Origin: Candidatus Bathycorpusculum termitum
GTDB lineage: Archaea; Thermoproteota; Bathyarchaeia; Bathyarchaeales; Bathycorpusculaceae
NCBI GenBank assembly: GCA_031254875.1
Contig: JAIRTW010000075.1
Span: forward strand, 1-35,107
Length of the DNA stretch: 35,107 bases
Direction: 5' to 3'
Numbering within the stretch: the stretch's first letter is position 1; every line of letters starts with the position of its first letter. Below the pieces are notes generated by a model. It did no database searches, was not told the DNA's origin, and saw only the letters and a program-made list of their open reading frames with translations. Below are positions 1 through 35,107 of the stretch, one piece after another. Made by a program: the position numbers and the translations under genes.

Positions 1-2
1 CC

Positions 3-22
3 ATATGCACAAACGTGCATAT
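3..22. repeat. Perfect 8-bp inverted repeat, 4-base loop
   Basis: ATATGCAC (3-10) and GTGCATAT (15-22) are exact reverse complements around AAAC. It could be a terminator hairpin for a gene upstream of the window or an operator. No T-run follows directly, so a terminator role is unproven. Confidence 0.5.
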
Positions 23-390
23 TCATCATATTTGTTGAACAAAAAACCAACGAAAAACCAAATTTCAACGAAAAACGAGTACTCTAAAGTCTAACAAACC
101 GCATGAACTGAATACATACTTTGATTTAACTTTCTACATTGGGTTACCCACATAATGTTATATTTGATGGAGGGCCTACGCTTTTGTAGGCTGAGGAATA
201 CGCTTCAGGTTGGTATCTGTACAAACCATGAGCGGCTATTAAAATCCAAACGCGATAACATCAAGGATGGGTCTTGGTAAGCACTTCTGGTCGCGTATGT
301 GCCAATATGAGGTTTAGACTCAGCCTGCAAATAACTTTTCATAGAACTCTACAATTTGTTTTGTACTTGTTACGTATTTTTTGATAAATG

Positions 391-555
391 AACTCAGACT
401 GCGCAATAACGCGTATTTCTGAGTGGTGACTTTCATTTTATTGTTTTTTTAACAGATTCACACTAATTTCCGGTAATTTTTCTTTTAATGTCATCAATAC
501 ATGAAAAAATTACATCTGAGTTATGTGAGCTGTTCGTTTTTGCGCAGTCTGAACT
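391..555. mobile_element. Candidate MITE-like element, 157 bp, with AACT target duplication
   Basis: The left end CAGACTGCGCAATAACG (395-411) matches the reverse complement of the right end (535-551) in 16 of 17 positions, the first 12 being perfect. Both ends are bordered by the direct repeat AACT (391-394 and 552-555), as a 4-bp target duplication would be. The 123 bases between the ends are AT-rich and encode nothing. Inverted ends, a short duplication and no coding capacity are the hallmarks of a MITE. The T next to the left end and the A next to the right end could instead be read as one more inverted pair, so the duplication could be fortuitous. No matching transposase is in the window. 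Confidence 0.55.
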
Positions 556-803
556 GTGATATCCTCTGGGCGCCTTCTATATTTTGACTTCTAGCTGTTT
601 ATTGCCGCGACATCTACCTAAAACTGGGGCTTGTTACGTCAAAAATCGCTTGGAACAAAAGCGCGAGAACCCGTTTGAATGATTTGAGTTGTCTTCATTA
701 TGTCTGTAGATAACTAGAAAATGGGTTACAAGTATTTCGAGCGTAAGGCATTTAGGGTTTGCCAATAAGTTATTACACGAGTAACTGTATGATTGGGATT
801 TAA

Positions 804-2324
804 GTGACTGATGTCAGTTCTTTGCTCGCGTTTACCGCTAAAAAACGATATCTCATTCCATTACTGGCTTTCTTTCTACCACTAGCCGTTAGAATTATAC
901 CTGAAGTATTGGTTGGTCCATACATCGTTGGTTTCGATACTATGGGCTTTTATGTTCCAAATACCCTTGCATGGTTGCATGGCGGCATAGAGCTTTGGAA
1001 TTATCTTGCGGTTGCGCCATTATTCTATGTACTTCTTATGTCACTAGTTACCGCCGGTATACCTATTATAATGGCACTTAAGATATTGCCGCCTTTGCTT
1101 CTTGGTTTATTGGGTTTAGTGATTTATTATTATGCCCATAAAGGCTTAGGCTGGTCACCAATCAAAAGTTTAGCGCCTGCGCTTTTAGGCACCATATATT
1201 TTGTGGCGTTGAGAATTTCTTGGGATATGTTGAGAAGCGAGTTGGGTGTAATATTTCTGTTTGTTGTTCTAACGTTGCTTACACAAATTAAGACTGGTTC
1301 CTGGAAACAATACTTTATTCTTTCTCTAGCGATGATGGCTGTTGTTCTATCCCATCAACTTGTTGCTGTAATACTGCTTGCAGTCGTTGCTTTCACAGTA
1401 ATACGTGACCTATTTCAAAAAAAATTCCATCAGTCCCTGGTTCTTATTACTGTTGTTTTTCCAGCAGCGGTCTTTGCTATAGTGGTCCATTTTTTTGCTG
1501 TGGTTCCCGTTGGTTTTCAAGATTACGCAACAAGCGGCGAATCACCTTTGGCTAATTGGCTTGGTTTTCCCTCTTATTCCGCTATGTTACTAAGCGAAGC
1601 AGGTTTTCTCTTGTTTTGTTTTCTTCCGCTGTTGCCATTGGTGGTATTTGGTTTTAAGCGACTTGGCGATTTTCAGTTAAGGTGTTGGCTTATATCGAGT
1701 TTGATTCTGCTATTGATTCCTCTTGCTTTTGTAAGCCCTTATCGATGGTTGTTACTTCTAATTTATCCGTTTGCGTTTTTTGCAACAGAATCTGTGAGCC
1801 GTCTTAAAGCAATCAAGTGGAAACGGTTTAAATTGACAGTGCAAAGGATTGTGATATTTTACTTGATTTTATCGACGTGCATTCTTAGTTTCGGTTATGT
1901 TTTCAGTCCTCCAGAACGTCCCTTCATCTATTTTTCTCCTCAATACCTTAACATTTACTCTTATCAAATTCCGACTTCAATGCAACAAAACACAATATCT
2001 GTTGCTGATTTTCAGGGTACAATAAACGCTCTGCAATGGTTTGAGGAGAACAAAAATGCCAGTGATCTTTTGCTGACACACACGGCGTTTTACGGTTGGG
2101 CGTTGCTTGTCCTTAATGATGATGAGATTCGGAGTTATGAATTTGGTGATCCGGTTAGTGCGGCATCATTGGTTGTGCAGGAAGGGTATACGCAAGTCTT
2201 TTTGATTTGGTGGATAGATGGGGCGGGCTGGTATGCTCAATCATCGGTGTCTTCGGTTTTTCAAGAGGTTTATAAAAGTGAAAGAATTGCCATTTATTTT
2301 TATGACTTGGAAACTATCGCTTAG
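804..2324 (+). CDS. Polytopic membrane protein, GT-C glycosyltransferase-like
   Basis: 506 residues with about ten to twelve hydrophobic segments from residue 17 to about 370, then a soluble C-terminal region of roughly 130 residues. The first external loop contains GFDTMGFYVPN (about residues 43-53), an acidic/aromatic motif placed where GT-C (PMT/oligosaccharyltransferase fold) enzymes keep their catalytic Asp. These enzymes use lipid-phosphate-linked sugars on the outer face of the membrane. The GTG start directly follows an in-frame TAA, so it is the most upstream start possible. There is no strong Shine-Dalgarno site. Specific donor and acceptor cannot be read from sequence. It stands 108 bases ahead of the next gene, with a T-run near 2379-2385 that could end its transcript. 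Confidence 0.75.
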   Translation: MTDVSSLLAFTAKKRYLIPLLAFFLPLAVRIIPEVLVGPYIVGFDTMGFYVPNTLAWLHGGIELWNYLAVAPLFYVLLMSLVTAGIPIIMALKILPPLLLGLLGLVIYYYAHKGLGWSPIKSLAPALLGTIYFVALRISWDMLRSELGVIFLFVVLTLLTQIKTGSWKQYFILSLAMMAVVLSHQLVAVILLAVVAFTVIRDLFQKKFHQSLVLITVVFPAAVFAIVVHFFAVVPVGFQDYATSGESPLANWLGFPSYSAMLLSEAGFLLFCFLPLLPLVVFGFKRLGDFQLRCWLISSLILLLIPLAFVSPYRWLLLLIYPFAFFATESVSRLKAIKWKRFKLTVQRIVIFYLILSTCILSFGYVFSPPERPFIYFSPQYLNIYSYQIPTSMQQNTISVADFQGTINALQWFEENKNASDLLLTHTAFYGWALLVLNDDEIRSYEFGDPVSAASLVVQEGYTQVFLIWWIDGAGWYAQSSVSSVFQEVYKSERIAIYFYDLETIA

Positions 2325-2396
2325 ATGTGGTTTTCAGGTTGCATTTTTTGACGTGTAATGAGTCGTGACTAACAAGTCTTTTTTTGAAATCCATAA

Positions 2397-2406
2397 TTTA
2401 TAAATA
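2397..2406 (+). promoter_or_regulatory. TATA box for the 134-aa protein gene
   Basis: TTTATAAATA fits the archaeal TATA consensus. A start site about 26 bases downstream (near 2427) gives a very short leader to the TTG at 2433 and about 18 bases to the ATG at 2445. Confidence 0.55.
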
Positions 2407-2432
2407 TAATCGCCCGATTAAAGGGATAATCT

Positions 2433-2837
2433 TTGGAAAAAACAATGTGTGTGGCTATTACTAAATTTACTGCTTCCTTTTCTCCTAACAAGAAACAATT
2501 GTTAGTTGTTAAAGCTAAAGCAATGCGGTCTGGCGTATGGTTTAAAGCACTGAAAAGAATCGATAGAGTGCTTCTTGATTTAACAATAAACGTGATAGAT
2601 AATATTCGCAGTGCAAAATTGGCAAAAAGTGTATCTGAAATCTTGGAGAAGCTGGGAAATGCGGTTAAAGATTTTTCAAGTCGTTTCTATGAGGCCGGCT
2701 TGCCCCTGGCGAAGAAGCTAAGCACAGTGTGCCAAAAAATCGGCGCTCTTTCTGCTAACAGTTGGGTGCATGATTCCTCTTTCATAAAATTCTTGGGAGT
2801 TTTGCAAGTTAATGCTAACAAAACATTCACTTTATAA
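2433..2837 (+). CDS. Small basic helical protein of unknown function
   Basis: 134 residues, Lys-rich, predicted mostly amphipathic helix with no membrane segment, signal peptide or metal motif. The region from KAKAMRSGVWF (about residue 27) onward reads like a compact globular domain: an RSGVWFKALKRIDR segment, then LDLTINVIDNIRSAKLAKSVSEILEKL, and a terminal FIKFLGVLQVN block. I do not recognise a named family. The TTG at 2433 gives the longest frame; ATG at 2445 is an equally good start given the TATA box at 2397. It has its own promoter and is separated from both neighbours, so it is not obviously part of the glycan operon despite its position. Confidence 0.6.
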   Translation: MEKTMCVAITKFTASFSPNKKQLLVVKAKAMRSGVWFKALKRIDRVLLDLTINVIDNIRSAKLAKSVSEILEKLGNAVKDFSSRFYEAGLPLAKKLSTVCQKIGALSANSWVHDSSFIKFLGVLQVNANKTFTL

Positions 2838-2862
2838 TCCAGTCCAGATATTGCTAGTAGTG

Positions 2863-2874
2863 CATAAATTTAAA
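2863..2874 (+). promoter_or_regulatory. Probable TATA box for the small membrane protein and GT2 operon
   Basis: CATAAATTTAAA lies about 33-44 bases before the ATG at 2907, predicting transcription from about 2893-2897 and a short leader. It would drive the overlapping genes that run on to 11845. Confidence 0.4.
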
Positions 2875-2906
2875 CATCACTGCCGCTGAGGAAACAGTGT
2901 ATCTTG

Positions 2907-3155
2907 ATGACACATATTATCTCCAGCGAAATCATGCTTAAAATCAAGAGTTATATTAAAGAAAACTGGGGTTCACCTTTCATAATAGCATTTATGGTAC
3001 TCCTGATAAGCACCGCTGTTTTCTTATCAGCCGGCTTATCCTACATAGCAGATACCATTGCTATCTATGCATTTTATGCTTTGGTTACCGGTGTAGTGTT
3101 GCAATTTGTTTCCCTTTTAAGATGCAGAAAAGTCAGTGAAACAGGGGCTAATTAA
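2907..3155 (+). CDS. Small two-helix membrane protein
   Basis: 82 residues. Two hydrophobic segments (about residues 24-45 and 49-70) are separated by a tight turn, with a basic cytoplasmic tail (LLRCRKVSE). No family recognised. TTG at 2904 is directly followed by ATG at 2907, which I take as the start; the ATG at 2934 is also possible. Its TAA shares a base with the ATG of the next gene (TAATG), so it is translationally coupled to the Alg5-like transferase. A small membrane partner for that enzyme is a reasonable inference, not a demonstrated role. Confidence 0.65.
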   Translation: MTHIISSEIMLKIKSYIKENWGSPFIIAFMVLLISTAVFLSAGLSYIADTIAIYAFYALVTGVVLQFVSLLRCRKVSETGAN

Positions 3156-3919
3156 TGAGTCAAGTTGAACTTTCATTTGTTGTTCCAGCATACAACGAAG
3201 AAAAATTCATAGAAGGCACATTGGGAACAATCGACACTGTTGCAATGAAAAAATGCTCATCGTATGAAATAGTTGTGGTAAACGACGGTAGTGCTGATAA
3301 AACTTTAGTAAACGCAAAAAAATATGCTGGTCGAAATGGACATGTTAAAATTATAAGTTACAACAAAAATTTAGGCAAAGGACATGCAGTCAAAACTGGT
3401 TTTATGAATGCCAAGGGCAATGTTGTTTTTTTTACAGATAGTGATATGGAAATTGATTTGGAAAAAATATCTGACTACGTTAATGCCCTAAAAAAAGCTG
3501 ACATCGTAATAGCATCCAAAAAACATAAAAATTCGCATGTCGAAGTGCCAATATACAGGAGACTTCTAAGTGAGTGCTTTAATGCTCTTGTGCGTATCTT
3601 TACTGGTGTACCTTTGAAGGATACTCAATCAGGACTTAAGGCAATGAAAAAAAACGTTTTTATCGATATTATCCCCCGTTTAGCTGTAAAACGTTATGCT
3701 TTTGATGTGGAATTGCTAGCTGTGGCTAACCTCTATGGTTTAAAAGTTGTCGAGATGCCTGTGGATATTAAATTAGATGCTAAATTTAAGCCGGCAGAGA
3801 TGTGGCATATGTTTATGGATTTACTGGGTATCGCATACAGGCTTCGAATCATTCACTGGTACCAGCGGCCCCTTCAGACAAAGACTGATTTCAAAAATAT
3901 GTTTTCCTCCATTTCGTGA
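3155..3919 (+). CDS. GT2 glycosyltransferase, dolichyl-phosphate glucosyltransferase (Alg5)-like
   Basis: 254 residues, single GT-A domain. The nucleotide-binding start LSFVVPAYNEEKFIEGTL (residues 6-23) is followed by VVVNDGSADKT, the metal-site motif FFTDSDMEID (about 92-101) and DTQSGLKAMKK (about 154-164), the last typical of the Alg5/dolichyl-phosphate-sugar synthase branch. Such enzymes move a sugar from a nucleotide donor to polyprenyl phosphate on the cytoplasmic face, producing the donor that GT-C enzymes use outside. That fits the GT-C-like proteins here. There is no C-terminal membrane domain. The start overlaps the upstream stop by one base. Sugar specificity (Glc or Man) cannot be decided. 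Confidence 0.85.
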   Translation: MSQVELSFVVPAYNEEKFIEGTLGTIDTVAMKKCSSYEIVVVNDGSADKTLVNAKKYAGRNGHVKIISYNKNLGKGHAVKTGFMNAKGNVVFFTDSDMEIDLEKISDYVNALKKADIVIASKKHKNSHVEVPIYRRLLSECFNALVRIFTGVPLKDTQSGLKAMKKNVFIDIIPRLAVKRYAFDVELLAVANLYGLKVVEMPVDIKLDAKFKPAEMWHMFMDLLGIAYRLRIIHWYQRPLQTKTDFKNMFSSIS

Positions 3920-3920
3920 T

Positions 3921-4886
3921 ATGCTGATGTCAACGAAACCGCTTGTATCTATAATCATCCCTTGCAAAAAAATCGATGAATATACAAAAGAATCCATTGC
4001 AGGCTGTAAACTATTAGAGTATGAAAACTTTGAAATCATAGTGTTACCTGATTTCCAATCAGATATTATTAAAGGTGTAAAGATAATCCCTACAGGAGCC
4101 GTATCTCCTGGCGTAAAAAGAAATTTTGGTATAAAAAATTCAGCCGGTGAATTTTGTGCATTTATCGACAACGATGCATACCCCAAAAGCGATTGGATAC
4201 TCAATGCCTTAAAATATCTAGAAGACCCCCAAGTCGGTGGTGTAGGTGGGCCCGGATTAACCCCTGAGTCAGATGGGTTTATGCAAAAAGCGGGCGGCTA
4301 TGTTTTGTCCTCGTTTATGGTTGGTCAACTCTCAAACCGATATAAAGTTCAATACAATTTTGAATCAGACGATGTTCATTCATGTAATTTTATCGCAAAA
4401 AAATCAGTAATTGAAGCTGCAGGCGGATGGAATGAGAAATATTGGCCCGGCGAAGACACATTAATGTGCTTGGCAATCAAAAAAACTGGGAAAAAACTCA
4501 TCGAATCATCCGATGTTGTAGTCTACCATCATCGCCGTTCCCTCTTTGGTCCCCATGCCAAACAGGTGTCACGTTTCGGTGAGCACAGAGGTTTCTTTGT
4601 AAAAAAATTCCCTGAAAACTCTATAAAAATAACCTATTTCTTTCCCTCTATTTTGCTTATTTCGCTCTTAGTGGGCGGCCTAATTTCTATAGTGTTCCCT
4701 CTATTTCTATCCGTTCTATTAGTGGGATTATTAGCTTATCTGGCGGCAGGTTTAATCGCCACCATATCTTTGCAGCTAAATGATATTAAATTGATTTTTG
4801 TAGTTTGGGTAGGTATAATAGTAACTCATTTAGTATACGGTTCATATTTCCTCACGGGATTAGCAAAACGTGACCTAAAAAGATGA
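3921..4886 (+). CDS. GT2 family glycosyltransferase with C-terminal membrane segments
   Basis: 321 residues from ATG 3921, one base after the upstream TGA; a second ATG at 3927 is possible. The frame stays open further upstream, but that extension overlaps the previous gene by over 140 bases and lies before the conserved GT-A start (VSIIIPCKK). A DxD-like site FIDNDAYPKSDWI follows NFGIKNSAGEFCAF, and WPGEDTLMCLAIKKTGKK is the acceptor-side ED motif of GT2 enzymes. Two to three hydrophobic helices (about residues 232-315) anchor it in the membrane. The stop overlaps the radical SAM start by four bases (ATGA). Confidence 0.85.
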   Translation: MLMSTKPLVSIIIPCKKIDEYTKESIAGCKLLEYENFEIIVLPDFQSDIIKGVKIIPTGAVSPGVKRNFGIKNSAGEFCAFIDNDAYPKSDWILNALKYLEDPQVGGVGGPGLTPESDGFMQKAGGYVLSSFMVGQLSNRYKVQYNFESDDVHSCNFIAKKSVIEAAGGWNEKYWPGEDTLMCLAIKKTGKKLIESSDVVVYHHRRSLFGPHAKQVSRFGEHRGFFVKKFPENSIKITYFFPSILLISLLVGGLISIVFPLFLSVLLVGLLAYLAAGLIATISLQLNDIKLIFVVWVGIIVTHLVYGSYFLTGLAKRDLKR

Positions 4887-6355
4887 AAATCAGCATATCT
4901 TATCCACCTATACATTCAGAGAAAGGTGTTCCGTTACTGAGCCAAAACAGGCAGTTCCAGTATTTCCTATCCCCAACATACATTTTCCCAGTAGTTCCCT
5001 CATACGCTGCTACTCTGCTAAAAAACGCCGGTTACAACGTAATCTGGGACGACGGTATCGCAGAAGAAAAAACTTACAATCAATGGCTAAAAGACCTCGA
5101 ACATACAAACCCTGATATGATTGCGATTGAAACCAAAACTCCGGTCGTTAAAAAACACTGGTCTATCATCAATGACCTCAAGACAGTTCTGCCCCAATCA
5201 ACTGTTGTTCTAGTTGGCGACCACGTAACGGCATTGCCGCAGGAGTCTATGGAAAACAGTCAAGTTGATTTTGTCCTAACAGGCGGAGACTATGATTTCC
5301 TCTTGGTTAACCTAGCAGACTACTTAACAGGCAAAACAAAACAGCTTGAACCCGGCATCTGGTACCGTGAAAACGCAAACATAAAAAACACCGGGCCTTT
5401 CAAGCTAAATCACAGTTTGGATAGCCTGCCATTTATCGACCGTGAACTGGTTCATTGGCGACTCTACAGTGAACGTAACGGCAATTTCAAAGTTATCCCC
5501 GGAACTTACACGATGGCGGGGCGGGATTGCTGGTGGCGAAAAGATGGCGGTTGCACTTTCTGCTCATGGCCCACACTCTACCCAACTTTTCGTGCAATAA
5601 AACCTGAGCGATTAGCCGACGAAATAGGCTTACTCATCGAACGATATGGCGTCCGGACAGTATTCGATGATACAGGTTGTTTCCCGGCAGGACAATGGCT
5701 TAGGAGTTTCGCTAATCTGATGATTGAGCGGGGATATAATAAGAAAATCCACTTCAGCTGTAACATGCGCTTTGGTGCTTTGAAACGTGAAGATTACCAA
5801 TTGATGAAAAAAGCGGGCTTTAGATTGTTACTGTTTGGCGTAGAATCAGGAAGCCAGGCTACACTTGATCGTTTAAACAAAGGAACCACAATTGAAGGCA
5901 TAATGAACGAGTGCAGAGTCCCCCGCGAAGAAGGGCTTGAACCACACATAACCATCATGGTGGGTTATCCGTGGGAAACACGTCAAGATGCACAAAGTAC
6001 CCTCAACGCCGCCAAAACATTGATGCAGAAAGGCTGGGCAGTCACGTTACAATCAACGGTAGTTATTCCCTATCCAGGAAGCAAACTATATGCTGAAGCG
6101 CAAAAAAACAGCTGGTTTAGAGTTGATCCAAAAGATTATGAACGCTTTGATATGAAAGAGCCAGTTATGACGACGCCTGACATGGTGCCTGAGGAAGTTA
6201 TGACGTTATGCAACGAAATATACAAAGTATTCCTAACACCACAGTACATGCTAAAACAGCTTGTTAGAATACGCTCTGCAAGAGACATCAAATACTCCGT
6301 TAAAGGTTTAACAAAAGTTCTAGGTCACGTAAAAGATTTTGGAAAAAACGAATAA
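4883..6355 (+). CDS. B12-binding-type radical SAM protein
   Basis: 490 residues. The N-terminal part (about 30-150) has the Rossmann-like layout of B12-binding radical SAM proteins (VVPSYAATLLKNAGYNVIWDDG; PQSTVVLVGDHVTALPQ; VDFVLTGGDY). The usual cobalt-ligating DxHxxG is absent, as in BchE-like families. The radical SAM core follows with cysteines C216, C224 and C227 (DCWWRKDGGCTFC), a CX7CX2C spacing rather than CX3CX2C. LLLFGVESGSQATLDRLNKGT and ITIMVGYPWETRQDA are the expected downstream motifs. It overlaps GT2 genes on both sides, so it is probably a tailoring enzyme for the glycan or its lipid carrier. The substrate is unknown. Confidence 0.85.
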   Translation: MKISISYPPIHSEKGVPLLSQNRQFQYFLSPTYIFPVVPSYAATLLKNAGYNVIWDDGIAEEKTYNQWLKDLEHTNPDMIAIETKTPVVKKHWSIINDLKTVLPQSTVVLVGDHVTALPQESMENSQVDFVLTGGDYDFLLVNLADYLTGKTKQLEPGIWYRENANIKNTGPFKLNHSLDSLPFIDRELVHWRLYSERNGNFKVIPGTYTMAGRDCWWRKDGGCTFCSWPTLYPTFRAIKPERLADEIGLLIERYGVRTVFDDTGCFPAGQWLRSFANLMIERGYNKKIHFSCNMRFGALKREDYQLMKKAGFRLLLFGVESGSQATLDRLNKGTTIEGIMNECRVPREEGLEPHITIMVGYPWETRQDAQSTLNAAKTLMQKGWAVTLQSTVVIPYPGSKLYAEAQKNSWFRVDPKDYERFDMKEPVMTTPDMVPEEVMTLCNEIYKVFLTPQYMLKQLVRIRSARDIKYSVKGLTKVLGHVKDFGKNE

Positions 6356-7193
6356 TTCGGAAGCGTCAAGAACTAATGAAGGCGGTGATTCGTCTCTGAT
6401 TTCTGTCATTATAACAACGAAGAATGAAGAAAAAAACATAGAAAACTGCCTTCAGTCCGTTAAAAACCAGACATTTAATAATATTGAGTTGATAGTTATC
6501 GATAATTTCTCAGAGGATCAGACAGTTGAGGTGGCAAAAAAGCATACCTCAAGTGTTTATTTAAAAGGCAATGAACGTTCTGCACAGAGGAATTATGGTG
6601 CACAAGTTGCTAAAGGTGAATACCTGCTTTATCTGGACGCCGACATGATTTTGAGCCCAAATGTACTAGAAGAGTGTATCACTAAATGCAAGCAAACTGG
6701 TGTGGATGCTCTCTATATCCCTGAGCGTATAGTGGGGAAAGGTTTTTGGATTAAAGTTAGAGACTTTGAAAGAAGTTTTTACACAGGTACCGTTATAGAT
6801 GCGGTGCGGTTTGTTCGAAGAAACCTATTTCTTCAAATCGGCGGGTTTGATGAAAATCTAATAGGTCCTGAAGATTGGGATTTTGATCGAAAAATAAGAG
6901 TGGCCGGATATACTGAGGTAGTTGATGCGCCTCTTTATCATAATGAAGGGCAATTTAATATGAAACGATACCTGAAAAAAAAGAGTTACTACACTCCCGG
7001 GATACAAAAATATGTGTTGAAGTGGGGTGTCGAGGATCCGGAAATCAAAAAGCAGGTAAGTGTTCAGTATCGGTTAATTAAGGTTTTTTTAGAGAAGGGT
7101 AAATGGAAGAAACTATTGAGGCACCCTATATACAGTTCAGCAATGGGCTATCTGCGAATCAGAGTCGCATTTGCATATATACAGAATCGCTAA
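6339..7193 (+). CDS. GT2 family glycosyltransferase
   Basis: 284 residues. SLISVIITTKNEEKNIENCL opens a GT-A fold at about residue 19; LIVIDNFSEDQTVE, the YLDADMILSP metal motif (about 93-102) and GPEDWDFDRKI (about 180-190) follow. The TTG start lies 17 bases inside the radical SAM gene. No in-frame ATG exists before the conserved fold, so a non-ATG start is needed. No membrane helix is apparent, so it probably works on the cytoplasmic face on a lipid-linked acceptor. Confidence 0.82.
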   Translation: MEKTNNSEASRTNEGGDSSLISVIITTKNEEKNIENCLQSVKNQTFNNIELIVIDNFSEDQTVEVAKKHTSSVYLKGNERSAQRNYGAQVAKGEYLLYLDADMILSPNVLEECITKCKQTGVDALYIPERIVGKGFWIKVRDFERSFYTGTVIDAVRFVRRNLFLQIGGFDENLIGPEDWDFDRKIRVAGYTEVVDAPLYHNEGQFNMKRYLKKKSYYTPGIQKYVLKWGVEDPEIKKQVSVQYRLIKVFLEKGKWKKLLRHPIYSSAMGYLRIRVAFAYIQNR

Positions 7194-7200
7194 TTTTTAG

Positions 7201-8280
7201 GTGTATACATTGACTGTTGTACCGCTTAAGGTTGCTGGCCCAAAAGGTTACCCATTGGTTTCAATCATTATTCTGAATTATAACGCTGTATCTTTTCTCA
7301 AAAACTGCTTCGATTCAGTTTTGAATTCAACGTATCCAAATATAGAAATTGTTTTTGTTGATAACGCTTCCACTGATGGAAGCGTAGATTTTATAAAAAG
7401 CAATTATGGTCATTTACAAAAATTAAAATTTGTTCTCAACAACCAGAATTTAGGTTTTAATGAAGGAAACAATGTTGGATTCGCACAAAGTAATGGTGAA
7501 TTTTGTGTTTTTATGAATCCTGATGCGAAAATTAACGATCCGTCTACTATCGAAAAAATAGTTCAAGTTTTATTGGTAAGGAAAACAGTGGGGATTATCG
7601 CTCCGGTGTTGCTGAATTATGATTCTGATATTGTTCAAAGCGCTGGAGTTTACCAATCTTTTAGACCATTTGAATACGGTAAGGGTGAACATTACAAGGC
7701 TTTTATAGAAAAAAATCCCGTTCTATTTCCCATTGCAGTTACTCCTGGCGCTTTTGTGCTTATTCGGAGATCAATGGCTGAGAAGATAGGCTTGTTCGAT
7801 AAGGTTTTTTTTATGCAGGGTGATATAGATGATCTCTCCTTTAGGGCATGGAAGAAAGGCTACACGGTAGCGATCTTGCCTACTGTTACGGTTATGCACT
7901 ATGAGGGTGGATCCGTTAAACATGACTTTGTTACTAATAATCAGCGTGTGTTGCGGATTTATTATCATGGTATACGTGCAGATTTTGCCGTAATTTTAAA
8001 AAACTTTGATCCACAGACCGTTCTTAAATTTTGGTCGTTGAGGTTGCTGATCTATTTTATCGAAACCTCACTTATCTCCCTAAAATATAAAAAACCCTAT
8101 TCTTTGATGGCATACTTTATGGGTATCTGGTGGAATGTTAGGCAGTTTAAGTCTATGTATTCAAAGCGGAAAAGGTTACGCCAAGATCATCTATGTAGCG
8201 ATCGCGATATAATGCCTTATATACTTGGAAACTGTGGTGCTTCAAATTATATTATGCGCTTTAGGCAGTTCCGTTCATGA
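7201..8280 (+). CDS. GT2 glycosyltransferase, rhamnosyltransferase-like
   Basis: 359 residues. VSIIILNYNAVSFLKNCFDSVL, VFVDNASTDGSVDF and NLGFNEGNNVGFAQSNGEFCVFMNPDAKI form the signature of the GT2 group that has NPD in place of DxD; many such enzymes transfer rhamnose or related deoxysugars. GDIDDLSFRAWKKGY is the acceptor-side motif. The GTG at 7201 is eight bases after the previous stop; a TTG at 7210 is an alternative. One or two weak hydrophobic stretches occur near 285-315. It overlaps the next gene by ATGA. dTDP-rhamnose could come from the rml genes at 28848-32366, but the link is inferred. Confidence 0.82.
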   Translation: MYTLTVVPLKVAGPKGYPLVSIIILNYNAVSFLKNCFDSVLNSTYPNIEIVFVDNASTDGSVDFIKSNYGHLQKLKFVLNNQNLGFNEGNNVGFAQSNGEFCVFMNPDAKINDPSTIEKIVQVLLVRKTVGIIAPVLLNYDSDIVQSAGVYQSFRPFEYGKGEHYKAFIEKNPVLFPIAVTPGAFVLIRRSMAEKIGLFDKVFFMQGDIDDLSFRAWKKGYTVAILPTVTVMHYEGGSVKHDFVTNNQRVLRIYYHGIRADFAVILKNFDPQTVLKFWSLRLLIYFIETSLISLKYKKPYSLMAYFMGIWWNVRQFKSMYSKRKRLRQDHLCSDRDIMPYILGNCGASNYIMRFRQFRS

Positions 8281-10661
8281 AAGTAAACGTATTTAAAAAA
8301 CATCCGTTAATTATCTGTGTTGCGCTAATTCTTCTGTTTAGTTTACTTCCTATCGTGTGGTTTAGTGATGGACGACTGTTTTTTGGTCATGATGCGACTT
8401 TTCCTTTGGATCCTCAGTTTTCTGTTAGTAAAAGTTTATCGATTTGGGATTATCAATTCTCCATTGGTCAATTCAATTACCGCGCTTTGCAGTTTCTTTT
8501 TCCATACTACTTGTTTTGGGCAGGCTTATCTTCTTTAGGTTTACCTTTAGTTAGTATAGAATGCCTTTGGGCTATTTTTTTATTCGCCCTAACCGGTTTA
8601 TCCATGCTTTATGCTTCATTAACATTCTTCAAAAAAGCCTCATATTCTGTTGCTTTTGTTGTATCATTATTTTATATGTTTAACCTTTACACTTTAAACA
8701 TGTGGCGATTTGGACAGACCACTACCTTAATACTTTTTGCCGTTGCTCCTTTGTTTTTGGCCCTTTTTATCAGAGGCTTAAATTCAGGGAAACATTTGAA
8801 ATATGCGGTGCTAATCAGTGGTTGTTCTGTTATTTTTAGTGCAGGTTTCACGGGTCCTCCTTATGTAATCTCGCTATTTATCCTTCCATGTCTGCTGTAT
8901 TTGCTGTATTACGTTTTTACACATGGCTTGAAAAATTTAAAGTCTGCAGGGCGCTTCTTGCTAATCTTGTTTCCTCTTTTTATTGCCGTCAACTTGTTTT
9001 GGGTTATTCCTCTCTTTATTTCATTATTTTCCTTAAACAATCTTTTACCTACATATGGCGTGGCTAGCCTATCATACTATGATTTTATAAATCCTGTTCC
9101 ATTCTACACTGTTATACAAGGGACAGGGTTCTATGCTTTTCAGCTGAACATGGGCGAGTATTCGGCTGTGCCCTTTGCTACAAGTTATTCGGAATTCCCC
9201 CTATCGCTAATAAGTTATACCTTGATAATATTGGCTTTTGCTGGATTCATGGTTAACGCACGTCGCCTTATAAAAGAGCCGCTTAATCTTTATTTTGGAG
9301 CACTAGCCTTAATTGGGCTTTTATTTAGCATTGGTGGAAATGCACCAACGGGTGAATTTTATAAATGGATGTATCTTAATTTTCCTGGTTTTTGGTTCTT
9401 TAGATCTCCTTATTCGAACTTTGCCGGATTATATATTATGGGACTCGCATTGTTGGTTGGTCTATTAATTCTTAAATTAAGCAGTTCATCTATTAGCCTT
9501 AATTGGCGGAGATACCTTAAGTATGTTGCAATTTTTGGGATTATCCTCCTAGTGCTTTCTAATGCCTATCCTTTAGTAAATGGCGACATTAAAGCGGGCG
9601 GCAAGGGCTTTCCTGATGAACAACTCGCTTATCCCCCTTTGTCTGTACAGATCCCTCAATTTTATTCGACAGCAGGTAACTGGATCAACGATAATCCGGA
9701 CGATTTCAACGTGCTCCTTCTTCCCCACAGAAACTATCTAGCTTATAGTTGGGGATATGCTGGCAGTGACATTGTTCAAAATTATGTGCATAAGCCGCTG
9801 ATAACGGGTTCTGCAGGATCTGTTGGCAACGCGTATTCCTACAAACTAATCAACAATGTCTATGACGTGTTAGGCGCTCCTATGTTTAGTGATACACTTT
9901 CATTCTTAAACGTGAAGTATATTTGGTTTAGCCGCGAGTTACGAACTTTTGGGGGGTTGCAAAATTCCTCAGACATTGAACGGATTGAAGATTTGCTTCG
10001 CAATCAAGAGGGCATAGAGTTAAGACAAGTTTTTGGTGATGTTGCTATTTACGAAAACACGTTTTGGGTACCCAACAAGGTCTATTCTCCTTCCTGTTAT
10101 TATGTTGCTGAAAATGCTGATGAAGTGCTGAATTTTGCCGGTATGCAGGTTGCAAATCAGATGACCGTTTTCATTAGAGAGCAAGCAGATTTCTCAGAAA
10201 TTAGCTCTTTACTCGAAAAAGACAGCAAAAATCTAAACGGTAGTGGTGCTGAATTAGAAAAAGCGCCACTAGTGACTTACTATAGGGCTGGCTCAACAAA
10301 TTATGTTGTGGCAGTTGAGAATGCTACTCAGCCCTTCTTATTAGTTTTCAGTGAATCATACGATAGTAACTGGTTGGCTTCAATTGATGGTTGTGATCTT
10401 TCTGGTAGTCATTTCTTGGCTAACGGTTATGCCAATAGCTGGTACATAGACAAAACGGGGTCCTTCACAATAAAAATAGAATTTGGAGCTCAAAAATTGG
10501 TATATGCTTGTTTCGCGTTTTCGATAGCAGTATTGGCTGTTTGTATTTTATACTTAAGCAAATACAAGCTTAAATCTGTTACACGTTATCTAAAGATAAG
10601 ACGGTCGGAAAATATTTACTACACCACTTCAGGTGACTATAGTCAACGGGTAGATAGTTGA
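8277..10661 (+). CDS. Very large polytopic membrane protein, GT-C/arabinosyltransferase-like, with C-terminal external domain
   Basis: 794 residues: about a dozen membrane helices in residues 10-430, then an external domain of about 300 residues and one last helix (about 742-762). The first external loop has FFGHDATFPLDP (about 35-46), the place of the acidic catalytic motif in GT-C enzymes. The external region ends in a beta-rich module with FLLVFSESYDSNW and HFLANGYANSW. The same architecture and motifs recur in the 694-aa protein at 17525-19609, so the two are paralogues. The layout recalls actinobacterial AftD-type arabinofuranosyltransferases and YfhO-like proteins; a sugar transfer on the outer membrane face is the best guess. 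It couples to its neighbours by ATGA and TGATG overlaps. Confidence 0.75.
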   Translation: MKVNVFKKHPLIICVALILLFSLLPIVWFSDGRLFFGHDATFPLDPQFSVSKSLSIWDYQFSIGQFNYRALQFLFPYYLFWAGLSSLGLPLVSIECLWAIFLFALTGLSMLYASLTFFKKASYSVAFVVSLFYMFNLYTLNMWRFGQTTTLILFAVAPLFLALFIRGLNSGKHLKYAVLISGCSVIFSAGFTGPPYVISLFILPCLLYLLYYVFTHGLKNLKSAGRFLLILFPLFIAVNLFWVIPLFISLFSLNNLLPTYGVASLSYYDFINPVPFYTVIQGTGFYAFQLNMGEYSAVPFATSYSEFPLSLISYTLIILAFAGFMVNARRLIKEPLNLYFGALALIGLLFSIGGNAPTGEFYKWMYLNFPGFWFFRSPYSNFAGLYIMGLALLVGLLILKLSSSSISLNWRRYLKYVAIFGIILLVLSNAYPLVNGDIKAGGKGFPDEQLAYPPLSVQIPQFYSTAGNWINDNPDDFNVLLLPHRNYLAYSWGYAGSDIVQNYVHKPLITGSAGSVGNAYSYKLINNVYDVLGAPMFSDTLSFLNVKYIWFSRELRTFGGLQNSSDIERIEDLLRNQEGIELRQVFGDVAIYENTFWVPNKVYSPSCYYVAENADEVLNFAGMQVANQMTVFIREQADFSEISSLLEKDSKNLNGSGAELEKAPLVTYYRAGSTNYVVAVENATQPFLLVFSESYDSNWLASIDGCDLSGSHFLANGYANSWYIDKTGSFTIKIEFGAQKLVYACFAFSIAVLAVCILYLSKYKLKSVTRYLKIRRSENIYYTTSGDYSQRVDS

Positions 10662-11845
10662 TGAAGAAGATACTCTCTCCAAATCTTCGAAGCATACGCT
10701 TTTTATTAATCACTCATACATTTGCTACCGGTCCTCCTCAGGAATTGCGGGATTTTTTTATAAAAAATGATATTTCATTTTCTTTTTTAGAGCACCCCTT
10801 TTCTTACAATCACCAAGACAAGCACTCAAAAGTTACCTTGTTTGAATCTGGAAAAAAAGTCAAAACCATTATGGGGCCAAACTATGGTGGTGGTGACTTA
10901 CTGCATTTTTTACTTGATTTTTTGTTAACATTCTATTTTGTTATTCGAAGCCATAAGCGCTATGATGTATGTATTGCCGCCGATAATCTGAATGCTGCCG
11001 CCTCAGTTTTTCTAAAAAAACTGGGATTCATCCGAAATTTGATTTACTGGACAATCGATTATACACCAAATAGATTTGGAAACGCCTTATTGAACGCTGT
11101 TTTTTATAATCTTGATACATTCAGTTGCACTCAGTCAGACCTATTATGGAATAGCTCAAAGCGTATGAATCCTGCCCGAGCAAAAAGGGGTGTAGCTATC
11201 TCTAACTGCGCTCCTGAGGTCATTGTTCCTGATGGTTGCCATTTCGAAGAAATAAAACGGTTAGATAGTAGTGCTGTCAATCGTTTTAAGTTAGTTTTTA
11301 TGGGGCATCTCGTCAAAAATAAAGGTGTCGATTTACTGATTACTGCGTTGCCTGATTTACTGCAGATGTTTCCGCAGGTCAGCTTAACAATTATCGGAAC
11401 TGGTCCTGAAGAATCGAACTTGAAAAGAGTTGCTTCCTCCCTAAACCTTGATGATAAGGTTTTTTTCACAGGGTACATAAAAAACCATAAGCAACTTGAA
11501 CAAACTATTGCTGGTTGTGGTGTGGGTCTATCGCCATATGTTCCTGATCCTAATAGCTATACGTTCTTCTCTGATGTAGGCAAGGTCAAGGTTTACTTGG
11601 CTTGTGGGTTGCCTGTTCTGATAACTGAGGTGCCTGAAATTGCGACTGAAATACAAAATAATGGTGCTGGGTTAATTTTTAAGTATGACGTTCAAAGTTT
11701 TATGGCAAAAGTGAAATTGTTGATAGAAGATGAAGTGCGGTATATGGAGTATCGGCGGAATGCCCTTTATTTTGTAGAAAATTTAAGCTGGAACAATGTT
11801 TTCAATGAAGTTTTAAATCAGTCAATCGTACATTTTAAAACATGA
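10661..11845 (+). CDS. GT4 family (GT-B fold) glycosyltransferase
   Basis: 394 residues from ATG 10661, which shares its A with the preceding TGA. The C-terminal nucleotide-sugar domain is clear: FKLVFMGHLVKNKGVDLLI (about 209-227), LTIIGTGPEESNLKRVASSL and VFFTGYIKNHKQL, then YLACGLPVLITEVPEIATEI, where GT4 enzymes hold the donor phosphates and ribose. The usual EX7E is degenerate (SDVGKVKVYLACG). The N-terminal domain is acceptor-side and divergent. It is the last gene of the first plus-strand run; its TGA directly abuts the stop of the convergent dehydrogenase gene (TGATCA). Confidence 0.83.
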   Translation: MKKILSPNLRSIRFLLITHTFATGPPQELRDFFIKNDISFSFLEHPFSYNHQDKHSKVTLFESGKKVKTIMGPNYGGGDLLHFLLDFLLTFYFVIRSHKRYDVCIAADNLNAAASVFLKKLGFIRNLIYWTIDYTPNRFGNALLNAVFYNLDTFSCTQSDLLWNSSKRMNPARAKRGVAISNCAPEVIVPDGCHFEEIKRLDSSAVNRFKLVFMGHLVKNKGVDLLITALPDLLQMFPQVSLTIIGTGPEESNLKRVASSLNLDDKVFFTGYIKNHKQLEQTIAGCGVGLSPYVPDPNSYTFFSDVGKVKVYLACGLPVLITEVPEIATEIQNNGAGLIFKYDVQSFMAKVKLLIEDEVRYMEYRRNALYFVENLSWNNVFNEVLNQSIVHFKT

Positions 11846-12724
11846 TCAATTTTTATACTTATAAAATCCTTCACCAGTTTTTCTTCCTGTTTTACCTTCA
11901 TCAATCATTTTCTTAAATATCTTCGCTGGTCTCTTAAAATTGAGTGATAAATTTAACTCGTTTAAAATTTTGTATGTGACATCTATTCCCACATAATCCG
12001 CAAGTTCAAACGGTCCCATGGGAACATTTGCGCCTAGCTTCATGGCGGTGTCAATTTTTTGAATGGTTGTGTTTCCCTCTTCTAAAAGATAACCTGCTTC
12101 ATTTACCATTGAAAATAGCAGGCGGTTTACGATAAATCCTGTTGAATCATTTACTATTATTGCAGTTTTTTCAATTTTATTAATAAAATCTAATGTTTCG
12201 TGAAGAGTTTGGTCTGATGTAGATTTAGTCTGAACAATTTCTACCAAATGCATCTTGCTTATGGGGTTGAAGAAATGGGTGCCTATTAATCTATCGGGAT
12301 TTGATACAAACTTTGTGAGATTATTCACTGATAAACTTGATGTATTAGTGGCTAAAATTGTCCTTGGTGAGCAGTTATCATCCAATTCTTTAAAAAGTTT
12401 TTCTTTAGCTTCTCTATCTTCGATTATACACTCGATTACAATATCTGTTGTTGATAAATCACTCATCGATGTAGTGGTTCTTATTTTCTGGAGTATTTTA
12501 TTTACATCGGTCATATTTGTTTTTGATAAATTGTTTTTTATTCTTCCCATGGTCTGTTCGAGTGATTTCTTGCTTCTGCTCTTCAAAATCACATCAAACC
12601 CCATCTGTGCAATATGTTGTGTCAACTGGCGCCCAATTGGTCCAGTTCCAATTATAGCTACTTGTGTAATGTTATTAGTTATCATTCCAATTGTCGCTTG
12701 GTTCACGCTAACTTTTTGAAGCAT
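11846..12724 (-). CDS. 3-hydroxyacyl-CoA (3-hydroxybutyryl-CoA) dehydrogenase family
   Basis: 292 residues. The NAD-binding Rossmann motif GTGPIG is at 26-31. IVIECIIEDREAKEKLFKELD, ATNTSSLSVNNL and GTHFFNPISKMHLVEIVQ (with the catalytic His/Glu pair region) and the helical dimerisation domain starting at NDSTGFIVNRLLFSMVNEAGYLL complete the family. The enzyme oxidises an L-3-hydroxyacyl-CoA with NAD+. ATG 12724 overlaps the upstream gene by 22 bases and has AAGGA ahead of it; ATG at 12685 (residue 14) gives a more typical N-terminus and no overlap. It is unlike its glycan neighbours in function and strand, AT-rich and Lys/Asn-rich. A role on a sugar-like or acyl substituent is possible but unproven. 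Confidence 0.85.
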   Translation of the reverse strand: MLQKVSVNQATIGMITNNITQVAIIGTGPIGRQLTQHIAQMGFDVILKSRSKKSLEQTMGRIKNNLSKTNMTDVNKILQKIRTTTSMSDLSTTDIVIECIIEDREAKEKLFKELDDNCSPRTILATNTSSLSVNNLTKFVSNPDRLIGTHFFNPISKMHLVEIVQTKSTSDQTLHETLDFINKIEKTAIIVNDSTGFIVNRLLFSMVNEAGYLLEEGNTTIQKIDTAMKLGANVPMGPFELADYVGIDVTYKILNELNLSLNFKRPAKIFKKMIDEGKTGRKTGEGFYKYKN

Positions 12725-13632
12725 ATTATTTCCTTGTCTAATATTTCAAATCCTTCTTTCTTTAATGTTCCTTCTTCTTCAATAGTGCCTAAATAATGAT
12801 ATGTTTGGAACCCTTTTACTTTGAATAGGCTTGATGCACCCTTCCTTAAATTGCTGATGTTCCCGGCGAATAAATGTGGCGGCTCTAAATATTGAACCCT
12901 TTTTTGAAAGTTATTAAAAAATCCGTTTTTCGTATAGATGGCATATGATAATAGTTCGCGATTATTTTGCTTTATCTCAACAAGTCTTTTTTGAATAAGT
13001 AACCTGCGCGTTTTTTTGCTATATGCTTCACAGCCTGCAGAGCCGAAAACTCTGTCAATAAAATTTTCCTTATTAATTTCCAAAAAATTAATCCATTCTG
13101 CTCCTGTATTCGTTGAAAAAATTTCCCAGAGGTTTTGTGTGTCCATATTATTCAAGATATTGCATGTGGTTGTCGGTTTTTGTGTTTGATCAAAAAAATT
13201 CAGTTTATAATTTACGCGGTTCAGAAAACCATCCCATGTTTTTTGAATACTTGCTATGGATGGTTTGTTTACAAACGATACTGTCCCTATGGCTTTTTTT
13301 ATTCCTTTTTTCTTTAAAAATTCAAAGGATTTATTGTATAACTGTGGCGCTATTCCCCGTCCCCTAAACGCGGGGTGAATAAAAGTGGACCAAATTCCCC
13401 ACAAATTTTCAGTTATTTTTTGTAGATATATGATTCCAACCGGTTTTTTTTGATTAGTTGAATATGCTATCATAGTGACGTTTTCCTGATTAAATAGAAT
13501 CCTGAAATTTGAAAAACCTACCAAAAATCGAAATCCATATCTGGCAAATTCTTTGTAGTCAATTGTCCTTCCTTGAGCGACAATAATGCTATCTAACATC
13601 TGATCATTTGTGTATCGTCCAGTAGCGGGCAT
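12703..13632 (-). CDS. GNAT-family N-acetyltransferase-like protein
   Basis: 309 residues. The GNAT core lies in the N-terminal half: VGIIYLQKITENLWGIWSTFIHP (strands beta-4/5), the acetyl-CoA pyrophosphate loop FRGRGIA (89-95) and the following helix APQLYNKSFEFLKKKG. The C-terminal half (about 155-309) has no family I recognise and may be a second, degenerate GNAT-like or substrate domain. It is coupled to the dehydrogenase gene by a 22-base overlap. Within a glycan locus, acylation of an amino sugar is a natural idea, but the pair could also be an unrelated insertion. Confidence 0.7.
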   Translation of the reverse strand: MPATGRYTNDQMLDSIIVAQGRTIDYKEFARYGFRFLVGFSNFRILFNQENVTMIAYSTNQKKPVGIIYLQKITENLWGIWSTFIHPAFRGRGIAPQLYNKSFEFLKKKGIKKAIGTVSFVNKPSIASIQKTWDGFLNRVNYKLNFFDQTQKPTTTCNILNNMDTQNLWEIFSTNTGAEWINFLEINKENFIDRVFGSAGCEAYSKKTRRLLIQKRLVEIKQNNRELLSYAIYTKNGFFNNFQKRVQYLEPPHLFAGNISNLRKGASSLFKVKGFQTYHYLGTIEEEGTLKKEGFEILDKEIICFKKLA

Positions 13633-13805
13633 TTCAACCGTCCTATATGGTTATGGGTATCATTTATGAATTTCCTTATAACTTATAAACTATTTATGCT
13701 GTTTATTTTTTTATTCGCGACCTAAATGAAGAATTTTTGTCGTATTTATCCGGCAAATGGTTCATAAGAAAGGGTTCAAATACAATTGCTATCTTCCATT
13801 TGCTT

Positions 13806-13810
13806 GGTGG
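13806..13810 (+). promoter_or_regulatory. Shine-Dalgarno GGTGG setting the gmd start
   Basis: GGTGG lies four bases before GTG 13815. It pairs with the archaeal 16S 3' end (anti-GGAGGTGA) and favours this start over the TTG at 13737, which would add 26 non-conserved residues. Confidence 0.55.
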
Positions 13811-13814
13811 AAAA

Positions 13815-14879
13815 GTGAGTAAAGATCGAGGGAAAAATAAAAGAGCTTTGATTACAGGAGTTACGGGTCAAGATGGCTCATATTTAGCTGAATTCCTGCT
13901 AAGCAAAGGCTATGAAGTTCATGGAATTATCCGTCGGGCATCCACATTTAACACTAAACGAATCGATCACATTATTGCTGACCACCACGATCCCGATACA
14001 CGCTTTTATTTTTATTATGGTGATTTATCCGATTCTGAACAAATTTCTAATATACTCACAGAAGTGGAACCGTCAGAAATTTATCATCTAGGCGCCCAAA
14101 GTCACGTTCGCGTCAGTTTTGATATACCCGAATTCACCGGTAATGTTACAGGATTAAGCACAACAAGATTGCTAGAAGCGATCAAACGTAGTCGACTTCC
14201 AATCAAGTTGTATCAGGCATCTAGTAGCGAAATGTTTGGGAGCTCTCCTCCCCCTCAAAATGAAGAAACTCTGCTTAAACCCCGGAGCCCATATGCTTGT
14301 GCTAAGGTCTATGCCCATTTAATGACTAATAACTACCGCGAAGGTTACGGTATTTGGGTATGTAATGGTATCTTGTTTAATCATGAGTCGCCTAGGCGTG
14401 GAGAAACCTTTGTAACTAGAAAAATTACCCGTGCCGTTGCAAGCATACTGGCAAATAAACAACGCAAGCTCTACATTGGAAACTTGGATAACAGCCGAGA
14501 TTGGGGTTACTCGCCTGAGTATGTTGAAGTAATGTGGAAAATGCTCCAAATGGATAAACCTGACGATTTTGTGATAGGTACTGGTGAAGCTCATTCAATC
14601 CGCGAATTCGTTGAAGAAGCATTTAGTTATGTGAATTTGAATTGGGAAAAATATATTGTGATAGATCCAATGTATTTTAGGCCAACTGAGCCTGAAACGT
14701 TAATAGCAGACGAAGCAAAGGCAAAAGAGCTTCTTGGTTGGAGCCCTAAAATAAAATTCAAAGATCTAGTAAAAATAATGGTTGATGCCGACATGCGGTC
14801 GATAGGCTTAAAACCAATAGGTGAAGGAGATAAGATAATAAAGTCAGTGTTTCCAAATAGATGGTGGCAAACTGACTGA
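13815..14879 (+). CDS. gmd: GDP-mannose 4,6-dehydratase
   Basis: 354 residues from GTG 13815, close to the family length. It converts GDP-D-mannose to GDP-4-keto-6-deoxy-D-mannose with bound NADP(H). The hallmark [15 protein letters not shown] is near the N-terminus, followed by [18 protein letters not shown], the SSSEMFG active-site segment, the YxxxK pair in [20 protein letters not shown], and [35 protein letters not shown] is the usual GMD C-terminal block. It is the first gene of a plus-strand set with an epimerase/reductase-like SDR, a cupin and an aminotransferase, and diverges from the GNAT gene. No mannose-1-phosphate guanylyltransferase is in the window, so GDP-mannose must come from elsewhere. 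Confidence 0.95.
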
Positions 14880-14880
14880 G

Positions 14881-15825
14881 GTGGGTTATGTGGTTAACAA
14901 GGTGTTTGTTCCTGGGGGAAACGGTTTTTTAGGGCAAGCGGTCACAAAGAAGCTTCAAGAAGCAAACATTAATTACGTTTCTCTTTCTCTTCAAAATGGT
15001 GTTGATTTCAGAGATTTTCAGCAGACAAAAGATATTTTTGAACAAGAAAGATTTGATGCACTGATTAATTGTGCTGCTTTTGTAGGTGGTATACAGTTTG
15101 GTTATGAGAAACCTGCCGAAATTTATTTCAATAACATTTTGATGGCTACAAATCTGATGGAAGCCGCGAGACTGTGCGGTGTAAAGAGATTTGTGAATCC
15201 AATCTCTAACTGTTCATATCCCGGTTCCTTAACTAGTGATTTTCAAGAAGAACAATGGTGGGCCGGCCCTCTTCACGAGTCGGTATTGGTCTACGGATTT
15301 GTCCGGAAAGCCAGTTGGGTTCAAAGCTGGGCGTATTATAAACAATATGGTTTTCAAACAATAAACCTTATTCTGCCTAACATGTATGGTCCAGGAGATC
15401 ACTTTGATGAAAAGCGTTCTCATGCACTTGGTGCTCTTGTAATGAAATTTGTGGAGGCAAAAAAGAAAAATTTGCCCAATGTTACTATATGGGGGAGTGG
15501 CATTCCAGTGAGAGAATGGCTCTATGTGGAGGATGGTGCCGAAGCCCTTCTAAGGGCACTTGAAATAAATTCCACCGTAGATCCGATTAATATTGGCGTA
15601 GGTAAAGGCATCTCTATTATTGAATTGGCCCAAATTATAAAAGAAGTAGCTAATTATACCGGCGAGATTATTTTTGATAAATCCATGCCCGACGGCGCTC
15701 CATATAAAACAATGAATAATGAACGTATGAAAAGAGTTCTTCACTGGATCCCAAAGACAACCCTGCGGGATGGCGTGAAGAAAACAGTTGAATGGTATAT
15801 AAATAATGGCGGCGAAAACCTATGA
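14881..15825 (+). CDS. GDP-L-fucose synthase-like SDR (NAD-dependent epimerase/reductase)
   Basis: 314 residues, GTG start one base after the gmd stop. The coenzyme motif GGNGFLG is at 12-18. NCAAFVGGIQFGYEKPAEIYFNNILMATNLMEAA closely matches GDP-fucose synthases, and NPISNCSYPGSL takes the place of their SSCIYP. The active-site Tyr is Y138 in YGFVRKAS. The position four residues on, normally Lys, is R142, with a Lys at 143. LPNMYGPGDHF and PVREWLYVEDGAEALL follow. Next to gmd, the natural substrate is GDP-4-keto-6-deoxymannose, giving GDP-fucose or another epimer/reduced product. The missing canonical Lys makes the exact reaction uncertain. Confidence 0.8.
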   Translation: MGYVVNKVFVPGGNGFLGQAVTKKLQEANINYVSLSLQNGVDFRDFQQTKDIFEQERFDALINCAAFVGGIQFGYEKPAEIYFNNILMATNLMEAARLCGVKRFVNPISNCSYPGSLTSDFQEEQWWAGPLHESVLVYGFVRKASWVQSWAYYKQYGFQTINLILPNMYGPGDHFDEKRSHALGALVMKFVEAKKKNLPNVTIWGSGIPVREWLYVEDGAEALLRALEINSTVDPINIGVGKGISIIELAQIIKEVANYTGEIIFDKSMPDGAPYKTMNNERMKRVLHWIPKTTLRDGVKKTVEWYINNGGENL

Positions 15826-16241
15826 GCCATGAAAAAATAGAAAAAATCGTAAATGATGGTTTGCTTCTCGCAGTGATTATTCGTGATTCAGATTGGTCTA
15901 AGGGGTTAACATTTGTTTCCTCCGAAAACGATTTTCAGCAAGTTGGCATGTGGAACTATGATAAGGGAAAAGTCCTAGAGCCACATGTTCACTTATTAAA
16001 ACCACGAATGATATCCCGTACACAAGAAGTTCTATTCCTCAAGGAAGGTGCGTTAAGGGCAAGCATTTTTACTGAAGACGAAAAATTCTTGAAAACCATA
16101 GATCTGCATAAAGGTGATACGATGATCCTTCTTGCTGGCGGACATGGTTATGAAATACTGGAAGATAATACAAAAGTGCTGGAAGTTAAAAATGGTCCAT
16201 ATTTAGGTGCAATCGAAGACCGGAAAAGAATTCAACGGTGA
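15822..16241 (+). CDS. Small cupin-fold protein
   Basis: 139 residues. The beta-strand-rich pattern with VLEPHVHLL (about 46-54), TQEVLFLKEGALRASIF (about 67-83), DLHKGDTMILLAGGHGYEIL (about 93-112) and LEVKNGPYLG corresponds to the two conserved cupin motifs. Histidines in PHVH and GGHG and the Glu in EVLF could bind a metal. It overlaps the preceding SDR by four bases (ATGA) and its TGA lies within the Shine-Dalgarno site of the aminotransferase. Small cupins in nucleotide-sugar operons are often isomerases or epimerases; that is context inference only. Confidence 0.7.
   Translation: MSHEKIEKIVNDGLLLAVIIRDSDWSKGLTFVSSENDFQQVGMWNYDKGKVLEPHVHLLKPRMISRTQEVLFLKEGALRASIFTEDEKFLKTIDLHKGDTMILLAGGHGYEILEDNTKVLEVKNGPYLGAIEDRKRIQR
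16237..16241 (+). promoter_or_regulatory. Shine-Dalgarno GGTGA containing the cupin stop codon
   Basis: GGTGA ends in the TGA stop of the cupin gene and lies five bases before ATG 16247, favouring that start over the GTG at 16238 that overlaps the site itself. Confidence 0.55.
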
Positions 16242-16246
16242 ATTGT

Positions 16247-17335
16247 ATGAATAAAATCAATCAAATGGAGCCTTGGTTGGGTTTTGAAGAAAAACAAGCT
16301 GTAATAGACTACCTAGATGGTGGTGGTTGGCTTACAGAATTTAAGAAAACCCGCGAATTCGAGCAGAAGATCTCTGAATTTATTAAAAGTAACTACGTGT
16401 CAGTTGTTAACAACGGTACTAGTAGTTTAGTTATTGCCTTGATGGCCCTTGATATTGGTATTGGTGATGAAGTGATTGTTCCTGATTTTACGATGATTGC
16501 GTCTTCAAACGCTATTGTTTTAGCAGGTGCAAAACCTGTGCTTGTTGATATTGATCCAACCAATCTATGCTTAGATCTTGAAAAAGCCGAAGAAGCAATC
16601 ACTCCAAAAACAAAAGCAATAATGTATGTAAGTATTAACGGTAGAAGCCATGATATGAACAATGTTTTGGCATTAGCCAAAAAATACAATCTGTTTGTTA
16701 TTGAAGATGCTGCGCAGGCGCTTGGGTCAACATTTAGCGGAAAAAGTCTTGGAACTTTCGGTGATATCGGTAGTATTTCTTTTAGTGCACCAAAAATCAT
16801 TACCACTGGGCAAGGTGGTGCACTTTTTACCGATAATTCTGATTTATTCCGTAAAATTGCTCTCATCAGAGATTTTGGTAGACCAAAATCAGGGGTGGAT
16901 TACCATGAGGTCATAGGGTTTAATGCAAAATTTACTGACCTTCAAGCTGTAATAGGCATTGAACAAATGAAGAAATTGCCTTGGCGGGTTCAACGAAAGA
17001 AAGAAATTTATAAAATCTATTTTGATTGTTTGAGTGATGTGGGTAGTCTTATATTCATAAATACCAATCTTAAGGAAACATCCCCCTGGTTTATAGATGT
17101 CTTGGTAGAGACTAAACGGGCTGAGTTGATTTCATTTTTGAATGAAAGAGGAATAGGAAGCAGAGTATTTTATCCTTCGATACATACGCAACCACCTTAC
17201 TCTTGGGTAAAGGGTGATTTTCCAAAATCGGACGCGGTTTCGCAACAAGGACTCTGGTTGCCGTCCTCTTCTTTTCTTAGCGATGATACTGTACTTTTCA
17301 TATGTAACGTCATAAAGGATTTCTTCAAAAATTGA
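16247..17335 (+). CDS. DegT/DnrJ/EryC1-type PLP sugar aminotransferase
   Basis: 362 residues from ATG 16247. Fold-type I PLP features are intact: NNGTSS (55-60) for the phosphate, VIEDAAQALG with Asp154 for the pyridine nitrogen, and SFSAPKIITTGQGG with Lys183 as Schiff-base lysine. The N-terminus EPWLGFEEKQAVIDYLDGGGWLTE is the family's usual opening. The lysine rules out ColD-like dehydratases, where it is His. With gmd three genes upstream, 4-amination of GDP-4-keto-6-deoxymannose to GDP-perosamine is the most economical guess; other keto-sugar substrates are possible. It is followed at once by a hairpin, so it probably ends the operon. Confidence 0.9.
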   Translation: MNKINQMEPWLGFEEKQAVIDYLDGGGWLTEFKKTREFEQKISEFIKSNYVSVVNNGTSSLVIALMALDIGIGDEVIVPDFTMIASSNAIVLAGAKPVLVDIDPTNLCLDLEKAEEAITPKTKAIMYVSINGRSHDMNNVLALAKKYNLFVIEDAAQALGSTFSGKSLGTFGDIGSISFSAPKIITTGQGGALFTDNSDLFRKIALIRDFGRPKSGVDYHEVIGFNAKFTDLQAVIGIEQMKKLPWRVQRKKEIYKIYFDCLSDVGSLIFINTNLKETSPWFIDVLVETKRAELISFLNERGIGSRVFYPSIHTQPPYSWVKGDFPKSDAVSQQGLWLPSSSFLSDDTVLFICNVIKDFFKN

Positions 17336-17336
17336 T

Positions 17337-17351
17337 GGGGTTTTTAACCCC
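17337..17351 (+). terminator. Short hairpin after the aminotransferase
   Basis: GGGGTT/AACCCC form a perfect 6-bp stem with a TTT loop, beginning two bases after the stop codon. It lacks a long T-run, so termination is plausible but not certain. Confidence 0.4.
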
Positions 17352-17476
17352 GTTAATAGTTTGTAACATGGTGGATTTCTGCTGTATAATACGTAAATTT
17401 TTAAAACTTCTCAAATCGTGAATGCCTGCAAATTTCGATCAATACGCCGCTGGCAGGTAATCATTCGGAATTTTCG

Positions 17477-17490
17477 GTTAATATATTTAA
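17477..17490 (+). promoter_or_regulatory. TATA box for the second giant membrane protein
   Basis: GTTAATATATTTAA is a good archaeal TATA element. It predicts transcription from about 17510 and a leader of about 15 bases before ATG 17525, marking a new transcription unit. Confidence 0.55.
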
Positions 17491-17524
17491 GGCAAGAGGT
17501 ACTATTAATTTCTGAAAGTTACGG

Positions 17525-19609
17525 ATGTATCTGTCCAAGCTGCTCGACGATAAAAAATATGAGTATCCATTAGTGGTTCTCATGTTTATTGCGATTTCAG
17601 TGTTTTTTCTCTTGAGGTTAATCACTAGTCCTGGCGAGATTGCGCAAGGTGATTGGGTTATCCCATTAAATTCTGAAGTAGCGTTGAATGATTTTATTTC
17701 TCATCTACATGTTCGAGTGTACAACGGCTTTGGTGAAGCGGCTGTTGGTCGTTTCGGTTTTCCTTTTTTCAAACTGTTTAATGCTGTTTTAGCTCCGTTT
17801 GGTTTTGTAGGTGGAGCTGAAATAAAGCTTTTGGCGGTTTTTTTGGTTGCGTTAGGTGGGATTACAACTTACTTTCTGGCTAGGTCATTTCATTTAAAAA
17901 AGTCGTCCTGTTTTTTAGCCGGGCTCTTTTTTATGTCTACGCCTTTAGTATTTAATTGGCTTATTTTTGGTTGGATGTATTATTTATTTGCTTATGGTCT
18001 TTTCCCATTGATGCTTTTAGTCACTAAAAAATTTGCAGAAACGAATAATTTACGGTATGCTCTTATTAATGGGTTAATTTTTTCAGTCGCAACTATACAA
18101 CCAACTTTTATCCTTATCTATCCGTTACTATGCTTTGTTTTTTTGTTGTTTGAGTTTAAATGCGGTATAAATACCTTAAAACGTGCAATATCTCTAATTA
18201 CTATCTCTCTAACAGTCTGGTTTCTTTCATCTCTTACCTTTTTTATATCATTAAATAATTATGACTCTCTCTCATTTTATTTTTTTGACTATATTGAGGG
18301 TGTAACTGCACAATTCATAAATTTTTCTACGTTAATAAATCCTATGAGGCTCTGGGGAAGCACATTTAATTATCAATTTGAGACATATTTCCCTCAACAA
18401 CTAATCCTGTTATCCTTCATGCCCATTGTTGTCGCATTTGTTGCTCTTCTACTTAAGCCGCATAATAAACGGGTCCTCTTTTTTTCTTTCTCCTATCTTT
18501 TTGTTTTTTTGTCATATTGCGTGTATCATAATATGCATTATATAATAAATAATGTTCCTTACGGTGCGATTTTTGAGTCTCCCAGCATTTTCTTAGTTCC
18601 AGCGAGCCTGGGCGTGGCAGTATTAATTGGATATGTACACCAAAACCTGCCCGTGTTTTTAGCTAAAACAAAAAAATTAAAGCTATCCTCCCTCAAAATT
18701 TTATCTTTTGTTTTTATCCTATTCCTGATTATTTCTGCAGGAACTCCATGGTGGATACAGCAAATTTCTGGTGAACCAATAAGAGGGGTTCCCCATAAAT
18801 TAAATTTGTACGAAATCCCTCCAGCAATCAAAACTTGGCATGAAAACCTTGGCGGTGATCCTCTTTATTTTGTTCTATATTTGCCTATGGCGCGAGACGT
18901 ACAACTCGTCAATAGCGCATATTTTTCAGAGGAGCACGAAGGCGTTAATGGTGGAATTTTTACTCTAGTTAACACTCTGCCTTATGTATCGCTTCCAAAC
19001 GCTACATTGTTTCTAGACGAGTTAATGGGGTCCTCTGAAATAGGTGAGCATTGGGGGAGCCTCAGTATAAGATACATCGTAGTATACACCAATGTTTATA
19101 ACGCCTATAATACAACCGACATAGTAGACCGCCTCTCCGGCCAGAGTGGGATAGTGCAGGTTATAAATTCTCCTGACATAATTGTTTTTGAAAATACATT
19201 TGTAAAGCCTGTAGTTTACGCTAAAGAGGCTTCTGATGTATCTGTTCAAATAGTTTACCAAGACCCAACTATGTTTAAAGTTCAAGTACAGGCAAATGCT
19301 TCGTTTACTCTTGTGTTTAATCAAGCTTTTTCAAATAATTGGTGTGCGTGGGTTAATGGCTCTCTTTTATCCAAAATAAATCACTTCAAGGATGCGAACG
19401 GTTTCAACGCATGGCGGGTTGACTCGGCTGGGGTGATGAGTATCGATTTATATTATGAACCGCAAACAATTTATTTGATAAGTGAAATTATTGCAAGTTG
19501 CTCATTGAGTGTGATATTAATCTACATAGCTGTTGTTTACGCCAAAGAATTTAGAGTAAATCTTAAAAAGTCCAGCGCTCTTGGGAACAAGAGAATGTTA
19601 GGTATCTAA
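17525..19609 (+). CDS. Very large polytopic membrane protein, GT-C-like paralogue
   Basis: 694 residues: about eleven membrane helices in residues 17-420, an external domain (about 420-655) and a final helix (about 658-680). The first external loop carries IAQGDWVIPLN (about 39-49), again an acid where GT-C enzymes have theirs. External motifs FTLVFNQAFSNNWCAWVNG, HFKDANGFNAW and IVFENTFVKPVVYA match those in the protein at 8277-10661 in order and spacing, so both share one architecture. A role in transferring lipid-linked sugars on the outer face is inferred. Codon use is AT-rich. It is 21 bases ahead of a GT4 gene, likely co-transcribed. Confidence 0.75.
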   Translation: MYLSKLLDDKKYEYPLVVLMFIAISVFFLLRLITSPGEIAQGDWVIPLNSEVALNDFISHLHVRVYNGFGEAAVGRFGFPFFKLFNAVLAPFGFVGGAEIKLLAVFLVALGGITTYFLARSFHLKKSSCFLAGLFFMSTPLVFNWLIFGWMYYLFAYGLFPLMLLVTKKFAETNNLRYALINGLIFSVATIQPTFILIYPLLCFVFLLFEFKCGINTLKRAISLITISLTVWFLSSLTFFISLNNYDSLSFYFFDYIEGVTAQFINFSTLINPMRLWGSTFNYQFETYFPQQLILLSFMPIVVAFVALLLKPHNKRVLFFSFSYLFVFLSYCVYHNMHYIINNVPYGAIFESPSIFLVPASLGVAVLIGYVHQNLPVFLAKTKKLKLSSLKILSFVFILFLIISAGTPWWIQQISGEPIRGVPHKLNLYEIPPAIKTWHENLGGDPLYFVLYLPMARDVQLVNSAYFSEEHEGVNGGIFTLVNTLPYVSLPNATLFLDELMGSSEIGEHWGSLSIRYIVVYTNVYNAYNTTDIVDRLSGQSGIVQVINSPDIIVFENTFVKPVVYAKEASDVSVQIVYQDPTMFKVQVQANASFTLVFNQAFSNNWCAWVNGSLLSKINHFKDANGFNAWRVDSAGVMSIDLYYEPQTIYLISEIIASCSLSVILIYIAVVYAKEFRVNLKKSSALGNKRMLGI

Positions 19610-19633
19610 AGATGTTTTTCTGGGAATAATGTG

Positions 19634-20842
19634 ATGAACAAAAAGCGTGAAAATGAATTGCAAAATGGCCTTTTTGAAGATTTCCATATGATTGCTTTTT
19701 TGAACTCTTATAGTGAAGGCTTGAGTGGAAGCGATCTGCGATTCATAGAGCTTGCTGAAAGAATCGGCAAAACTAAGAAACTAAACTTAACGATCGTGAC
19801 GTCAAACTTGGGGAAAAGGCTGTGTGAAGCAAGAGGTCTAACAGCCACGTTTAGTGTGACTTCAAAAGAAGACAAATTAATTAATATACTCCCTACTTAT
19901 ATCCGACGAATAATTTTTGCAATGTTTCTTCGTCTTGACCCAAATAAGAATTGTATTTTTTATTCTACTTCAGATTTTCTGCCTGATGTTTTTCCTGTGT
20001 ATGTCTTTAAATTAACTCATAAACAAACAAAATGGGTTCAACTAATTCATCATATTCAGAAAAATCCATTTACTCGGAAAGGTAAAAGTTTCTTTATAAA
20101 CTTTTTAGGCTTTCTCTCTCAGAGATTGAGTTTTGAACTCTCAAAAAGTAGTGCTGATTTGACAATTGTTGTGAATCCAGCGATAAAAGACCAACTTTTA
20201 CAAACGGGTTTTAACAGAAACAAAATCGTTGTAAATTATAATGGTGTGGATTTACATAAAATTCAAAATTTTATCCCGTCTAAAGAAAAGTTTGATTGTG
20301 TTTTTCTTGGAAGAATTAATGTTTCGAAGGGCATTTTTGATTTAATTGACGTTTGGCATCGCGTTGTAAGCACGAACCCTAAGGCGAAACTTGCAATTAT
20401 CGGTAAAGGCGACAATCATACAGAGAAACAATTATATGATTATATTACAAAGTTGCATTTACATGACCATATACATTTATGTGGCTATCTCAATGATCTC
20501 GAAACCTTTGGAATTTTAAAATCCTCTAAAGTGTTTATTTTTCCAAGTTATGAGGAGGGGTTTGGTATCGCTATATTGCAGGCGATGGCTTGTAGTTTGC
20601 CTGTAGTGGCTTATAATCTGCCAGTTTATCGAGAAATTTTTGAAAACACAATTGTAACTGTGCCCTTGGGCAACACTAAACTTATGTCTGAACGTGTGAC
20701 TTTTCTATTAGAGAACCCCGCTGCCGCCAAATCGATTGGCGCGGCAGGTGTAGAGTTAGCAAGCGATTATGACTGGGATAAAATTGCGCAACGAGAAATC
20801 CAATTAATCGAGCGACTAAACGGGGATCATTTCCATAGTTAG
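19634..20842 (+). CDS. GT4 family (GT-B fold) glycosyltransferase
   Basis: 402 residues from ATG 19634; the GTG just before it is the alternative. The N-terminal acceptor domain includes MIAFLNSYSEGLSGSDLRFIELAERIG. The donor domain has FDCVFLGRINVSKGIFDLI, AKLAIIGKGDNHTEKQL and HLCGYLNDLETFGILKSSKVFIFPSYEEGFGIAILQAMACSLPVVAY. The EX7E motif is present except that its second acid is Gln (EGFGIAILQ), a position that contacts the nucleotide ribose. That change is tolerated in some relatives but deserves note. It lies just outside the left boundary of the methyltransferase unit and is the last plus-strand gene before it. Confidence 0.87.
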   Translation: MNKKRENELQNGLFEDFHMIAFLNSYSEGLSGSDLRFIELAERIGKTKKLNLTIVTSNLGKRLCEARGLTATFSVTSKEDKLINILPTYIRRIIFAMFLRLDPNKNCIFYSTSDFLPDVFPVYVFKLTHKQTKWVQLIHHIQKNPFTRKGKSFFINFLGFLSQRLSFELSKSSADLTIVVNPAIKDQLLQTGFNRNKIVVNYNGVDLHKIQNFIPSKEKFDCVFLGRINVSKGIFDLIDVWHRVVSTNPKAKLAIIGKGDNHTEKQLYDYITKLHLHDHIHLCGYLNDLETFGILKSSKVFIFPSYEEGFGIAILQAMACSLPVVAYNLPVYREIFENTIVTVPLGNTKLMSERVTFLLENPAAAKSIGAAGVELASDYDWDKIAQREIQLIERLNGDHFHS

Positions 20843-20891
20843 TGGTTGAATTGCCCAGAAAAAACACTGCATAGACAATTAACTTGACCCA

Positions 20892-21133
20892 TAATTTAGT
20901 GGCGGGTAGAAATACCTAAAAATGGTTTGTCGCAGGGTTTAATTGAGCTTTACAAACTGTTATGTCTTTAGGGGACCTTCGAAAACATGTTTTGACTGAT
21001 TTGTCGGGTCACTATTTTCGATTAGATGGTGGGGGACAGGCGTGGCTCCCGCTAAGAAGACATACCGCTCAAAAGTATATGCCCGATTCAGCCGCGCAAT
21101 ATGTTGCCCCAGCACGCACCAACCCCACACAAC
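20892..21133. other. Non-coding stretch beside the methyltransferase, locally GC-rich
   Basis: This stretch lies inside the repeat-bounded unit between its left end and the 3' hairpin of the methyltransferase. From about 21025 the sequence is clearly more GC-rich than the flanking genes, with runs of G on the plus strand near 21028 and many CG/GC steps. Overlapping open frames exist on both strands but resemble nothing and have no ribosome site. It might be the remnant of a lost gene from a donor with higher GC. Confidence 0.4.
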
Positions 21134-21158
21134 GCACAAAAAGCCCGCCCATTTGTGC
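21134..21158 (-). terminator. Hairpin directly after the methyltransferase stop
   Basis: GCACAAA (21134-21140) pairs with TTTGTGC (21152-21158) around an 11-base GC-rich loop. It starts right at the methyltransferase stop codon on the minus strand, and the stem ends in a T-run on that strand, as expected for a 3' end. Confidence 0.5.
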
Positions 21159-21824
21159 TCATATTTTGGCGGCCGCCACAGTCTTTGATTTGATAATATA
21201 TCCGATTTCAAATATTTTTATGACAAATTTTCTTTTAAAAGGCATTTTTTCAATGTTAACGCTGTTTTTAATGTTTTTACCCAAAACTATTGAGTACAAT
21301 GCAATATCTGACAAATCGGCAGACACATAGTTTTCAGGTTTTTTGGCTATAAGAAAAACTCCCGGCGCTTCATAATCTTTTTTTAGAACAATGATTTCAA
21401 AATCAGAAAATATCTTCTTAATATCTTCAATCTCATATCGCCAAAAATCAAAGGGATAACCATGGTAGCCAAAACCCTTAGAACGAGTTGTAATAGCAAT
21501 GTATCCGCCCCTTTTCACAGTAGCCTTCATCGCTTGTATTGCAACTCTCCAATCCTCTACATGCTCCAATAGCTCAGTAGAAATTAACAAATCAAAGGAT
21601 TCGACACCAAAGTGTATTGCAATTTTTTCTACAGGCAGAACCAAATCAACCATATTTCCCGATGAAACATCAACGCCTATGTATTCTTTAGGCGTAGAGA
21701 AATTCTGTATTAGCGGACGTATGCTACCATTTACGTTTTTGCTCCCAATTTCAAGTATTCTTTTAGCTTTAAAATCTTCAGTTTTCATGTTTTCAATGAA
21801 AAACTCTAAACCCGATTTTAACAT
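21159..21824 (-). CDS. Class I SAM-dependent methyltransferase
   Basis: 221 residues. RILEIGSKNVNGSIRPL (about 23-39) is motif I for S-adenosylmethionine. IGVDVSSGNMVDLV carries the acidic motif II residue, and FDLLISTELLEHVEDWRVAI is the Methyltransf_11-type motif. GGYIAITTRSKGFGYHGYPFDFWRYEIEDIKKIF resembles methyltransferases found in polysaccharide clusters, where they methylate sugars or other small groups; the target is unknown. It is the only gene in a unit bounded by inverted and direct repeats, so it was possibly gained as a cassette. No promoter was assigned. The next minus-strand gene upstream (uxs) is separated from it by the right-hand repeat. Confidence 0.85.
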   Translation of the reverse strand: MLKSGLEFFIENMKTEDFKAKRILEIGSKNVNGSIRPLIQNFSTPKEYIGVDVSSGNMVDLVLPVEKIAIHFGVESFDLLISTELLEHVEDWRVAIQAMKATVKRGGYIAITTRSKGFGYHGYPFDFWRYEIEDIKKIFSDFEIIVLKKDYEAPGVFLIAKKPENYVSADLSDIALYSIVLGKNIKNSVNIEKMPFKRKFVIKIFEIGYIIKSKTVAAAKI

Positions 21825-21948
21825 GTTATCCCTTTCTTGGTTTCTGCTTTGCTGTTTGTTTTATAATCTCTGTTTTATCAACGTTTTCACGGCTTTTTGC
21901 CATTTGTTTTTTGTGGGTCAAGTTAAGTGCATAGACCTGGTTGTGTTG

Positions 21949-22953
21949 TTATTTTGCGAACCACTCAATAGTTTTTTGTAATCCTTCTTCTAATGCAATT
22001 TTGGGTTTCCAACCGACAATTTTTTCCAACTTTGAAGTATCTGGACAGCGTCGCTTTGGATCATCTTTAGGTAACGGCTGAAAAACAATAGTCGATTCGC
22101 TTTTTGTTATTTCTTTAATTTTTTGCGCTAACTCAAGAATAGTAACCTCTTGTGTGTTGCCTATATTCACAACTTCTCCGATAGCCTCAGAATTTGCCAC
22201 TAACAGAAGGAGCCCTGTCACTGTATCTGAGATATAGCAAAATGATCGTGTTTGTTTTCCATTTCCATAGACGGTTATGTCCTGTTTTGCTAATGCTTGG
22301 GCAATGAACCGCGATAGAGCTCTACCGTATAACCCGTCTTCACGCAGACGTGGACCGTACGAGTTAAAGATTCTTGGAACTCTAACATCTAATCCATACT
22401 GCTTCCTATACGCCATAAGTAACGCCTCTGCAAACCGTTTTCCTTCATCGTAACAGGATCGTGGACCAATCGGGTTAACGTTTCCCCAATAAGTTTCAGG
22501 TGTAGGAATTATTTCTGTATCGCCATAGGTTTCAGAAGTCGAAGAAAAAAGTAACGTTGCATCATTTTTTCTGGCGAGCTCAGCCATGATAAACGTTCCC
22601 ACCGCACTGGTCTGCAGTGTTTCGATTGGACGCGTTTGATACTCATCTGGCGAAGCGTGCCCTGCCATGTGAATGATAAACTCAAATTTTTCATCACTTT
22701 TAAAAGTGCAAACATCGGCTTGAACAAACTTGACTCGGGCTTGCTTGATGAGGTGTTCTATGTTTTTTATTCTGCCTGTTGATAAATCATCAACAACAGT
22801 TACTTGAGCGCCGAAATCGGTAATCAAATCACATATCCAGCTACCTATAAAACCAGCGCCGCCGGTAACGAGAATTTTCTTGCCTGCGAAAACATCGTCT
22901 TTTACAATACTCTTTATGCTTTCAAGATCATTACAAATAATATCATCCATCAT
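21949..22953 (-). CDS. uxs: UDP-glucuronate decarboxylase (UDP-xylose synthase)-like SDR
   Basis: 334 residues. ILVTGGAGFIGSWICDLI (about 27-44) is the NAD motif; VDDLSTGRIKNIEHL, HMAGHASPDEYQ, SSTSETYGD and the strongly diagnostic YWGNVNPIGPRSCYDEGKRFAE (active-site Tyr and Lys in YDEGK) identify the UXS group. It converts UDP-glucuronic acid to UDP-xylose with enzyme-bound NAD+. galU and ugd next door supply that substrate, so the call fits the context. The start overlaps the galU stop by four bases (ATGA), and the two minus-strand genes form an operon. A 4,6-dehydratase or simple epimerase activity is the alternative but less likely. Confidence 0.85.
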   Translation of the reverse strand: MMDDIICNDLESIKSIVKDDVFAGKKILVTGGAGFIGSWICDLITDFGAQVTVVDDLSTGRIKNIEHLIKQARVKFVQADVCTFKSDEKFEFIIHMAGHASPDEYQTRPIETLQTSAVGTFIMAELARKNDATLLFSSTSETYGDTEIIPTPETYWGNVNPIGPRSCYDEGKRFAEALLMAYRKQYGLDVRVPRIFNSYGPRLREDGLYGRALSRFIAQALAKQDITVYGNGKQTRSFCYISDTVTGLLLLVANSEAIGEVVNIGNTQEVTILELAQKIKEITKSESTIVFQPLPKDDPKRRCPDTSKLEKIVGWKPKIALEEGLQKTIEWFAK

Positions 22954-23822
22954 GTTGTTGATCTTCTCTCACAGAATTGCTTATATGATAGCTCTATTGC
23001 TTCCCAATATCTTTCTGGACTACCAATATCTAAATGTTTGTAGCCCCCATCTAATTTTACGGCGTATACTCTCAACCCCCATTCAACAAGCTTTTGAATG
23101 GCGTCGGTTAACTGTATTTCACCGTTTTTTCCAGGTTTTGTGGCTTCTAGGGCTTTGAAGATAACGGGATGGAAAACATACATGGCCATTATTGCCAGGT
23201 TTGTTTTAGGCTTCTCAGGTTTTTCAACAACCGTTTTTACCTTTATGATTCCAGATTCCACTTCTTCACCCTCAACGATGCCGTACTGCTTGGGATTCTC
23301 GATTTCCATTACAAGAAATGTTGCATCTGCATTAAATCGCTGGAAGCTATCGAGCAATTTTTTTGCATAATCCATATTTTTTGATATGATACAGCTGTCG
23401 CCAGCATGGACGAAACAACTTTCATTTTGAATAAACGGCCGTGCCATCAAAACAGCGTTCCCAAAGCCTTTGGGTTCCGGCTGGTTAACCCACATGATGG
23501 TTGAAGTTTCAAGTCTAGAGTAAAAGTTTTCTAAGTCTGATGCCTGCCCGTTTTTACCCAAAGCCTCAAGCGTTTGTATGCAGTCAGTGTCAGGGGTGAA
23601 GTGGTCTTCTATGCTACGTTTGTCTCTGCCGACTACGAAACAGAATTCTCTGAGTCCTGTGTCATGTAGTTGCTCAAAGACAAGTTGCACCACCGGTTTA
23701 ACTATCATGTCGCCGTGTGGTGTCTTGGAAAAAATTGGAAGCATCTCTTTTGGCTGTTCTTTGGTGGCTGGAAACAGCCTGGTTCCTAGTCCGGCTGCTG
23801 GAATTATTACCTTCTGAACCAT
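22950..23822 (-). CDS. galU: UTP-glucose-1-phosphate uridylyltransferase
   Basis: 290 residues, typical GalU length. KVIIPAAGLGTRLFPATKEQPKEMLPI (4-30) is the nucleotide-binding signature. KPVVQLVFEQLHDTGLREFCFVVGRDKRSIEDHF, GNAVLMARPFI with FVHAGDSCII (metal Asp) and NGEIQLTDAIQKLV complete the family. It makes UDP-glucose from UTP and glucose-1-phosphate, the entry to the ugd/uxs route. The gene diverges from ugd; a TATA element at 23858-23869 can be read on both strands. GGGA precedes the ATG by six bases. Confidence 0.93.
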   Translation of the reverse strand: MVQKVIIPAAGLGTRLFPATKEQPKEMLPIFSKTPHGDMIVKPVVQLVFEQLHDTGLREFCFVVGRDKRSIEDHFTPDTDCIQTLEALGKNGQASDLENFYSRLETSTIMWVNQPEPKGFGNAVLMARPFIQNESCFVHAGDSCIISKNMDYAKKLLDSFQRFNADATFLVMEIENPKQYGIVEGEEVESGIIKVKTVVEKPEKPKTNLAIMAMYVFHPVIFKALEATKPGKNGEIQLTDAIQKLVEWGLRVYAVKLDGGYKHLDIGSPERYWEAIELSYKQFCERRSTT

Positions 23823-23857
23823 GAGTTTCCCTTTTGTGCTCTTGTGTTATGTTAACC

Positions 23858-23869
23858 TATATATATTTA
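23858..23869. promoter_or_regulatory. Shared TATA region between galU and ugd
   Basis: TATATATATTTA is nearly symmetric and can serve both strands. Rightward it predicts a transcript from about 23890, ahead of the TTG at 23917 but after the ATGs at 23821 and 23872. Leftward it predicts one from about 23836, about 14 bases before the galU ATG. Confidence 0.5.
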
Positions 23870-23916
23870 GTATGATAACCTTATCCAAATTATTGCTGAG
23901 CTTTGGGGTTTCAAGT

Positions 23917-25260
23917 TTGAGTAAGCGGCCAAAAATTTCTGTTATCGGCGTTGGCTACGTTGGTTTATGTACTGCGGTGGGTTTGGCAAGCCGCGGGTAT
24001 AGTGTTATTGCTTGTGATATTGAAGTAGAAAAAATCAACAAAATAAATCAAGGTATCCCTCCCTTCTTTGAACCTGGTATTCAGGAAAAGCTCTCTGAGT
24101 GCATCCGAAGCGGCATGCTGAAGGGATTAGCTAATGAGACTGACCGGGCGGTAGTGGAAACAGACTTTACCTATGTTGCTGTGGGAACCCCCAGCAAACC
24201 CGACGGTAGCATCGATCTCACATACATAGAGTCTGTTGCTCTCAATATAGGTAAAGCTCTTAAACAAAAAAATGGCTACCACATAACAATAATCAAGAGC
24301 ACCGTTGTGCCGGGAACAACCCAAAACGTTGTATTACCCCTTCTTGAGCGCGAATCAGGCAAGAAATGTGATGTAGATTTTGGGTTATGCATGAACCCTG
24401 AGTTTTTACGTCAAGGCTCCGCTTTTCAAGATACCCTAAATGCTGATCGTGTAGTCATTGGTTCGCATGACAAGCAGGCAGGGGATAAGCTTGAAGCGCT
24501 CTACAGAGACTTCTACAGTATTCATGTGCCTCCTATAATTCAAACTACCCTCTCAACGGCTGAACTGATCAAATACGCCAGCAACGCTATGCTCGCAACC
24601 AAAATCAGCTTCATAAATACCATTGCCAACATATGCGAAAAAATCCCCGGTACAGATGTCAAAGTTGTGGCGGAGGTGATGGGGCTGGATAAGCGGATTG
24701 GGCCGCAATTTTTAGATGCAGGCTTAGGATATGGCGGTTCCTGTTTTCCTAAAGATGTGAAGGCATTGATTGCCTGCTCAGAAGCGTTTGATTATACGCC
24801 TGAGCTTTTGGTCGCAACTGAAAATGTTAACAAATATCAACCGCTTAAAGCTGTGGAATTCTGCAGACAACAGCTTGGCACACTAAAAGACAAACAAATA
24901 GCTGTTCTAGGCTTGGCGTTTAAACCTGACACGGATGACCTGAGAGAAGCCCGGGCTATTCCTATCATTGCTCAACTGTTGGCGGAAGGTGCCTGTATTG
25001 TTGCTTATGATCCCGTTGCATTTCCAACAGCCAATGTTATATTCAAAAATTCTATCCGTTATGCAGACTCTGTAGTGGGCTGTCTCAAGGGTGCGGATTG
25101 CTGTATTCTTGTGACCGAGTGGTCTGAATTTAAAAAGCTAACCCCTGACTTCTTTAAAGCCCATATGAAGCAAGCTATATTGATAGATGGCAGACGTATC
25201 TATGACCCTCAAATATTCAACAAAAAACTAATATTTTCCGCTATCGGCTTAGGACAATAG
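23917..25260 (+). CDS. ugd: UDP-glucose 6-dehydrogenase
   Basis: 447 residues from TTG 23917. The frame is open back to an ATG at 23821 and has another ATG at 23872. The TATA box at 23858-23869 places transcription downstream of both, and TTG gives the normal family length with KISVIGVGYVGLCTAVGLASRGY at the N-terminus. VGTPSKPDGS, MNPEFLRQGSAFQD, the SNAMLATKISFINTIANICEK helix and the catalytic-Cys motif GYGGSCFPKDVKAL are all present, plus the C-terminal LGLAFKPDTDDLREA. It oxidises UDP-glucose to UDP-glucuronic acid with two NAD+. A UDP-N-acetylhexosamine dehydrogenase is possible in this superfamily, but galU and uxs next door favour UDP-glucose. Confidence 0.9.
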   Translation: MSKRPKISVIGVGYVGLCTAVGLASRGYSVIACDIEVEKINKINQGIPPFFEPGIQEKLSECIRSGMLKGLANETDRAVVETDFTYVAVGTPSKPDGSIDLTYIESVALNIGKALKQKNGYHITIIKSTVVPGTTQNVVLPLLERESGKKCDVDFGLCMNPEFLRQGSAFQDTLNADRVVIGSHDKQAGDKLEALYRDFYSIHVPPIIQTTLSTAELIKYASNAMLATKISFINTIANICEKIPGTDVKVVAEVMGLDKRIGPQFLDAGLGYGGSCFPKDVKALIACSEAFDYTPELLVATENVNKYQPLKAVEFCRQQLGTLKDKQIAVLGLAFKPDTDDLREARAIPIIAQLLAEGACIVAYDPVAFPTANVIFKNSIRYADSVVGCLKGADCCILVTEWSEFKKLTPDFFKAHMKQAILIDGRRIYDPQIFNKKLIFSAIGLGQ

Positions 25261-25312
25261 CGCTGAAGGTACACCCAACTTAGATCTATTTCTGATTCTG
25301 AGGCTGGCGTCT

Positions 25313-26803
25313 TTAAGAATTATGTTCTAAATAGTATCGTGCGGCCCCTAGAATTAATCCGTTTGTAAGTTCACCTGAGCCATAACGGCGTTTTCCATCC
25401 TCATCAACTCCGTGACCAAATCCCTCGACGAGTTCGTGAGTGGGCTGGTCAAGGAAGAGACACATGTTTTTAGTGTAGTTAGTGTTATAAATAGCCAAGA
25501 AACTGTATGCAATTTTTGTGTAAACCATAGGCGAAACGTTCATTGCATTTTGGTCGCTATCTAGAACTGTCCATGTTCGTCCATCCGCTAACACTACCCA
25601 TTCCCATTGCCACCCCGCCCCTGAGGTTGGAGAGGCTGGGCCTTCGCCGAAGGCACGGAATTTTCCGGTTATATTATAGTGGGCTTCGTGTGCTGAGTAC
25701 GTCATATTTACTAGAGTTGTTAGCCGGGGGTCATTATTTTCTATTTCAAAAAACGCGCAAAGCAAAGGCTCGCATGAAATTGCTGCTCTAGGAAGCATAA
25801 CATTGCCGCTTACTGCAATGTATTCTGATGAAAATATGTTATCTAATACTTTTCCAGGTGAGGCTTTAAGTTCTGGCCAAAAAGCGGCAAAGCCGCTTGC
25901 TATATAATAGGCATATATGCTCATGTCTGCTTCTGCCCATGGCTTTATTGTAGGAATTAAATTGGCGTAATTAGTTCGATTGTACTCCTGTCCGTGGAGT
26001 GTAATGTTTTCTACCCTCGTGGTGTATTCGTTATATTTTCTTAGATTGTTTAATGCAACAAACATACGTCCTGTGTCTATGATGTCGATATAGTCGTCTG
26101 GCATGATGTCTGAGTTATCGCGGAAAACTCCTCCGGTATCTGATCGGTAGAACCAATATGGGTTGTTTGCCTTGTTTAGTTCCCGGGTTTCCAGCCAGTC
26201 TAAAACTTTGTTTATTCTTTCATTAAATCCCCAGGTTTCAGTACGGTTGATTAACCCTATTTTTTCTGCGTCAATAGTTGCTTGAATGTAGACTCCTAAA
26301 TCCCAATCTGTGAAGCAGGGTGCATCTACACCGGATTTGGGCAGTCCAGTTGTTTTATCAACTCCTACACTTGGCTTGAAGTAGTTCCACGCAAAGTTTG
26401 CTATAGTCCGCCAAGTTGTGGGGTCTATTGTCTGGGTGGTTCCTAAGAAGCCGGGTTCTTTCACTACCCGGTCTGGATCTGGGCTAGTGTTTGATGCTTT
26501 GGGGGTCGTATGTGTACTGGTGCTATCTGGTGTTTCTTTGTTGTTGGATGTTGCTGATGGTTTGGTTGCATTTGGCGTAGCGGCTGACGTATCGATGTTT
26601 TGTGGAGTTTGTGTTTGTAGAAAGACAAAAAGAGATGCTAAAATAATAACTATGAATCCTGTTGTTGCCAGAATTTTTGTTTTTTTGCTAAAGTTTTTGA
26701 GGTGAATGCGTTTGGATCCTTTGTTTGTGGGTTCGGTTGCTTTGATGTGGCTTAGTGGATCAGCAATGCGGTGAAGTATGCGGATTTTTTGGTAGTTGCT
26801 CAT
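25313..26803 (-). CDS. Membrane-anchored DUF3131-like protein
   Basis: 496 residues from ATG 26803. One N-terminal membrane helix (about 43-63, ILATTGFIVIILASLFVFL) follows a basic cytoplasmic segment; a Thr/Ser/Asn/Pro-rich stalk (about 65-117) then leads to a large external domain. The domain contains TTGLPKSGVDAPCFTDWDLGVYIQA, WFYRSDTGGVFRDNSD, DTGRMFVALNNLRKY and FGEGP, which match the pattern of DUF3131 proteins, an uncharacterised group with the look of an (alpha/alpha)-barrel carbohydrate-active enzyme. Several Asn-X-Ser/Thr sites are present. Its place between ugd and the flippase suggests processing of the exported glycan. A GTG at 26818 lies ahead of the Shine-Dalgarno site and is rejected as start. 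Confidence 0.75.
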   Translation of the reverse strand: MSNYQKIRILHRIADPLSHIKATEPTNKGSKRIHLKNFSKKTKILATTGFIVIILASLFVFLQTQTPQNIDTSAATPNATKPSATSNNKETPDSTSTHTTPKASNTSPDPDRVVKEPGFLGTTQTIDPTTWRTIANFAWNYFKPSVGVDKTTGLPKSGVDAPCFTDWDLGVYIQATIDAEKIGLINRTETWGFNERINKVLDWLETRELNKANNPYWFYRSDTGGVFRDNSDIMPDDYIDIIDTGRMFVALNNLRKYNEYTTRVENITLHGQEYNRTNYANLIPTIKPWAEADMSIYAYYIASGFAAFWPELKASPGKVLDNIFSSEYIAVSGNVMLPRAAISCEPLLCAFFEIENNDPRLTTLVNMTYSAHEAHYNITGKFRAFGEGPASPTSGAGWQWEWVVLADGRTWTVLDSDQNAMNVSPMVYTKIAYSFLAIYNTNYTKNMCLFLDQPTHELVEGFGHGVDEDGKRRYGSGELTNGLILGAARYYLEHNS

Positions 26804-26809
26804 TTTTTT

Positions 26810-26815
26810 CTCCTT
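26810..26815 (-). promoter_or_regulatory. Shine-Dalgarno AAGGAG setting the DUF3131-like start
   Basis: On the minus strand AAGGAG lies six bases before the ATG at 26803. The longer GTG start would overlap this element, so ATG is preferred. Confidence 0.6.
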
Positions 26816-27102
26816 CACAGGATGCGTTGGTTTAATTCTGACCTTTTAGCTGGCAATAACCCACGCTGAGTTATGTGTATGTTTGGTTTTTTATTAAAGT
26901 TGTTGAATATATTCTTTGAAGAGTCAATTTAGCTACGGTGCAACAGTAACGGGGTAGTGGTCTTTTAGTTTTTCAATATCGGTGGAGTTGTAGAAATTAT
27001 TTGTGGGGGGCGCTTTGATTTTGGGCTGAAAACCAAAAGTGATAAACATTACCTAGGCACCAACACTAAACTTAAAACTATACGTGGGGGGAGAAGAGGA
27101 AA

Positions 27103-28689
27103 ATGAGCAAGGCTGCTGATATGGCGAAGGTTTCAGCTAAGGGCGGCTTTCATCTGCTTTGGGGGCTGGTTATATCTACGGTTATCTCGGCTGTGGGCGT
27201 TATTGTTATCGCTAGGTTGTTGGGTGCAGATAATCTGGGGCTCTACACAATTGCCATTGTTGCTCCTACGATGATTGCGACTTTTAGGGATTGGGGTGTA
27301 AACACTGCGATGGTTCGATATACTGCGCAGTATAATAGTGAAAACAATATTTCTAAGGTGCGTAGTATTTTTGTTTCGGGGCTTGTTTTTGAACTTGTTT
27401 TCGGTTTGTCACTTTCGATTTTGTCGGTTTCACTTTCGGGTTTTCTGGCGAATGTGGCGTTTCAGCGTCCAGAAATAGTTCAATTAATTCAAATATCTTC
27501 GTTATTTATTTTGAGTGGTGCGCTGATGAATGCTGCGGGTGCTGCTTTTACTGGTATGGAACGTCTACACCTCAACAGTATCATGTTAATTGTCCAATCC
27601 CTAGTTAAGACCGGATTAACAATCGCACTTGTGATTTTTGGTTTAGGTACCCTAGGAGCGACCCTTGGTTTTTCTGTTGCTGTTCTATGTGCAGGTATAA
27701 CCGGTGTTTTGCTTATGTATGCCCTGTATTCCTCTCTGCCCAAACCTCCCAACGGCAAATTAGCTATAGGTGAAACAATAAAGACCCTGCTAAAGTATGG
27801 TTTTCCGCTTTCTATAGGCGCGATTTTGATTGGTTTTCTTGCCCTTTTCTATAACCTCATTATGGCAATTTTTGTCACCGACAACAGTGCCATAGGTAAC
27901 TATTCTGTTGCACAAAATTTTGTTGTCCTAATCACTTTATTTGCTACCCCAGTGGCAACCATGCTCTTTCCGGCTTTCTCCAAACTTGACTATCGAAAAA
28001 ATCCCAAAGACCTAAAAAACGTTTTCCAATACTCCGTAAAGTATGCGGCCCTCATAGTTGTACCGGTTACTGTTTTAGTTATGTCACTTGCCGAACCCGC
28101 CATCAACACCGTATTAGCTGGCTACTCCCAGGCACCTTTTTACCTCATGGTGCTGTCCGTATCCTACCTATTTTCCGCCCTTGGCAGTCTAAGTATCAGC
28201 AACCTCATAAACAGTCAAGGGGACACAAAATATAACCTCAAACTATCCATTCTCCAAGCCGTCATAGGCTTCCCCTTGGGGTTTGTGCTGATTTCCCACT
28301 TCGGTATAATCGGTTTGATTGTTAGCACCCTCATAGTTGTGTTTCCAGGGCTGATTTTGAGCTTAGGCTACATAAAAAAACGCTACGGCGTCTCAGTAGA
28401 CTGGGGCTCATCTGCAAAAATCCTAATATCAGCTACCGTCACCGGAATCTTGACGTATCTCACAGTTACCTGGCTGCCCTTTATCAGTCCAATCCGACTC
28501 GCAATAGGCGTGGTTATGTTTGTGGTTGTTTTTGTACTGCTTGTAATTTTCACCCAAACCCTAACTAGAACCGACTTGGGCAACATTCAAACAATCGTGG
28601 AAGGGCTGGGTCCACTGCGTAAACCCCTACAAATCATGATGAGTATGATAGAAAAACTAATGCCTAAATCCTCTCAAACACACAATTAA
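27103..28689 (+). CDS. Oligosaccharide flippase, Wzx/MATE-like (MOP superfamily)
   Basis: 528 residues with about fourteen membrane helices. The N-terminus KGGFHLLWGLVISTVISAVGVIVIARLLGADNLGLYTIAIVAPTMI is characteristic of polysaccharide-biosynthesis flippases. AAGAAFTGMERLHLNS and the second-half repeat (FATPVATMLFPAFSKL; NLINSQGDTKYNLKLSIL) follow. It would move a lipid-linked oligosaccharide from the inner to the outer face, where the GT-C-like proteins and transferases act. ATG 27103 follows a purine-rich GGGGGGAGAAGAGG ribosome site. It diverges from the DUF3131-like gene across 299 bases that hold only weak promoter-like A/T-rich tracts. Confidence 0.9.
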   Translation: MSKAADMAKVSAKGGFHLLWGLVISTVISAVGVIVIARLLGADNLGLYTIAIVAPTMIATFRDWGVNTAMVRYTAQYNSENNISKVRSIFVSGLVFELVFGLSLSILSVSLSGFLANVAFQRPEIVQLIQISSLFILSGALMNAAGAAFTGMERLHLNSIMLIVQSLVKTGLTIALVIFGLGTLGATLGFSVAVLCAGITGVLLMYALYSSLPKPPNGKLAIGETIKTLLKYGFPLSIGAILIGFLALFYNLIMAIFVTDNSAIGNYSVAQNFVVLITLFATPVATMLFPAFSKLDYRKNPKDLKNVFQYSVKYAALIVVPVTVLVMSLAEPAINTVLAGYSQAPFYLMVLSVSYLFSALGSLSISNLINSQGDTKYNLKLSILQAVIGFPLGFVLISHFGIIGLIVSTLIVVFPGLILSLGYIKKRYGVSVDWGSSAKILISATVTGILTYLTVTWLPFISPIRLAIGVVMFVVVFVLLVIFTQTLTRTDLGNIQTIVEGLGPLRKPLQIMMSMIEKLMPKSSQTHN

Positions 28690-28808
28690 ACACCTATCGC
28701 GCAACACTCATAACACCAAAAAATAGATTTACATACCCCGAAAAACCGTCCATCAGCCGCCGTTTTATAATCCCGTTAATTTTCCTCCTGATTTGCTAAA
28801 TAAGTAAG

Positions 28809-28816
28809 CTATAATA
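28809..28816 (+). promoter_or_regulatory. TATA box for rmlA
   Basis: CTATAATA is centred about 36 bases before ATG 28848. It predicts a leader of only about ten bases, and no Shine-Dalgarno site is seen, so rmlA may be nearly leaderless. Confidence 0.45.
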
Positions 28817-28847
28817 CCTCGCTTTCCCCTTAAAATTTGCGATTAAT

Positions 28848-29906
28848 ATGAAAGCTCTTGTCCTCAGCGGCGGCAAAGGAACTCGGCTTCGCCCCCTAAC
28901 TTTTACCTGCGCTAAACAGCTTATCCCAGTAGCAAACAAACCTATCTTGGGATACGTCCTTGATCAGGTTGCAGCAACACCCATAAAGAAGGTAGGAATC
29001 ATCACAGCACCTGAAACAGGCCACTTCGTTGAAAACTATGTCGCTGATGGTTCCAGCTGGAACCTTGATGCGTGCTACATTCCACAAAAACCCCTGGGCT
29101 TGGCGCATGCAGTAAAAACAGCTAAACCATTTTTGGGCAAAGATTCTTTTGTTATGTGCCTAGGCGATAACGTAACAGGACAGGGCTTAGCGGGGTTTAT
29201 TAAAAAATTTAAAGCTGACCATCTGGATGCGTTAATTATCCTCAAAGAAGTGGATAACCCCTCTAGTTTTGGTATTGCTCAGCTAGATGAAAAAGGCAAC
29301 ATTATCCGGCTTGTGGAAAAGCCCAAGACTCCCATGGGTAATCTTGCCATCATTGGCACATATCTGTTTTCAAACAGAGTGCATGATGCCATTGAGCGAA
29401 TTAAGCCGTCGTGGCGGGGGGAACTCGAGATTACTGATGCGATTCAAGAGATGATTAACTTAGGTTTTGCGGTGAAGGCTGAAATTCTTAATTCTTGGTG
29501 GCTTGATACCGGCAAAAAAGATGATATCTTGTCTGCTAATGCCCGAATTTTAGATGAATATGTTCAGCTTGATGTTAAGGGTAAGGTTATCAACAGCACC
29601 ATAGTTGGACGTGTAAAGATTGAGGCTGGGGCTCAAATTCTAAACAGCATTGTTCGCGGCCCCTGTGTGATTGGTCGAAATGTTTTAATTGAAAATTCTT
29701 TCATTGGACCCTATACAAGTGTTGGTGATGATTCAAAAATCTGCAATTCTAGTCTTGAATATTGTGTGGTGCAGGAATGTGTTAGTGTGCAAAATGTGGA
29801 GCGGCTTGAGGACAGTCTAATTGGAAAAAACGCCAAGGTCGCCCGCAGCCCACGCGGCAGAATCATAAAATTGAATGTCGGTGACTACTCTGAGCTTGAA
29901 GTGTAG
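28848..29906 (+). CDS. rmlA: Glucose-1-phosphate thymidylyltransferase, long form
   Basis: 352 residues. MKALVLSGGKGTRLRPLTFTCAKQLIPVANKP is the nucleotidyltransferase signature. DNVTGQGL (metal Asp), SSFGIAQLDEKGNIIRLVEKPKTP, WRGELEITDAIQEMI and WWLDTGKKDDIL are diagnostic for RmlA. Unlike the short bacterial enzyme of about 290 residues, it has a C-terminal extension (about 245-352) of hexapeptide-like repeats (IGRNVLIENSFIGPYTSVGD), a left-handed beta-helix as found in many archaeal and actinobacterial long forms. It makes dTDP-glucose, the first step to dTDP-L-rhamnose, and heads the A-C-B-D set. Confidence 0.92.
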   Translation: MKALVLSGGKGTRLRPLTFTCAKQLIPVANKPILGYVLDQVAATPIKKVGIITAPETGHFVENYVADGSSWNLDACYIPQKPLGLAHAVKTAKPFLGKDSFVMCLGDNVTGQGLAGFIKKFKADHLDALIILKEVDNPSSFGIAQLDEKGNIIRLVEKPKTPMGNLAIIGTYLFSNRVHDAIERIKPSWRGELEITDAIQEMINLGFAVKAEILNSWWLDTGKKDDILSANARILDEYVQLDVKGKVINSTIVGRVKIEAGAQILNSIVRGPCVIGRNVLIENSFIGPYTSVGDDSKICNSSLEYCVVQECVSVQNVERLEDSLIGKNAKVARSPRGRIIKLNVGDYSELEV

Positions 29907-29919
29907 CGGCAATGGGAAG

Positions 29920-29929
29920 TATTTATAAG
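29920..29929 (+). promoter_or_regulatory. Probable TATA box ahead of rmlC
   Basis: TATTTATAAG, centred about 40 bases before ATG 29966, could start an independent rmlC-rmlB-rmlD transcript, since rmlC is separated from rmlA by 59 bases. Confidence 0.5.
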
Positions 29930-29965
29930 GATTCTTAAACGCTATGTTGACAGCAGGTAAGTGCG

Positions 29966-30469
29966 ATGTTAGACGGGATAAGAATCAAGCCCATAACGCG
30001 CCTCGTGGATGAACGGGGATTTTTTAGCGAAATTATGCGCAACGATTGGAGAGACGTTTTTGGAGACGACACCATAGCGCAGATAAATCATACCTTTACT
30101 TATCCCAATGTTATCCGGGCTTGGCATCGTCACATTCGTGGTCAGGTGGATTATTTTTTGGTCTTGGAGGGTTCAATCAAACTCTGTGCGTTTGACGACA
30201 AAACCTCCGAGCTCACTGAACTAGTTTCCAGCGGCACCGAGTTACAGGTGGTTAGGATACCGGGGTATTACTGGCATGGTTTTAAAGCCGTTGGTTCTAA
30301 ACCGGTATTGCTTGTGTATTATACCACTATGCTCTATAATGCCGCTGATCCTGATGAGGAACGGCGGGTTTGGAATGATCCAACACTTATTCCTCAAAGT
30401 ATAAACGGTAAACGATCTGATGCGCGTGTTGGTAAAAGCTGGGATTGGAATATTCCCCCTCATAGGTGA
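29966..30469 (+). CDS. rmlC: dTDP-4-dehydrorhamnose 3,5-epimerase-like protein
   Basis: 167 residues, cupin-like. RLVDERGFFSEIMRNDW (12-28) matches the RmlC N-terminal signature. The catalytic His region, usually RGLHxQ, appears as RAWHRHIRGQVDYFLVLEG (51-69) with His54 in place. VRIPGYYWHGFKAVG and the C-terminal DEERRVWNDPTLI follow. It epimerises dTDP-4-keto-6-deoxyglucose at C3 and C5. The surrounding rmlA, rmlB and rmlD make this assignment strong, although a 3-epimerase-only relative cannot be excluded. Its TGA lies inside the ribosome site of rmlB. Confidence 0.87.
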   Translation: MLDGIRIKPITRLVDERGFFSEIMRNDWRDVFGDDTIAQINHTFTYPNVIRAWHRHIRGQVDYFLVLEGSIKLCAFDDKTSELTELVSSGTELQVVRIPGYYWHGFKAVGSKPVLLVYYTTMLYNAADPDEERRVWNDPTLIPQSINGKRSDARVGKSWDWNIPPHR

Positions 30470-30470
30470 T
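30464..30470 (+). promoter_or_regulatory. Shine-Dalgarno AGGTGAT containing the rmlC stop
   Basis: AGGTGAT is an exact archaeal Shine-Dalgarno core and includes the rmlC TGA. It is seven bases before ATG 30478, which gives the canonical RmlB N-terminus. Confidence 0.7.
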
Positions 30471-30477
30471 GATAAGT

Positions 30478-31485
30478 ATGAAAGTGTTAGTGACTGGCGG
30501 TTTAGGGTTCATCGGAAGCAGTTTCTGCCGATACATGCTTGCCGAGCACCCTGACTGTGAATTGATAAACGTGGACAAAGTCGGCATAGGCGCAAACCCC
30601 GCTAACCTCCATGGCGTAGATAATAATAAGCGCTACACCTTCATCAAAGGTGACATCTGCAACTCCCAGCTAATGAATCGAGTGGTTCACCAAGTTGACG
30701 CTGTCATAAACATCGCTGCAGAAACCCATGTTGATAGAAGCATCTCAGATCCCAACGCATTTTTACAAAACAACACCGTGGGAACCTTTACGGTTCTTGA
30801 AGCCATCCGAAGACACAACCCCAAAGCTCGGCTTGTACAAGTATCCACTGATGAGGTTTACGGTGAAACCCTCGAGGGCTCCTTCACAGAGAATACCCCC
30901 CCCAAACCCTCTAATCCCTACTCAGCCTCCAAAGCTGCCGCTGACATGTTTGTACTATCTTACCATAAAACCTACGGTTTAAACGCCACCATTACTCGAT
31001 GCACTAATAATTTTGGTCCCTACCAACTTCCCGAAAAACTCATACCTAAAACCATCATACGCGCATTACGTGACCTGCCAATTCCCATCTATGGCAAAGG
31101 CATCAACATCCGCGACTGGATATATGTTGATGACCACTGCAAAGCCATCGGCTCAGTTCTTGAAAAAGGTAAACCAGGAGAAATCTATAACATATCTGCC
31201 GGCAACGAAGTCACAAACATCGAGATAGTAAAAAAAATCATCACCTGCCTCAAAAAACCCGAGAGTCTAATAACCTTCGTGGAAGACCGACCCGGCCATG
31301 ATGTCCGCTACAGTTTAGACTCTCAAAAAATCCGCGATAAACTGGGATGGACGCCTAAAGAAACCTTCGAAGACGCCTTGACCTCGACAGTAAAGTGGTA
31401 TCTTGAAAATGAGCGTTGGTGGACACCCTTTGCTACTGATGTAATTTTACATCCTACACCATGGAAGCGGGGTGGTATACGTTGA
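30478..31485 (+). CDS. rmlB: dTDP-glucose 4,6-dehydratase
   Basis: 335 residues from ATG 30478. MKVLVTGGLGFIGSSFCRYML holds the NAD-binding GxxGxxG. NIAAETHVDRSISDPNAFLQNN is the RmlB-specific segment; STDEVYGE and YSASKAAADMFVLSYHKTYG contain the catalytic Asp-Glu and Tyr/Lys pairs, and RCTNNFGPYQLPEKLIP completes the family fingerprint. It converts dTDP-glucose to dTDP-4-keto-6-deoxyglucose. Upstream GTG 30466 and ATG 30469 overlap the ribosome site and add non-conserved residues. Confidence 0.95.
   Translation: MKVLVTGGLGFIGSSFCRYMLAEHPDCELINVDKVGIGANPANLHGVDNNKRYTFIKGDICNSQLMNRVVHQVDAVINIAAETHVDRSISDPNAFLQNNTVGTFTVLEAIRRHNPKARLVQVSTDEVYGETLEGSFTENTPPKPSNPYSASKAAADMFVLSYHKTYGLNATITRCTNNFGPYQLPEKLIPKTIIRALRDLPIPIYGKGINIRDWIYVDDHCKAIGSVLEKGKPGEIYNISAGNEVTNIEIVKKIITCLKKPESLITFVEDRPGHDVRYSLDSQKIRDKLGWTPKETFEDALTSTVKWYLENERWWTPFATDVILHPTPWKRGGIR
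31470..31476 (+). promoter_or_regulatory. Shine-Dalgarno GGGTGGT setting the rmlD start
   Basis: The element is five bases before TTG 31482, which overlaps the rmlB stop (TTGA). The ATG at 31461 precedes the site and adds seven non-conserved residues. Confidence 0.5.
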
Positions 31486-32366
31486 AACTCTTAATCACCG
31501 GCGCAAATGGCCTTTTTGGTTCAAAATTGGCGCAAATGGCCCTTGAAAGAGGATTTGAGGTTTACTCCTCTGACCTTGAAGCCCAATCAGCTTATGGCAC
31601 ACCTCTTAGAATGGATGTTTCAATCAAGGCACAGGTCGATGATGTCTTTCGCCGTATAAAACCCGATGTAGTGGTACATGCTGCCTCGTTAACTGATGTG
31701 GATAAATGTGAATTCCACAAAGGGGTTGCTTGGAAGGTTAACGTAGATGGCACGATGCATATACGAGAAGCAACTGAGCGTGAAGAGGCCTTTTTAATTT
31801 ACCTATCCACCGATTATGTGTTTAGCGGCGAGAAAGGTTTCTATGTAGAATCCGATGCAGCCGATCCCCAAAACTACTATGGCCTAACAAAATTAATCGC
31901 TGAAGAAATCGTTCAAACCCTGCCTGAATTTTTCATTGCACGCCCAAGCGTAATCTATGGTGCTGTGCCTGCTGGGGGAAAAGTCAACTTTGCCCTCTGG
32001 CTCATCGAAACCCTTCGCAGGGGCGAACGTGTCAAAATCGTCAAAGATCAATGGAACACTCCAACACTTAACACTAACCTTGCAGAGATGATCCTAGAAG
32101 TCGCCGAACGCCGTTTGTTTGGACTCTACCATCTGTGTGGTGCCACAAGAATCAGCCGCTTAGACTTCGCCAAGAAAATTGCGGATGTTTTTAATTTAGA
32201 TAAGGACCTGATCGATAAGGTTTCTTCTTCACATTTTTCGTGGCCTGCTAAGCGTCCTGAGGATTCTTCGCTTAATACGTCTTTGACACAGAGGGTTCTT
32301 AAATCTAAACCGTTGCCTTTGGAGGCGGCGCTTGCACAGCTAAAAGCCGAGTTAGCCCAAAAATAG
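31482..32366 (+). CDS. rmlD: dTDP-4-dehydrorhamnose reductase
   Basis: 294 residues from TTG 31482. KLLITGANGLFGSKLAQMALERG is the NAD(P)H motif. VVVHAASLTDVDKCE, YLSTDYVFSGEKGFYVESD and YYGLTKLIAEEIV (Tyr/Lys pair) are typical of RmlD; NTPTLNTNLAEMILEVAER corresponds to the family's TSPTxxxxLA block. It reduces dTDP-4-keto-L-rhamnose to dTDP-L-rhamnose, ending the pathway coded by the three preceding genes. The four-base TTGA overlap with rmlB implies coupled translation. Confidence 0.92.
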   Translation: MKLLITGANGLFGSKLAQMALERGFEVYSSDLEAQSAYGTPLRMDVSIKAQVDDVFRRIKPDVVVHAASLTDVDKCEFHKGVAWKVNVDGTMHIREATEREEAFLIYLSTDYVFSGEKGFYVESDAADPQNYYGLTKLIAEEIVQTLPEFFIARPSVIYGAVPAGGKVNFALWLIETLRRGERVKIVKDQWNTPTLNTNLAEMILEVAERRLFGLYHLCGATRISRLDFAKKIADVFNLDKDLIDKVSSSHFSWPAKRPEDSSLNTSLTQRVLKSKPLPLEAALAQLKAELAQK

Positions 32367-32418
32367 AATCAGCTAAGCGTAACTGTTATAGCGAACTATG
32401 CTTTTTTGCATGCTTAGT

Positions 32419-32739
32419 ATGATGAAACAGTCGAGCATCAAGCAGATCGCAAGGCAACGTATCGAAATATTGTTTGGGCAAGCTAAAAAAACAGCCGGTT
32501 CAAACCCCCAGTTAGCGGCTGTATATGTCGAGTTCGCACGGCGAATTGCAATGGCTGCCCGCATACGTTTACCGCTAGAGTTTCGGCGTGAAACCTGCAG
32601 GGAATGTAATGCCCTATTTATTCATGGGGTTAACTGCAGGGTTAGGGTAAAACAGAAAAGGGAGCCTCATGTGGTAGTAACATGTTTAAACTGCGGGAAT
32701 CAAACCCGTTATATGTTAAGAAAAAGGTGCGGAGTATAA
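32419..32739 (+). CDS. rnp4: Ribonuclease P protein component 4 (Rpp21/Rpr2)
   Basis: 106 residues from ATG 32419; ATG 32422 is equivalent and ATG 32398 would add seven residues. Two helices (IKQIARQRIEILFGQAKK; NPQLAAVYVEFARRIAMAARIRLP) are followed by a zinc ribbon with cysteine pairs CREC (60-63) and CLNC (89-92), the layout of archaeal Rpp21. The protein helps the RNase P RNA cleave tRNA 5' leaders. Its TAA is directly followed by the CRM/YhbY gene. It marks the end of the glycan locus and is a strong archaeal indicator. Confidence 0.9.
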   Translation: MMKQSSIKQIARQRIEILFGQAKKTAGSNPQLAAVYVEFARRIAMAARIRLPLEFRRETCRECNALFIHGVNCRVRVKQKREPHVVVTCLNCGNQTRYMLRKRCGV

Positions 32740-33045
32740 TTGAGCAAGATAACGACAAAGATGAAGCGCCATGTTAGACACGTTCTAAAAGATGAAAACC
32801 CCACGATTTGGGTGGGCAAAGATGGTTTAACTGTGCAGTCGATAAGCGAGATTGAGAAGCAACTACAGAAGAACAAAATGGTTAAGGTGCGGATTTTACC
32901 TGCGGCGCTCAAGGAACTGACTACCGCCGAAGAAATTGCCACAAAAGCCGCAAAAGAGACTGAGGCGGCGTTAGTGGAAGTCAGGGGACATGTGTTTATT
33001 CTGTTTAGAAAACGTCGCGCTGAACCTGAGCCGCCTAAGCCATAG
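32740..33045 (+). CDS. CRM/YhbY-domain RNA-binding protein
   Basis: 101 residues, TTG start directly after the rnp4 stop, with GGAG six bases ahead. One CRM domain fills most of the chain: KRHVRHVLKDENPTIWVGKDGLT includes the GxxG loop (GKDG, about 26-29), then the helix SISEIEKQLQKNKMVKVRIL and the final strand VEVRGHVFILFRKR. Single CRM proteins bind rRNA precursors and take part in large-subunit assembly. The short Pro/Glu tail is unremarkable. It is followed by a seven-T run that may stop transcription. Confidence 0.92.
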   Translation: MSKITTKMKRHVRHVLKDENPTIWVGKDGLTVQSISEIEKQLQKNKMVKVRILPAALKELTTAEEIATKAAKETEAALVEVRGHVFILFRKRRAEPEPPKP

Positions 33046-33046
33046 C

Positions 33047-33053
33047 TTTTTTT
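33047..33053 (+). terminator. T-run after the CRM/YhbY gene
   Basis: A run of seven T's begins just after the TAG. Archaeal RNA polymerase terminates at such runs without needing a hairpin. The TATA box of the next gene starts seven bases later. Confidence 0.45.
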
Positions 33054-33059
33054 GTAATG

Positions 33060-33067
33060 TATAAATA
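33060..33067 (+). promoter_or_regulatory. TATA box for the hemerythrin-domain gene
   Basis: TATAAATA is a consensus archaeal TATA box. It predicts transcription from about 33090, a leader of about 10-20 bases. Confidence 0.6.
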
Positions 33068-33100
33068 CTTCCCAAGTTTTCTTATTTTTAGTAGATTTAG

Positions 33101-33556
33101 GTGATTGTTTTGGGTCTTGGTGAATCTCTCAAACGTGACCATGATGTATATCGTCGGTTTTTTGCTAAAATGTCAAAAACAACCCTAAAGGATGGGCCGA
33201 TGCGGGAATCTGCTCTCAAAGAGGTTATGCAGAGTATCTATACCCATCATGAAGCGGAGGAACTGACGATTTTTCCCAAGATGATGCAGATAGCAGAATT
33301 GCGGGGGATGGCGTTTGAGCTTGAAGTGGAGCATACCGACATGAAGCGGCTCTTTGAAGCCCTAAAAATAGATCGTACTGATACAGAAATCTGGAAGTAC
33401 AAACTTGCATCCATATATGATATTATGCATGCTCATTGGCTTAAAGAGGAGGAGGATTTAACGCCGTTTGGTTTGGACTATTTTTCTGAGGCTGATTGGG
33501 TGCAGATAGGCAAACGGTTCGATGAAATAATCCTTAAAAATGGTTCCCCTTTTTAG
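33101..33556 (+). CDS. Hemerythrin HHE-domain protein
   Basis: 151 residues forming a four-helix bundle with the di-iron ligand pattern: KRDHDVYRRFF (His14), YTHHEAEELTIFP (His49/50 and Glu54), EVEHTDMKRLFEAL (His78) and IMHAHWLKEEEDLTP (His110/112 and nearby Glu). Such proteins bind O2, NO or iron, or sense redox state; the exact role is unknown. GTG 33101 lies within AGGTGAT, an excellent Shine-Dalgarno sequence, so TTG 33110, four bases after that element, may be the real start and would shorten the protein by three residues. It stands alone with its own TATA box and a 3' hairpin. Confidence 0.88.
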   Translation: MIVLGLGESLKRDHDVYRRFFAKMSKTTLKDGPMRESALKEVMQSIYTHHEAEELTIFPKMMQIAELRGMAFELEVEHTDMKRLFEALKIDRTDTEIWKYKLASIYDIMHAHWLKEEEDLTPFGLDYFSEADWVQIGKRFDEIILKNGSPF

Positions 33557-33563
33557 ACTTTTT

Positions 33564-33584
33564 ACACCGTCTTTTTGGCGGTGT
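33564..33584 (+). terminator. Terminator-like hairpin after the hemerythrin gene
   Basis: ACACCGTC and GGCGGTGT form an 8-bp stem (one G-T pair) with a TTTTT loop, starting eight bases after the stop; a further T-run follows at 33596-33600. Confidence 0.6.
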
Positions 33585-33697
33585 TAAACTTGTGCTTTTT
33601 ACAAAAAATAAAATATTATGTGAAGCAAAATGTTGCTGTTGTGATTAAAATAGACAACTGAAATTCGTGCAGTTTTTCAATAACTGTTTTTCACAAC

Positions 33698-33724
33698 ATT
33701 AATTCTTTTGTATTGCGAATTAAT
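33698..33724. repeat. Perfect 8-bp inverted repeat upstream of the surface protein
   Basis: ATTAATTC (33698-33705) and GAATTAAT (33717-33724) flank an 11-base spacer. Dyad symmetry of this size and spacing fits a dimeric regulator's binding site, but A/T-rich DNA yields such matches readily. Confidence 0.4.
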
Positions 33725-33761
33725 GGATTGTTTTCGAATATTTAGTTGTATTATGTATCGA

Positions 33762-33797
33762 AAATAAGAATGTTTCTTGTTTGTAGTATTCTTATTT
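33762..33797. repeat. Perfect 10-bp inverted repeat upstream of the surface protein
   Basis: AAATAAGAAT (33762-33771) and ATTCTTATTT (33788-33797) flank a 16-base spacer, 80 bases before the start codon. It could be an operator or an RNA hairpin. Confidence 0.5.
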
Positions 33798-33876
33798 GGC
33801 AATACGGCTTAAATTGCGGGGGATGACTGATTGTTCGGCAACTCAGCGATAAAACTGTGATTGCCAGGTGAATGAA

Positions 33877-35107
33877 ATGAATAAAAAAACACAAAAAAGT
33901 ATTGTATCTGTAATGTTATTAGTTGTGCTCGTTGTGGGTTGTTTTACAATAATACCCCCAACAAGTGCAGCAAATAATGGCAACAATAGCAACAGCGGCA
34001 ATGGCAACGGCAACGCAACCGTAGCTAACAAACAAACTACGATTTACCTCAAAGGTAGCGGCAGTAACTTTAACATGGCCGGATGGCAAAACATCTTCTA
34101 TGTAGGCGACGCGGAAAGTAACGCTGATCCATCAGTATGGCACCTCGTCTACTCAGGCAAAATTTTTAACGCAATAACCTATATGCAAATAACTTTCACC
34201 AACGGCGAAGTATTTGAATGGACCCCCGACATGGGACCATCAGTTAACGGCGGCAACAACAACATGGGTTGGGTTATCGTCGCACCAGCCGATTGGGAAA
34301 TCGCTTACGTCAACAAAGGCAACAACAACGACAGCGGAAGCTACCTAATCACAGAAGAATCCAGCAACCCACAATTCAACATCAGTGGCTTCCACAAAGG
34401 CACCCCAGACCCCAAATTTGGCTCACTAGAAGTAACAGTTAATGTAGACAAACGCCATAAAGTGATAGTCTTGCAGGATGTGTATCAAGGCACGACTCAG
34501 GATGTGTATCAAGGCACAATCAAAAATACATACATACCAATATTTGAGCGCAAGGTAATTACCAGCGGAACCGGCACAGTAACAAGCTTTCTAGGCGATA
34601 ATACCGGCGGTAGATTTAACAATGGCATGGTTTGGTTTGCAATCGATGTTGAAAAAGCAAAAACTGACGGTTATACATTTGGCATTGCGTATTCAAATCC
34701 TGCAAATACTCATCTCGGATATTATTACAACATAGCAATAGTCAATAATCAACTCGTACTCTCCTTTGATGATAGATTCATATCTGCGCTTGAAGCCACT
34801 GCAAAAGTCTATAATGCCCCTCCCAGCAGCCACGACAACTCAGGACACACACGCCTTAATGCTGGTCAAACAATTACTGTAAACTTACCCGCTGGTCATA
34901 GCGATACCGTTTATCTGTATGTACACTTTAACACCGTTAGCTGGTACTCAGTCGAATATTCCTTTACCGGTCAGTGGCGCTTGGTTCACACTGATGTTAC
35001 TGATCCTGTGTATCTGAGAACTGATGTTACTGATCCTGTGTATCTGAGAACTGATGTTACTGATCCTGTGTATCTGAGAACTGATGTTACTGATCCTGTG
35101 TATCTGA
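33877..35107 (+). CDS. Secreted repeat-containing surface protein, 3' end beyond the window
   Basis: 410 residues are readable from ATG 33877; no stop appears before the window ends. The N-terminus has Lys residues, a hydrophobic signal helix (about 9-28, SIVSVMLLVVLVVGCFTIIP) and a likely cleavage near TSAA, then an Asn/Gly/Ser-rich linker (about 33-49). A first beta-rich region (about 53-190, with TIYLKGSG, GWQNIFYVGD, TYMQITFTNGEVFEWTPDMG) leads to a doubled QDVYQGT segment (200-215). A second beta-rich region (about 220-370) is followed by perfect copies of TDVTDPVYLR from residue 372 on. AGGTGA stands five bases before the ATG. No named domain is recognised; an exported surface or adhesin-like protein is likely, and a possible acceptor for the glycans made upstream. 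Confidence 0.8.
   Translation, partial: MNKKTQKSIVSVMLLVVLVVGCFTIIPPTSAANNGNNSNSGNGNGNATVANKQTTIYLKGSGSNFNMAGWQNIFYVGDAESNADPSVWHLVYSGKIFNAITYMQITFTNGEVFEWTPDMGPSVNGGNNNMGWVIVAPADWEIAYVNKGNNNDSGSYLITEESSNPQFNISGFHKGTPDPKFGSLEVTVNVDKRHKVIVLQDVYQGTTQDVYQGTIKNTYIPIFERKVITSGTGTVTSFLGDNTGGRFNNGMVWFAIDVEKAKTDGYTFGIAYSNPANTHLGYYYNIAIVNNQLVLSFDDRFISALEATAKVYNAPPSSHDNSGHTRLNAGQTITVNLPAGHSDTVYLYVHFNTVSWYSVEYSFTGQWRLVHTDVTDPVYLRTDVTDPVYLRTDVTDPVYLRTDVTDPVYL
34474..34521 (+). repeat. Two tandem 24-bp units encoding QDVYQGT(T/I)
   Basis: The unit at 34474-34497 is repeated at 34498-34521 with differences only in the last few bases. It is in frame in the surface-protein gene and adds eight residues per copy. 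Confidence 0.85.
34990..35107 (+). repeat. Perfect 30-bp tandem repeat, at least 3.9 copies, cut by the window end
   Basis: Units at 34990-35019, 35020-35049 and 35050-35079 are identical, and the fourth (35080-35107) matches for its 28 visible bases. Each encodes TDVTDPVYLR in frame. Identity at third codon positions means recent expansion or ongoing homogenisation. Confidence 0.95.

Follow-up and report, generated by a model that had tools for sequence, protein, structure and literature searches.

In a 35,107-nucleotide contig of Candidatus Bathycorpusculum termitum, hereafter the window, a methyltransferase gene lies inside a 1,051-bp unit which we consider to be, with fair probability, a non-autonomous transposable element of the mobile insertion cassette (MIC) kind, the gene having been inserted together with its ends. 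Inverted ends of insertion sequence (IS) type and a target duplication are present, a passenger gene lies between them, and a transposase is absent. The enzyme that serves the unit in trans is presumably a transposase of the IS50 group, related to Tn5, judging from the sequences associated with the same ends elsewhere.

Boundaries of the unit

The unit extends from 20877 to 21927, between exact 9-bp direct copies of TGCATAGAC (20868..20876 and 21928..21936, both read on the plus strand) that form a target-site duplication. At its right end, on the minus strand, the terminal inverted repeat is the exact family form CTTAACTTGACCCACAA (21911..21927). The left terminal inverted repeat, AATTAACTTGACCCATAA (20877..20894, plus strand), is one base longer than the family form and its outermost base is changed: it has no terminal C and has gained one extra base. 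The 13-mer TTAACTTGACCCA, found at 20879-20891 (plus) and 21914-21926 (minus), is set asymmetrically with respect to TGCATAGAC, with two bases (AA) between them on the left and one (G) on the right. No further exact copies of TGCATAGAC or TTAACTTGACCCA exist elsewhere in the 35-kb window. The 9/9 score of the window duplication includes a one-base shift, allowed at the altered left end.

An earlier note on this DNA had pointed to the direct and inverted repeats, and their positions are as it gave them. We considered whether they might have arisen by chance, or have a regulatory role, beside a methyltransferase gene that is an ordinary resident of the locus. A 13-bp inverted repeat taken alone is not significant, as the window holds three perfect pairs spaced 150-3000 bp apart and 300 dinucleotide shuffles yield a mean of 3.3; such pairs are therefore expected by chance in a window of this size. 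Against that explanation, the window has one 13-bp pair with an exact 9-bp direct repeat no more than 2 bp beyond each arm, and the 300 shuffles have none.

Site of insertion and comparison with relatives

To the left of the unit lies a gene for a group 1 glycosyltransferase (19631..20842, plus strand; 403 aa; PF00534, E 3e-31), convergent across the unit with the right neighbour (21949..22953, minus strand). The latter encodes an NDP-sugar epimerase/decarboxylase-like protein (PF16363/PF01370) which we take to be uxs-like; its stop codon lies 12 bp beyond the right duplication, and the protein is 83-87% identical in four relatives. The genes uxs, galU and ugd are kept in all seven relatives examined that have a full uxs homologue. 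In none of these seven does the stretch examined near uxs contain the window methyltransferase, and two of the seven loci hold weak methyltransferase matches (26-27%) elsewhere. A methyltransferase at this very spot without the repeats, which would have spoken for a resident gene, was sought in relatives and is absent from these seven. The comparison is confined to full uxs homologues, leaving aside G012, with a partial uxs, and relatives with uxs-like DNA such as G048, G011, G024, G016 and G029.

By eye, no shared sequence is recognisable beyond the uxs stop in the seven relatives, and no clean empty site is seen among them. A site with a single TGCATAGAC is not visible because no shared sequence remains there.

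The window also encodes, at 17525-19609, a 694-aa protein without a Pfam match that adjoins the glycan genes; full-length relatives of it, with 46-54% identity, are found in five relatives examined.

Inner anatomy of the unit

Both extremities of the unit belong to one family of miniature elements (MITEs). The left end occupies 20877..20970 on the plus strand (BLAST homology reaches ~20959, and MAFFT carries it weakly to ~20970), and the right end 21825..21927 on the minus strand (21840-21927 by BLAST, to ~21825 by MAFFT, again weakly). The homology therefore runs ~80-90 bp inward on each side by BLAST, and perhaps ~95-100 bp by MAFFT, with weak support at the inner edge. Over 59 bp the left end is 97% identical to an isolated end on contig C52 of the same genome.

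Next to the left MITE end lies the remnant of an IS5-family element (20971..21152, minus strand), made of one terminus and part of the C-terminus of a transposase; the remaining sequence and the second terminus are missing from the unit. The remnant matches DNA of contig C18 of genome G014 (79% over 107 bp, 91% over 35 bp), and this contig encodes a transposase with DUF772 and DDE_Tnp_1. The IS5-family transposases of G014 and G019 are 347-348 aa long and match both domains, and G019 is the only genome in which both termini of that element were found. The window terminus shows 2 mismatches in 32 positions to a pattern composed from relatives, to which the relatives themselves score 6-8 mismatches of 32 owing to small gaps. 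The earlier note had described a transposed unit delimited by its repeats; the repeats stand as described, homology to MITE ends reaches deeper into the unit than the repeats that it noticed, and the IS5-family fragment had no place in that description.

The passenger is a predicted class I SAM-dependent methyltransferase of 221 aa with an intact frame (21159..21824, minus strand; PF13489, E 3.2e-9), which confirms the gene proposed between the repeats. The right MITE end extends nearly to its start codon; since the two adjoin, a promoter of its own, if the gene has one, would sit inside the MITE end. The only transposase sequence in the unit is the short IS5-family fragment, and no IS50-group transposase was detected in the window by tblastn at E 1e-3. 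The unit differs from a MITE, which is free of coding sequence, in its 221-aa open frame, and from a composite transposon, in which two complete IS copies flank the cargo, in that it has only two ends of one MITE family.

One may ask whether the gene once lay between two complete IS50-group elements of which the ends alone have survived. Both ends are of IS50 type, and an 839-bp gene-bearing unit in G001 (see below) has a second, inner left end, as such a past might leave. The window ends are, however, two different ends of one MITE family, ordered as in gene-free copies, and the same tblastn search of the window, at E 1e-3, gave no IS50-group transposase match; neither inner IS ends nor IS50 transposase remnants were found beside the gene. 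We regard a decayed composite transposon as very improbable.

A dispersed family of ends

The repeat of the window unit is found at the ends of IS elements of the Tn5/IS50 group (IS4 family), of gene-free MITEs and of a second gene-bearing unit. In the whole genome that holds the window, the 13-mer with at most one mismatch occurs 17 times, versus once for a reversed-pattern control, and the 17-mer CTTARCTTGACCCACAA, at the same threshold, 15 times versus none (2.3 Mb, 123 contigs). Seven of these 15 copies form part of paired units: two each on C23, C48 and C108, and one at the right of the window unit; the left end of that unit, with two mismatches to CTTARCTTGACCCACAA, lies outside the 15. 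For another seven (C1, C20, C32, C51, C56, C69 and C115) the contig stops on the inner side within ~1.6 kb, as expected of repeats in a fragmented assembly, and the last is the isolated left end on C52. When a lone promoter element was looked for among the 15, none was found.

The C52 end (L129, ~10946-11100) is enclosed by inverted repeats of type TACTACAACGAAC. A similar sequence is also seen in L187, and by eye the C52 end may sit inside a MITE of another family.

Across 100 genomes, CTTARCTTGACCCACAA with at most one mismatch is present in 13, the present one included, with 91 matches versus 3 for the control. Twelve of the 13 belong to the same genus (12 of its 32 genomes, again counting the present one), and the thirteenth, from another family, has a single match. 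When up to three mismatches are allowed in the 32 genus genomes, counts are near control in many of them, among the matches listed.

The MITEs of C23 and C48 in the same genome are 362 bp long with exact 9-bp duplications; they have the terminal repeat in common with the window unit and belong inside to a different MITE family. The IS copy of C108 measures 1,236 bp and has an 8/9 duplication. Gene-free copies of the window's own MITE family, with both MITE ends as in the window unit, were found in G026 (C52, 251 bp), G002 (C151, 187 bp) and G023 (C154, 358 bp), together with further end fragments. At the two of these copies that were tested, in G026 and G023, the flanks do not match as a duplication.

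A search for paired ends, which the earlier note had proposed for this and related genomes, gave 10 pairs in the window and 60 loci, versus none in one mononucleotide-shuffled set, and the cargo includes a second gene. Five of the pairs have a duplication of 8 or 9 matching bases out of 9 (the window, G001:C61, G001:C104, G004:C57, with 9/9, and C108 of the present genome), and three have 7/9 (G004:C2, G020:C51 and G028:C112, one end of which has 5 mismatches). Of the remaining two, that of G001:C73 has no matching duplication (4/9) and that of G008:C5 ends at a contig end. One-base shifts were allowed, and the values for the window, G001:C61 and G001:C104 depend on one; the set of loci excludes C23 and C48 of the present genome and the G014 unit described below.

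Dispersed units with independent 9-bp duplications contradict a chance or regulatory origin of the window repeats; the transposase genes behind the same ends and the lack of the gene beside uxs in 7 of 7 relatives also speak against it. In our judgement such an origin is extremely improbable.

At G001:C73 (L118:4684-5998), the gene of a 224-aa ArsR-type HTH protein lies between two good ends of IS50 type with a spacing of 1,315 bp; this may be a resident gene with a separate insertion on either side.

The IS50-group transposase as presumed partner

In the genome that holds the window, C1, C32, C56 and C108 each have a transposase gene, or a piece of one, directly inward of the same end, and the presence of IS elements with these ends supports the MIC reading. 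The C1 pieces match PF14706 (Tnp_DNA_bind) and PF02281 (Tn5 dimerisation domain), and the C108 piece matches PF14706. The copy in G008 is full-length (461 aa, PF14706 and PF02281), with matches to the NCBIfam IS4-family model NF033590 (1e-101) and to Tn5 transposase in PDB (4e-33). Its alignment to Tn5 transposase spans what we take to be the catalytic DDE positions, and the residues agree. The YREK motif is present in the broken copies of C1 and G001; in the full-length G008 copy its R is replaced by C. An undamaged IS50-group transposase was not seen among the copies of C1, C32, C56, C108, G001 and G008: the C1 gene is interrupted by stops and a frame change and that of C108 by eight stops, the copy in G001 is broken, and those of C32 and C56 run off their contigs.

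At G008:C5 (L114:6422-8880), an IS50-group element bounded by matching ends contains an IS1-type transposase gene (PF03400), and the contig stops exactly where that element ends.

Members of the IS50 subgroup are described in PMC2266710 as having 8-9-bp duplications and ends of the form CW------Y---CA-A--W-. Duplications of 9 exact bp are found at the window unit (with a one-base shift), at C23 and C48, and in G014. Of the seven fixed positions of the end consensus, the window unit agrees at six on its right side, as do four IS ends, with G at the Y position, and at five on its left side. The window unit resembles IS50/Tn5 in its 9-bp duplication, its 5'-CT ends, the six fixed positions of its right end and the related transposase behind the same ends; it differs in having no transposase and in the G, instead of Y, at end position 9. 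The paired IS copy in G001, at 1,649 bp, is longer than the 1,350-1,550 bp given for the subgroup, whose members come mostly from proteobacteria (PMC2266710).

The following course of events can be proposed. A MITE with IS50/Tn5-type ends would have taken in an IS5-family fragment and the methyltransferase gene; an IS50-group transposase, encoded by an IS that shares these ends at another place in the genome, would have cut at both ends; and the whole unit would have been inserted into the gap between two surface-glycan genes that converge there, with 9 bp of the target duplicated. This proposal supposes that a working transposase exists and acts on the window unit in trans.

A second gene-bearing unit

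A small gene between paired ends in G001 was found in 4 of the 32 genus genomes, G001 included. In G001 itself (C104; L119:4598-5436) the unit is 839 bp long, with a 103-aa frame and a duplication ACTATAACC/ATTATAACC that matches at 8/9 once the left end is moved by one base; this is the unit with an additional inner left end. The G004 unit (C2; L115:4906-5373) has 468 bp, a 98-aa frame and a 7/9 duplication (TGTAATAAG/CGTAAGAAG), and that of G014 (C6; L186:4534-5003) has 470 bp, a 102-aa frame and a 9/9 duplication (GTTGAGTGC/GTTGAGTGC). The fourth match, in G020, is cut by a contig end.

The units of G004 and G014 are 80% identical when aligned end to end, and blastn detects no other similarity between their loci; likewise, tblastx at 1e-6 finds nothing in the other three loci that matches the sequence on either side of the G001 unit. 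The simplest reading of these sequences is that units with these ends carried the gene to different sites. The same gene between the same ends at three different sites, in three species, suggests gene transport by ends of this type. The G001 protein has no Pfam match. Values of dN/dS between 0.50 and 0.58, together with the open frames, suggest that the gene is under weak constraint; one TGA lies inside the G004 match.

Distribution of the methyltransferase and the order of events

The methyltransferase is rare. A protein search of 100 genomes found it in three: the present genome, with one copy, G005 (52%) and G045 (a weak 32%). A three-sequence profile at E 1e-25 retrieved it from 3 of 256 genomes of the class (the present one, G005 and G135), and a profile scan of genome contigs with a two-sequence alignment gave 2 loci, the present genome perhaps lying outside that scan. 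Homologues with 51-57% identity come from Ca. Bathyarchaeota palsa_986 (on PKYH01000136.1, identical to G005:C103), Desulfurococcaceae archaeon AG1 and G135 of the class. Relative to two of these three, dN/dS is ~0.14 with dS near saturation; for the third it was not computable. Genes for glycosyltransferases, FkbM-type methyltransferases or ABC transporters are found at most a few kb away from the AG1 and G135 homologues, and the G005 homologue is flanked by IS transposase genes. With up to 3 mismatches, IS50-type ends were found at none of the G005, AG1 and G135 loci (one flank only in AG1). Base composition gives the gene no foreign mark: its GC content is 34%, compared with 36-37% in the three glycan genes to the left.

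We also considered that the transposase genes beside the G005 homologue might be of the window's IS5 type. This idea was dropped: the transposases share 25% identity over 111 aa, and the window IS5 terminus was not found in L128 with up to 9 mismatches of 32.

A DNA search of the 100 genomes, the present one included, revealed no second copy of the methyltransferase unit among the best three candidates per genome. The single known copy counts against movement of the whole unit; the altered left end, the missing duplications at the two gene-free copies tested and the damage in every transposase copy seen also weigh against the cassette reading. With one copy and no clean empty site, the MITE could have been in place before it received the gene. 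In such a nested history, an empty MITE landed first between the two glycan genes, an IS5-family element with the methyltransferase entered later, and a deletion followed; later entry of fragment and gene into a resident MITE would produce an identical anatomy. The 9-bp duplication would then mark the MITE only, and the gene would never have travelled in the unit. Bare copies of the same MITE family exist, the IS5 terminus starts about where the MITE homology stops, the G005 homologue lies between IS transposase genes without these ends, and the gene occurs once in its genome with no second unit among the candidates just mentioned; all of this agrees with a nested order. Two observations oppose it. 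The duplication is still exact and the inner IS5 element is reduced to ~180 bp, a combination that would demand much change after a recent landing; and the second gene-bearing unit points to gene transport by units with such ends. We therefore favour a cassette over successive insertions, and hold the latter to be unlikely, albeit deserving of some weight; the same modest weight goes to its corollary, a gene that never moved with the unit.

For the preferred MIC reading, in which the methyltransferase would have travelled with the unit rather than entered later, the enzyme may methylate the glycan made by the neighbouring genes. The earlier note had read the unit as a small mobile cassette bringing a glycan-tailoring gene into a surface locus. 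This proposal is partly supported: the ends, the 9-bp duplications and the second gene-bearing unit fit it, movement of the whole unit is probable, and methylation of a glycan is plausible. Its further suggestion of a route to rapid surface variation is not supported, with one copy known and its left end altered.

Relationship to known elements

MICs are known in bacteria. MIC231 and related cassettes of the Bacillus cereus group reportedly derive from the IS231 subgroup of the IS4 family and carry a passenger gene and no transposase. The window unit is similar to MIC231 in its IS4-family ends, its passenger gene, the lack of a transposase and a target duplication of about one helix turn; unlike MIC231, it has ends of the IS50/Tn5 subgroup, an archaeal host and a MITE family that also exists free of genes. 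The IS231 duplication is 10-12 bp in a table of PMC2266710, versus 9 bp at the window unit. According to that paper, as of 2008, passenger genes on IS4-family elements were found in the IS231 subgroup only, other groups not having been thoroughly searched.

A qnrS2 cassette associated with a MITE has been described on the Aeromonas plasmid pAC3 (PMC5444012), where cassette and MITE are both viewed as IS derivatives told apart by the presence of coding sequence. Like the qnrS2 cassette, the window unit is short and non-autonomous and has a passenger gene. The pAC3 cassette differs in its ends, in the 4-bp repeats at its MITE and in its location on a bacterial plasmid, and the MITE lies inside it, whereas the MITE ends of the window unit are the cassette ends (PMC5444012). 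Prokaryotic MITEs resemble the window unit in being short, with IS-type ends and gene-free copies that have the same ends (187-362 bp); unlike them, the window unit carries a gene.

A survey of Thaumarchaeota from 2019 counts composite transposons that carry passenger genes among the element classes undetected in archaea (PMC6563490). Our limited literature search, with subscription papers mostly outside its reach, found no archaeal MIC of IS50 type. The kind of element is thus known, and the combination of IS50 subgroup and archaeal host appears to be new within the bounds of that search.

A family of ends that includes gene-free and gene-bearing units, one of the latter recurring in three species, illustrates how, in an uncultured lineage of archaea, a MITE might turn into a carrier of genes, and such a route could bring tailoring enzymes into surface-glycan loci. 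A broader speculation, which we regard as doubtful but worth stating, is that MITEs with Tn5-type ends are general gene-capture vehicles in this genus, acquiring unrelated genes through nested insertions and reshuffling them as cassettes that borrow a transposase. The captured genes would then be the glycan methyltransferase and the small gene, with its hydrophobic stretches, some of them delivered into a surface-glycan locus, a part of the speculation that is no less doubtful. If true, archaea would have a system of gene cassettes distinct from both integrons and composite transposons.

Homologues and ends in viral contigs

Four homologues of the methyltransferase, with 44-50% identity, are encoded on IMG/VR contigs classed as viral (L191-L194); IS50-type ends were not found at these four loci with up to 3 mismatches. 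The exact end pattern occurs in seven stretches of viral contigs. In one of them, L198, a piece of an IS50-like transposase (33%) lies behind the end. On the IMG/VR contig L201 (3350-3507), two facing 17-base ends with 1 and 0 mismatches lie 158 bp apart, in an arrangement that resembles a tiny MITE.
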